The notes below the pieces were generated by a model. It had not been told where the DNA came from. It searched no databases and was given only the letters and a program-made list of their open reading frames with translations. From the NCBI RefSeq assembly GCF_032854445.1, contig NC_088300.1:16399191-16463190 (forward strand): a stretch of 64,000 bases of DNA, in the 5' to 3' direction. A program made the translations under genes and the position numbers. The stretch is from Liolophura sinensis (Eukaryota > Mollusca > Polyplacophora > Chitonida > Chitonidae). Positions 1 to 64,000 of this stretch are shown piece after piece. How positions within the stretch are numbered: position 1 is the stretch's first letter; each line of letters begins with the position of its first letter.

Positions 1-580
1 GGTCGGTGATGTATCCTTACATGAGGTGGGTCATGTTTCCTTACATGAGGTGGGTCATATATCCTTACATGAGGTGGGTCATGTATCCTTACACGAGGTG
101 GGTCATGTATCTTTACATGAGGTGGGTTATGTATCCTTACACGAGGTGGGTCATGCATCTTTACATGAGGTGGGTCATATACCCTTACATGAGGTGGGTC
201 ATATATCCTTACGTGAGGTGGGTCATGTATCCTTACATGAGGTTGGTCATTATCCGTACATGAGGTGGGTCATGTATTCGTACATGAGGAGGGTCTTGTA
301 TCCTTACATGAGGTGGGTCATGTATCCTTACATGAGATGGGTCATGTATCCTTACATGAGGTGGGTCACATATCCTTACAATAGATGGCTGAAGTATCCC
401 TGTATTAGGTGACTGATGCATTGCTTCCTTAAGAGGCTTGTGTATCCCTACATTAGGTGGCTGACGTTATCTTTTCATGAGGTGGCTAATATATCCCTAC
501 ATTTGATGATCGGTGCTTTTGCGCTACCATTCATTATATCGGCTGATTTATCCTTATAACAGGTGCCCGATGTATCCCTA
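1..580. repeat. 24-bp minisatellite (runs off the left edge)
   Basis: Tandem 24-bp units built on ACATGAGGTGGGTCATGTAT followed by CCTT, about 16 good copies to about position 390, then decaying copies to about 580. The period is a multiple of 3, so long open frames (an MRWVMYPY octapeptide repeat) appear on the plus strand; these are repeat artefacts. Confidence 0.9.
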
Positions 581-970
581 CGTACGTTACAATTTGCCTG
601 AGGTGACAAACTATGACGTACAGTGCTACTTAACCTTCACAGCTGAAAATTTCATGTATACAGCCTGGGTAAGGTGGGAAAGAAAACAACAACTGGTTTT
701 GAAAAAAGAAGATAACGTCTTATTTTAGCCTAGTTGTGTAACAACAATTCATGTTTTAAAACACACAACTTCTTATTTCTAATAGTTTCCCTAGTTGTCT
801 AAGGAAACATTAGTTAAAAGTGTCTCAGGGTAAGGCTGAGAAAGTCAGATTAATGGCTATGCCATTGTCACTGCGGCTTGATTAAATTCATGTCACCAAA
901 AGTTGATTTGTTAAGACTATAACCGTATAAACTTTACCTACCATGCATGAACTTTAACTACCAGGTATAC
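581..970. other. No recognisable feature
   Basis: AT-rich single-copy-looking DNA between two minisatellites. I see no exon, RNA gene or mobile element in it. Confidence 0.5.
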
Positions 971-974
971 ATGT

Positions 975-1435
975 TAACTATCTTCCACCAGGTAGAAAGT
1001 GCCGTGTAGAAACTTTAGCCAACTTGTAGAAACTTTAACTACCATGTAGAAACTTAAAGTACCTTGTATCAACTTTAACTCTCATGTAGAAACTTTAAAC
1101 CCCATATAGAAACATTAACTACCATATAGAAACTTAAGGTATCGTGTAGAAACTTTAACCGCCATGTAGAAACTGTAACTCCCAAGCAAAAACTTTAACT
1201 CCCATGTAGAAACTGTAACTCCCAAGCAGAAACTTTAACTCCCATGTAGAAACTTTAACTCCCATGTAGAAACTATAGCTCCCATGCAGAAACTTTAACT
1301 CCCATGTAGAAACTTTAACTCCCATGTAGAAACTTTAACTCCCACGCAGAAACTGTAACTCCCATGCAGAAACTGTAACTCCCATGCAGAAACTTTAACT
1401 CCCATGTAGAAACTTTTAGTACCATGTAGACTAAC
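975..1435. repeat. 20-bp minisatellite
   Basis: Tandem 20-bp units, consensus AACTTTAACTCCCATGTAGA, about 22 copies. They diverge at the left edge and are most uniform at 1180-1420. Confidence 0.9.
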
Positions 1436-1439
1436 CGGT

Positions 1440-2020
1440 ATTTGTCAGTTCTGTCAAACAACCCTTCCGGAAAAAAAACCCCAGAGAAACAGAGAACATA
1501 TCTTCAAAGATAAAACTGAACCTTTAACATTTTTTTAAATGTGGGCAGAATCAGAACAATCTTGAACACCATGTTATCTTCTGTGTCCTGAATGCTGTAA
1601 GGCTTTTAATGTAACACCTTTTCATTATTTCTTCACTTAAAATACCAGCGCCATTCACTCACCCAACGTGCCCACACGGGATTGCGCGTTAAAACATCCT
1701 TAAGAAATAATTATGTATCCATTCGTTAGCTATAGTTGTATATTGTGTTTATACAAAAAAAAACAAAATTTCGGTCAACTTTGAACGAGATCTTCATAAG
1801 GCAAGCATGATAATTTGCTTGTGTTATTTTGTTTGGGTTAAATGTCACTTCCACTATAATTTCGGTCAAATTGAGACGGTATCTGCTCAAGACGAGCATG
1901 ATAAGGCTAGAATATTGCCAATACTGAAACTTCAATCATTTGTTCACTGTTAAGGCAAGGTGGTCCTAGTGCTCGCCTATTTATAGTACAGCCATATTGG
2001 GACAATCGCAAGTTGCGCAA
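1440..2020. other. No recognisable feature
   Basis: AT-rich intergenic DNA. A roughly 50-bp segment around 1770-1800 is weakly repeated near 1860-1900 (both contain TTTCGGTCAA). No gene is seen. Confidence 0.4.
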
Positions 2021-2022
2021 GT

Positions 2023-2024
2023 AA

Positions 2025-2094
<70 letters not shown>
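2023..2094. repeat. (TA)n microsatellite
   Basis: Uninterrupted TA dinucleotides over about 70 bp. Confidence 0.98.
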
Positions 2095-2098
<4 letters not shown>

Positions 2099-2239
2099 GG
2101 GTTACCATCCGGATATATACGCTGTACCGGGACAGATCCGTGTTTGGCACACCCTCTTATAAAAACAGTCAAAAGAGGACGTACCCAAATTTCATCTTGG
2201 GTAAAACAGACAGGGCCCAGTTTGCTCATTTCTTCTGCT

Positions 2240-2510
2240 GAACCCCGTCACAAAAGTCAGGTATGATTGAGCAAGTCCAATTTCTTCACATATTAACCTG
2301 ACCGCGGTCACACAAGTCAGATATGACTGGGTAAGTTGATTTTCAAGGCTTGGTTTTCTTCACGCATTAACCTGACCGCCGTCACATAAGTCAAATACGG
2401 TTTTCTTTGCATATTAACCTGGCAACCGTCACATAAGTCAAACATGCTTGAGTAGGTTGAGTTTCCAGTCCGGTTTTGTTTACCTATTAACTTGGCAGCC
2501 ATGAAATAAG
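2240..2510. repeat. Degenerate tandem repeat, unit about 75 bp
   Basis: Three to four imperfect copies, each with ATTAACCTGACCGCCGTCAC followed by ATAAGTCA and a TTTTCTT stretch. Confidence 0.7.
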
Positions 2511-4242
2511 ACCCATATCATGAGTGTGGCGTAAAGAAGGACCGAATGAAGGATAATAAATCTTACTGATACTATATTATTATTCATGTCGACATAGAGT
2601 ACCTTCAAAAGGCCGTTGTTGTTATATGGATTACAGACACGACTTGCTTCAATCCTGATTCTCCTTGGATCCATATGTCGTCTGGACATTATCTACAAAA
2701 CGCTTTGGATTATTATAACGGAAACTAAAGGGCCCTGTAATAAACCTGTGTTTATATCTTGTGTCACACTTTTGTCCCTTGTAATAGGGCCATAAGTGTA
2801 CATCGTAATATATAAGTCGCATATTCTTAAGTATGGCGCTAAACCCAAATCAAATATATAAGTAAGTAAATCTCGCGAGAAAAGTTTATCTCTCAGGATC
2901 ACTGTCACCCTTTTCACCGTTTGTAACAGTTATTGTTTCTCCTGGAACCCAGGCAACCATGTCGCTGTGACCTGATACTTTCCTCACCATTACATTAACC
3001 GGAAACTAGGTATAGGTCAAGTTGCCACTTATCTAATTGGTGATGGGAATAATTTCTCTCTTCTGTTTCTCGTGCGAGTACACTTTGTCGTGTAATAGGA
3101 GCCATGTAGCACTATTTTTGATCAGTGAGAATCATTTCTCGCCTGCTTTGTATCCTGCTGTATAGAGAGCAGGTGAGTGACGCTGTACACAATTTTCTGT
3201 ACAATTATTCCTTGTCCTGCCTAATTCGCATCAGTGAACAGGAAAGTGTTATCCATGGGTTGTAATTGTCTGTGGCTGGTACAGTGTCGCTCATTGACAA
3301 ATATCAAACCCTACGTCCTGTTAGACGACATCTTACACAGCCGTGTCTCTGAATGTTATGCGCTGACACGGTTTTCGCTTAGTCCAAGCCTAGTATATAA
3401 CAAACAAAGTATCGTGAAACCGAACTAAAGGAATACCGTCAAAAGTATTAACATACGTTATACACGCATATGTGGTCGTTAATGGAATTGTTAACCCTAC
3501 GCTTCCTAAGTTCTTTTTCTTAAGCAAAACTGATTTGCTTGAGCAACATCTGTACAACAAATAATTAAGCAATTTAAGCAGTGTTTGACAAGTTTTTCGG
3601 ACTTCAAACATATGCAATTTACTGAATTTGGGAAGTTTCGTGAAACCGTTTCATGATATTAAGGCCCTACGTATCATGAAACAGTTTCAAACTGAGACAA
3701 AAAGCAGTTTTCCAGGGGGGACCCTGCTGGCTCAGATGACCAAAGCGTTGGGTAACGTCCGGCAATCTAGTTTCCTCAGTCCATAAACCTACCAGAAACA
3801 GGTGAAAAGTTCTTTAGCAAGGTGTTAAGCCTTAATCATTCAATCAATCGATTCATGATGGAGAAATACTTACGTATGTAATATTAAGTAAAACATAGCA
3901 AAGCTGTGACCTTCGTGACTATTTTGGGGGGAAAATCAATTATACAGCATGCAAAAAAGGATTTCCGATACTCCAAAGTTCCAAATAATCCAAAGAGATG
4001 TGAAAATTGTGTTAATACAATACACAAGATCTGGAGCTTAGTGTATGGCAGAAATGACTATTACTTTGCATCTATATAAAGTGGCAAGAAGAAATAACTA
4101 TGGGGCATGACATCTGAAAATTCTTTTCTTGTTGCTGAAGCAGAGCAGTACAGCAGACGTGAATTTGTATATTACTGGGCTGAAAGTGCTTCCGTATGAA
4201 TCAGCTAGCACTACACGTAGTGTGTCACTATTGGTGTAATCA
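2511..4242. other. Intergenic DNA without a recognised gene
   Basis: No coding exon is supported. A short hairpin lies at about 3640-3690, where GAAACCGTTTCATGAT faces ATCATGAAACAGTTTC, separated by about 15 bp. Confidence 0.4.
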
Positions 4243-4450
4243 GGGGCCGATTTCACAAAGTCAGTTTTAACTTCAGTCAAAATTTGAAATATGATTTTAG
4301 AGCTTATTTTTGAGCCCTGTAATTAGAATTTTGACCACTTCATCAATGGTATCTTAAGACAAATGTGCCAAACTTTCAAATTCCATTTCCAAAAATAAAC
4401 ATTGTAACAACGCTTTAAATTTTGACAAATGTCTTTGTGGAATTATTCCC
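4243..4450. mobile_element. MITE-like foldback element, GGGGCC..CACAAAG family, copy 1
   Basis: The left end GGGGCCGATTTCACAAAG is matched in inverted form by the right end CTTTGTGGAATTATTCCC. The inverted match continues into a GTCAAAATTT segment. About 208 bp, no coding capacity. Confidence 0.65.
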
Positions 4451-4763
4451 AGAGCTCATAAAAACTGAACGATTTGCTACATTTTCTGGGTTCGCTGCAT
4501 AGTATATGACTGCAGTTTAACACCGTGCTCAAAAAATTTGGACTTCCATGAAGGCAGTCAAGTTTATTGGTTGAGTTATAAAGCTCCCTTTGCCGGATAA
4601 CTGACAACCTTTAGATTTAAAGCATCATGCAGCCCAATCAGTTAGGCATGTCAGTCGCAGCCATCCAGCGATTGAAAAAATACTCTTTATTCAAAAGTTT
4701 ATCACAGATGACAAAAAGAATGTGAAATATTCTGGCTGTCGATCGTTTAATTGTAATCTGCCT

Positions 4764-4986
4764 GGGGCCATATTTATCAAGCGTCTTAAGGCTTAAGACT
4801 TAAGACAAAAATCAAACACTGTTATAATTAAAATGTTTTGCTCTATGAGGTTTAATTATATACACTGATTCTTCACTGCAGAACAATGCGCCAACTACTG
4901 TTTGAGTTCTTTCCTGTTCATAGTTTGGCTTTCAATGACTTGCAATTTATGACTTCAGCCTTAAGATGCTTAATAAATACGAGCTC
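4764..4986. mobile_element. MITE-like foldback element, GGGGCC family, copy 2
   Basis: The left end GGGGCCATATTTATCAAGCG, followed by TCTTAAGGCTTAAGAC, is inverted at the right end (CAGCCTTAAGATGCTTAATA, then AATACGAGCTC). About 223 bp, non-coding. Confidence 0.6.
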
Positions 4987-5913
4987 TTTATTACATGAAA
5001 ACAGAAAATGATGTGACGTATAAGCGTTGTTCTGAGTCTGACCTCGATGATCTGTAGAGTTCGGTTTCCTTGTGTTGTTACACCTAGGTTAGGTGACTAC
5101 ATGTTCTGTCATGCCCGTTGATCAAGTTTCGTGCCTCGTCACAGGAAATGTCCACGTCGGATTTGTGGATCAGCATGTGGATCCAAATTCCTCAAGGTTC
5201 TCTACGACGCCCTTCTGTACCATGGTTTAAGGTATACACCCAGTGTCTGTGTGAGAGACACGGCATACCGACATAGTATAGATACATGGTGTGGGACAGG
5301 AACGTCTGATGCTATATAACCGGAAATCTTGTACAAGTGAAACATCCCAACTCTTGTTTGAAAACTTTCCCCAAACCACTCTCGTGATGATTTACAGGCT
5401 GTGCATTCTTTAATGTACATCCATTATAATAATTAGCGTTAACCTGACAGACATATAGCATGGAATATTATCATGAAACATGAAACTGAAACTTTTTAAA
5501 TGCTCACCAAATAAGTCACATAGATCTCGAAATCACAAATTATAGATCAGAATTACGTTTCATCTCTTAATTTAAAAAAAAAATAATTAAAAAGCATGTG
5601 GCAAATGTAAACGAAATAACAACAGCCAGTGTTGCCAGAAAAACATAGTGGAAATAGCCAAAGATTGTTTGAAACAACTGCACAACTGTTCAACTGATTT
5701 ACTCAGACTGTTAAACAATGGCGGTTGCCAAAGCTAACATACTGAATAATTACTTTACCAAAATTAGCCATACCAACAGTGTAATCTGTGCAAGCACTGG
5801 AGTTAGAATTATGCAAAGATAAAACGCTTAGTAACTTGCATGATGAACCTGAATATGCGTATCAAACAATTAATAATCTGTAGTTACTACTTATATATAA
5901 AAGACTATACCAC
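4987..5913. other. Intergenic DNA without a recognised gene
   Basis: No supported exon or mobile element. The open frames here are short and lack splice context. Confidence 0.4.
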
Positions 5914-6363
5914 AAGCCGGGGAGACACTAGACGGATTTTTTTAGCTTGTGTAGGCGTATTTTGTGAAGTTCTAAAAATTTGCCTAGTGAGTCCGCGCCG
6001 CCGACGGCGTAGTTTGCTGTCTTGTCCGCCCCCAACAAAAAGTTCGTTTGCAACAAATGTCAGATACTAACGAAGAAATACACAGGCGATTTAACTCGGT
6101 CCGTGTAGTGCGTCCGCTCCAGCGAATTTCGGCGACCGAGACGATCGAGCTGACCAATCAAACAACGCGGAATTGTTCTGACCTGTGACATTTTGTTTGT
6201 GTCACATGGTTTACTAGGTTATGACGTAACCTACTGACGACGATCAACAGAAAAATCCGCCTAATGTGTCTGCAATTATGCTGGGGATTATCGTCAGCGT
6301 ATTTCGCGAGCGATTAAGTTCGTCCCTACAAGAGAAAAAGTCCGCCTAGTGTGTCCCCGGCTT
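5914..6363. mobile_element. Non-autonomous DNA transposon with about 28-bp terminal inverted repeats
   Basis: The left end AGCCGGGGAGACACTAGACG mirrors the right end CGCCTAGTGTGTCCCCGGCT. The inverted match extends through GGATTTTT/AAAAAGTCC. Total about 450 bp with sub-terminal copies of the CCTAGTGAGTCCGC motif. No transposase is encoded and no clear target-site duplication is visible. Confidence 0.7.
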
Positions 6364-6441
6364 TAGGAAGTAAAGCCAAAGTGGCGACGACAGTGTAATA
6401 GAACTTTAGCAAATGCTCAAACATTACTCTCAAAAAAATAG

Positions 6442-6668
6442 TCTTTTAAATTTAACAGAAAGTCTGCTATCTAAGTGATGCTAGAATGCATTCTGCTATT
6501 GCACCTGATTATTCCGTTAAATATAACACACATATTCAATTAATTCAACATGGCGAAGGTATTACACTAACAGGATATTATGTTGAATATGGTACGATAT
6601 TGTGTTATACACTGTCACAACAGGATACATTCTAGCATCACACTAGACTTTCTGTTATACTTAACAGA
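6442..6668. mobile_element. Palindromic foldback element
   Basis: Arms of about 50 bp: AACAGAAAGTCTGCTATCTA at the left is answered on the right by TAGACTTTCTGTT. GATGCTAGAATG pairs with CATTCTAGCATC, and an inner pair ATTCAACAT/ATGTTGAAT is also present. No coding capacity. Confidence 0.65.
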
Positions 6669-8370
6669 TTATTTGTTTTTACTGTACCAATGAAATACCG
6701 TCTCTTGTGAATATACCTCTGTAAGGGTTTATTATATAACCATTTATGTAGAGGTGTATTTTAAAAAGTAGCAACCTACACCCAACCATGGTTTAAGTAG
6801 AATTAGATAAAACAAAAACATTGGCACTGATATTGCCAATGCAAGGCATTAAAAAAAAGAGGGCAACAATATCTTCACTCCTTATTTAATGCTTTTTTTC
6901 TGTTATTCCCAATAAACGAATGTCCCTCGGCGTAGAAAACAGCAAATGTCACACTTTCTTCTAAATGAGCTGACGAACATAATACTGGTAATTGCAGTTT
7001 CACGCCTCAGTTGAATCGCTAAATTTTTAAATTTGTGTTTATCAACCCTTTTATAAAGATACGTCCAGAACGGGCCGTGGAAAAAATGCCACTTTTTGGT
7101 ATTTCTGTAGCCTACAAGTCACTGGCGTTTCGTTGGAAATTTTGTTACTTTCTTACACCATCGTGTTCTTAAATAAAACAATGACAATGTTGTGCACATG
7201 GATAGAGTAGTTAATGAGTATCATCCGATGAACTTCTTAAGTTTACGTTCATACAACCTCAAGTGCATCATTCTTTTACAGCTAGCTGGACACAAATGCC
7301 CATCCCGCAATGAATCGGCAAGTGTGTTGTGACGTCAAATAATTATTTATCTGTGCCATTTGCATCTTACGTCCTGTTCATTATTTATAAGACGATCTGG
7401 AAAACAATCCACCAAACCTGGCAATTAGGCACAGGCACGTGGCATACCTCCCTGCTGTGGGCTGAGTGCAGGCGAGTCACCATAAGCGGAGTCGAACACG
7501 TGACCTTAATTGTCAGTGACTTGTGGTTTGAACTGATTAAGTCTACACTGTTCGCGGATTAGTTACACTATACGAGTATTGTATTGCTTTGAGTTTTAAC
7601 CACCTCATACCAGGACATGCAATTGCAAATTACATCCGGATACGAAATTGCAAAACAAATATCCTGCAGGCGGATCAAATCAAGTTTATCTCAAGCAAAA
7701 TACCAAAGGAAATAGGTAAGGGAAAATGGGCATGCTTCATAGAACATTGCCTTACTGTTATATTTTTAAGTGAGCGATGTAGGTATTTTGAAATTTGTGT
7801 CTTGTACGTAAAACAACATTGCAGTTAGAAGTGCACGCGTGCGCAATGCCTGGGATCCTTAAACACATGGCATGAGATGGTTACGGATATAGATTGATTA
7901 CTGGTTTCGGTAGACGAGCATAATCATTTCATTATTACAGAACCCAGGACATTACACCTACAACAGTATAGGATGAAAATTCCCAGGCATGTGCATTCAT
8001 TATTAACAGGTCTTCACAGGGGGCGGGTGTGGGAAAAATCAACTCGTACAGGAGGTTAAGCTGTTCATAAGTGACTCCACAGTATTCGTATGGAGTTAGC
8101 ACACTCCTTGTTAGATCCTCAGTGACACATCTACTTTGTTTGTGGACGTCACCGCTTGGATACGATTCAGCTAAACCTTGTGTGAATAACACCTATAACT
8201 TCTACCGAGACCTACATTGGTCTTATGCACTTCTTCGTGTTACGATCAAACTTAAGTTAAGGGTAAATATTTGGGAAATGAAAATTTTCGCAAGGGGTGC
8301 TAGTGTTACATAACTCCATGAATGCTGGATCCAAAGAAAAAGAACTTGTCAGTATCTAATCACTTTTTTG
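6669..8370. other. Intergenic DNA without a recognised gene
   Basis: Open frames up to 85 codons occur but show no family resemblance or splice structure. Nothing else is seen. Confidence 0.4.
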
Positions 8371-8375
8371 CTCAC

Positions 8376-8432
8376 ATAATTATTATTATTATATTATTAT
8401 TATTATTATTATCTTCATATATATATATAGCG

Positions 8433-8513
<81 letters not shown>
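8376..8513. repeat. (TAT)n followed by (TA)n microsatellite
   Basis: ATT/TAT trinucleotides at about 8376-8412 lead into about 75 bp of TA dinucleotides (8434-8511). Confidence 0.95.
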
Positions 8514-8859
8514 GGTGTAGCATGAATAAGTATAGTGGGACACAGTCAATATGATTTGCTTAGGTTGTAACCAGATCAGTCTAAAGATCCCCTGAAAGGC
8601 CTTTTTGTCTGATTTGTCGCCTATTTTCGAACTCGCCTATTTCAACATACTAAGCCTTAAGGTCAGGTTTACAAGAGTGGTAGACCGTACATGTAGAATG
8701 GGTGACTAGTCTTCACAAGGTAGTTCGGCTTTGTCTGTCTCGTACTGATCACATTGCTTGGCTTCAGTTTCTTCCTAAACCGGGATAAAGAAGAGTACGG
8801 ACAAGGAGAAGTACAGACAAAGAGCAGTATAGACAAGTAGCAGTACCGAGGAGGAGGAG

Positions 8860-9128
8860 ACATTACAGACACCGATCAACATAGCCCCCAACTGCCATTA
8901 CTGTCTACACCCTGTTCTGATCCACACGCCCGCAAATCTTCTCCCCGCACCCCTTACAGGACTGTGCAGGTAATCTCCACTCTGCAAGCCAGGGTAAGAG
9001 CGGCTGGGTGTGGTCTCTCGCCCTGTCGAAAACGCCAAGTCATGCGGTACACTCGATGTGGCTGGGTACTGGACTGAAGCGAGTCACCAAGTCTGTCGTA
9101 TCACCGTCACAGAGCAGCGGCAGTCGCC
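8860..9128 (+). promoter_or_regulatory. Probable 5'UTR / promoter-proximal region of the Dispatched-like gene
   Basis: This interval directly precedes the predicted start codon and is more GC-rich than the AT-rich DNA upstream. I see no TATA box or other core promoter element, so the assignment rests on position and composition only. Confidence 0.3.
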
Positions 9129-9237
9129 ATGGAGGGGCCCTCCTCCCGACAGGACTGTAACCAGCATGAACCCAAACCCATCCAAGAACCTTGTGTTATA
9201 TTCAAGATACTCGTCCGTTTTCCAGTGTTGTGTTTTC
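9129..9237 (+). CDS. disp: Dispatched-like gene, coding exon 1 (start codon exon)
   Basis: The ATG sits in a strong start context (GCCATGG). The exon encodes a short cytoplasmic N-terminus of about 30 residues and the first residues of TM1 (KILVRFPVLCF), then ends after the first base of a codon at a consensus donor, GTAAGT. That phase-1 end joins exon 2 as C|TT (Leu), giving an unbroken hydrophobic TM1 across the junction. I chose this start because the phase, donor and hydrophobicity all fit and no better upstream exon is visible. The N-terminus is short compared with vertebrate Dispatched. The stretch 8860-9128 just upstream would hold the 5'UTR and promoter; I see no TATA box. Confidence 0.75.
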
Positions 9238-12200
9238 GTAAGTATACCTGCCAGATCACGATTGCTTTGTGTACAGAAGGTCATACGTGTGGTAGATTGT
9301 GTAAACAGGATATTCAACTAGTACGTCCTGCTTCCTTATACAAGCAAATGCTTGTCACTAGTCTCCATGGGAACGAAACTTTATTATGTTCTTATACCTT
9401 TATTATGTTCTCAGTTTTGGTGAATGGAGTGGGGATCTGAGTTGAGACTGTTTATATGAGGAGCCCTACACTGCATTTGCACGGTTAATACATATGTGCA
9501 CAACATAAATACCATCTACATTTCGTTTATACACCTACATGGGCAAAGCACGGTGCGACAGAACTATAGCCATTTGGCGTTCCACATCAGTAAATAAACT
9601 TAATGTTTGTCCCCCTTTTTTTTTCGTCTATCTGATTACCCGAATAATGAGAATTTCCCATGCGTAACGCGTTTTGTGACACCGTTTTTTTTTTCTTGTT
9701 CTTGTTTTTTTGTTCTTGTTGTTTAGCGCTCAGAGAATAATTTGGCATCTAAATTTAAAGCTAAAATTTTGTTGAACCACAGATTTAATTAATGGAACAA
9801 CTTAAGTAAAGGAAAATGGTGAAATGTGAATCTGATATATTTATTATTAATATTATTATTATTATCTTCAATATTTTGTGTCTGATTTGAATTGCTCTTT
9901 AATGGTTGAATTATAGAAGGGAATTTCATAGATATCAATTGTCGAAAAAAGGTTTCCTATAAAGTACCATCATTTTCGCCAAACACTTTTACTTATGTCC
10001 ATGGTGCTTGTCTTTCCAACGCCAGTTAACACGGGGTTTCTGTTCAACTCCGATCTTGGACATTGAATTAGTAGATTTTATTTCTCTCCTGCACTGACTG
10101 TGGAACCCAGGTCATAACAAGCTTTCAACGACACTCCTATCTATGTTGACACGGCAACGTTCGTTGAAGAGCATTTGTCACCAACATGGTGTGTGGAAAA
10201 ATAGAAACACCCTGTGAAGAATGATTAAAATACTAAGTTAAGATTATGGTTAAATCATTCTATACGTTTGTAGTTTATATTGGCGGCATTTTAACACATA
10301 ACGGGAATCCGCGGCGTCCTTTGTCTGTGTTGCAATGCATATACGATCACTCTTACTAGACTCGTGTAACTGTATTTTGTGTAACAAAAACGTGAAGGTT
10401 AAGTGGACGCATTACAGGTAACAAATGTGAACAGAAGTGCATCTGCTTTTCCATGTCATATCCACAAAAAAGCGTTCTGCACTGATAACTGAAGTTTGTA
10501 CATGTATAATAACATCTTCCGTCAATAACTCGATCCCACAAGCGAAATTAAAAAAAAAATAATCCTTGACACTGGACATGCGTTCTTTATAGGTGTTAAA
10601 CGCATAATCAAGTAAATTTGCATATGCTCCAAAAATGTTTTGCACTCTAGTCAGTGGACTCATTACCTATTGCTCTACAGAAAACATACTTCATTCACAT
10701 ACTGATATAATGACGTCATCATATGCATAATGTTTAAAAAAAATAATCATTGGAGACACTTCAAATGAAAGATTTTTAATTCCCGGTTGGAGCTAAAGAA
10801 AATCTGAAAACAATTACTGACTTCCGACGCCATTTACGTAGCAAATTTTGAAAGTTCGTTTATTAAATGCCCAGGTTATACTCTGTAACCATGCAGCATT
10901 TAGACTGTTGTGAAGTTAGTCATGATGAAGTGGATTGGGGTCAAACGTTCGTTGAAGGCCATTTGTTTTCCTCCGTGAATATGGTGTGCATATTTGTACA
11001 TCTCATATGAGAAAGTTTGTCAGTAACTGGCCAAAGGTCGGTGGTTTACCCTGCTGACTCATGTTCCACTGTTTAAGGGGATACAGAATCGACGCTGGTT
11101 GGTTAACTGCGGAGGTTAAATCTAAATTCCTGGGTTAAATCTTGCAGCCATGGTCACTCTTGAATAAATGTACCACACCTAAAATTCAACTCAGGCAAGG
11201 CATTGCCTGGACTTGCTTGTCCCTTACAATAGCCAATCCGAATCGATTCTGTATCCCTATAAATGAAAACATCTTGATTATGGCGTCAAGCAACAATTTA
11301 ATAAATAAATAAACGAACTGAAACAAGCCGAAAACACCTGGCCTCAACATTCCCGCACTGGATGCGTGATATTAGGTGATGTGATTCTACAGTGAAGCAT
11401 TCCTTTTGCTTGTTGAGTAACCCTATACATTGCGGCATGTGAGATTATCATGTTTCAAGTATGGCATACTGCTTCCCTGTATTTGTTAACGTCTAACAGC
11501 TGACCGTGTCACATTTTAGAGCACGTTTTGTCATATTTGCACAATTATGGTTTATAAAGTTATTTTTGCCTCTTTCACCCTTTTGTTCCCCTCGAAGGTA
11601 CGTGTCTAACTAAACATATGTTGTAATCCTTCTGCTACTGCTGTTTTGTTTCACTGCCGTATATTCCTCTGTACTTTTACCATTCTGTTACAGTCCTTCC
11701 CCCGATGTTCTTCACTGTCATATATTTCACACTATATAGCCTTTAACCCTTTATGCTGTTTACTTTACCGTGACATATTTCACTGTATCTTCACCCTGCT
11801 GTTTTATCTTACTTTCACATTTTTCACCATATACTTTCACATATTTCACCGTGCCTTCACTATTCTCATAGTACGATCTTTACCCTGCTGTTTTCTTCAC
11901 TGTCAAATTATTTCTCTTGTAACGGCATTCTCCCTAGCATGTTTCAAGGGACTATTTCCATTTTCGTGTTTCTGTCTTCATCGCGCTGTTTTCTTCACTG
12001 TCACATGTTTCATTTGACATTCACCACTCTTTTGTTACAGTCTTTACTGGGCTGTTTCAATTCACTGTAACACCTTTCAATGGAATTTCCCATTTTTTTG
12101 CTACGGAACTCACACAGTAAAGTAAACAGCATAAAGGGTAAATGTTATATAGTGTGAAATATATGACAGTGAAGAACATCAGGGGAAGGACTGTAACACT

Positions 12201-15200
12201 AGTGTTTTATTGTGACATATTTCACTTTAAAATCACTATTATGTTGTAATATTCTTCAACCCATCTCTTGTTACATTCTTCATTCTGCCATTTTATTTCA
12301 CTGCCACATATTTCACCGGACTTTCACCATGCTCTTGTTAAGCTTTTACCCCACTGTTATAAAATTATTGCCGCATATTTCACCATGTTGTCAACATGGG
12401 ATCTCTTTCAACATGGGTCTCTTACTACAGGGATCAATCTGCCGTTTTATTTCACCGCCAAACATTTCACCGTACTTTCACCATTCTCTTGTTAAGCTTT
12501 TACCCCACTGTTATAAAATTATTGCCGCATATTTCACCATGCTGTCAACATGGGATCTCTTTCAACATGGGTCTCTTACTACAGGGATCAATCTGCCGTT
12601 TTATTTCACTGCCAAACATTTCACAGTACTTTCACCATTCTCTTGTTAAACTATCCACCACACTGTTTTGCCCTACTTTCAGATATTTCACAGAACTTTT
12701 TATCATTGTTTGGTCACACTTCACTGTTTTCCTTCATTCCCACTTGTTTCATTCTTTTGTTTCAGTTTTCGCCCTGTCATTTCACCTGGCCGTGCTTGCA
12801 ACCACGATAGGCTTACTCATCCGAGGAGATGACGTGTTTGCATTTGACTTTGAACAGCTACCCATCGTTCTGAACACGGAAACGAGCCATTTGCGGGATC
12901 TGGCATGGGATTCCCGGAACAAATACCCGGAGCACCTCACCCGGGTCATCATCAGCCGTTACATGCCCTGGTGGCCGCGGGGTTACGCCTTTGACTACGT
13001 GGAGATGATTTACCAACATGGCGATAATATCCTGACACCGGCTAATCTGATGCTAATCCAAGACATCGAGGAAAGGCTATATAATAACGAGAATTACACT
13101 AATGCGTTCTGCCAGGTGAAATACGATCAGACATGCTGGAAACCTACGTCTCTCCTCAGGTTCTTCGATGGTTCGTTCAAACATATTGACAGGGCCTTCG
13201 AAGATCCCACTTTTTCTAATGTCCCCCGTGTGCTACATAAGGCCAGCTATTACAACGAGACTAAGGGTGACTTCCGTGAACTGGTCAGCGCGGACGGTGT
13301 GATATCAGAGACTAGTGCACAGTCCAAAGTCATCAGAACGCGCATCCCTATCGGGGGACCTCTTACATACTCCGATGGCCCCATAAAGGAGAAACCAAAG
13401 TACACGAATTTCCTCAAGAATATTTTCCAGCCAGAACTGGAAGATATTGTGGAAACCTACAAAGACAAAATGGACATTAATTATATCAGTAACAAATTAT
13501 TCCGCTTGGATCTCAACGACCAAGCGTTTTTAGACCTTCGTCTCGCCATTGGAAGCCAAGTGTTTATATTTGTCTACATGCTGATGCACACCGAGTCTTT
13601 ATGGATCACATTTTGGGCCTGTTTTAGTATCTGCACCAGCTTCCTGGGAGTGAATCTCTTTTATAGATTTGCGCTAGGCTATACATACTTTGGATTCTTC
13701 CACTTGCTCTCAATATTCATCATTTTAGGCATTGGAGCAGACGATGTTTTTATATTTTATGACATGTGGCGCTTGAACTGTACCAAAACATTTCCTAGTG
13801 ATGCTCACCGCTTAGCAGCCACCTACCGTCGAGCAACCCGTTCAATGCTCGCCACGTCTCTTACCACCATGGCGGCGTTTCTAGTTAGCGGTCTTTCGCC
13901 TTTGTTAGCTGTGTCTACTTTTGGGATATTTTCAGGCCTGTTAGTACTAGTAAATTACATATCGGTCATCACCTTTTTCCCAACTGTTGTGGTAGTTTAT
14001 AGTTTAAGAGTGCTTCCCTTACTCTGTAGTGGAATTGATTTTGTGACTGGAAGAGGAGCAAAAAAGACAAATGACACCCTCGGTCAGGTCAATACAGGAT
14101 TTCAGGAAATATCCGGAAGACCCGCGCTCACATATACCCCGGAGAAGATAATGCAAAACAATTTATATCTCACAGAAACTGATAAATCGAACACAGGCAT
14201 TGGAAATTACCAATTGGTCGCCAATGGTCATATAAGGAAAAGAGATGCCCATATGCCAACAACAGATGCACCATCAGGCGCAAACGGCCATATATCAACA
14301 AAAGATGCACATATGCCAAAAAATGGCCATATACCTACCACTGATGTCCATATACCTACCACTGATGCCCATGTGCCAACACAGTCACCGGTTACAAATG
14401 GTCGTATAACGACCACAAATCAGCCATTAACACATGTAGACGATGTCTCCAAGTCTTGTGCTAATGGAGCATGTTTTTTCGGTAATGAATTACCAACTGG
14501 GACCGGAAATTCTGACAATTCACCCAATGCGTCACAAAACTCATCTTCCCACAAAATAGGACACAGTCTTATAATGTTACGCCTCACCAAGTTTCTGAAA
14601 TCCACTTATTACAATCTGGTGACGTCATTGCCTGCTAAGATCATCGTACCTGTGCTGTTCCTGGCAGTATTCATTGTATTCCTGGTGTATGCAATAAAGT
14701 TAGCGCCGGACAAGAGACAGGTAAGTAAAGATGTATATGTCTTAATTGTGCACGAATGCATCTGACGCCCCAAGCAAATCCTTTAACAATGACTAGGCCT
14801 ATACCTGTATATCCTGTATAAATACATACTTTCAATTTTTATTATTCTAATTATCATACTGCTTTCAAATAATAATTAACAGGTTCAATGGAAGATTAAG
14901 TGTTAAAAATAAATGGAGCACATAAATAAAGAAACCTATGCGTAATAACATATAATAACATTATTTTGGGTTAGAGCGAAGGATTCAATTTTGAATGACG
15001 GTGAATAGATGTTTTAGACATGAAATCTCATTTCCCTATGCCTAAACATTTATTTAATCGTGATTTATGCCCTCAAAACCGTCTTCGGGAGCTGACCGAT
15101 AAAAAACATTTGTTTATCCCAAGTTGGTCAAAAATTTTACATTATATGGAGGTACTGCAACATTCCCTTTATACAGAAAATTTCGTCAGCTGTTTTGATG

Positions 15201-18200
15201 AAAATGAAGAAGATACATTCATTTCTTTTTTAATATAGTTTAGTGCGATTTCACAACGTTAATGCATACATATTTTCCCAATGGTAAAACTTTTAGACAG
15301 ATACCTGTGCCAATATAATACTTATTGCTAGTTATCCATTTAAATTATGCTTTTTGTTGTATTTTCCCTCAGGTACGAATGTTTAGAAGCAGTCACAACT
15401 ACGGTCGTGCTCAAGAGCTGAGGGCATATTCATTTGCGACAAACCCCCGAGATTTGACCACGGTGAAGCTCGTTTGGGGCCTCCAAGAAGCGGATATGTC
15501 TTCGTGTGACTTCAAGTCCTCTAAAGTCTGCGGAGGAAAGCCTGTCTTTGACCCTCACTTTGAATTTGGATCCATTGAAACACAAGCGGCTGTCTTGGTA
15601 CCGTATTCTTCAGGACATAATCCAAGATGATAATAATATATTACATCATGACTTTGTAGTCTGTATAGAATTGAAAACATGAAAATCGCTGTATGAGAAT
15701 GAACCGTTGATTTATTTATTTATCTATTTCATTGGTGTTTTACGTCGTACACAAGAATATTTCACTTATACGACGGCGGCCAGCATTGTGGTGGGAGGAA
15801 ATCTGGCAGGGCCCGGGGAAACCCACGGCCTCGCCAACGGCCTGACATTCGCAGCTATATCGAACTCTTTAACTACCTAATCCATGGAGCGGCTTTATAT
15901 CTTAATAATACCGTACGTTCAGGAAGGTTTGATACAGGACATCGGAGGCTACTTTAAAGAACTGTTAAGTGTAGTGACAAAGAATGTATACTTTTCATTC
16001 AACTCATTTAAACTAAAATGCTCTGCCACCATAATATTGGCTGCCGCCGTATACATGTAAGTGAAATATTCTTGAGCACGGCGTATAACACCAATCAAAT
16101 AAATGAATAAAGTAAAATGTAGTTACGAGATGTTGTATTCTAATTGTGAAGTATTGTCAAACATTTACGAAATAGTAGATTCAAACCCTTGTTATTGTAG
16201 CTGCTAATCAATTTAGATGGTTTCAAATGCTGGTTATTACAGAGACTTTGTCAGCGATTGCGGAACCTCACAGATGAGCAGATTGATGACCTCCACATCA
16301 GACGAAACCTTTTTACCAATCAACCGGAAATTGCATGCTTCATGGAAGCGGCGCAGGATTTCTTCTGGGTAAGTTCGACATTATTTTCCGTCTACCATAT
16401 TAACGTTAATAATTGATGTTGAGGGCTTATATCACGAGAATACATCTGTTCTTTTCAGTTAACGATTTAAGCTGTGCTTTTGTGGCTAGGGTGGGGGAGG
16501 GGGGGGGGGGGTTGACGATACCGCCGAAGTTGCATTGGAGTTTACAGTTCAGTTTCCATTTGCTGTTTGTTTCAGAAAGAAAAGTACAAAAAGTTCTTTA
16601 ACGGCCAGAGTTTTTACCCAGAAAACGTCACTTTTGACTTTCCGTTCACGGACGAGCACATGAAGATCATCGTCAGAGCTAACGCCAGGATTTACCCCAG
16701 CCTGAACAAAATGAATTTCACCCGTCCGCTAGAGGTACACTGTCTAAGACAAGATGCTATTTATGATAAAGGCTGGTTAAAGCAGGGAGGTGATGACCAA
16801 GAAATGCAACAAAACACTACAACAGTACCACCTCGACAACAAAAAGCCAGGGCAACCTCAGCTGTGAAACACTACCACCGAACAACCTCAGCAATCAAAC
16901 ACTACCACTGAACAACCTCAACAATCAAACACTACCACCTAATAACCGAAACAATCAAACACTACCACCGAACAAAACATCAACAATCAAAAGCCACCAC
17001 CGAACAACATCAACAATGAAACACTGCAACAGAATAACCTCAACAATCAAACACTACCACTGAACAACCTCAACAATCAAACACTACCACTGAACAACCT
17101 CAACAATCAAACACTACTACTGAACAACCTCAACAATACAACACTACCTCCGAACAATCTCAACAATCAAACACTGCCACAGAACAACCTCAACAATCAA
17201 ACACTACCACTGAACAACCGCAACAATCACACACTACCACCGAACAAAACATCAACAATCAAACACCACCACCGAACAACATCAACAATCAAACACTGCA
17301 ACAGAATAACCTCAACAAAAAAATATTGTAACAGAACTACCTATAGTGTTAAACATTGTAACATAACTTCGACAAAATAGAACATAACTGGATAATCTCG
17401 ACAACAAAACTGTCACAGAACAACCTAAATAATGAAACACAACATCGTCAATAAAAAATATTGAAAGAGAACGAATTCAGCGAAAAAATCACTAAAAAAA
17501 GGCAACCTTGACAATAACACAAAATACAATAGAACCTCAACAATGAAAAGACACTATCGAACCAGCCTTGATAATGAAATATCTTTAAAACAGAAGCTCT
17601 GTATTAGAACACTGTGACAAAACTATCACGGAAATTATCCACTGTCCAGTAGTAGAAGACGAGTCGCCAAAGAGACCACCAGGACGATATAAAATAGTGG
17701 TGTCGGAACCGAGGTTGTGAGGGATGGTAGGGTCCCAATACACCCCTACTTTTCAAGTGGTGAGACCCATATATGCTTGGGTAGATTTTAAACTGCCATT
17801 TTTAATCTTTTTGAACTTTTAAAAATTTTGTTAACCATACCTGTATTACGTACTCTTCGAATAACATGTCTCTGTGTCTCCACTTTTAATGCTAGCTCTA
17901 GAACAAGTATATGGCAGTCTAAGCGGCCCCTCGACTCTCGCCTTATGTGCTGGGGTCAGCTTTTAAAACAGTCATTTTCAGCATGTCAGTTTTTCAGCTT
18001 ATACCCTTCAGATCCCATCTCTCGGTGCCCCAAAATGGCTGAGATCTCATCTACGGCAGCCAAGAGTCACGGAGCATCCGGGGCCGGGGCGACCCTTGTA
18101 CCCTTGCCGTGTGTGCTTTGATAGTAGCCACCCCCCAACCACCCGCACACCTTTAATTCCCTTCAGACGCCACTGTGAAATAATAACTGTGTAGTTATTG

Positions 18201-21200
18201 ACTTTAAAGGAATGTCGTTTTAAATGATGGCATAAAACACTGCAAACATAGTTTCTACCGTGATGCTTGATTCTGCAAAAAAAAGTTTTACCTCTAGATT
18301 TGTAGTCATTTAGAACTATTAAAAATAATTATAGTAATTATAAATTATTATAAAAAATAAATGAACAGAGTTTTGTTTTAAACAGTAAACAAGGTTTCTT
18401 CAATTATGTTTTTTAAAAAAAGACAATTTTTTTGATTTTCAATTTATATGATATGTTTTATTACTTACTATATTTTATTTGGGGCTCCCTAGATGGCACT
18501 TAGTTATTGGCTAAGTCGTGCGTGGACTCAACTGGCTTCCGTGGACTATTACCTGTATCGAGGACTGATAGGGGAGGTAACCCTGAATGAAACCAGAGCA
18601 TTTAGGAACCAAAGAGGTAGGCAAACTAATATTATCAATTTATTTTTTATTTATCTTTTATTATTTATTTACTTATTTGATCTTTGTTTAATGTCATCAA
18701 CAACTGTAAGCCGCGTTCTCACGGAGCGATTTGTGAAATCGATCTGTCCTATTTTCATGCGAGTAGTCCAACTTGATAAATCGACACGATAAATCGCAAG
18801 ATGTGAACCCGGAATACGCGTGTATCCATCTCAAACCTCATAAGCCAGAGGCTGCCAGGCGAACAAATGACCGAAGAGGTGATGCTATTTCCATAAATAC
18901 ACTAATTTACATATTAACATATTTAGATATGCAAGATCCTTCCGCATGGGATCCAATATATTGCCATTGATTGATTGATTGATTTACCGATTGTAGCTTA
19001 AGGTCACACTTAATAATTTTTCACCTATACGATGGCGGTCAATTATATGGGTGTAGGAAACCGAGGTGCTCGGAGTAAACCACCGACCTTTGACCTTTGA
19101 CAGTTACTGACGTTATTTACCACCGGTGGTCATCAACGATCGTACTCAGAAAGAATGAAGAAATATAGATGTTAATCTTTCAGCACTCTCCTACAACAAA
19201 GTACTTCGCTATTAAATGTAATGGCACATTGTACTCTAAAATAACTTATTTAGGATATTCGTCTTGTAGCATTCCCCTACAACATGGGGATAAAGTAATG
19301 CGCTATTGAATGCAATGGCACATTGTACTCTAAAATAACTAACTTATTTAGAATATTCGTCTTCCAGCACTCTCCGACAACACGGGGATAAAGTACTTCA
19401 CTGTTGAATGTAGTGGCACATTGTACTCTAAAATAAATTATTTACAATATTCGTCTTTCAGCACTCTCCGACAACACGAGGATAAAGTACTTCACTGTTG
19501 AATGTAGTGGCACATTGTACTCTAAAATAAATTATTTACAATATTCGTCTTTCAGCACTCTCCTACAACACGGGGATAAAGTACTTCGCTGTTGAAGTTA
19601 ACACCACAATGTACGTCAACACACTGGGTTACCAGGAGGGTCTGCCGATCTATGAGAGATGGGAGACATTGATGAATGACCTGGTGAGTCAAATTGACGA
19701 GGGATAGCTTTTTATTTACAGTTGTATAACAACATCCTCAAGAATTTTTAACTTACTCGATCGTAGCCAGTGATTATGGGTGGAGGAAATCGGCGTGTAT
19801 GCCCGAAAATATACTTTTTGACTTTTCAAAACATCAGTCATATTTACTGACTGATGTTCTCCACTAAAGTTCATGTAAGAACTGTGGGAGTGGTAAGCGC
19901 GTTAGTGCAGGGCAATGACCCAGAAGCCTCTCACCTATGCGGTCGCTGTGAGTTCAAGTCCAGCTCTAATTGTACATGGGAAGGTCGGGCAGCAACCTGC
20001 GGATGGACGGGGTTTTCCGCCAGGCTTTGTCCGATTTCCTCCTACAATAATGCTGGTCGTGATGGTATATAAAGTGAAATATCCTGAGAACGGCTTAAAA
20101 CACTGATCAGACAAATAAATAGATAAATGTAAGAACAATGAAAGCTGGGGATCCTTAAAACCCTTCGTTTGATAACGGTAATAAACCCACGTATCGTGTG
20201 ACCCATAGCGACTGAAGGACAAGCACCTTAACCTCTTAGGCAAAAATCGTTCAAGATGAGAGATAGAGGCGGTACTGTGAAACCAACTATCTGTGAGGGT
20301 TAAAATATTCTTTCTATATTATCTTAAATGATGGAGAGAAGGACTAAAATCAACATTTCAAGCGAGATTATTGAGGCAAAATTTCCTATGAAATGATTTA
20401 AGCAATTTCTGATATGAAATAAATGGATTAATAAAAATTAACACTATTTGATACCGACAATTCGTTTATCGATGTCAAAAATTTCTTGATCAATATAGAC
20501 ATTTCCTTATCTACATCCACAATAAGGCAATTCATCAATGTTCTTAAATTTAGCAAAAAGAGCGAACACGAATTGCTCACATCCTGTGAGCTCATTATAA
20601 TAAATCAGTGTCCAGGCCCCAAGATCACGAAGCGATCTAAGACTTAAGTCAAATTTTTAATTTCCAAATATGGTATGTTCCTTTCCATTAGTATAGCTGA
20701 AATTTATTTTACAACATCTTAACCAGAATTTATATTGGCATGCAATATTTTGCCATTATTACATCGGAAATAACAATATCAGAGTGATTTGAAACTTTGA
20801 CTTAAGTTTGAGATCGCTTCGCGATCCCAGGGCTGGGAATAAAGATTTCATGGCCATTAAGAAAACTTAAAAGTATTTTAAGCAAAAATGTATTATTTCA
20901 AATAAAATTATCAATTTCGATTCATATTTGTTAGAAAGATGCAATCGTTATTGTTTATATTGGTAAAGTTTATTGGCTTTTTTATCGTTAACAACAACTT
21001 GGCACCTATGTTGGTCAATGTTGTTTATGTTGGTTTTTTGACATAGTCTGAAATTTATTGTTTTCATTGAACTCATCTGTACGATTGCACTTTTAATGAC
21101 TTTTATGATGTTACTTAACCTTGCATGTTGAACTCTAAAAATGTGCCCCTTGTGTTTTAGCTGAAAGACCTCCCATATCCCCTGAAACGCGGCTTCCAGT

Positions 21201-23029
21201 TGACTGGAAATACCTGGCATTGGTTGAGGATACAACAGGTATACCTATGCATGATAAATATAAGTAAAACAACAGTGTTCTGGTTTTCACTTATTCAAAT
21301 TAAAAAAAATATTCAGATAAAAGAGGTTACGAAACCTGTTGCAGAGGGTAAAGCTTTTTGGCGGAAAGATCGAAATTTAAAGTGCCTCCTAAAGACCTCT
21401 AGGGTCGATTTAATATATACACGACGCATAAGACCAAAATACCGAATCTGAATTTAATATACCTAAAAACAGAAAGAAACGCGTAATTCAGTCAAAGGTA
21501 GACAACCTACAGACTCTTTCAGAGGAAATAAATTGCTACACTTGGTGTTTTTCAAACACCTATATAACTAGTCATTAATCTTTGGATTTTACAGACTTTG
21601 GCGAACGCGGCCATTTACGGCGTTGCTATTGGACTAAGCTTGGCACTTCCCATTCTCATCGTTACTACACAGAACATTATCATTGGGTTTGTGGCAACAC
21701 TGACGATTGGCTGTGTTACCGTATGTGTGATTGGTATGATACCCATGGCAGGGTGGAGACTAGGAGTAAGTGTCTTCCACCAGCTGAATTCTTTATTTAT
21801 TTCAAGTTATTGCTCATTTGTTATGTTACGTTGCAAATGGGTCTTGGTTTGTACTTATCCGCTCGAGTGTGGGTGAGTACGTGGGTCTGTATGTGTTTGT
21901 GCATACATATTGGTGGGTGCGTAATTTTGTGAGCAAAGTGTTTCAAAATTATTAAGGCTGTGTAAATTTGGTTAACACCTCCTTACCACCAATGTCATGA
22001 TCATGTCGTTTATATATTATAAGCTATACTGCCAGTGGTTAGGAACTTTGACGTCAGATCAACATTTTCCTCATTTTTAGGACATTTTTAGGCGAATTTT
22101 TTAGGACAATACTTCAGTAATCTTTCACTCATGAGTTATAAGTGCTACTCCTGCATTAAAGCTGTGATTAGAGAAGGAAAAACTTCTTGCGAAAAACACC
22201 TCCTATATGATTCAAAAGGTTCATAAAGCTCACAATACAAGTTAAATCTCCTTAAAAAATGTTTTAAACATAAATGAAAACATTTTTACGTTTCCATCTG
22301 TCTGTCTCACTGACCTCATCACTGTTTAGCTTTCTACACACAGCGCTTTTTATGACCTTATTTAGCTATGCCGATTTCTATATCGGATACCTGTCAATTT
22401 TCGTGATAGTTCCACGATTTGCATGGACGCGAACCTTTAAGATTTGTCCTAAGTTGATGGTATTTATTTTAAAAGTGCACGATGCGTTAGTTCTGAAAAT
22501 GTGAAAGTTTCTGCATTGTGCTACTGAATGTCATCGTGTAGAATGAAATTGAGAAACGACTCCATAAATTTGCTAAAAGTTGTGTGTTTGTCTACTTCAG
22601 GTGTTGGAGTCGCTGAATCTTTGCCTAGTTGTCGGGCTCTCCGTGGACTATGTTGTTCATCTGGCGGAGGCGTACCACCGCTGTGAGCTAGGCAGCCGTG
22701 AGGATCGCGTCAGGCACATGCTGGAGACTGTCGGAACCGCCGTGCTGTCAGGGGCGATAACTACGACTGGCGCCTCCATATTCATGCTCTTCGCGGAAAT
22801 TCAGTTCCTGCTCCAGTTTGGCGTATTCATGTTGACAACTATTGGCTTCTCTATTTTGTTCTCATTATTGTGGTTCTCAGTGATTATGGCTGTCTGTGGA
22901 CCACAGGGAAGAACTGGTTCGTTGATTGCCTTGTGTCGTACATGTGACCCTCGAAAATGGACACGTAATGCGAGTCTGCCAACACAGGAGATTCCGATTG
23001 CCCATGGAAAATTCAAGATTTCAGGTTGA
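9129..23029 (+). CDS. disp: Dispatched-family RND / sterol-sensing-domain membrane protein, complete, 10 coding exons
   Basis: Joined coding exons: 9129-9237, 12766-14720, 15373-15597, 16243-16368, 16576-16734, 18493-18616, 19556-19683, 21161-21238, 21595-21765, 22601-23029. All introns are GT-AG, phases match at every junction, and the total is 3504 nt (1167 residues plus stop). Visible features: first TM about residues 33-55; sterol-sensing TM bundle about 296-453 with GIGADD at 358-363; a large, repeat-containing loop about 455-660; TM7 about 662-680; extracellular domain 681-968; and a C-terminal TM bundle from 969, with GLSVD at 1037-1041 and GPQG soon after the last helix. RND members of this family carry GxxxDD in TM4 and GxxxD in TM10, acidic residues linked to cation-driven transport, and all are present here. 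Dispatched proteins release lipid-modified Hedgehog from producing cells. The GLSVD-to-GPQG stretch resembles Dispatched more than Patched. The paralogue, and Hedgehog as substrate, are inferred. Confidence 0.85.
10935..11060 (+). mobile_element. SINE family B, fragment
   Basis: Contains the family B signature GTTCGTTGAAGGCCATTTG, then ATGGTGTGCATATTTGTAC, and AACTGGCCAAAGGTCGGTGG. It matches copies at 25470, 32235 and (inverted) 50838. Lies in intron 1 of the Dispatched-like gene. Confidence 0.65.
11077..11258. mobile_element. TTAA-flanked MITE, copy 1
   Basis: Starts GGGGATACAGAATCGACG and ends CGATTCTGTATCCCT, inverted ends of about 27 bp. It is flanked by TTAA (11073-11076) and a decayed ATAA (11259-11262). 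About 75-80% identical by eye to the copy at 57625. TTAA target use is typical of piggyBac-type elements; the superfamily assignment is an inference. Confidence 0.7.
11687..12199. repeat. Long inverted repeat (about 80-bp arms) in intron 1 of the Dispatched-like gene
   Basis: The left arm at 11687-11767 and the right arm at 12118-12199 are near-perfect reverse complements (for example TGTTCTTCACTGTCATATAT against ATATATGACAGTGAAGAACA). They are separated by about 350 bp of CT-rich DNA with TTTCAC motifs. It could form a stable hairpin in the pre-mRNA. Confidence 0.85.
12284..12765. repeat. 154-bp tandem repeat ending at the exon 2 acceptor region
   Basis: Two full units (12332-12485 and 12486-12639, starting CTCTTGTTAAGCTTTTACCC) are about 97% identical, with partial units on both sides. 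The right partial copy decays into the polypyrimidine tract before 12765. Confidence 0.88.
12766..14720 (+). CDS. disp: Dispatched-like gene, coding exon 2 (large exon: TM1 end, first lumenal domain, SSD, cytoplasmic loop, TM7)
   Basis: Acceptor TTTTGTTTCAG, donor CAG|GTAAGTA. The exon covers residues 37-688: the rest of TM1, an extracellular domain of about 240 residues, the sterol-sensing TM2-TM6 bundle with GIGADDVFIFYDMW, and a hydrophilic loop rich in Thr, His and Asn. In that loop, residues about 523-575 carry short imperfect repeats of the type GHIPTTDAHMP. TM7 ends at LAPDKRQ. The open frame continues upstream of the acceptor into intronic repeats back to 12396; that part is intron, not protein. 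A single exon this large in an otherwise finely split gene is notable. Confidence 0.9.
15373..15597 (+). CDS. disp: Dispatched-like gene, coding exon 3
   Basis: Acceptor TTTTCCCTCAG, donor TTG|GTACCG (weak but in frame). Phase 0 at both ends; residues 689-763. It encodes the start of the second extracellular domain with a FRSSHNYGR segment and cysteines in SSCDF and KVCGG, likely disulphide partners. Reading past 15597 gives a short non-homologous tail, so the splice is preferred. Confidence 0.85.
15712..15885 (-). mobile_element. SINE family A, truncated
   Basis: Shows the reverse of the tail module (GTACACAAGAATATTTCACT, then ACGACGGCGGCCAGCATTG), with an (AAAT)-type tail at the left end. 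In intron 3 of the Dispatched-like gene. Confidence 0.8.
16028..16108 (+). mobile_element. SINE family A, 3' tail fragment
   Basis: GTGAAATATTCTTGAGCACG, then CACCAATCAAATAAATGAAT: only the conserved tail and A-rich end are left. Confidence 0.75.
16243..16368 (+). CDS. disp: Dispatched-like gene, coding exon 4
   Basis: Acceptor TTATTACAG, donor TGG|GTAAGT. Phase 0 at both ends, 42 codons, residues 764-805 (RLCQRLRNLTDEQIDD at the start, QDFFW at the end). This is part of the second extracellular domain. Confidence 0.82.
16490..16511 (+). repeat. Poly(G) tract in the 207-bp intron 4
   Basis: An almost pure G run (GTGGGGGAGG followed by more than 10 G), 65-85 nt upstream of the exon 5 acceptor. 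Confidence 0.9.
16576..16734 (+). CDS. disp: Dispatched-like gene, coding exon 5
   Basis: Acceptor TTTGTTTCAG, donor GAG|GTACAC. Phase 0 at both ends, 53 codons, residues 806-858 (begins KEKYKKFFNGQSF). The upstream intron is only 207 bp and contains a poly(G) tract. A minisatellite starts about 90 bp after the donor. Confidence 0.8.
16842..17335. repeat. About 30-bp minisatellite in intron 5
   Basis: Tandem units on CAACAATCAAACACTACCAC followed by TGAACAACCT, with length variants. About 16 units begin about 90 bp after the exon 5 donor and decay towards 17600. Confidence 0.88.
18493..18616 (+). CDS. disp: Dispatched-like gene, coding exon 6
   Basis: Acceptor GCTCCCTAG, donor G|GTAGGC. Phase 0 in, phase 1 out; residues 859-899 plus one base. 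It begins MALSYWLSRAWTQLASVDYY. The phase-1 end joins exon 7 as G|CA (Ala). Confidence 0.8.
18961..19130 (-). mobile_element. SINE family B copy with (TTGA)n edge
   Basis: ACTTAATAATTTTTCACCTA followed by TACGATGGCGGTCA and AGTAAACCACCGACCTTTGA, the reverse of the family B tail. In intron 6. Confidence 0.65.
19171..19600 (+). repeat. Tandem duplication of a splice acceptor plus exon 7 start (about 94-bp unit)
   Basis: Four degenerate copies precede the true exon, with exon-like starts at 19184, 19270, 19368 and 19462; the functional exon starts at 19556. Spacings are 86, 98, 94 and 94 bp. Each has a pyrimidine-rich acceptor (for example CGTCTTTCAG) and a version of CACTCTCCTACAACACGGGG, then GATAAAGTACTTCGCTGTTG. 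The copies diverge from the exon after GTTGAA and share an AT-rich spacer ending CTAAAATAAATTATTTACAA. Confidence 0.92.
19556..19683 (+). CDS. disp: Dispatched-like gene, coding exon 7
   Basis: Acceptor GTCTTTCAG, donor CTG|GTGAGT. Phase 1 in, phase 0 out; residues 900-942 (LSYNTGIKYFAVEVNTTMYV and onward). Of the five similar acceptor-plus-exon-start copies between 19184 and 19600, only this one keeps an open frame through to a consensus donor, so it is called the functional exon. Confidence 0.85.
19886..20129 (+). mobile_element. SINE family A, near full length
   Basis: tRNA-like head with TGGTAAGCGCGTTAGTGCAG (box A region) and GTTCAAGTC (box B, 19952-19960), a central part, the tail module in changed form (GTGAAATATCCTGAGAACGG) and an (AAATAGAT) end. 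In intron 7. Confidence 0.85.
20613..20836. mobile_element. MITE-like foldback element, GGGGCC family, copy 3
   Basis: The left end GGCCCCAAGATCACGAAGCG with ACTTAAGTCAAA is inverted at the right end (TTTGACTTAAGTTTGAGATC, then GCTTCGCGATCCCAGGGC). About 224 bp, in intron 7. Confidence 0.65.
21161..21238 (+). CDS. disp: Dispatched-like gene, coding exon 8
   Basis: Acceptor TTGTGTTTTAG, donor CAG|GTATAC. Phase 0 at both ends, 26 codons, residues 943-968 (LKDLPYPLKRGFQLTGNTWH and onward). It is the last extracellular segment before TM8. Confidence 0.82.
21595..21765 (+). CDS. disp: Dispatched-like gene, coding exon 9 (TM8-TM9)
   Basis: Acceptor GGATTTTACAG, donor GGA|GTAAGTG. Phase 0 at both ends, 57 codons, residues 969-1025. 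It is strongly hydrophobic and encodes two membrane helices (around AIYGVAIGLSLALPILIV and IIIGFVATLTIGCVTVCVIG). Confidence 0.88.
22601..23029 (+). CDS. disp: Dispatched-like gene, terminal coding exon 10 (TM10-TM12, C-terminus)
   Basis: Acceptor TCTACTTCAG; TGA stop at 23027-23029. Residues 1026-1167. It contains GLSVDYVVH (Asp1041 of TM10), the AITTTGASIFML helix, a last helix, and GPQGRTG just inside the membrane. The cytoplasmic tail is short (about 45 residues) and ends FKISG. No canonical AATAAA is close downstream; a 24-bp minisatellite begins about 450 bp after the stop. Confidence 0.9.
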   Translation: MLESLNLCLVVGLSVDYVVHLAEAYHRCELGSREDRVRHMLETVGTAVLSGAITTTGASIFMLFAEIQFLLQFGVFMLTTIGFSILFSLLWFSVIMAVCGPQGRTGSLIALCRTCDPRKWTRNASLPTQEIPIAHGKFKISG

Positions 23030-23479
23030 AATGAAAAGATGCTTTCATGTTGTTACATTAGATGCTTTTTATGTTGTTGAATAAGAAGGTAGAGGTGCAG
23101 TGGTGTGAATCAAATGTTGGCATTAGGCCTGATATCAGCAAATCCACCGACAAACTAGACATACTCTCATCAAGGACTTTGCCTGAAAAGTCAATGGAAT
23201 TTTGTATACAATGCGTAGTTGGTGTAGGCCTACGATTACTGGTTATGTCACGAGCTAAACGACATGGACTTGTTTACTGTGTTATCACGTGGCCCGTTAA
23301 TTGCATCAGATGGTGGCTCTTATGCCACTCAGTTTTGACTGGAAGCTATATAACACGGACCTGGCAACAGATTTCTAGTCGAGAGTCGTTCATTGCAGAA
23401 TTTTCACTGGTGTAGAATTTCACCCATTGAGTATTAAAATGATATGCTCCTTGACAAGCCACTTTGTGAGAGAATATAG
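23030..23479 (+). other. Presumed 3'UTR / flank of the Dispatched-like gene
   Basis: Follows the stop codon. No strong AATAAA signal; an ATTAAA occurs near 23431. No further exon is seen. Confidence 0.35.
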
Positions 23480-23925
23480 GGCTGTGTACTGACATGTGTA
23501 CCGAGTTGTTTACTGGCGTGTGTACCGAGTTGTCTATTGGCCTGTTTAAGGAGCTGTGTACTGGCGTGTGAACCGAGCTGTGTACTGGCCTGTGTAACGA
23601 GTTGTTTACTGGCATGTGTACCGAGTTGTGTATTGGCCTGTATAAGGAGCTTTGCACTGGCCTGTAAACCGGGCTGTGAACTGGCCTGTGTACCGAGCCA
23701 TGCACTGGCCTGTGAACCGAGCTGTGTACTGTCCTGTGTACGGAGCTGTGCACTGGCCTGTGTACCGGTACTGGCCTGTGTACCGAGCTATGTACTGGCC
23801 TGTGTACCGAGCCGTGCACTTGCCTGTGTGCCGAGCTATGTACTGGCCTGTGTACCGAGCCGTGCACTTGCCTGTGTACCGAACTGTGTACTGGCATGTG
23901 TACCGAGCTGTGAATGCTCATGAGA
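23480..23925. repeat. 24-bp minisatellite downstream of the Dispatched-like stop
   Basis: About 18 units of GTACTGGCCTGTGTACCGAG plus CTGT variants. The period is a multiple of 3, so both strands stay open over more than 100 codons; this is an artefact of the array. Confidence 0.9.
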
Positions 23926-23935
23926 AGCACCTCGA

Positions 23936-24003
23936 AAGACTTCATCATGAACGGCTTCATCACGAACGACTTCATTATGAACGGCCTCGTCATGAGCGGC
24001 TAA
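23936..24003. repeat. 15-bp short tandem repeat
   Basis: CTTCATCATGAACGG-type units repeated four times (CTTCATCACGAACGA, CTTCATTATGAACGG and so on). Confidence 0.75.
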
Positions 24004-24347
24004 ATGGTGCATACAGAATGTATCGTAAGGGCGAGAGAGGGTCAATGAATGAAACGTGATTGCCTTAACCAGTCACTTGCTTTCATGCATATACACATTT
24101 GCTGTTAGTAAGGTTGTAGTGTAAGGATTGGGCGACAAACATGGGTGTCATTTGTAAGTGCATTGAGTTGTACAAATGTGGACGGTGTACATTCCTACAA
24201 ACGGCCTGTTCTGGGGTCCGTTTTACAAAGCTGTCGCCAACAGTAGCGACATGCCGACACAAGCCACAAGCCCTAAGTCAAGTGCATTTGTGTTGTCGTG
24301 AAAGTTACGCCAGGCGCAATTTGCGACCACTTCATGACACAAGCCCC

Positions 24348-24480
24348 TGGAGGCTGTTTCTCAAAGGGGTCGGAACGTTACACTGGCCTAGTCACTATGA
24401 CGTCGCATAATGACGGCATATGCCGCCTTGGTATTTACGACAAGCATAACGTTACGATCCCTTCGAGAAACAGCCCCCTG
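24348..24480. mobile_element. MITE-like foldback element, GGGGCC family, copy 4
   Basis: The left end GGCTGTTTCTCAAAGGGGTC with GGAACGTTAC is inverted at the right end (AACGTTACGATCCCTTCGAG, then AAACAGCCCCCTG). About 133 bp. A further related end, GGGGTCCGTTTTACAAAG, lies at 24213 without a clear partner. Confidence 0.65.
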
Positions 24481-24499
24481 CTCAGTAACTCTCTTTGGC

Positions 24500-25077
24500 A
24501 GGATGATAGCGAAGAACGACACACGTTAACGTTATCAACTGCTACTTCCTGACGGTAATTACAGGAGCAGGGGTCCACCGGAGCACCTTTTCACCTTCAA
24601 GAACATTATGGCTTGAATGCTTGATAGCACAGTAAACAATGAATATTTTGTATCCGGTGACAAGTAAGTAACAATTTATCATTGCTCAGCATAATTTTCT
24701 TGTGATAGTTAGATTAAATAGATTAAATATATATACATGTATATAACTTGTGGTGCCATGCAGTGCACGTTGAATGTCATATTTTAAAGCAATTTTTGCA
24801 CGTTTCCCGAAAGTTTTCTTTTAAAACATAACGTATATGTCTTTCAAGTTTTAACCATGTGCTTTATTTTTTAATAAAATACTTTTGTAAGTTAAGATTT
24901 ACATCAATTACTTGAAGTTTTTGTCTGTTTGTGGTACGAGAAAACAGTTATCGATAACCTTGACGATGAGTGGTCTACGTTTCTAGTCACAATTAACAAA
25001 TCTGCTGATGTATTTCTAAACAAAACATCATACTACTGTTTGCACGTCACAGACGGCATATGCAGATTAGACAGTAT
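24500..25077. other. No recognisable feature
   Basis: AT-rich DNA between repeats. Contains AATAAA near 24870 on the plus strand, too far from gene 1 to assign. Confidence 0.35.
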
Positions 25078-25266
25078 TTACTGATTTATTTCATTGATGT
25101 TTTACGTCACCCTCAAAAATATCTCACTTACGTGACAACGTTCAGCCCGGAGGAAATCCACGACCATCCGCAGGGTAGCTGCCAGACCTTCAAACGTACG
25201 ACCGGAGAGGAAGCCAGTATGGACTGGACTTACGCAGGGTCGTTGTAACACGCTGACCACTAGGCC
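25078..25266 (-). mobile_element. SINE family A copy
   Basis: Reverse-oriented copy with GGAAATCCACGACCATCCGC, then GGAGAGGAAGCCAGTATGGA. The tail module is degraded (CCTCAAAAATATCTCACTTA). Confidence 0.75.
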
Positions 25267-25361
25267 GTGTACAGAGACTCCAAATAGATAGTGAAGTGTA
25301 GGTGTATGTTTTCTTGTAGCCTGAAGTGATGTGACCTAGTTATATTACTACCAGGATCTTG

Positions 25362-25445
25362 GGGGTGGGGGCCTCCAAAAGGGGAATGTCTTGACCAGAC
25401 CAAAACACCTCCCCCCTTCCCCCCGCCCGCCACGTCCCACCCCAA
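25362..25445. repeat. G-rich then C-rich tract
   Basis: CTTGGGGGTGGGGGCCTCC is followed 30 bp on by CTCCCCCCTTCCCCCCGCCC. The two strands could each form G-runs. Confidence 0.6.
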
Positions 25446-25469
25446 TCTTCTCATTGCTTATGAAGCCTT

Positions 25470-25680
25470 GATGATAATAAGCGGTGGTCTTCGATAACGC
25501 TCATGAAGTTGTTTGAACAGTCTATCATTTACTGAAGACCACTCGTCTTCCATTAATATGGTGTGCATATCTTTACGTCACAGCTGGGAAAGGTCGTCAG
25601 TAACTTACCAGAAGTCGTTGGTTTATATTGTGTACTCCGGTTTCATATATATTGACCGCCATCATAAAAGTGAAAAATAC
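25470..25680 (+). mobile_element. SINE family B copy
   Basis: ATGGTGTGCATATCTTTACG, then AGTAACTTACCAGAAGTCGT, then TTGACCGCCATCATAAAAGT. Same order as the copies at 10935 and 32235. Confidence 0.65.
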
Positions 25681-25964
25681 GTAAGACTGGCGATAAGCAG
25701 CAGTCATTTCAATACATACATCAATCAACAATCTACAGAAGCCAAATATAGAAACTTCCGAAGCTGTGATTCAGTTTTGCCACAGTTTTTAGGTCCGGAA
25801 GAAGTACATTAGAGTCCTCGTGTTCTTATTGTCTTTAAAGTGCTAACTAACACACACCTATATAAAGATGTCCAACAATAAATAAATTCACTGTTCGGCT
25901 TCACATCGAAGACACCTTAAAGAACCGTGTATTCTTTGCTTACAGTAAAAAGAAATATTTATTT

Positions 25965-26040
25965 CTTTGATTAGTTTTCAAGAATTTTTCACCTAAATGA
26001 TGGTCGTCAGCATTGAGGGTGGAAGAAACTAAAACATAAA
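25965..26040 (-). mobile_element. SINE tail fragment (family A/B)
   Basis: TTTTCAAGAATTTTTCACCT, then AAATGATGGTCGTCAGCATT: only the shared tail module. Confidence 0.55.
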
Positions 26041-26319
26041 TCCGCTCTACAAATTCAGGAGCATATCTAAAACAAAATTTTTGACAAATGGGAAAAATGT
26101 CAAACTAGTCATTGTTTTATATGTGGAAGAATTGTTAATATGACGGCAGTTGGAACACACTAAACGAAGACGTTATATAACTGCAATGAGTTAAGCACGT
26201 CAAAACGTAAACCAACCAACGAACAGAAAGCTCTTCCCCAAAGAGGTTTTTGTGGGACAAGTTATTCCCCTTAGATCGATGCACCAGATGTGTATCGATC
26301 GACCATTCCCAAAAATAAT

Positions 26320-26592
26320 TATTATTATTTGATTGGTGGTTCACGACGTACTTAAGAATATTTCACTTATACTATCAGCATTTTGGTGGGTGAAAACCTA
26401 ACATGGCCCGGGGAAAACTAACGACCATCTGCAAGTTGCTGAAGAGCTTCCCACGTCCGGCCGGAGAGGAAGCCAGCATGAGCTGAACTCAGAGCCCACA
26501 CTGGTTAGAGACCCATGGGTCATACCTGTTGGTGAGGGTCTCACACGTCATAGCGCCACACTGGTGCGTTAACCACATCGGCCACCCTAATT
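26320..26592 (-). mobile_element. SINE family A, near full length
   Basis: ATTATTATTATTTGATTGGT edge, GTACTTAAGAATATTTCACT tail module, GGAGAGGAAGCCAGCATGAG centre, and a tRNA-like head reaching GCGTTAACCACATCGGCCA. Confidence 0.8.
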
Positions 26593-26785
26593 AACTATAA
26601 CTGTAAAACACATAACACTTACATACATGAAGCTAAATGAAGACTTTTTTGTGTTCCCAAAGTAAGGATTTATTTAGTAGACAATATTTACCCAAATATA
26701 AAAAAAATATTGACCAAACTCACAGGGGTTAGTAAAAATTATAAATATTTGGAAAAGTTCTCCAACAAAAAAACAACAATAACAA

Positions 26786-26790
26786 ATGTA

Positions 26791-26842
<52 letters not shown>
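26786..26842. repeat. (TA)n microsatellite
   Basis: About 50 bp of TA dinucleotides. Confidence 0.95.
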
Positions 26843-26847
<5 letters not shown>

Positions 26848-28587
26848 AAAAGTTGAATACCGAAAACGAGTATTATGTTAACCTTGCAGCACATGACATA
26901 CAGAGCACCAATCAAATCACCTTATCTCTGGGTAGATTCTGTCTAGCCTAACCCTAAGGGTTAGCCTCTGCTCATTCACCAGAAACGCGGGGCCACCAAC
27001 ACGTAAGAGGGACATGCACAGGGTGGCTGTACAAACGTCATCGGGAAGATTTCATCCCCATCAGTTCTACAGTCCCAAGACAACAACAACACCTGAGCCA
27101 ACAGCTCAGGATCTATTCAGTGGTAGCGTGTTTGCGCATCAAGCGATGTTGCTCACCAACCTACGTCATACAATCCCGAGATATACAGGTGATAATGTGC
27201 GATGCTGCCTGACGTGAAGGTGGAGGCCACTTTCACTTTACTTCGTACAGAAATGCACTTTTCCCCCGTACACATCACGTCAGAGCTGGTTAGTGTCATA
27301 AAACTTCGTAAATCAATGTTTTGTAACTACCATCATAAATGACTCCGCTTTAATGAGTTATAACCTATAATTTGCCATATTTACCAAAAAAAAAATTGGA
27401 AGAAACTGGACTTAAGCAGCTTTGTGAAAGTAGAGTCCGGTTTGAAGCGCCACATTGTAAAGTATTACACGGTCCCAATTTGGACCAGCGAGCATTTCTA
27501 ACACCATATATGTACGGACGAGTGTGCATGAACAAGGAGTAATGGTTGCAGCGTTTCCTCCGCCCTCAAAAAATCCGCCCACAAACTGAACGCTACAAAA
27601 ATCCGTCCTCAAAATGAACGCTACAAAAACCCGTATAAGTTGACAGATCACTCTTGACTACAGCCAAAAATGGGTTCGAGGAGGTTTGGTGTGCTGAATA
27701 GAGTTGATAGGTAAAGTACACTAACAACATCATATCAAGTCGTGTCGTTTTTGCTTTCTTCTTTTAAATTTGTTTTTAAATTTTGAGATGCAGATTTCTC
27801 ATCTCCCAAGAGGACAAGATTGTCAAGTTAACTTCCGGTATCCTATCAGACACTGACAGTACCGAAACGCCAATTCATTTAACAGCCAAATCTGGCAGTC
27901 AAGTCATTTAGAGAAAATTATTTCCAGAAATCGCTTAATTTTGTTGAAGTTTATAACAGCTGGAAATGACGTTTATCCACAATATTTAATAAATCAAAAC
28001 CGGCAAGACGTGCAGAAACGAAGTGTCTCAACGTTAAAGCATACCCTTTGTAAAAATCAAAAAAATATAATCACAGACACAACGAAAACACACCAATAAA
28101 ACATATATGACCATCCACAAAGAACCGAGACGAAAACCGTTTTAGCAAAACGTGTATGTATACAAATTGAGTGGCCACACCTTGTATAGAAAATCTAACC
28201 ACTGAGCAACGGCCGTACAGAGAAGAATGTGTGGTTGTTAACTACTTGAGCAATGAATGAACACATAGCATGTGAACAATGGGGCTGCACAGTATTATAA
28301 CATGGTGTAGAGTACAAATCCAGTGGTTCATTATCCTAGTTGTGCTGTCCCTCGCTAAATGTAGGGGGGCAGGAGTCACAAAAGATTCACCCTGGTTAAA
28401 AAGCGTCTCTATAAACTCTAACCAAACTGATGATTTTTCAAACTATAGCGGTCAAATCACAGCAGAGGAAAAAAACAAAACCAAAAAAAAGAAAGATATC
28501 ACAACTGAAACCAGTTAAATATGTAAAGAGCGCTGCCATAAAACTCACAAACTACGAACTGTACAAAAGTATATTTAAGGTAGTGTG
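26843..28587. other. Intergenic DNA between convergent genes; presumed 3'UTR of the HSD3B-like gene at the right end
   Basis: No exon is supported. The minus-strand stretch immediately left of 28588 must be the 3'UTR; no clear polyadenylation signal is seen in it. Confidence 0.35.
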
Positions 28588-29363
28588 TCATAGTTTCACT
28601 GTACTGTAGTATTTCTTTGATCGTTCGATAGACTCTTTTGCATCGTACAATGGAGAGTAGTTGAGGAGTTTCCTGGCCTTAGAACCGTCATAATAGCAGG
28701 TGGTGCATGCCATGAGCACTTCGCGCGTGGAGACAGGTAGGGGCAAGCGGACGATAGGGGACAGCAGCCACACGAACAGCTCCATCAAAAGCACGGTGTA
28801 ATAGATGGCGAAGAACGGAATATAAAACGGCAACACCTTCCAGTTCCTGGACTCAACGAATACCTTGAAAAAAGCGAAGTTGTTGTCAATAGCTGTGTCA
28901 TCAGTGGCTAGATAAGCCTGACCACAGACTGTGGGGTCCTGTCGGGCCCGCTTCCAACCACACAACTGGATCCAGGCGGTGTTCCCCACATAGACCTTCT
29001 GCATGATGACGTCATGGGACCCCATTCCACACAGAATCCCTCCGCACATCTTAGCCGCCTGTAGAGCCGCTGTGACAAACGTATGGTCCCCTTCTCCATA
29101 TATTCCACAAGGGCGAAAGGATATCGTCCTCAATGTTGAGCCATTGGACAGTTTTCTGCCGTCATAGGACAGCACGAGTTTCTCAGCTGCCCTCTTTGTG
29201 TTGGAATAGTCTCCCAATATCAGATCCTTGTCCTCAAAGTTCTCGGCGTCCTCCTCACGATGGTTGAGGACTGGTTTGGAACCACGAGCCAGTTCTGATG
29301 AACTCGTGTAAATTAACATGGGAACATTGTGCGATACACACGCATCCAGTATTGTCTGTGTAC
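28588..29363 (-). CDS. HSD3B: HSD3B-like gene, terminal coding exon 4 (catalytic YxxxK, membrane segment)
   Basis: Minus-strand acceptor TTCTGTTTCAG; TGA at 28590-28588. Residues 130-386. It begins TQTILDACVSHNVPMLIYTS, holds the catalytic YSNTK (Y181, K185), the RPCGIYGEG motif and the hydrophobic stretch LPFYIPFFAIYYTVLLMELF, and ends STVKL. The G|GT joint with exon 3 restores NVEGTQ, typical of the family. Confidence 0.93.
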
Positions 29364-32300
29364 CTGAAACAGAACAACTGATTTACATGATTGATGTCTT
29401 ACCTCATGATTGATGTTTCATTGAATTAAAAATGCTGTTGATGGCCGTGGGTTTCCCCCGGGCTCTGCCGGTTTCCACCCACCATATTGCGGGCCGCCAT
29501 CGTGTAAGTGAAATATTCTTGAGTACGGCGTAAAACACCAATCAAATAAATAAATAAATTAATAAATAAATAATATGGGCGTCTACGAAAGTCTACGAAA
29601 GACGTATATTGGGGAAAATGAGGAGCTGAACATCCTTGAACTTGAGATGGATTCTTTCATTTGTGCCTCGAGAAAGTGAAACCGGATACATTTGGTCTGA
29701 ACAGACATTTTTCGACGCGTTCACAATTATGGTCGATTTGATTCACCAAATGCCGGATTGTCCAGAACAGATTGAACTAGTCAATTTAATCTGAGGCTAA
29801 TCTCATTTACCTCAGATTTCTGTAAACACCATACGATCAAATTATTAATTTATGCAAAATGCTAACACGATAGTATTCAAGGTAATCGATTTTGTATGAA
29901 GGGCCTGGCATTCTATTTATTCATATGGTTAGTGATTTACGCGGTACTCAAGAATATTTATAAGACGGCGGCCAGCATGCATTATGGTGGGAGGAAACCG
30001 GACAGAGCCCGACGAAACCCAAAACCAACTACAGGTTGCTGGCAGACATTCTCACGAACGACCAAATGGGGAGCCAGCATGAGCTGACTTTGAACTCACA
30101 GCGACTGCATTGGTGAAAGGCTCCTGAATGAGTATGCAGCATTATTTGGCTAACCACTCGACCATGGAATAGAACACCAACCCAATATCATGCGTCACCC
30201 CCAGCCCCTACCACCACCCCCGGTCTTCCAATCCAGTGAGACAGTAATACAACATGGCGACAACCGGTCTGCCTTAGCACGAGGACACAATGGCATGAGA
30301 ACAACGAAACAATGTTGAAAGAAACCAAAAAATCTCATGTAACTAGACTGGATAAAATCGCTCTAAGAAATGGGTCATAATGACTGCTGTATATTTCAAA
30401 GAAACGCTTCTTTTTCACTTCAGCGAAGTATAACACAACGCACCAGTAACAGAATCTTGAAGTCTGCGCACACAGGGCGGGCGGTATCTGCGTACCGAGC
30501 AGTAATATACGATAAAAGGAGACAACAGATGTATGATCTCACCTTCCACATTGACAGAGGTGATGTACTCGGTGTCCTGCAGAGTAGAGATGTCAACAAT
30601 AGAGGCAGTGTGGAATACAGCCGTCACTCCCTCACAAACCAGGTCTAGGCAGGCCCGCTTCCTCAGGTCACCCTTCACGTGAGTGACCTTAACCTTGAAG
30701 TTACCTGAGGAGAGAATAACCATACAGAAGAGGTTCTGGGTAAAAAAATTAAAATGAAGCAAAATCAAAATTGACAACAAAGGATACATTTAAGACCAAT
30801 CCAAGTATACAAGTTTCTCCACTGAACGTGCGTTCAGAAACTACGCTATATCACCCCCTGAGATGGGTTCAGAAACTCAACAGTTCCAGAAAATGATCAA
30901 TACGTAAATAAATCATTTTTTTTTATTTCACGGATGTTTTTGAATTCAGGATTATTTCAATAATACGGCAGAGGCCAGAAAAAAAAACCTTCATTCTTCA
31001 CACAAACCCTAAACACCAGAGTAACTGATTGTTGTACAACCCATACAAACGATATAAAACCATATGTTTCAAATCCAAAATGTTTCAAACGCTGTTGTGT
31101 TGAAATAGAAATCACGGTGCATATTAACTCTGCTGCAGCCAATCAGCATTTATACTACAGGAATCCTTGGCTTTACTGACGCCGCTTTGATTAAATACCG
31201 CTTCCAATTAGAGAAAGAAGACACTCGAGTGATAAGCCAATATCGTACTCATCCCTGGAGATGCAATTTGTTAATAAAAATAAGTCAATGTATTGCTGTA
31301 GAATGTCACCGGTGACTTGAACAGTATTTGGATACAGCCATGCAGCCTCCGGAGTGACTGATCTACTGGCTAATTACCGCGCACATTTCCCTGAAGGTCT
31401 GCGCAAGGCTTATGTGTGACCTGATTTCCGGAGCCAACACTTCCCGCAGTGGGACCGTTTAGACAGAGACGTCCGATAATTTAGACCAACTAGACTGCAT
31501 TGCAGCCGACTGAGCTGGCCCTAGACATCGTTTTGTGTCCGAGATAGGGCCAATTTGACCCATAATCTGAACGATTAACTTAGTGCAATGTAGTTCAATT
31601 TATTTATGTGTCTCACGTTTTGGCTCCACGGGTTATTGATGTCTATATGCATCGATAAGCCCTACAATAACGAGTATCCTTAACTGGCAGTGATACATAA
31701 AATACGTCGATTTCCGATGCTTTTGTCATACGGAAACACACTGGATTTTATTTTACTTAATTTGCGCAATAAAACGTATTTAAATGTTAGTTAAAATGTT
31801 ATTCAGCCAATACATCACATCTGGCATTGCTTAGCGCAATGAACACGCGAACGACAAATGTCAAGTCATATAAAAAAAAATGTCTTCTAAATCTGTAGCA
31901 TAACTCAAAGACGCAATCTTTCCATGGAGCAATAGCCAGTCGTTTGCAGGGCTTTCAATAAGTTTACTGGCAAGGCTGGCTTTCGTTATTTCAACGCGGT
32001 AAGAAGTAAAGATGCAAATCTTTCAATTCTGAGAACTGCTCCAACTGCTTACAACAATTATTATTAATGCTCATGTATTTTCGACATATCTTGTGCTAAG
32101 TTGGAATAGGCCTACGCGTAAATAGTTCACCTTTCCAGTGTTTTTTAGTTTAGGTATTGATGTTCTAACTCCTTCGACACGAGGGGTGGGTTGAAATCAG
32201 GCCTTGGACAGAATTGTACATTCCTCCTCACTCACTTGTGAAGCCTTGGATATAGTAAGCGGTCTAAGACACTGGTTGGCCGTTAGGTAGCCTTACGTTG

Positions 32301-32911
32301 GTTGAACACAACCATACATAAATAAGTTTTGCACAGATCTGTATATCGGCAAGTTTGTAAGTAACTTGCCAAAGGTCAGTGGTTCACGCCGTTTCGGTTT
32401 TTACGTCGGTTTCCTCCAACCTACAAAACTGACCGTCATGGTATAAATGAAAATTTTTTGACCTAACTTTTAGTACCTAACCAAATCCACCAAGGCGAGA
32501 AAGATGGAGACTTACGCTGTTGCAGCTCTTCTGGGGGGTCTTGTATATCCAGTGTACGGATCTCCGCCACATTATCACACTTCTCGGCCAACAGGCGGAC
32601 TAAGTGTCGCCCCAGGAAACCACAACCGCCAATCACTAAAACGACTTCCCTCTTCCGACCCAGCAGTCCATCACGTACAGCTGAAAACGATAATACAATA
32701 CGATTGAAACACGCAGCACAAATACTCACAATGATCAGATATAGTTAAGTGAGGCAAAGATAATAGTCATGCATACAAGGAATGTGATTTCTATATAGAG
32801 CTGGTTAAGGGATTACAGGTTTTAATAATGGCATTGCGAACTTGTGCATGAAAATACGAATAAATCAACAGATGAAAAGCAAAAGGAAAACAGTGACCAT
32901 TTGGATAAGTG

Positions 32912-32955
<44 letters not shown>

Positions 32956-33492
32956 CTGACTTACACATGATAACAACTGACAGCCGCCAATGATCGCACA
33001 ACCTTAGGGACCACCGACTGTTTCTGTATCCCTGTCTATATGGAGTTAGATACTCCTATATACTCGATATATACCCCCACACTCACAAATATTTATCAAC
33101 CAGGTCTATTTATACAATAGATGTCGATCAATACATATAATCGTCCTGCCACCTCAATAAACTATTTCAATTACCAGAAAACATCAGTGACCTGATGGAG
33201 CCTCCCAGGCCCGCAATTAGAAGTCCGGTCTTCCGGACCCGTTCTGTGCACAGAAGGCTCCCAGCCGGGACCGATTCCCGGCCAACCGAACTCAACACTA
33301 CACTTTTCTACTCTGGAGTTACTTTTTCAGTACTACTGCACATGTTGGGAGGCTCTTTTAGCACTGGCTGTGAGCACAAAACTGGGTATATATACATATG
33401 AATGTTTCCCTACAGAGGTCTTGGGCCAGCAGGCCGACAAACCAGACGGGCGTTGGCACAGTACGCCAGACCATGCAGTGTATATGAGGCAC

Positions 33493-33534
<42 letters not shown>

Positions 33535-36500
33535 CGCTCACTCCGTCATGAACAGCTGTTCCTCGCAGTTTAAGTATTGATGTCCTAACTTACATTCTAA
33601 CTTTTAGTACAAAGTAACTCTTGAGCACGGTTCACGCGTACAGCGAACGATAGCTATACTCATGCATCTGTCTACACATTTACTGAGTTTTATGAAAACT
33701 CACCACCCATCCAGCACTCGCACACCGAGACCGCCCTAAAATTACCAAACGGTTATACGTAGTAGACCCATTTCGAGTTTGTACTTCGGCTCGGACTGTC
33801 GCTTCAGTGACCCATTTTATAAGACCTGCCGGGAAACCCAGCCGCGCGCTGGGAGGCTGGCGTGGAACTAAAGCGTGAAATGGCTCGATGCATCAACCCT
33901 GCACGCACTTTACCAAGCCTCAGAGGCCCCCACTGGATGCATGTGCCTGGGTTTTGTGGTACACAGCAATAAAATGTGAGAATATATACTTAGATCGCTA
34001 CCGAGATAGTCGTTGCTATTTAGATAACCTCACCATGCATCTCATCAACTCAGCATCTCTTGGTTTCGGGTACACAAAAGAGTATTCACAGGCAGAGATG
34101 AAGTTTCCAGTTTTGCCAGGTGTAGTCTGCAAATGCTTTTCATTAAATCAGTGCATATATAGCCTACCGTGCGTATACTGCCTATAAAATATGCAGCGGG
34201 TTAAACCGCTGTATATTGTAGTCAGATAGATTGCCATGGCAACTTCTTTGGTGCTCCAAAATCAATTCTGAGTTAGATGGTACAGTAGCGGGAAACTACA
34301 AGCCTTTACTTTAAGGGCACTAATTAGATGACAAAGTCATGGGACAAATGCCTTATTGGCCTACAGGGAAAAGACGAGCAGAATTGCACTGATGCCAATC
34401 ACGGTATTTCACGGGGTTGTTTTCCAAGGTGCAATACAACGAGCAGGTGGTTCCAAATCATGCAGTCCGAACATGACCATAAATGAATTATGCAGTTTAT
34501 GGGGTTTCATGAATGTTTTATGTCCATACGTTGTCACACACGCCTGTATAGAGGATAATACGCGCGATGTACACAGTCGCATGCATGACGGGGGTTCTAA
34601 TATCGTGAAGAATGCACACAAGTGGACAAACATTCATAGGCTATATATAGTGTGGCCATAAAAGTATAGGGCCCATATTTTGCGTATTCATGCCACTGTC
34701 CACAAGACAATGCCATGCAATGAGTCAGATCCGTATTCTCCATCTTAAAGTGGAGCTTCCACTGCGCGCTCTTGAAAAGTCACGCAATGCTATCGGCATT
34801 TCACGCCTAGGTCCCGTTAGAATATATAAATTCATTTTTGGATGCATTTTTCATAGAGGTGATGTAACAGCAAGAATGATGATTGTTCAGCTCGTGTGCC
34901 TGACTATATGTACATGTGTTTATGCATGGTCTATGCATAGTGAAAGCATGTATGCCTACAGGCTAAAATAGCAATCGACGGACATCTGCTGACAGCGTAC
35001 AAGCATGCATACTTTCTTTTAGATGGGCTTTTAATTAAGTGTTCACATCAAACAAAAGATGATTTACAAAAAGAGACAAACATCTTCGGCTTTGATCATT
35101 ACAATCAGATATGTGTAATTAAGCAGAAGATGCCATCAAATCCAGAAGCGACTTATGTCGGAAGATGACATCAAATCCAGAAGCGACTTATGTCGGAAGA
35201 TGACATCAAATCCAGAATCGACTTATGTCGGATACTCAATTCGGGAGCAATATCTTCTCTTTAAGTTTTGTACTTATATATTAAAATCTACGCGTAAATA
35301 TGTAAGTAGGCTTACATGCAGTTACAGTGCAAACAATTTTCAGGTATAAATTTCCAACATCTGTCCAACTGTCTAGTTTCTAAATAGCATGATATGTATC
35401 ATTACGTATCCAGTATAGACGTAACTTTAGCACACTTTACTGTGTAGGTTCCTTCTTTGTTAGCCGGTGACCTGTTTTAGCCCGAAGCCAATGTAACACG
35501 TAGCTATATAATAAAGTGCATAAGGTAATATACACAAATTTGACATGCATGGTGAATGTGTTTATGAGGGACTACTGCATTTTATCACTGCTTTTATGTG
35601 CATGCATAGCGTATTTAAGACACACTGCTATGTCAATAGGTTAACGTCATGTTTTAAACTGCATATGATGCATATCCTGCACTTTATTTATTTATTTAAT
35701 TCGTGTTTTACGCTGTACTCAAGAATATTTCACTTATACGACATATCCTGCATGTTTGTTTCTGGTTTGTTTGCATAACAGAGATGTATATGCACATATT
35801 ACTTGTGTACAAGAGCGCGTACATATGTCGGTGGAATACCGTCACGCCAGTGGAATATACTGTCACGCCAGTGCAATGTACTGTCACGCCAGCGCACGCG
35901 CAAGCTTAACGATTGATTTATTTATTTATTTCATTGGTGCTTTACGCCGTACTCAAGAATATTTCACTAATACGACCGTGGCCAGCACTATGGTGGGAGG
36001 AAACCGGGAAGAGCCCGGGGGAAACCTATGATCATCCATAACGGATAAATTGTAGTATTAGTTTATATAATTTAAACACATGACAACATGTAGACAGTGA
36101 CATGATGTTAGTCTCACTTTGCAAAACCTGATAAATCAATGAAAACTGTTTGTAATCATGAAAATGACCAGATCGTCATGTATATACTGGACTTTATTGG
36201 CCATAACAAAGAGTACTTTAAAGGTGAACTGCAGAAGATTTTAATCTAAAACTTAAAGTTACCTAATACATCGTTCTGTTATATTTTTCTATTGCTTTGC
36301 AGTTTGTAGCTTATGTTTGGCCAAACATAGATCCAACAAATCTGGACAGCATATAATTTATTCAAAACGCCATGGCTTGTTCCCCCTTGGATTTTGGATG
36401 TTACAGCAGCTCTGGAACATTCCTCTGTCCTATGATAATAAGAGGCTTATCTTTTGTCGCCTGTTGTTATACCACATGTATTTACAATCGTAGTATGTTG

Positions 36501-39500
36501 CTCACGCAAGGTCAGTGGTTAGATGAAGGCTGGACTAATTTCCTTTATTTCGTTATATCTTCTTCTACATATGTGAAGCCCGGAACACAACCATGCTGAA
36601 GCTAAAGTTTATGCACGTGGCGCACAAGTATTCCAAACTGGTGAAGCCCCAGGGGTTAGGTTGACCGAAAACATCTCCACAGAACCCAAAACTTCAGTGA
36701 AACCCGCTGGAAGGTTTATAGTATCTAAAAATATATATCAGTCTTTGCGAACACCTGGCGGAATTTAGCTTGAACTACATTACGGTAACCTAAGAGTGTT
36801 AGGACTTTCAATTAAACACTCTAATGGTTGTGCATAATTCGCTGCACGAATGTACTTGGGTAAAAGCCATTTATACTATACTCGGCATATATACTGTGTT
36901 CGACATATACACTATATTCGACATCAACGACTTTGTTATGAACGTTCTTGTATAATTATGCAGCGGTTATGTCTGATCACACATATACGTACGCATTTGT
37001 CTGTAATGGCGCTATCAACTTGAACAAAGTGCGAAAGTAACTTGTTTTTAAAGTTATCGCAGTAATTGCTCTGAATTGTTTATAAAACGATTTGCAACTG
37101 ACTCTTTAATTGTCAGAAATACTGACAATACTAGAAGCAATTTTGCCTTTCTCGTTCATCAAATCATACATAAGAAGTTCACCACCACATACCCCGAACG
37201 AAATGAGAGAATTAAACTATATACGTTTGCATAATTAAACGATTGTTTCGTGTTGGTTTGAGAGTTCTGACCTAATAACCCACTTCCCACCTGTACCCAG
37301 TGACATGTGCAACACACGAAGACATGGCATGTAGATCCCAGTAACCTGTATGCTCCAGTATAACTACGTGTGTACTTTTAGCGTAATGCACTGTGATAGA
37401 CAGATACAGGTATGATAGGTACGAATAAACACATATCTATATAAAAATAACTTGGAATTGTCTACTCCACATTTCACTGGTAATATACAATTCCAGGACA
37501 ATTGTAACAATTTCTTAACTCGAGCACATGAATTTCATCAAAACAGGAAAAAAACTCACCCATTAGTGAACAAGCTCGGGGCACAAGAACTAACGCCTCT
37601 GGTGTTACTGAGCATTAAAAACATTAATAATTACATCCTGGATCCATTCGATAAGCACATAGCTACAGGCCTACAAAGCGTATTCTCACTTCGCTTCAGT
37701 TCACTGGACACGATCCATGCACACCGGGTTTGGCAAAATATCAGACCCTGCTCTCTGATTTATATCAGCCAATTCTTTGTTACAAGAATGTCACACCAAA
37801 GGAGAAACTTTCGTGGCAAAGCACCGTAGAGATCATGAGTATGAGCGTTTAAAGTGTGAGACGGGGAGTTTGTATAAGTTCTGTCAGAGTTTCAATAGAA
37901 CTGAGACAGTCACGCTGGGATGTTCAACACAAAAACTAGGCCAGTTCACAGCCTGTTCTAGTGTACTTGAGGCAGCCGTGTATGTAGTGATCTGATGTAC
38001 TCCGTCAAATTCGTGGCAGACAAAGATAAATGTGTAGCTCGGACAAAAATCTGAACCGGTAAATCTGGGTGAACGATAATCCAATTTCGGGAATGTTTTA
38101 TGATATTTTTAACGATCCTTTTCGTGTATAGTGTACACGTATTCTACATGTATAAAGAGACGGTCAAGTACCGTGTCAAGTGTGTCAATTTACATATACC
38201 CGTTTCCTTCTGCTGTGTATATAGCTATTAGTGAACGCCATCTTAATCGTGTACCGTGCTTCATATATATATATATATATATACCATCTTCCCCATGTAC
38301 GAACCAAGGTTGCCATAGACCTTATCTTCGGATACCTTGCCTGTTGTGTGAAAGTGAGTGAGTGAGTGCTAGGGGTTTAACGTTGTACTTAACAATTTTC
38401 CAGTCATATGACGACGAAGGAATCCTTAGAGTGCATGTAACGTACCTCCTTGTTGCTGGATGGATTTCCACCGCTGTTTTATCAAGTGCTGCTTCACTGA
38501 GACGCCTTACCGAAGGCAAGTAAGCTGCCCCGCCATTATACTGATAAGGGTCGACCAGTCGTTGCACTATCCCCTTCATGTTGAACGCCAAGCGAGGAAG
38601 TTATAACTTCCTCTTTTAAAGTCTTAGGTGTCACTCGAACCACGATTGACCCTGGATTTACCGCTCCCGAAGCGGACTGTTGGGTGAGAATCTTGACACC
38701 TGTATGCGATGCATGTATAGCTATACATAACGTACATTTTCAAGAAGAATACAATGTGTATCCCACATTATATGTTTAATATTGGCGACACGAATTATGA
38801 TAAATTTTCAGTCGGTCACAATCACGCGACACTAAATTCTTTATCATTCTGTGCAACCTGCCGCAGAAGGAACAAAGGATATAGTTTATAAACGAGTATG
38901 CCGGAGCTTGGATAGTTGTATGTCAGGAAGTGGCATTATATATTGTACGATTAACCAGCACATTTTGTCTAGGTGCATGGGCCCCGTTACACAAAGCGCA
39001 CGTAACGTTACGGTCAGCACTGTATATAGGTATTACGTCACCATGGTAGTTACGAGGATGTAACACTACGTGCGCTTTGTGAAACGAACCCCAGGTAACT
39101 CCATAGTATCTATGTGGAAAGCATGTATTAAAGCTATGTCACCGTGTGAGCAAGATCAAAGGTGGTACGAAAATCGATATCTAGCTTGGAAAGAAAATCA
39201 ATAACAGAGATGGAATGATACTGATTTCCGTGTTTACCTTATTCTGGTAAGACATCCGTATTAAACATTGGGGTATCTTTTTCATCCAGATGGCGACATG
39301 AGCCTAAGGTGAATTAAGTATACAGGGTGTTGGCTATATGATCATTTATAACATTTATAAGAATGGTTAGGAGGGGGTATTGGGTTATGGGGACACACAT
39401 TGTAAATTGTCTTGCAATGCAGGAAGGATACATTAATGGTTTGGCCACATAACGCCATAAGAAACGTACCAATGAACGTGTAACTTCCAGTTTTTTTTAG

Positions 39501-41107
39501 ACGGGAAACGTTTCCAATACCCCCAAAGAAACCTGATAACTATGTGGTACAATGTAACGCGGCGCAGCCGCGCGAGTTGCAATGCGAATCAAAATGTTGA
39601 AAAAGGAGACAAGACGAAAACGCGAGCTTTTCTCATCAGTAAGTTCTCAAATTTAATGTACAACTACCTAGTATCAATGACAGTTCAATGGAGAAGTCAC
39701 TGTTGTTTGAGGGAACTGAACGCAAAATACCCTTCTGCGCAGACTACAACAAACACAACATGCATCTCATTAAATTTGCATACCAGTTACATATTTGCAG
39801 CTATATTTGAAATCTCTGAAGACAATGCAGTTAATCAGTGGGTCATATACCATTATCTTCACCCTGTCAAGGTGCGTGTACCACGCTCGTTCGGACAGTG
39901 AGCATGGATGGAGTACAAGTTGAGGTATGCGTATAGACATTACGATGGTGAACAGAACTAGAGCACTTGCCACGACTTGTCAGAACGAACATCCTATACA
40001 TAAATTATGGCACTCTGTTCACTATGTGCATGTTTCGCCGGGTTATACAAAATGCGGTTACCCACTGCGTACACGTCTAAAAGTGACTCAAAGGCATGAG
40101 ATTTAAGCAGGACAGACAACCCCCCTTTTTCACCCTCCCACACATATTAGAAGGTAAGAGTGTCATCAGCACACCCTTCCGGAGCATTGTTTCCCGCCCA
40201 CGGTGTTTTTTTTTCTAAAGAGAATTATAAAACGGAGACACTATATTTACCTCTGCAACTTTCTTCTAAAACTAATTTTACTTCTTCTCTCGGGGTTGAT
40301 GGAAGGTGTGGAAGCAAAACAGAATTGAAAACCATTTTTAATCAATGTGAATAACATGTCGACGCTGACAATAGCGCATGGAATGGCCTTTAACCGATAC
40401 ATTGCATGTCAACGTTCGACAAAGATTCTGTTCATGCGTGAATACGGCCAGCTCTTGGACGAGTAATACAAAAGACTTGTGCTGTTAAGCACTATGTCGA
40501 TTTCTTGTTGGTAAATCTGACCTTGCCGAATAAGGCCCATAGCAACAGAGGCGATCTCATCTTAAGTGAGAATGAGCTCATACTCAAGCTTATCACAGTA
40601 CTAAAGAAAAATGCTATTCTGGATTTTCCTCAAAGAGCGTCACGACATGTATATAATAAAGTAGTTAACTCAAATAGTAAAGTGTCTGGAAAACTCTATT
40701 GGCCATTGACCTATACAAGACCTGATTCGCTTTTGACTATACAGTAATTCACGTTTGGACCGTATGTAAGAAGAACCCGTTGTAGAGATCGTGTACTACA
40801 TAACGCTTTACAAACTGGTACAACGCACACAACTGCCAACATGTACAGAGGTCGCCCCCGAGAATAATATACTACATACACCAAGGCCTATGTGAAAATG
40901 TACAAGCTGTACCACTGGAAAATCCAATTCTACAGATGTACCTATATACAGCATATATATGTACATATAGCAGATATACAACAACAGGTGTCAAACACAA
41001 ATAAAATAATATACAGGTTTGGCAACAAATACATCAAATTCAGTATTCACCGCTGAAAATAACATTAATAACTATTATATTAAGTACCTATATGCACCTT
41101 GGAAAAT

Positions 41108-41179
<72 letters not shown>

Positions 41180-43973
41180 TGTGTGTGTGAAGTTGTGGGA
41201 ATTGGGAATTGGGAATTCGTGCAGGTTGATAACTTTCGAAATTGCGATTGTGAAAGAATTAGGGCTACAGCTAGAGAGTTCACCACTTGTCTGCATAATT
41301 TATAAACTAGAGATAAAACTACAATACTGAATAGGCATTTTGCCGGTTATGCAAGTGAATTCTAGTTTGAGTGCAATTCGAAATTTTCATTCAGATTATC
41401 AGTCAGTCAATCAGTTATTGAATAGTATTTGCTGTGGCTCGTTAGTATGAAGTATCTAACACATTTTGGAACTGCGTAATTTAAATATAATATTCTACCC
41501 CACACTCAAAAACATGTCATTCTGACATATTAACGGCGGCCTAATTTATGGGCTGAGTATACGCCAGAGCTCAGAAGAAATCATCATGAATATATAATAT
41601 ATACACGCGACCCTGACTGTTCTATCTATACAGTGCTAAATAACGACAGAACCCACACAGGCGGCCATGCATATAACTACCAGGAAGTTTACATTACGGT
41701 AATTTGATACCCAGAAGGATTAACAGTTTGAAACAATATAAGATGTGAACACGCACTTGTCCTATTATAGTTACCATTGCCTTGAAGCATTAAAGTTGCC
41801 CACTCTCAATGCCTGTGCGGTCTTGGACCACTTGCGCGGTCTTACTTTCGTTTATTGAATTAAATTTCAAAAGATAGCTATGACAGGCCAACACTGCATA
41901 CAGCTAAATATTTATTTATTTATTTTAATTGCTGTTTTACGCCGTATTCAAGAATATTTCACTTATACGATTGCGGCAAGCATTATGGTAGGAGGAAACC
42001 GGGAAGAGCCTTGTGCTTAATAGCTATACTTAATTAATACATTTAGTGAAATCAGCATGACGCCCGGTGTAATTAATATGCAAATGTGTAAATATTTGCC
42101 ATGTTCATAAACATGCAAGACTTATTTTTGCATAGACGAAGGAGAGACGGTGAGGCGTAAATGAGGTATAAAATATACATGCACGTAGAATCAAGGATAA
42201 ACAAAGGGTATCCGTAAAAATAAAAACAATGTGTATCGGCTTATACATGTAGGTACTGTATCTTACATGACAGTAAACAGTGGTGGCTGAGCGAGGCCTC
42301 CATTGGCTCAGAATGTAGATTCATGCATACATATTGATACAGCTGAATAGGAGGACAGTACACAGTATAAATATATTTTGTACTAAACAGGCTGCAAAAG
42401 ATATATTGTGAAATGGGATGTAATAGAGACAATGTATGTGGAATCGGGCGTAACAGAGACAATGTATGCGTAATTGAGGCGTAACAGAGACAATATATAT
42501 GTGAAATGGGATGTAACAGAAACAACGTATATGTGGAATGGGGCGTAACAGAGACAATGTATGTGGAATCGGGCGTAACAGAGACAATGTATGCGTAATT
42601 GAGGCGTAATAGAGACAATATATATGTGAAATGGGATGTAACAGAAACAACGTATATGTGGAATGGGGCGTAACAGAGACAATGTATATGTGGAATGGGG
42701 CGTACTAGAGACAATGTATGTGGACTGGGGCGTAAAAGAGACAATGTATGTGGAATGGGGTGTAACAGAGACAAGGTATGTGAAATAGGATGTAACAGAG
42801 ACAATGTTAATGTGGAATGGAGCGTGATAAAGACAATGTATGTGGAATGGGGCGTAACAGAGACAATTTAGTGAAATGGGATGTACTAGAGATAATGTAA
42901 ATGTGGAATGGGGCGTGGCAGAGATAATGTATGTGGAATGGGGCATAACAGACAATGTATAAGTCGAATAGGCGTAATACAGACAATGTATGTGAAATGG
43001 GTTGTAACAGAGACAATGTAAATGTGTGACGAGGCGTATTAGAGACAATGTAAATGTGGGATGGGGCGTAATAGAGACAATAAAATACTAAAGATAATGT
43101 ATATGGAATAGGGAGTACTAAAGACAATGTATATGAAATGGGGCGTAATACAGACAATGTACTTAGAATTGGGCGCAACAAAGACAATGTGTGTGGAATG
43201 GGTTGTAATAGAGACAATGGACGAAGGCACAATGTATACAAGGATGACTGGGGTTCAAGGAAAGAGGGTGCGTATATACCGAACTGGTAAACAGACACAA
43301 CACCTTCGTATTAACCGATGAGTTCAATAGCATCTCACCATGAAGTCATGTTTTGTACCAGAACGGATTCTCAGTGCAGGCTGGGCTCAAATCAGCTAGA
43401 ATCAGCTATACTGGACCGGACGGCTCATCTAATTCATGTATGTATATACACATTTCATCACCACGATTTCCCCAACTAAGACATTATTCCCACCAAAAAC
43501 TTTGAGAATATATCACCGCGTGTAGCATGATAGGACCGGATTAAGTGTCCTGTGCAAATCCAGCTATGCAACAATAACGAGGTCAGCAATATGTGGCCGA
43601 TAATTCAGTCAAGCAGAACGGAATAGCCATCTAACATACGCTCCGCTTGACTGTACCTATAAATAGTCATAATTTGGTAGTAAATAAAACAATGCACGAG
43701 GATGATTCATTAAGACACTGTAGTGTAGGAGTTTCAATTCCTTTGTGTGGCGGTGCCGCTTCGGTTTGCGTGCGTGTGTGATGAGACAATGCACGTTTCC
43801 AGACTACATGGGGGATATGGGTAAGTAGCCTCGGGCCTGACATGCCCTGTACAAGCTCTGGACATGGGTCAGAACATCATGCACCCCTGCCCCTCTCACA
43901 CTGTGGCTGACTTACCTGTTTTCTCTGGCCTGTGAGAGATACCACCGGCTGCCCCGTTGGTACTGTTAGTCAT
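28588..43973 (-). CDS. HSD3B: 3-beta-hydroxysteroid dehydrogenase-like SDR, complete, 4 coding exons
   Basis: Joined exons on the minus strand: 43973-43916, 32680-32516, 30704-30543, 29363-28588. All three introns are phase 1 and GT-AG. The total is 1161 nt, exactly 386 residues plus TGA. The protein has the SDR Rossmann motif GGCGFLG (G37, G40, G43), the HTASIVD region, IYTSSSE at about 146-152, the catalytic YxxxK as Y181/K185 (DYSNTK), RPCGIYGEGD, and a hydrophobic segment about 305-333 as in membrane-bound 3-beta-HSDs. Family members oxidise 3-beta-hydroxysteroids or sterols with NAD+, and some also isomerise the double bond. Substrate and isomerase activity cannot be read from sequence. 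Length matches the family (about 360-390). Sterol-4-alpha-carboxylate dehydrogenase (NSDHL) or SDR42E-type relatives are alternatives. It is convergent with the Dispatched-like gene. Confidence 0.88.
29430..29573 (+). mobile_element. SINE family A, 3' half
   Basis: GGCCGTGGGTTTCCCCCGGG, then GTGAAATATTCTTGAGTACG, GCGTAAAACACCAATC and an (AAAT)n tail. In the last intron of the HSD3B-like gene. Confidence 0.85.
29910..30175 (-). mobile_element. SINE family A, near full length
   Basis: Reverse-oriented: GTACTCAAGAATATTTATAA tail, GGTGGGAGGAAACCGGACAG, then TTGAACTCACAGCGACTGCA (box B region) and a tRNA-like end TTTGGCTAACCACTCGACCA. Confidence 0.85.
30543..30704 (-). CDS. HSD3B: HSD3B-like gene, coding exon 3
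   Basis: Minus-strand acceptor TCTCCTCAG, donor G|GTGAGA, phase 1-1, residues 76-128. It encodes VKGDLRKRACLDLVCEGV, then VFHTASIVDISTLQD, then SVNVEG. All are landmark segments of the 3-beta-HSD family (GD, HTAS, NVxG). Confidence 0.9.
32235..32465 (+). mobile_element. SINE family B copy abutting the exon 2 donor of the HSD3B-like gene
   Basis: AACTTGCCAAAGGTCAGTGG, then TCGGTTTCCTCCAACCTACA, then GACCGTCATGGTATAAATGA. It ends only about 50 bp from the minus-strand donor at 32515. Confidence 0.65.
32516..32680 (-). CDS. HSD3B: HSD3B-like gene, coding exon 2 (NAD-binding GxxGxxG)
   Basis: Minus-strand acceptor CGTTTTCAG, donor C|GTAAGT, phase 1-1, residues 21-74. It encodes VVLVIGGCGFLGRHLVRLLA, the beta1-turn-alphaA dinucleotide-binding motif, followed by an acidic strand end (LDIQD) that fits NAD preference. 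Confidence 0.9.
32909..32954. repeat. (TA)n-(GA)n compound microsatellite
   Basis: About 26 bp of TA followed by about 20 bp of GA. Confidence 0.95.
33492..33535. repeat. (TG)n-(TA)n compound microsatellite
   Basis: About 26 bp of GT followed by about 16 bp of TA. Confidence 0.95.
33536..35125. other. Intron 1 of the HSD3B-like gene: no recognised element
   Basis: Unremarkable intronic DNA on both strands; no exon or mobile element recognised. Confidence 0.4.
35126..35230. repeat. Three perfect-length 35-bp tandem copies
   Basis: Units at 35126, 35161 and 35196, each starting GAAGATG(A/C)CATCAAATCC and ending CGACTTATGTCG, with only two base differences. Confidence 0.95.
35683..35745 (-). 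mobile_element. SINE family A tail fragment
   Basis: (TTTA)n, then GTTTTACGCTGTACTCAAGA and ATATTTCACTTATACGAC. Confidence 0.75.
35912..36040 (-). mobile_element. SINE family A, truncated
   Basis: (TTTA)n, GCCGTACTCAAGAATATTTC, GGCCAGCACTATGGTGGGAG, GAGCCCGGGGGAAACC; then homology is lost. Confidence 0.85.
36041..38245. other. Intron 1 of the HSD3B-like gene: no recognised element
   Basis: No repeat family or exon recognised; open frames up to 125 codons have no support. Confidence 0.4.
38262..38284. repeat. Short (TA)n
   Basis: About 22 bp of TA dinucleotides. Confidence 0.9.
38353..38695 (-). mobile_element. SINE family C, near full length
   Basis: Left edge (GTGA)n, then GTTTAACGTTGTACTTAACA and ATTTTCCAGTCATATGACGA, then TGCTTCACTGAGACGCCTTA and GTTGAACGCCAAGCGAGGAA. 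On the minus strand the tRNA-like head has GGTTCGAGTGAC as a box B match. I recognise this as a widespread mollusc repeat from memory. Confidence 0.75.
38979..39092. mobile_element. MITE-like foldback element, GGGGCC family, copy 5
   Basis: Left end GGGCCCCGTTACACAAAGCG then CACGTA; right end TACGTGCGCTTTGTGAAACG then AACCCC. 26-bp inverted ends with few mismatches; total about 114 bp. Confidence 0.75.
39093..41100. other. Intron 1 of the HSD3B-like gene: no recognised element
   Basis: No repeat family, exon or RNA gene recognised. Confidence 0.4.
41112..41189. repeat. (GT)n microsatellite
   Basis: About 78 bp of GT with one GTAT interruption. Confidence 0.97.
41908..42020 (-). mobile_element. 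SINE family A, truncated
   Basis: (TTTA)n, GCCGTATTCAAGAATATTTC, GGTAGGAGGAAACCGGGAAG; the head is missing. Confidence 0.85.
42410..43225. repeat. 30-33-bp minisatellite with a 125-bp higher-order unit
   Basis: About 25 units of AGAGACAATGTATGTGGAAT followed by GGGGCGTAAC variants. A four-unit block is duplicated with a 125-bp period (AATGTATGCGTAATTGAGGC at 42461 and 42586). Reverse frames give long Ser/Thr/His-rich artefactual ORFs. In intron 1 of the HSD3B-like gene. Confidence 0.9.
43226..43915. other. 5' end of intron 1 of the HSD3B-like gene: nothing recognised
   Basis: Between the minisatellite and the exon 1 donor; no motif worth naming. Confidence 0.4.
43916..43973 (-). CDS. HSD3B: HSD3B-like gene, coding exon 1 (start codon exon)
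   Basis: On the minus strand an ATG at 43973-43971 opens a 19-codon stretch (MTNSTNGAAGGISHRPEKT), ending phase 1 at the consensus donor GTAAGT. The single leftover G joins exon 2 as G|CT (Ala), restoring the frame of the Rossmann exon. Total length and phase fit exactly. It encodes a short polar N-terminal extension before the NAD-binding fold. The 11.2 kb distance to exon 2 lowers certainty somewhat. Confidence 0.72.
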
Positions 43974-43979
43974 GACGTT

Positions 43980-44470
43980 CGCCTGGCTGCCTAACAGTCG
44001 TTCTGTGGGTAGCCTACGTTGTCTTCGTAACCTCTCCCCGAGTGTTGGGGCCTATAGCCTGTGCCTGATGTGGATTGTAATACAGCCCCACGGAATCGGA
44101 GCTGGCTCAGACTGGGTGTTGACCACGGTCGGTTCCTCGGGACTGCAGGGTTGACTTGGTGTGCTGAGACGGACTCCTGCCACTCATTGCTCCGTTTTAA
44201 ACCCGGCTGCAATTAAAATACATCATCATTAGTCAAACATGAGTCTGTATGTAGAGTATGTAGGCTCTGTAGCGCGCAGTGAGTCAACTTGCTACAGACT
44301 GCAGTCCACGATTGACACGCTCCACTGTCGTATTGCCCGCCTTAGATATTAATGTCGTGAGCCGGTCGGGTTCGCATTCACACGATTTCGGCTTGACACC
44401 ACAAAGTAGTTCGGTAGTGTCGACTGCACGAAACGTGTCACGTGTCGGATCGTGACGTCAGGGAAACGGT
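43980..44470 (-). promoter_or_regulatory. Candidate promoter of the HSD3B-like gene (CRE and E-box)
   Basis: The region upstream of the minus-strand start codon is richer in GC and CpG than its surroundings. It holds a palindromic full CRE, TGACGTCA, at 44453-44460 and an E-box, CACGTG, at 44439-44444, 14 bp apart and about 470-490 bp upstream of the ATG. CREB-type and bHLH factors bind such sites in steroidogenic genes of other animals. Here the sites are only sequence matches, and no TATA box or transcription start is visible. Confidence 0.35.
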
Positions 44471-45180
44471 GCGGATGACTGACGGTGGTGTTCCAAGTAT
44501 TTGTTTAGAGCAACAGCTTGCGAATAGTGCCCTTTTCTGAATGCTGTGACACTCGAGTTCTCGCTTTGTGTTTTTGTTGTTGTTGCAGCAGCTTTGTACG
44601 GCCAGGAAAACGTGTTACTCGATACTTGCCCAAGCCTCTTCATTCTTAATCACATCTCTGGCGTATGTCATACAAACAAGTCGTTTTTATTTTTAGACTG
44701 CTGACAATTAAACTGATAACTGTCTGACTGGATGCAAAAATAAAATGATTAAACAGAAGTATTAAAAAAACAAGCAAGTTTCATGACTTTTCATAACTTA
44801 TTTGCTTGCATGCACGTACTCTTGTCTCTCGATCAGTATAGATATTTAAAGGTGATTTATAGGTTAGCAGATCTTTTTTATTTTATTTCTAATTTTCAGT
44901 TTATTGTTATATATTATTTAATTCATTATATATTAATGACAAATTAAACACTAAAATTAAAATATTCCCTTGACTATACGCCTACTGCGCAAAACACCAA
45001 TCCAAAAAAATAAATAAACATTATTTTTAAGAATAAATTGTAAGAATGAAGTTATATAAAACAGTCACCAATGTATTTATTCTGAGTACGGAATTTACAA
45101 TATATTTTTATGTGTTCACGAAATGATGTTAATAACGCGGTTGATTACGTTATACCATGCATCGCCTGTATCGTATGTTT
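44471..45180. other. AT-rich intergenic DNA
   Basis: No gene or repeat family recognised. Confidence 0.4.
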
Positions 45181-45181
45181 T

Positions 45182-45183
<2 letters not shown>

Positions 45184-45251
<68 letters not shown>
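45184..45251. repeat. (TA)n microsatellite
   Basis: About 68 bp of TA dinucleotides. Confidence 0.97.
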
Positions 45252-45253
<2 letters not shown>

Positions 45254-45576
45254 GTGAAGTCGCTAGAAGTTCATTGAACGATATTGATTCTCGTCTAGGT
45301 GTCTAGGCCTATATCAAGTAACGCATGGGGATGTCTGACGTGTAAGCCTATGCCTTCAGCATAATATAAGCGCATCAAGCATGCAGTGGTACTGGGCTTG
45401 GTAATCGATTTCATGTCCATCTGTATACTGTGTGTTATCTGATGACTCGTGATTTACTACATATAGGCCTATCGTGTCAGTTCTAAGACAGACTGAAGAC
45501 AAGTTTGTCTAGATTACACGGAAGGCACGAGAAAACAGAACCCGGGAAAATTCTTTATTGCTTGTCTGAAAAGGGA

Positions 45577-45668
45577 TTATTTATTCATTTATTTATTTAC
45601 TTATTTATTTTATTGATGGTTTACGCCGTACTCAAAACTATTTCACTTATTCTGTGGAGTCCAGCATT
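45577..45668 (-). mobile_element. SINE family A tail fragment
   Basis: (TTTA)n, GTTTACGCCGTACTCAAAAC, TATTTCACTTATTCTG; degraded after that. Confidence 0.7.
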
Positions 45669-46294
45669 AGAGTGAAAGGGGATTAGAGTGACTAGCTTTT
45701 TATAGCAAGCATATTTTGTTCGACGCTGTGAAGTGCCCGTGGTATTATCTTTATGTAGAAATATTCGCTATTTTCCAAAGTTACGTAACCATTCATTGGC
45801 CAATCACCACTACAAAACTGGTGCGGAAGGAAAGGGTGGGTAAACAATTTTCAAGTTTCATTATCATTACGTGGTAAATGATAATACCACCTTTTGTGAC
45901 AATTTCTGGTAAATGAATGAAATAATGAGTTCCGATGTCCGGGGACAGGAAACATGGGATGTAATCATGTATAGGCCTAAATACTTGTGACCTCGACATT
46001 TCCATGTATAGGTGCATTTTCAGATCTTTGCACGACAGGGGAGAGGCGGGTTCAGCCAGTGAGGTAATTCACCGTGTATTAACGTGTTTTCTTCATGCGT
46101 GTCCCCGAGTACATAGTACGTAAGAAGTTTTTGTCTTATGTACGACAACGGATATGTCTGTGCATGGAGGTAAGTGCAGTGCCCGAAGTAATGCATCACC
46201 GGGCATACTGTATGGTATATTTGAGAAAGCTATCGACACAGCCACATCCAAATCACCGAGAGCTGGATTCGAACATGCGACCTCATTGCACAGA

Positions 46295-46321
46295 CGGGGG
46301 GAGGGGAGGGGGGGGGGGGGT
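46295..46321 (+). repeat. G-rich tract with quadruplex pattern
   Basis: Runs of 6, 4 and 12-13 G separated by single A. Next to it, on the minus strand, is GTTCGAATC (46269-46277 region), a box B-like match without the rest of a tRNA, probably a SINE remnant. Confidence 0.8.
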
Positions 46322-46567
46322 TCGCCAGAGGCCAGTGGATTTATCAAACGAGCAACGCGCACAGTCAAAAGAACTTGCTTTAAAGTTTTATTCCAGTCAG
46401 GAATAACGCTGCATGTTCTCACCGCCTGCAGCCGATCTGTCCCAATGTATTCGTGGGTTCTAACCCAGTTTTCGTCGGCTCGGATGCTAATTTGCTGAAT
46501 TTTTAAGAAGTTTGCCAGGTATAAATGCAGAAAGACTAGCGAAAGACAGTTGTTTACCCTGGAAAAT

Positions 46568-46612
46568 TGGTGGGGGGGAGGGGTAGTGAGTGAGGTGGGA
46601 GAGAGAGGGGGT
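46568..46612 (+). repeat. Second G-rich tract
   Basis: GGTGGGGGGGAGGGGTAG, then GGTGGGAGAGAGAGGGGG; four or more G-runs within 45 bp, directly left of a SINE. Confidence 0.75.
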
Positions 46613-46617
46613 CCTCA

Positions 46618-46858
46618 GCAGCCGAATGATTAGTGTGCTAGTGCAGTGAGCATCTCACCAAAACTGCCGCTGTTAGTCCAACTTACACCAGCTTCCTTTC
46701 CTGTCAAACGTGGGAATGTAAGCCTATGCGGATGGTCATGAGTTTCCCCGGGCTCTGCCCACGGTTCCTCCCACTATAATACTAGTAACCGTCTTCTAAG
46801 CAAAATATTTTTACATACGGCGTGAAAATTCACTTAATGAAACAAAATAAATAAATAC
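46618..46858 (+). mobile_element. SINE family A, near full length but diverged
   Basis: Head GATTAGTGTGCTAGTGCAG, then GGATGGTCATGAGTTTCCCC and GGGCTCTGCCCACGGTTCCT, with a degraded tail and AAATAAATAAATA end. Confidence 0.75.
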
Positions 46859-49735
46859 TTCGTGAATTCAGGTTTACATCATAAGGACCGTCGTCACAGA
46901 TATATTAGTGAAATATTCTTGAGTATATGGCTATAGATTCCAATTTAACAGAGCATAAATTTTACATTCCAAAGTGACAGTAAACTCGTATATTCATCAT
47001 ACAGAGTACACTGTTAAGAAAATATGTATCATGCAAAATCATGCAAACTCATGCAGCGGAGCAGAAACGAAACAAACGCCTGAAAGAAAATGTGAAAGTG
47101 TATAAAATACCGTGCTGTGGCGTTGAATTTCCAAGTGTAACAGATCAAACCAAATTCCTTCCAAAGCGAATGCCATGTCTTTGTTTTGGTGTTGGACTAC
47201 GTGGGGGATTTCTTTATTGTGGTCATTGGATATGGTAGTATAAACAGTGGGTTACGGCGAGTGAGCACATATATATATAACTAAATCAGGCCCCTTCGGT
47301 ACCTTTAAACGGTACAACACAAAGTACCACAATCTACTCAACAACTCTGAGATGTGGACGTTTTCACTGTTTACAAAGACATTAAGGTCCCGTCCTGGGC
47401 CAGTTCACCTCGCCCCCTTAAACGTTCAGGGAGACCCCACACGATGTTTGGTACACTCGTACTTAAATCTTGTAATCACCAAAGTAGATCAACATCCACA
47501 AAAATAATGCACTGCGTCAACTGCCAAGAGATTAACTCCATTGAAAAAGAATTATTGACCGTGAAGGTCACTGCATGCGTATTATACCCATTAAGTTCTG
47601 CTTTCAAAGTTCTGTCGTATTTCTAACACAGTCTTAAATGTGATGTGATTATTACAGTAAACATGTGAAATATTTACACTGCAAAATCGAGGATATTTTC
47701 AATGAATATAAATAGTCCAGTTAGTAAACATAATTTGTTAAATTGTAACAGAAATGAATTTTAAAACGAAACACTTACTATTAGTTTATAGGATACAATT
47801 TCCTATACTCACAATTCAAATCGTAATGTGATCTGCTTATACCCTTAGAAGCTTATAGTTTTTGCCAACAGAATATGAGAGTATTTATATTGTCCCACTT
47901 GCGCACGGTTAGCGACAGAGTATATAGAGTAGGCACCTATATACAGTACAATACTATCTGCCCGGATCGTCGCTGCAAGCTTAGGAGAACAAACAATAGA
48001 ATGCTTATCACCAGACTACGGATTACTGGAGAGGTTAGGCTAGCGACATGGGTCACTGAATCATAGTCAGTGTAGAGAGATCACTAACAACCATGCGAAG
48101 CTAAAAAAAAGTAAGGCTGATGAGACATTTTATGTCTGAAATCGATCAGATATGTTTCGAGCTTCGATTCACATTAACACTGTATTATGAAATCTCATCT
48201 GGCAAGGAAGAAATGTGGTAGGCCTATGAAACGGGTATGAGAGTGAAGCTAATTCGGCCTATATCCTATAAGCACTGTTATCTTTGTTAAGTTTACAGTT
48301 CGCACTTTCACTGCACAGGTATTATAATACTGCTTTCATCTGAAAAGTTGCAAGAACGCTAAACTCCATATTCGCTATAACGAAATCAAATTTTCTATAC
48401 TTGCCAAGAATATCTCAAATTATTGCCTCCCAACCGGGACGTGCTCTCAGTAAATATCAGATTCGTACACCCGTACTATTTATAGTGTTAAAATGATTCT
48501 AAACTTTGAAAAAGTAAAAAGTGACCAGCTTTATAGGCCTAAATTTTAGGAACTTTAGTCTCGATTTTGAACGGTAACACGTGTATAGATGAGACTGATA
48601 TTTTGCGAAAGATGATTATTCGGGCTATTCTAAAATAATATAGCTGGACATATAGGGCCTACTCACCTATATATAGGATTAGGCCTAAAATTTATAGTGT
48701 TGGTTTTCTTACCTATATAGCTGGTGCCAGCTGTAGTCGCCAAGTAGCGCTAGTCTATGCCGTATAAAACAAACCTGTAGGCCCTACGACTGGTCAGCAA
48801 ATACTTTGGTTAATATGTAGACCGCTATAATGCGTATTATATAAAGTGCCTGACGTTTGGCTGAGTATGTCAGTGTTCGTCAGCTGGAATGAAGCTTCTC
48901 TGGCGCTGAACGGATGGTATTATATAAAGCGACACGACAAACGCTCGTCAGCTGGACTCGGACGCCATCTTATTGACGGCAAATGTTCCTTTTCCAGCTC
49001 ATCACGACGTTGTATTAAAAACAGAACAACGTTACAGTAGAAAATGACACAATGTAACACTGCAAATTTTGCACTTCAGTCAGCTTTTGACGTAACCATG
49101 GACGGAGTTCCTACTTCCCACTAGCACCACCTCAAGCCATTAAAACATGCATGTCGCCTCCCCATTGTGCCTAATAATGGTTGAAGCCAGGCCCTAAGTT
49201 TTGTACTTAGCCTAAAAAAAATTGTGTTACATTATATTAAATATGAACTAAAACTGCTGCTGTTATACTTTGACTTTGGATAACTGTATTGGCTGCTGAG
49301 TTTGGTAAAAATATAAATATAAAATATGACCTAATACCAGTATTAGCTAATACACTTTCGAAGAACTGGGCCATGGATTTTAAATGATTTAGCCTGGTGT
49401 CTGACTAAGATAATTTTCACCATCCATAAATCTGACGCCGCCACTACGGTGTCCGAGAGGCATAAGAGGCAGAATCGTCTGAACGCTATTCATACCTAAT
49501 ATATATAACACGGTACATAATTCTAATGCTTGAGGCAGATGATAGAACTTTACATAGGCCTATTTGGACATAAAATACGGGAAAAATAGTCCAATCTCAA
49601 CCAAACAACATTCGTTCGAAAGCTGACACACTAAGATTTACATTGGTGTGTGAATCGGCAAACAAGCATGTTTTCACTTGACTACACGAAGCCGGAAACC
49701 CATAAGTCTGTACGTATTGTGTTTAGTAGGAGAAA
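46859..49735. other. Intergenic DNA without a recognised gene
   Basis: Only a short SINE tail fragment (GTGAAATATTCTTGAGTATA at about 46910-46930) is recognised. Open frames are short and unsupported. Confidence 0.4.
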
Positions 49736-49740
49736 TCCGG

Positions 49741-50008
49741 TAACGTTGGTTAGCGCGCTAGTGCAGCGTAATGACCCAGGGGCCTCTCACCAATGCGGTC
49801 GCTGTGAGTTCAAGTCCAGCTCATGCTGGCTTCCTCTCCGGCTGTACGTGAGAAGGTCTGCCAGCTACCTGTGGATGGTCGTGGGTTTCCATCGGGCTCT
49901 GCCCCGTTTTCTCTCATCATAATGCTGGCTACTGTCGTATAAGTGACATATTCTTGAGTACGGTGTAAAACACCAATTAAATAAATAGATAAATAAATAA
50001 ATAAAAAA
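49741..50008 (+). mobile_element. SINE family A, best full-length copy
   Basis: tRNA-like head: GTTGGTTAGCGCGCTAGTGC (box A region) and GTTCAAGTC (box B, 49808-49816). Centre: CCTCTCCGGCTGTACGTGAG and GGATGGTCGTGGGTTTCCAT. Tail: ATTCTTGAGTACGGTGTAAA, then an (AAAT)n end. This is the reference copy used here for the family. Confidence 0.9.
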
Positions 50009-50837
50009 TTAATTAATCAAAGTGTGGATGTTGTTAAACCATGATTCAATGCAGGCGTACCCCTACGTATACAGTTTTCATTGGTACACGTTCAAAAGAA
50101 AGCGGTTCGCCAGTCAGGTTGATAAGTACAATATTGGGAAGAACAGTATAACCGGACGATATTCTCTCAGCAGATTGTTAAATTTTCTTTTGTGCTTTAT
50201 CTTTACTTCGCCCATCTGTCGGTCAACACTAAATTTAGGATGATGCTTTTAGCAGTGATTTTCAACCAAGTACCTGACTGTTGGAGCTTTTCTAATTCAA
50301 ATAGCTGGTAATGCTTGCTGAAGTTTCTTTCCAGTCACTCTCCAGTGGCTTGTTTGAGTAGTCATCTGTGGTAACCGGGTCACAACTTGTAATAATGAGC
50401 GAAGTATCCAGATCACCGTTTCACTGATCAGTTAAGCATAACACACTAGGAGTGTTTACCCGAAAAACTATCGAGAGAGAAAACATCATCTTAACTCAGT
50501 ATTTCGGCATATGTTTTTTTCGCGATCATCAGAAAAGTACAGAATAGTTCACACGCACTTGAGATCATGAACGGGATTGAAGACCTCAGTTTTCCTGCCC
50601 GGTGTTGGAGCGTACCTGTTTGTGTGATGCTTGAAAATAACTTTACGTTCTATCATAACATAATGAAGGCTGACCTTATACTAAGTTTTAATTTTTCGAT
50701 TTTTTATTATTTTTGATCCATCAGGAAACCCGCATTATAACATAACCAATGGTAGTTATAGATCACAAGACTAAAATAGGGCCTATGTGAAATATGAAGA
50801 TAAGAACAAGAGCAGTGTAAGATAAGCATGATGATTA
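50009..50837. other. No recognisable feature
   Basis: Intergenic DNA between two SINEs. Confidence 0.4.
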
Positions 50838-51045
50838 TTTGTTTGATTGTTGTTTAACGCTATAGTCAAGAAATTTTTTTTTATTTTATAAAATATATGG
50901 GTGGAGGAAACGAGAGTGCAGGGGATAAACCACCGACCTGTGGCATGTTACTGACGAACTTTTCCACAGGTGACGTAGGAATATATACAGCAAATTGTCT
51001 TCAGTGAGCGTCAGACCGCTCAAACGGTCACACTTTAAGCGTCGA
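50838..51045 (-). mobile_element. SINE family B copy
   Basis: GTTGTTTAACGCTATAGTCA tail module, GGGTGGAGGAAACGAGAGTG, ATAAACCACCGACCTGTGGC, ACTGACGAACTTTTCCACAG, then CCGCTCAAACGGTCACAC at the head end. Confidence 0.75.
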
Positions 51046-51299
51046 CGACCACAGCGGGAGAGTACAACACAACAAAATTGTGTATATTTATGCAAATATA
51101 TTTATGCAACAAAGGCATTTTTTTATTGCTATATATGTTTCTGTATTGTTTTGATGTGTATACCGATAGCCATTCAAATTGTATTTTAATATTATTTAGC
51201 ATTAAAATCATGTGATTGGGGTGTTATTTTTTTACACCAATAAAATCCACCGTACTGATTAATTTAATCAGAAAGTCAGGTTAACTTAATCTCACATCT

Positions 51300-51740
51300 G
51301 AGAGATCTTACGAGATCGTACAAAGTATCAGGTAAACCACAAGATCAGAATATGGACAGTCTCCGGTAAACCGAAAGATCAGAATACGGACAATGTCAGA
51401 TAAACCACAAGATCAGAATATGGACAAGGTCAGGCAAACCACAAGACCAGAATATGGACAAGGTCAGGTAAACCACAAGACCAGAATGTGGACAAGGTCA
51501 AGTAAACCACAAGATCAGAATATGGACAAGGTCAAGTAAACCACAAGATCAGAATATGGACAATCTCAGATAAACCACAAGATCAGAAATATGGACAAGG
51601 ACAGGTAAACCACAAGATCAGAATATGGAGAAGGTGGGGTAAAGCAACAAGATCAGAATATGGACAAGGTCAGGTAAATCACAAGATCAGAATATGGGCA
51701 ATCTCAGGTAAACCACAAGATCAGAATATGGCATGTTGCA
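51300..51740. repeat. About 33-bp minisatellite
   Basis: About 13 units of AACCACAAGATCAGAATATG followed by GACAAGGTCAGGTA variants. Confidence 0.9.
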
Positions 51741-53159
51741 GGTTAAAATGTACATTTCCTCGTTTCACTATCTTGCTAATATATTTCCTTTTACAAGTAT
51801 GAATATATTTTGATCCGTCTTCACTGTACAATATGAAAACAAAATTTTCCATGCCCACTTATACCTCCGTAGTTTCCTTTTTCTCAGTGAAATTACCAAT
51901 TCAATGGATTAAGCGTCCACGTTTGAGGAGGATATCTGTCTAACAGAGTTCTCTCAAACAACGGCTAAACTGTACAAGTTGGAGGTTTTTGACAGTTGTT
52001 TTGCGGTGAACGGAAAAACCTTCGTACTGGAGTCCTTTGTTTGCAGAAAGTCAAGTGTCACGCGGACGTTAAATGTTACATGTTCGAAGCAAATGACAAA
52101 ACTGTGAGAATGTGAAGGATTTCATTAAGATAAACACAAAGAACCGAAAAGATTTTCTCGCATAATGTCAACTGAACAGGGCATGTATAGGCTTACCTTT
52201 ATATTAACTGAATGCTCGGAGTTACACGCCATCTACTCAAGAATGGCACTCATACGAAGGCAGTCATTTTCAAGCGTGGAAAAAAACAGAACAAACCATG
52301 GATACATGTCATCAAACGATTTTATTTATTTCTTATTTATTTGTTTAATTTGTGTTGTAGTACGCACTCAAAAATGTTTCACTTATACAAAATTGTGCTT
52401 TTATTTTCTTACAAATGATTTTCCAGCCTCACCCCCCACCCGACTCAAGAAAGACTTTTGGTTGTCATAAATTACACACCTTTACCATTTAGGCATGTGT
52501 AGATTTACTCAAGCGTTTTCCTGACTTTTTTCAGTCAATATCCCCACTTAAAATTTTGTGTGGGAAGAAACTCACGAACTTTCCCACATGTGTCGCGCAG
52601 ATTTCCGCTCCCACACCTAACTCAGTGCCTATGCCATATTTGGTGGTAAGCAACTTCCAACAACGGATGACCAATCTAACTTGCATAAGCAATGTTGACC
52701 CTAGACTCCAACCAAGGATCGAGACTATAGTGGAGATATGCAAGAGAAACTCGAAAATTCCAACGCCATTGGTACTGAACCAACAATTGTAAAGTGTCCA
52801 AACACCTTACAGCAAACAGTTCTCCAAAAGGCACCCGGCATGTGCTTTTGGATATGCTCTTGGATTACACACCCGGTATATGCTCTTGGATTCAATACGC
52901 TGAGATAAACCTTGGAACTTAAGTTGTTCTATGACAGCACCACAATAACCGCAATAGTTGGCGCGAGAGAGCCGAGTTCAAACCCGATTCCCGACTTTAA
53001 TAATGTTCAACATTATTTAAACATCCCGAGATATCAAATAAACGTAACTGACCTAGAATTAATAACGTGATTGTCAGAAACAATTTAAGGGTCGACCGAC
53101 TCCATCTTGTCATGACGTTGGCAGTGTCCATCTTGTGACACAGACGACAAACAATACCA
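51741..53159. other. Intergenic DNA with SINE remnants
   Basis: A degraded tail module lies at 52318-52400 (GTACGCACTCAAAAATGTTT). A tRNA-like stretch with GAGTTCAAACCCGATTCCCG lies at about 52975. No gene is recognised. Confidence 0.45.
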
Positions 53160-53378
53160 GGGGTCGATTTTAAAAAGCCTTTTGTGACTTAAATCAAAAG
53201 TTAAAATCGCTTCACAATGCTCAGTTTTTGGTACTGGGAGTTGAAATTCAGACACACTTGTCTTAACGTAACATAGATTAGGTGAATAAAATTTTAATTT
53301 CTAAAGCCGAAAAATTAGCTTTAAGATCGCATTTTAAAATTTGACTTAAATCATAAATGACTTTGTGGAATTGGCCCC
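53160..53378. mobile_element. MITE-like foldback element, GGGGCC family, copy 6
   Basis: Left end GGGGTCGATTTTAAAAAG with GTGACTTAAATCAAAA; right end TTTGACTTAAATCATAAATG, then ACTTTGTGGAATTGGCCCC. About 219 bp. Closest by eye to copies 1 and 3. Confidence 0.7.
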
Positions 53379-53917
53379 AGGCGTATTCGTGCAAAACTTC
53401 AGTTCTTATTCCCCCAAATCATTAATCAATGAGCACAGAATGTGTCGGAAATGTATCTTACTAATTACTTCCCTTTGCAGGTATTGTGGGGCTAGCTGCT
53501 CCTGATGGGATTACAGTTATTTTAAAGGTTGGGTGGCTATCATGTAACGTATCTTCATCACAGGATTCCCTATACTGACGAATCAATCATGTAAGCTGTA
53601 GCAAGCAGGTTTACGGACGTGATATCTGACCTCCAGATGACACGTGGACGCAACTGGGAAAGCAAATGTCATCCCGAGAACAGCAGGCTATATATCCTGA
53701 TCAGTACATGGGTCTGTGCTGGTAATGAGTGGAGTCCTATCAGCTAATGTAATACTAACGGTTATAGACCCCTTTTTGGTAGCTGGGTATTTTCTTATGG
53801 TGTATGTGACTGGCTAATTCATCTCGATGGATTCCGTGAGTGATTATGGCTGAACATCATCAGGGGAAAACTGCAGCCACATTGTTGCGATCGAAGAACC
53901 GTGCCATGTTTCGAACG
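53379..53917. other. No recognisable feature
   Basis: Intergenic DNA, no exon or repeat family recognised. Confidence 0.4.
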
Positions 53918-54018
53918 GATTTATTTACTTCATTGGTGTTTTACGCCGTACTCAAGAATATTTCACTTCGTCAACGACGGCCAGCACTATGGTGGGAGGA
54001 AACGGGGTTTAATCCGAG
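53918..54018 (-). mobile_element. SINE family A, truncated
   Basis: GATTTATTTACTTCATTGGT, GCCGTACTCAAGAATATTTC, GGCCAGCACTATGGTGGGAG; ends just before the foldback element at 54041. Confidence 0.85.
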
Positions 54019-54040
54019 GGAAATCCACAAATTAGAGTCT

Positions 54041-54218
54041 GCCATGTTTGGAATTTTTTTCTTTTAACTTCGGGCAAGGTGAGGGGCCGCGAAATCTTAT
54101 CCTACCAAACATTCTAATTAAAATTTGCATGCCCTGTATAAACAGAATGTCGGGTGTGATAAATTTTTTGCAGCCCGTCACCGTGCCCAAAGATGAAAAA
54201 AAAAATTCCAAACATGGC
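54041..54218. mobile_element. Foldback element that is almost all stem
   Basis: The left arm starts GCCATGTTTGGAATTTTTTT and the right arm ends AAAATTCCAAACATGGC. The pairing continues inward (CGGGCAAGGTGAGGGGC against CCCGTCACCGTGCCC, AAATCTTATCC against GTGATAAATTT, ACATTCT against AGAATGT), leaving a loop of about 30 bp. 178 bp in total. Confidence 0.75.
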
Positions 54219-54667
54219 ACACGCTGATGTCCGATTCGAAAGTTTAAACGGCTGGATTACTGTTGAACAGTGATTTATCAATGCTGGCTTCAACATATTA
54301 CACTTCGGGCGTTTTAGGGAATCGGTGGATAGCAAAAATGAAGTAGGGTTCGAGCCGGGGATTTATTTGGTGAAGTAGTCCGCGTGGAAGTGTATATGAC
54401 CGAAGCTGGTATGGTAGGAACGTCCAGCTTAGCTCTGAGCAACGGAGAGCAAGTTTCGCTAAGAAGAGCACACCCAAACCATAACGTTTATTTTTGATTG
54501 GTGATTTTATTGATAACACTTTATGGTACATTTGGTTTACAAATAACACTGAAAGCATATGTTTATGAACGTCGTATATATGAAAATCACATGGAATTAC
54601 CGGTATAGAATCAACAGTATGGTATAGGAACACCCACACACTTTCGCGCATATGTATGCATATGTGT

Positions 54668-54672
54668 GTGTG

Positions 54673-54731
<59 letters not shown>
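54668..54731. repeat. (GT)n-(TA)n microsatellite
   Basis: Short GT run followed by about 58 bp of TA with one AAATA interruption. Confidence 0.95.
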
Positions 54732-54736
<5 letters not shown>

Positions 54737-56110
54737 ACAGAATGTGTGTGTGGTAACACAAATACATGTAAGCTACAAGCATTGAAATATTTTATTAAAT
54801 TCTCTTTCTAAGACATTGATTACTTTACCCTTCTTTACACATACCAGCCCAAAAAAAGTCCAGCAAGCCAACATACAGGATTTATCTACGTTCAGCGAAG
54901 AGTCACACCAAAGATGGACAGAATATAGCCCTTGTGCAATACACAGTGAGAAAAACCTGCGACAAACCGTATACACATGTATTACTTATTACGTAAAAGC
55001 AAACATTAAGCTGATATCCCAATTCAAACTCATCAATACCACTTCTCTAAGAATACACCACGTTTCAAAACACCACGCATTATGTATATTTTCGTCAATA
55101 TTATACAAAGAGACAAGAATGCAATAATCCCGGATAAATGTACCTTCAAAGAAGTAAATTCATGATGACCTATACATCAAATATCATTGAACCCGACCTA
55201 CATGCATGTACGTGCCTAAACGTAGAGGAGAGCAGATTATTATAGGATACATACTTCATGAGCTTCACATTAATTCATGGTCGCAAGTTCGAATCCCCCT
55301 GGTTTGACCATGGCTTTAAGTCACAAGGTTCGCGATATATCTGTTGAGGTGCGGCCGGGGGGTTCCCACGCACCTCTGACAAGATTCCCCATCCAAAAAG
55401 CTGGCATCCGTTTTGTAAAGTAACGTTGTTCCATTGAGTTAACCAACAAAATTTGAGTCGGCTTGGTTTCAGCCAAAGTTCATTCAAAGTTAGATGGTAC
55501 AGGCATCGTAAGCAGCTTTCAGAAAATTTCATACAATGATTTTTCAGAGTAAATAACTGGTTTATGTGTGGTAACTCCATAACGTTGACATCATTGTCCG
55601 TAAATATACATTCCGTAAATTACGTGACTCCATAATGTGGTGTCATTTCCGGAGAAAAAGTTTCGTGAGAAATTGTGTGAAAGTGGTCTCAAGGCAGGTC
55701 CCCAGTGACAATTTTTGCCCATGTGTACATAGCCGTTAACTGCATGTATACGAAACCAGCAAAATATTATTTTATATTACAACCCAGTAAACTTACAACT
55801 TACCGTAAGCAATATGATGGCTTTTAAAAATATTATATGTCGCAAAACAGACATTAAATACAACTACATATTTACAAGAAACATTTTTTTTCTACTCTTT
55901 TCGGTAATTATAGACAACATACAATGTATATAAGAAAGTACAAACTATATGTAACATGTACAGATTACATTAATCCGCTGTGTGTAAGGCATTCATAAAG
56001 AGACACTCCAGAGCAACAAACAACAGCAACCTCTACGTACCATATACACATATGTTCCCATAAACTGCTTACTGGAATGTTGATGCTTGAAATTGGTCTC
56101 AACATAAATT
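54732..56110. other. Intergenic DNA without a recognised gene
   Basis: GTTCGAATCCCCCTGG at about 55285 is a box B-like match, probably from a SINE head; no cloverleaf is seen. Confidence 0.4.

Positions 56111-56113
<3 letters not shown>

Positions 56114-56194
<81 letters not shown>
56114..56194. repeat. (TA)n microsatellite
   Basis: About 80 bp of TA with one TTTA interruption. Confidence 0.97.
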
Positions 56195-56198
<4 letters not shown>

Positions 56199-57620
56199 CG
56201 TCAACACAAGGACACTCGGTAAAAAGCCAGCAGGAATTTAATGAACCAAAGCAAAAGTTTTTCCCAACAGACAGATTTGATAAAAACAAAGAAAACACCA
56301 TTACTAAAATCAGTGTACTAGATACAATATTTTGCATGAATGCTTCAATTCAGAGAAACTTTGACACATGTCCTGCTAAATGATATGATCAAAGTACATG
56401 CAATATACAATTATCAGAAGCAACGTTAAAAACGTTACCATGGTAACATAATGCTGGCAGTATTAGATACGCTGGTCTCTTTCCGTTTAAAGAAAAGAAG
56501 GTTACAAAACTGGGGAAATATATACATACGAGTGAACCTGCAACTCATCACATCTCCACGACACACTGATATAATAAAGAACAAATGCTCGCTTAGTGGT
56601 AAACACAAAAGGCACACAACGTTGTGAAACATAAGATCCCATTATATTCTCACTCACTTAAGCGTAAGTCTTTTTTTTTCAAAATTCAGTAAGCCCAAAA
56701 TCCATAAATGTTATTAACTAGTGACTTTGATTCCTCGAAAATAAAAATAGGCAATCATAAAAGCCTCTTGTCAAAGCTATACGTGCGCTGCTTCAGTATG
56801 CTGGCATTCTATATACATGCTGGTAACCGGAAATACCCTGGAAAATGGGAAATCCGTTTCTTCTAAATCAATAAGATGGCGACTCAAGCAACGATAAGGT
56901 TTGCCGACGTTCCAGTATCAATCTTGGAAGTTGATAGCTGGTTCCAGTGAAGCAGGCCGTCTACTTGCTGCAACACAATACGCGCCAAATCTCCCATTGA
57001 TCTTCATCTATTCTTCTCCTTACAACCGAGACTCCATTAACCCATTATTAACTGGAACATTAACTTTATGGATTTATGGAGAGCGGAAATTATTTCTTCA
57101 ACACGGATTTTCTAGAAGTGCTGCCGGAGACTCGTGTTTTAGGGCATGCAACACGTTACATGCAACCATGAAAACTATATGTTTGCATGCTTTACATGAT
57201 CTGACTGGGTTTATTTCCTTCGCCTATTTACGTCCAAAGTAATTTAGATATTAACAAATCACCAACTTGACAAGCCTTTTTCTGATCTTTTACTCAGAAC
57301 CATGTCTGCTGGATTACAGCTTTGCACACGTCTTTACACGCAAGTCAAAACCGGGTTCCTAGTTTACCTAGCTCTCTTATCCAGAGCTTGATACCGAATT
57401 CATGATGTAGGTCAGATATTCACTAACCAGCTGTTACCTCTCGGTGTTATGCGTAGGTCATTGATCCAGATCCGAATTCAACCAAGTTTGCAATAAAAGG
57501 CATTTTACGCTCAGTGATTACATCTGGGTATGAAAGCTTTTCACCATGTGAAGAAGGCTTTTATGAGAACAAGCCATCACTAGATGTATACGTAAGGTTG
57601 CACCAGTGCTAACTGTCTGC
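56195..57620. other. Intergenic DNA without a recognised gene
   Basis: An AAGATGGCG start-like context at about 56874 opens only about 25 codons; no exon is supported. Confidence 0.4.
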
Positions 57621-57624
57621 TTAA

Positions 57625-57801
57625 CGGGATACAGAATCAACACTCATTGGCTGACAGTGCAGATGGTTTTCTCTAGTTAAATCTTGCAGCCTTGGTTGTG
57701 CAATAAATGTATGTATCATACCTAAAATTCAGCTCAGGCAAGGTATAGTGTAGACTTATCCGACTCTGTCACCAGCCAATCAGAATCGATTCTGTATCCC
57801 T
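57625..57801. mobile_element. TTAA-flanked MITE, copy 2
   Basis: Starts CGGGATACAGAATCAACAC and ends TCGATTCTGTATCCCT, with intact TTAA duplications at 57621-57624 and 57802-57805. About 177 bp, internally similar to the element at 11077 (shared CACACCTAAAATTCAACTCA-type segment and AGGCAAGG). Confidence 0.8.
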
Positions 57802-57805
57802 TTAA

Positions 57806-58414
57806 GGTCTTAAGGGAAACAAATGCTAACACCATAGATAAGGTGTTCAGTAACAAGGGGAAGGTACATATAGATGAGATGTGCAAACCAGCACAAGTAA
57901 CTGTAAACAGAGACAAAATATTGTACTACCCTAGATCCTAAACCAATTCCACCAGTACTGCAAAATTTTAGATGCATTTTGATGACTATAAAATGTATTG
58001 TTCAGGTAGGAGCCTGTATGAACGTCTCCGAAATTATGAAATGAACTGTTCAGATAAGAAAATTTTTTTGTCTAATATGCCAATACCTGCTCAATAATAT
58101 CTTTGGTAGAATTGGTTGAGGATTTAAGATAACCATTGCTGGTATGTTTGCTAATAATCAAACCAAAAAACAGAATAACAATCACCTGTTTCCCATTCTT
58201 GTGCTGAACTACTGGGATAACCTGAACGACAACAACAGTTACCTCATCCGCTGGTTAGTGTTTCTCGATAACAGGTGAGATAATCCTATGTTGAGGGGAG
58301 ATAATCCATTTTGATCCCATGATAATCCACTCACAAGTCAAATAATGTTAACGTCAGGACAAATGTTACAGAGGTACTTCTTGGCAAAGATCCATTCCAA
58401 GTTTGCTACTATTA
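57806..58414 (-). other. Presumed 3'UTR and flank of the EGF-TM gene
   Basis: Lies downstream of terminal exon B on the minus strand. No clear AATAAA is seen on that strand. Confidence 0.3.
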
Positions 58415-58644
58415 TCACAACAAATCCATTATATGATAGTATCGAGATGTAGGAATCTCAAAACAGAAATCTTTTTGGCGTGGCCTCTTTATGCATACCC
58501 ATATTATGCCTGCTATGGCGAGTAAGAAGACAAGCCCATAGATAAGCCCCAGGATAAGGGCCAGCGTCAGAGGGTTGATCCCTGCAGGTCCACGGCCCAC
58601 TGCTACCCTCGGGGAGGTGGTTGTTGTGCCTTGTGAGGTGTTAT
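58415..58644 (-). CDS. Alternative terminal exon B: TM helix plus short cytoplasmic tail
   Basis: Minus-strand acceptor CTGTTGTAG, phase 1 (x|AT); TGA at 58417-58415. It encodes a Thr/Ser-rich linker (NTSQGTTTTSPR), a TM helix (LALILGLIYGLVFLLAIAGI), the stop-transfer CIKRPRQK, and a tail of about 25 residues ending SRYYHIMDLL. It has no NPxY but has YYHI/YHIM (YxxPhi-like) and a terminal Leu pair. The TM pattern with a central YGLVF resembles VFGLLF of exon A, suggesting an old exon duplication. Confidence 0.75.
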
Positions 58645-61600
58645 CTACAACAGGGCATAATACAAACAACTACATGCATACATATGCTGAGCAGAGAAAT
58701 AATCACGGACTAATGTACTGACTAAATTTAATGAGTGAATGAATGAATGAATGAATAAAAATATGAGGATGTACCTGTTTTCTACCATTATCTTGCTACC
58801 CTAATTGCTCAAACTTTTCCCATATGTGAGAGCAACTTTCAGTGAGAGTTATGCACCATTTTCATTTGCTTTCAGAGACAAAACTGCATTGGTTAGGTTG
58901 ACCAATTTCAGGACTTCACCAAAAGTATAATTTTATCAGTCTGCTTGAATAAACATCTTAAAACACACAAAGGTTGAAGAATTACAGTAAGTTTAATGAA
59001 AGTAAATTAATTTGTGTGTAAATGTCACACAGAGAAATAAACTCCAAACATTTACATTAATGGCACAATGGTTAACTTTTCAGATAATAACTCTGGCCAA
59101 AGCTGTGCACACTGATGTACTTGTGATAAAATCTTGTGGGTAAACTAAAACTGATCATCTGCTTTCTGTAAATTGTCTTGTGGAGATATTGCTTGTAGAT
59201 CCTGTCTGCCGAATATGTGTATGAATTACGTGACATAATATTTCTTCTCATGTGATGAATACTAAATAAACAAGTCATATTCTTTTTCATAAAAAACATG
59301 GTGTTCATCAAAACCAATAGCACTCTTCAACAGTATACATATATACCAACGTACAAGTATGTACCAATGTTGTCATTTTATCACAGACTTCAACTCGTAA
59401 TACAAATGCATGTACTGGTTAAGTGTTGACCACACAATACCACCTGATCTACATCTACACTTAGTCACAACATCTTGGGTCATGACAGTTTTTATACCAT
59501 TCATTTTAAGTGTCACAGTGAACAATAATATACGTTCAGATGACTGACTGCTGCTGTCAGTTGAAATACATCATTGGCCAAAACTTAATACTTAAAAGTA
59601 GTTATTAATACTGTGGTAATCACAGAACCAGTTTACGTCGCAAATGAAATTTAGAAAAGTATAGATCATACACTAATATCAATGTAGAGATGCTCATCTG
59701 CACACTTAACTGACGTGATTCACAGAGAAATATAATCAGCTAGTACACATTGTACAAAAGAAAAAAATTAATTATTAATTAATTAGATATTAATTTTAGT
59801 GTGCATCAAACAAATATACACATGTGTAACATACAATAACACAAGGATCTGCTTATGTGCAGGCAAGTGCATGTTAAGTGAGAGAGCTCAGGTAAAGCAT
59901 TAGTGATTAGGTTTGAAGATCAAAGGCATTATAGACAGGGTTATCACGAGTGGAGGTGCGACAAAAGTCATTGAGCCAGCCTCTTGGAGGCGTGTTTTCA
60001 CAGTAACTAGTGGCGTCAGAGTCTATGTAAGAGAGATAACTCCGTTCACAGCTCCTTAAGCTACTGTGGTCAGTGAGGGAGGAGGTAGCATCAAGCTTAA
60101 GTCGGGCGTAGCAGCGAGCCCCCCACCACACCACAAAGGCCAGCAGGAATATGAAGAGTAGGCCGAATACGTATGCGAGGATGATAGTGATATAGGTGAA
60201 GCCTGATTGGCCGGTTATGATAGGGTGAGGAAGGCCAACTGTGGAACCAATCGCAGGATCGTCAATAACTTCTGTCCCATTCTCAGCTGTGGGCAAGATA
60301 AAAACAGGCCCTTAGGTTCCTGTGTACACATCTTTTCCTAACACCAAACGTACATGACATACCAGTACAAACCAGGTAAACAAGCTACACAGAACATACC
60401 AGTACAATCCAGGTAAACAAGCTACACAGAACATACCAGTACAATCCAGGTAAACAAGCTACACAGAACATACTAGTACAATCCATGTTAACAAGCTACA
60501 CAGAATATACCAGTATAATCCACGTAAACAAGCTACACAGAACATACCAGTACAATCAAGTTAAACAAGCTAAACAGAACATACCAGTACAAACCAGGTG
60601 AACAAGCTACACAGAACATACCAGTACAATCCAGGTAAACAAGCTACACAGAACATACCAGTACAATTCAGGTAATCAAGCTACACAGAACATACCAGTA
60701 CAATCAAGGTAAACAAGCTACACAGAACATACCAGTACAATCCAGGGAAACAAGCTACACAGAAAATACCAGCTACACAGAACATACCAGTACAATCCAT
60801 GTTAACAAGCTACACAGAACATACCAGTACAATCCAGGTAAACAAGCTACACAGAACTTACCAGTACAATCCACGTAAACTAGCTACACAGAACATACCA
60901 GTACAATCCAGGGAAACAAGCTACACAGAATATACCAGCTACACAGAACATACCAGTACAATCCATGTTAACAAGCTACACAGAACATACCAGTACAATC
61001 CAGGGAAACAAGCTACACAGAACATACCAGTACAATCCAGGGAAACAAGCTACACAGAACATACCAGTACAATCCAGGTCAACAAGCTACACAGAACATA
61101 CCAGCTACACAGAACACACCAGTACAATCCATGTTAACAAGCTACATAGAACATACCAGTACAATCCAAGTAAACAAGCTACACAGAACTTACCAGTACA
61201 ATCCAGGTAAACAAGCTACACAGAACATACCAGTACAATCCAGGGAAACAAGCTACACAGAACATACTAGTACAATCCAGGGAAACAAGCTACACAGAAC
61301 ATACCAGTACAATCCAGGGAAACAAGCTACACAGAACATACCAGTACAATCCAGGTAAACAAGCTACACAGAACATACCAGTACAATCCAGGTAAACAAG
61401 CTACACAGAACATACCAGTACAATCCAGGTAAACAAGCTACACAGAACACACCAGTACAATCCAGGTAAACAAGCTACACAGAACACACCAGTAAAATCC
61501 AGGTAAACAACATACCAATGCACGTGTGTACAACACAACAAATGAGTACAACCAATGTAAGGATCTCTTACAGCACAGCTCATAGATACACACAACACAC

Positions 61601-63901
61601 CAATAAAACCCATGTAAACAACTTACAAATGTCACTCATATTCACAATTTACCAGTACAATTTCTTATACACAAAATCTGTATGCCCCAGGCGTCCTCAG
61701 CTCCAGAATACCTCACATCCATACAACCTCAGAATTCCACCTCAGTACAACCTTCCTGTACACCTCAGCCTTCAACATGCACACAACCTTCCTCCATAGG
61801 TCCACATCCATGCAAAATGCTTGTACACCTCAAACTTACACATCCATACAACCTGCCCAAACGCTTAAAAGTTCCACACACATACAGTGTACAACCTGCC
61901 TGTACACTTCAGATTTCCACTTTCATACAACTTGCCTGTACATCTCAGACTTCCACATCCATACAACCTTCCTGTACACTTCAGACTTCCACATCCATAC
62001 AATCTGCCTGTACACTTCAGATTTCCACATCCATACAACCTGCCTGTACACTTCAGATTTCCACATCCATACAATCTGCCTGTACACTTCAGATTTCCAC
62101 ATCCATACAATCTGCCTGTACACTTCAGACTTCCACATCCATACCATCTGCCTGTACACTTCAAATTTCCACATCCATACAATCTGCCTGTACACTTCAG
62201 ACTTCCACATCCATACAACTTGCCTGTACACTTCAAATTTCCACATCCATACAATCTGCCTGTACACTTCAGACTTCCACATCCATACAATCTGCCTGTA
62301 CACTTCAAATTTCCACATCCATACAATCTGCCTGTACACTTCAAATGTCCACATCCATACAACCTTCCTGTACACTTCAGACTTACACATCCATAGAATC
62401 TACCTGTACACTTCAAATTTCAACATCCATACAACCTGCCTGTACACTTCAGACTTCCACATCCATACAATCTGCATGTACACTTCAGATTTCCACATCC
62501 ACACAACCTGCCTGTACACTTCAGACTTCCAAATCTATACAACCTACCTGTACACTTCAGATTTCCACATCCATACAATCTGCCTGTACACTTCAAATTT
62601 CCACATCCATACAACCTGCCTGTACACTTCAAATTTCCACATCCATACAACCTGCCTGTACACTTCAGACTTCCACATCCATACAATCTGCCTATACATT
62701 TCAAATTTCCACATCCATACAACCTGCCTGTACACTTCAGATTTCCACATCCATACAACCTGCATGTAAACTTCTGATTTCCACATCCATCCAAACTGTC
62801 TGCAAACTTCAGATTTCAACATCAACAAAACCTGCCTATACACATAAATTTCTACACTTCAGACTTACACATACATACAGCCTGTCTGTATACTTCCACC
62901 CTATGCATATAGATCACAATTCTAATTTTTCAATAGTTTCATTAGGCACATAACATGGGTGTTAACAATACAGGTACATGCATCACGTACACCACAAGAA
63001 GGGAAGATACATGATTTTGCAACTGTCATTTACTCACAATTTAAATTTTTCAAAAATCTGCACATTTTATCGTATGTTCCTTTAAGTTTAATTTGTAAAG
63101 TGAATGAAGACCAGTAAGGTTTTTTCATGAAACTTTTTTCCATTAATTTATGGAAATATTCAGTTATCTCCCCTTGATTGCTGGTTTAGAGGTGTGGTTT
63201 AGAGTACACCCATGGCACACACTGCAAGGCTTATACAACAATCAAGATATAATATTAAAATATAACCATCAGTTCTTATTAATTTCTTAATGCAAATTAA
63301 TAAGATGGGTAATCACAATGTCGATCAATTTCAGAATGCAATTATATGCAACTGGCAGATACAAAATCAAGTTTGGAGTGATACTGGTGCAGACAAAGGA
63401 ATCATATTTTCCCATATTTTTACTTTAACTTGCTTAAACATTATACAATCCATAAGAAAAACTAATACGATACCAAAATGATACTGTGCCGAAGTTTTAA
63501 ATGGCATATAATATATAACCATCATTGCCAAAATCAACTGAGAAAAGTTACTGACTGACAGATTGCACAGGAGACAAGTTAAACTGTGCGTCAAGTATAG
63601 GGACAAATTCAACAAGGGGAACGCACCAAACGCATGTAGAAGGCACAACCAGTTAGGTAAGATAGTGGGTTTGATTAGTAATTAACAAGCAGGTAAAAAG
63701 AAGGGATGCAAGAGGTGCCAATATTGGAAAGTTTTATAAGCACACTGAATTGACACTCACCACAAACTTTGCCAAAAAGCCCAGAATCAGGAGGGCAGTA
63801 GCAATAGAAGTCATCAATCCAGTCTACACAGCGCCCCCCATTCTTACAGGGATTTGGGGAACAGTCATCAATGTTCACACGACAACTTGACCCATTAAAA
63901 C
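58415..63901 (-). CDS. 3' part of an EGF-repeat, single-pass transmembrane protein gene (5' end outside the window)
   Basis: The minus strand carries an EGF exon at 63901-63761 and two downstream exons (60286-59907 and 58644-58415). Each downstream exon encodes a short extracellular linker, one TM helix and a cytoplasmic tail with a stop. All junctions are phase 1, so either terminal exon can follow the EGF exon. Cell-surface receptors or ligands with EGF arrays have this layout (Notch/Delta/Crumbs-like and others). The tails match none I recognise: there is no Crumbs ERLI end and no Notch ankyrin region. The gene enters from beyond 64000. Intervening DNA is mostly minisatellite. Confidence 0.75.
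58645..59906 (-). other. Intron / 3'UTR between alternative terminal exons
   Basis: AT-rich. It would be 3'UTR for isoform A and intron for isoform B. No other exon is recognised. Confidence 0.4.
59907..60286 (-). CDS. Alternative terminal exon A: TM helix plus long NPxY-containing cytoplasmic tail
   Basis: Minus-strand acceptor TTGCCCACAG, phase 1 (x|CT); TAA at 59909-59907. It encodes an extracellular stalk of about 30 residues (AENGTEVIDDP at the start), a TM helix (YITIILAYVFGLLFIFLLAF), the basic stop-transfer RCYARLK, and a tail of about 70 residues rich in Ser, Thr and Tyr that ends with NPVYNAFDLQT. NPVY (59931-59942) is an NPxY motif, the kind bound by PTB-domain adaptors in endocytosis. 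Confidence 0.8.
60345..61510. repeat. 37-bp minisatellite in the EGF-TM gene intron
   Basis: About 31 units of CAGAACATACCAGTACAATC followed by CAGGTAAACAAGCTACA, with AGGGAAACA variants and three 18-bp insert units (ACCAGCTACACAGAACAT). Confidence 0.95.
61511..61879. other. Transition zone between two minisatellites
   Basis: Contains decayed pieces of the 36-bp unit (CTCAGAATTCCACCTCAGTA and similar) and AC-rich DNA. Confidence 0.5.
61880..62840. repeat. 36-bp minisatellite in the EGF-TM gene intron
   Basis: About 26 units of CTGTACACTTCAGATTTCCA followed by CATCCATACAATCTGC. The period is a multiple of 3 and both strands are open, giving artefactual ORFs of up to 423 codons. Confidence 0.95.
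62841..63760 (-). other. Intron of the EGF-TM gene, no recognised element
   Basis: AT-rich intronic DNA immediately 3' of the EGF exon on the minus strand. Confidence 0.4.
63761..63901 (-). CDS. EGF-like (calcium-binding type) domain exon
   Basis: Minus-strand acceptor TATTACCTAG, donor G|GTGAGT, phase 1-1, 141 bp. It completes one EGF module (GFNGSSC) and encodes another: NIDDC-SPNPC-KNGGRC-VDWIDDFYC-YC-PPDSGLFGKVC, with all six cysteines. The NIDDC start and the C-x-D-x4-F-x-C-x-C pattern (CVDWIDDFYCYC) fit calcium binding and Asp beta-hydroxylation. The C2-C3 loop lacks the Ser/Thr needed for O-fucosylation, and C1-C2 lacks the O-glucose serine pattern. Confidence 0.88.
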
Positions 63902-64000
63902 CTAGGTAATACAAAATGTAATGCAGACTATAAAGTGCACATTTTAAAACAATGTTTTTAAAGAATGGAACAAATTATTTTTTACTTTTATACCAAACAC
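63902..64000 (-). other. Intron upstream of the EGF exon, cut by the window edge
   Basis: Follows directly from the phase-1 acceptor at 63902-63903; contains an AT-rich pyrimidine-poor stretch only. Confidence 0.4.

Follow-up and report, generated by a model that had tools for sequence, protein, structure and literature searches.

The first paper on the mirage minisatellites of amphioxus is said to be that of Canestro in 2002. In the excerpts of PMC3087553 that deal with them, mirages are tandem copies of an intron end together with an exon start, and BflGb6 possesses six and three copies in different haplotypes. They are partly homogenised, except for the copies at the boundaries, and many copies keep their splice signals. 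Splicing was reported there as undisturbed on the basis of Adh3 data and globin RT-PCR, and the same excerpts describe boundary-spanning minisatellites as possibly general in cephalochordates (PMC3087553). Repeats of 60 bp and 108 bp with a similar design are found in lancelet PGBD5, and Adh and TnC are cited as further cases in the part of that paper which treats them (PMC3902484). Normal splicing despite the repeats was reported for globin, Adh and TnC and inferred for PGBD5 (PMC3087553, PMC3902484). No molluscan boundary-spanning array was present among the matches listed by a literature search which had most subscription journals outside its scope. The nearest molluscan case among these matches concerned abalone, one gene of which has a variable 27-bp minisatellite in an intron; the excerpt does not state boundary crossing (PMC6905558).

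The window, i.e. the whole stretch of 64,000 bases of Liolophura sinensis DNA analysed here, contains an array comparable to these in a Dispatched-type gene. Four extra copies of the acceptor of exon 7 with about the first 41 exon bases stand in tandem upstream of the real exon 7. Their spacing is 86, 98, 94 and 94 bp, which bears out the four copies at 86-98 bp proposed in the initial annotation. As in amphioxus BflGb6, minisatellite-like copies of an intron 3' end and an exon 5' part precede the real exon, and the unit lengths quoted in the excerpts for BflGb6, BflGb9 and Adh3 (10-72 and 150-160 bp) are of the same order as the 86-98 bp of the chiton (PMC3087553). Both share neighbouring copies that are in part alike and decoy splice signals in many copies, while copy-number variation and normal splicing are reported in those excerpts for the cephalochordate and the chiton array is known from the sequence of one assembly (PMC3087553). 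In PGBD5, two genome sequence versions differ in copy number, and the repeats involve 5' as well as 3' sites, in another gene and another phylum than the chiton array (PMC3902484). Human internal tandem repeats also include minisatellites at exon-intron boundaries, but these lie in recent paralogs and are reported, in the excerpted text, with novel introns and alternative transcripts, which are not evident for the chiton array from its bases (PMC2812944). Intron gain by tandem duplication is similar in its extra splice signals and in the premature stops which make decay relevant, but as outlined in the excerpt it needs a duplicated acceptor and donor making a new intron, whereas only acceptors are strong in the chiton array (PMC2891723).

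The identity of the gene was examined by a domain search and by a protein comparison covering solved structures only. The first large exon showed matches to sterol-sensing and Patched SSD domains. The six exons from 16576 onward join in frame, and their product matched Dispatched 1 best (E 2e-25, query residues 99-324). Dispatched structures (E 2e-25 to 1.9e-15) ranked above Niemann-Pick C1 types (best E 7.6e-07) and then Patched (best E 1.2e-04), and by this ranking the gene is of the Dispatched type above other SSD/RND proteins. The Dispatched 1 match covers exon 7 minus its first few residues; exon 7 is therefore a real coding exon. The features are given below in positions of the window. 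All splice scores, here and later, are from general consensus frequencies and not derived from Liolophura sinensis.

12766 to 22916, plus strand: modelled part of the Dispatched-type gene, nine exons, ends uncertain notably for exons 15373-15597, 16201-16368 and 22601-22916
18493 to 18616, plus strand: exon 6 in the numbering of the initial annotation, from open frame and splice signals, phase 1 end (G/gtaggc), donor score 8.8
18617 to 19555, plus strand: intron 6, 939 bases, with the array in its 3' half
18964 to 19128, plus strand: repeat-derived left flank, with a SINE-like piece at 18964-19041 and, in addition, one piece that has a relative at 50891-50972 (blastn within the window)
19184 to 19269, plus strand: copy 0, 86 bases, acceptor TCTTTCAG ending at 19183, exon-like part shortened by an 8-base deletion, stop at 19213
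19270 to 19367, plus strand: copy 1, 98 bases, acceptor GTCTTGTAG ending at 19269, stop at 19296
19368 to 19461, plus strand: copy 2, 94 bases, acceptor GTCTTCCAG ending at 19367 with score 9.5, the top of the five, stop at 19499
19462 to 19555, plus strand: copy 3, 94 bases, acceptor GTCTTTCAG ending at 19461, stop at 19593, inside exon 7
19556 to 19683, plus strand: real exon 7, 128 bases, acceptor AG ending at 19555, phase 1 start, phase 0 end, donor ctg/gtgagt, first 41 bases forming the repeated part

TRF placed the array at 19198-19596 with a period of 94, 4.2 copies, 89% matches and a score of 601, far above chance. The array crosses the acceptor at 19555 and so spans the exon-intron boundary; its unit is composed of 53 intron bases and 41 exon bases, splice signal included. 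The acceptor strings CTTCCAG and CTTTCAG, noted earlier for the copies at 19368 and 19462, were correct. About 45 repeated exon bases had also been proposed; the repetition is present, while the close match stops at +41.

Divergence among the copies is uneven. Copies 2 and 3 are identical at 93/94 positions, and the intron bases preceding copy 3 match those preceding exon 7 at 53/53. Between copies 1 and 2 there are 12 mismatches and 4 gap positions, and copies 0 and 1 share 77 identities with 9 mismatches and 12 gap positions. Against exon 7 itself, the exon-like part matches at 39/41 bases in copy 2, 38/41 in copy 3 and 35/41 in copy 1. Past +41 the similarity drops to 14/25 bases (Fisher p for the drop = 0.0002, 0.001 and 0.018 for copies 2, 3 and 1), and a breakpoint at +41 would account for most of this. 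Blastn extended the exon match to +59. The weak in-frame resemblance between the copies and exon 7 at 19597-19621 was equalled by 28 to 57 of 20,000 shuffles, a figure which is optimistic because the similarity was tested after being noticed and in a single register. This residue may be accidental, may stem from short homology around the breakpoint, or may go back to an older and longer exon copy whose beginning was overwritten later. The sequence left of 19184, a possible fifth intron part, was also compared with the four others; with the acceptor bases included, 404, 12, 52 and 43 of 2000 shuffles were as good, and with the last 15 bases omitted, 469, 192, 436 and 398. The published Liolophura assembly, first assigned to L. 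japonica and in a later correction to L. sinensis (PMC12441733), has a heterozygosity of 1.24% (PMC11068029). This is close to the difference of 1/94 between copies 2 and 3, hinting that the most recent event in the array, either the gain of a copy or an exchange, may have happened recently enough for members of the species to differ in it.

The surroundings of the array are rich in tandem repeats. In total, 22 tandem arrays with a unit of at least 10 bases, merged by hand from 48 TRF rows, cover 10.4% of the window. Among the modelled exon boundaries, 1/18 lies within an array compared to 1.9 expected from this coverage, where arrays are placed anywhere and selection is ignored. The position of the array needs no special cause. 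Other repeats were observed in and near the same gene: a 21-bp repeat within the large coding exon (14243-14381), which encodes a GHI/HMPTTDA-like protein repeat; a 154-bp repeat of 2.4 copies (12280-12649), which stops some 117 bases short of the large exon's acceptor, the frame of that exon being open from 12363; and a 30-bp minisatellite of 15.4 copies (16853-17318) in the intron that follows the exon with its end near 16734. A search of the whole assembly, in which very common words were skipped, gave a single location for the array (one candidate, one match), so that as far as this search sees it is not a dispersed element. A dispersed repeat or transposon was accordingly unsupported as the source of the unit, though repeat pieces adjoin the array on the left.

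SINE-like elements are common in molluscs, and a SINE-like repeat occurs in the window, e.g. at 15700-15880 and 19894-20130, the first piece having 19 further window matches at E up to 1e-3, some of them short. Its strings gave no match in the literature search, and one SINE pattern gave none in genome and viral contigs. No RNA family at gathering scores and no tRNA (bacterial settings) was found in the window, and a bacterial promoter and terminator scan of it is not meaningful for an animal gene. An open frame of 264 amino acids lies on the minus strand at 28588-29382 and appears to resemble the 3-beta-hydroxysteroid dehydrogenases.

On the general consensus, the acceptors of decoys 0-3 scored 6.0, 7.2, 9.5 and 8.7 and the real one 8.7. 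The ten modelled acceptors of the gene, which include the real exon 7 site and two alternatives for one exon, ranged from 5.1 to 10.4. Among the four decoys, only decoy 3 has the same layout as the real site. Decoys 1 and 2 possess an additional AG at -18, just past branch-like motifs at -22 and -26. In decoy 0 the only branch-like motif is at -9. These features should weaken the three. Donor signals are poor in the array. On the same consensus its GTs scored at most 3.2, compared to 8.8 for exon 6 and 10.8 for exon 7, and the best of them was lower than 8/9 modelled donors, the ninth (1.3) standing at an uncertain exon end. The copies are therefore unlikely to form closed exons.

Use of decoys 0-3 would add 372, 286, 188 and 94 bases before the real start. 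The earlier claim that any decoy leads to read-through of 94 bp, not a multiple of 3, is right for the last decoy, while the others add the larger lengths; 372 is a multiple of 3, yet copy 0 meets its own stop 30 bases in. Reading from any of the four ends at a stop (19213, 19296, 19499 and 19593 for decoys 0-3) that lies 468, 385, 182 and 88 bases, respectively, upstream of the exon 7 donor. The frame break traced earlier from 19462 was confirmed, with the stop at 19593-19595 inside exon 7. Messages with such early stops would, by the usual rule, be targets of decay.

The array is most probably a boundary-spanning minisatellite of the mirage type, in which the last acceptor is used and the decoys are removed as intron. 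It would have started by a short tandem duplication of about 53 intron-end bases with the first 41 bases of exon 7. Further copies would then have been added, and neighbours kept alike, by unequal exchange or slippage, and this would have extended to the acceptor and the beginning of the real exon. Splicing would join exon 6 to the last acceptor, beside the full exon with its good donor, and the decoys would leave as part of the intron; in this most likely reading they are tolerated because the last acceptor sits on that exon. We infer that the copies spread in this way, that the last acceptor is chosen and that a function is absent. The near-identical inner copies next to decayed outer ones were counted in favour of a minisatellite, and the same design in amphioxus globin, Adh, TnC and PGBD5 in favour of a mirage. 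The register of the array, its single match in the assembly, the abundance of tandem repeats in the window, the weak GTs and the features weakening decoys 0, 1 and 2 also speak for this reading. Counted against it were the good acceptor signals retained by the decoys and the similarity past +41, which a simple breakpoint there does not explain. Of the interpretation given in the initial annotation, the anatomy and the early stop from any decoy hold, and the reading in which the decoys are tolerated and the last acceptor wins agrees with the amphioxus cases in the literature, for which normal splicing is reported despite decoy signals.

No regulation of the gene by the array is evident from the sequence, while a role of the decoys as poison acceptors is possible. 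A share of transcripts would be spliced to a decoy, meet the early stop and undergo nonsense-mediated decay, so that copy number would tune the Dispatched output. Signal strength is consistent with this, as all four decoys exceed every other AG in intron 6 (next best 4.7 on the general consensus) and decoy 3 shares all 84 bases from -76 to +8 with the real site, including the branch-like motif at -18. The stops in all four frames, which precede the donor of exon 7 by 88 to 468 bases, point the same way. However, sequence predicts the possibility of such splicing and not its use, decoys 0, 1 and 2 differ from the real site in the layout of branch motif and AG, and upkeep is not evident in copy 0, which has decayed by an 8-base deletion. 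Amphioxus arrays of the same design are moreover reported as normally spliced. Taken together, we consider this role unlikely. A more extended proposal is that a living minisatellite overwrites the acceptor and the first 41 coding bases of an exon in a Hedgehog-pathway gene, making real and decoy sites interchangeable, and that copy number sets a heritable and variable dose of poison splicing of Dispatched; this appears quite improbable.

There is very little probability that the copies are what is left of alternative exons that were duplicated, or that they represent a nascent intron or exon. The weak in-frame similarity running past +41 would suit this, and a 42-base exon running to the GT at AAT/GTAGTG (19409 in copy 2, 19503 in copy 3) would keep the frame. 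But that GT scores 1.1, with no array GT above 3.2, the donor of exon 7 is in none of the copies, and stops interrupt the exon-like part of copies 0 and 1. Tandemly duplicated (mutually exclusive) exons were rejected on the same two observations, the missing donor and the stops in copies 0 and 1. An assembly artefact is extremely unlikely because the published HiFi reads, averaging 8,347 bases at 14X (PMC11068029), are long enough to span the 400-bp array, and its copies differ mutually in bases and indels.

The design of such arrays was already known; what appears to be new is the phylum, a mollusc, along with a decoy so close to the real site as to be nearly its twin. The mollusc case suggests that any genome with abundant minisatellites may give rise to boundary-spanning ones. 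Alike from -76 to +8, the twin decoy provides a natural test of the choice between equal acceptors 94 bases apart, because no signal within that stretch can decide between them.
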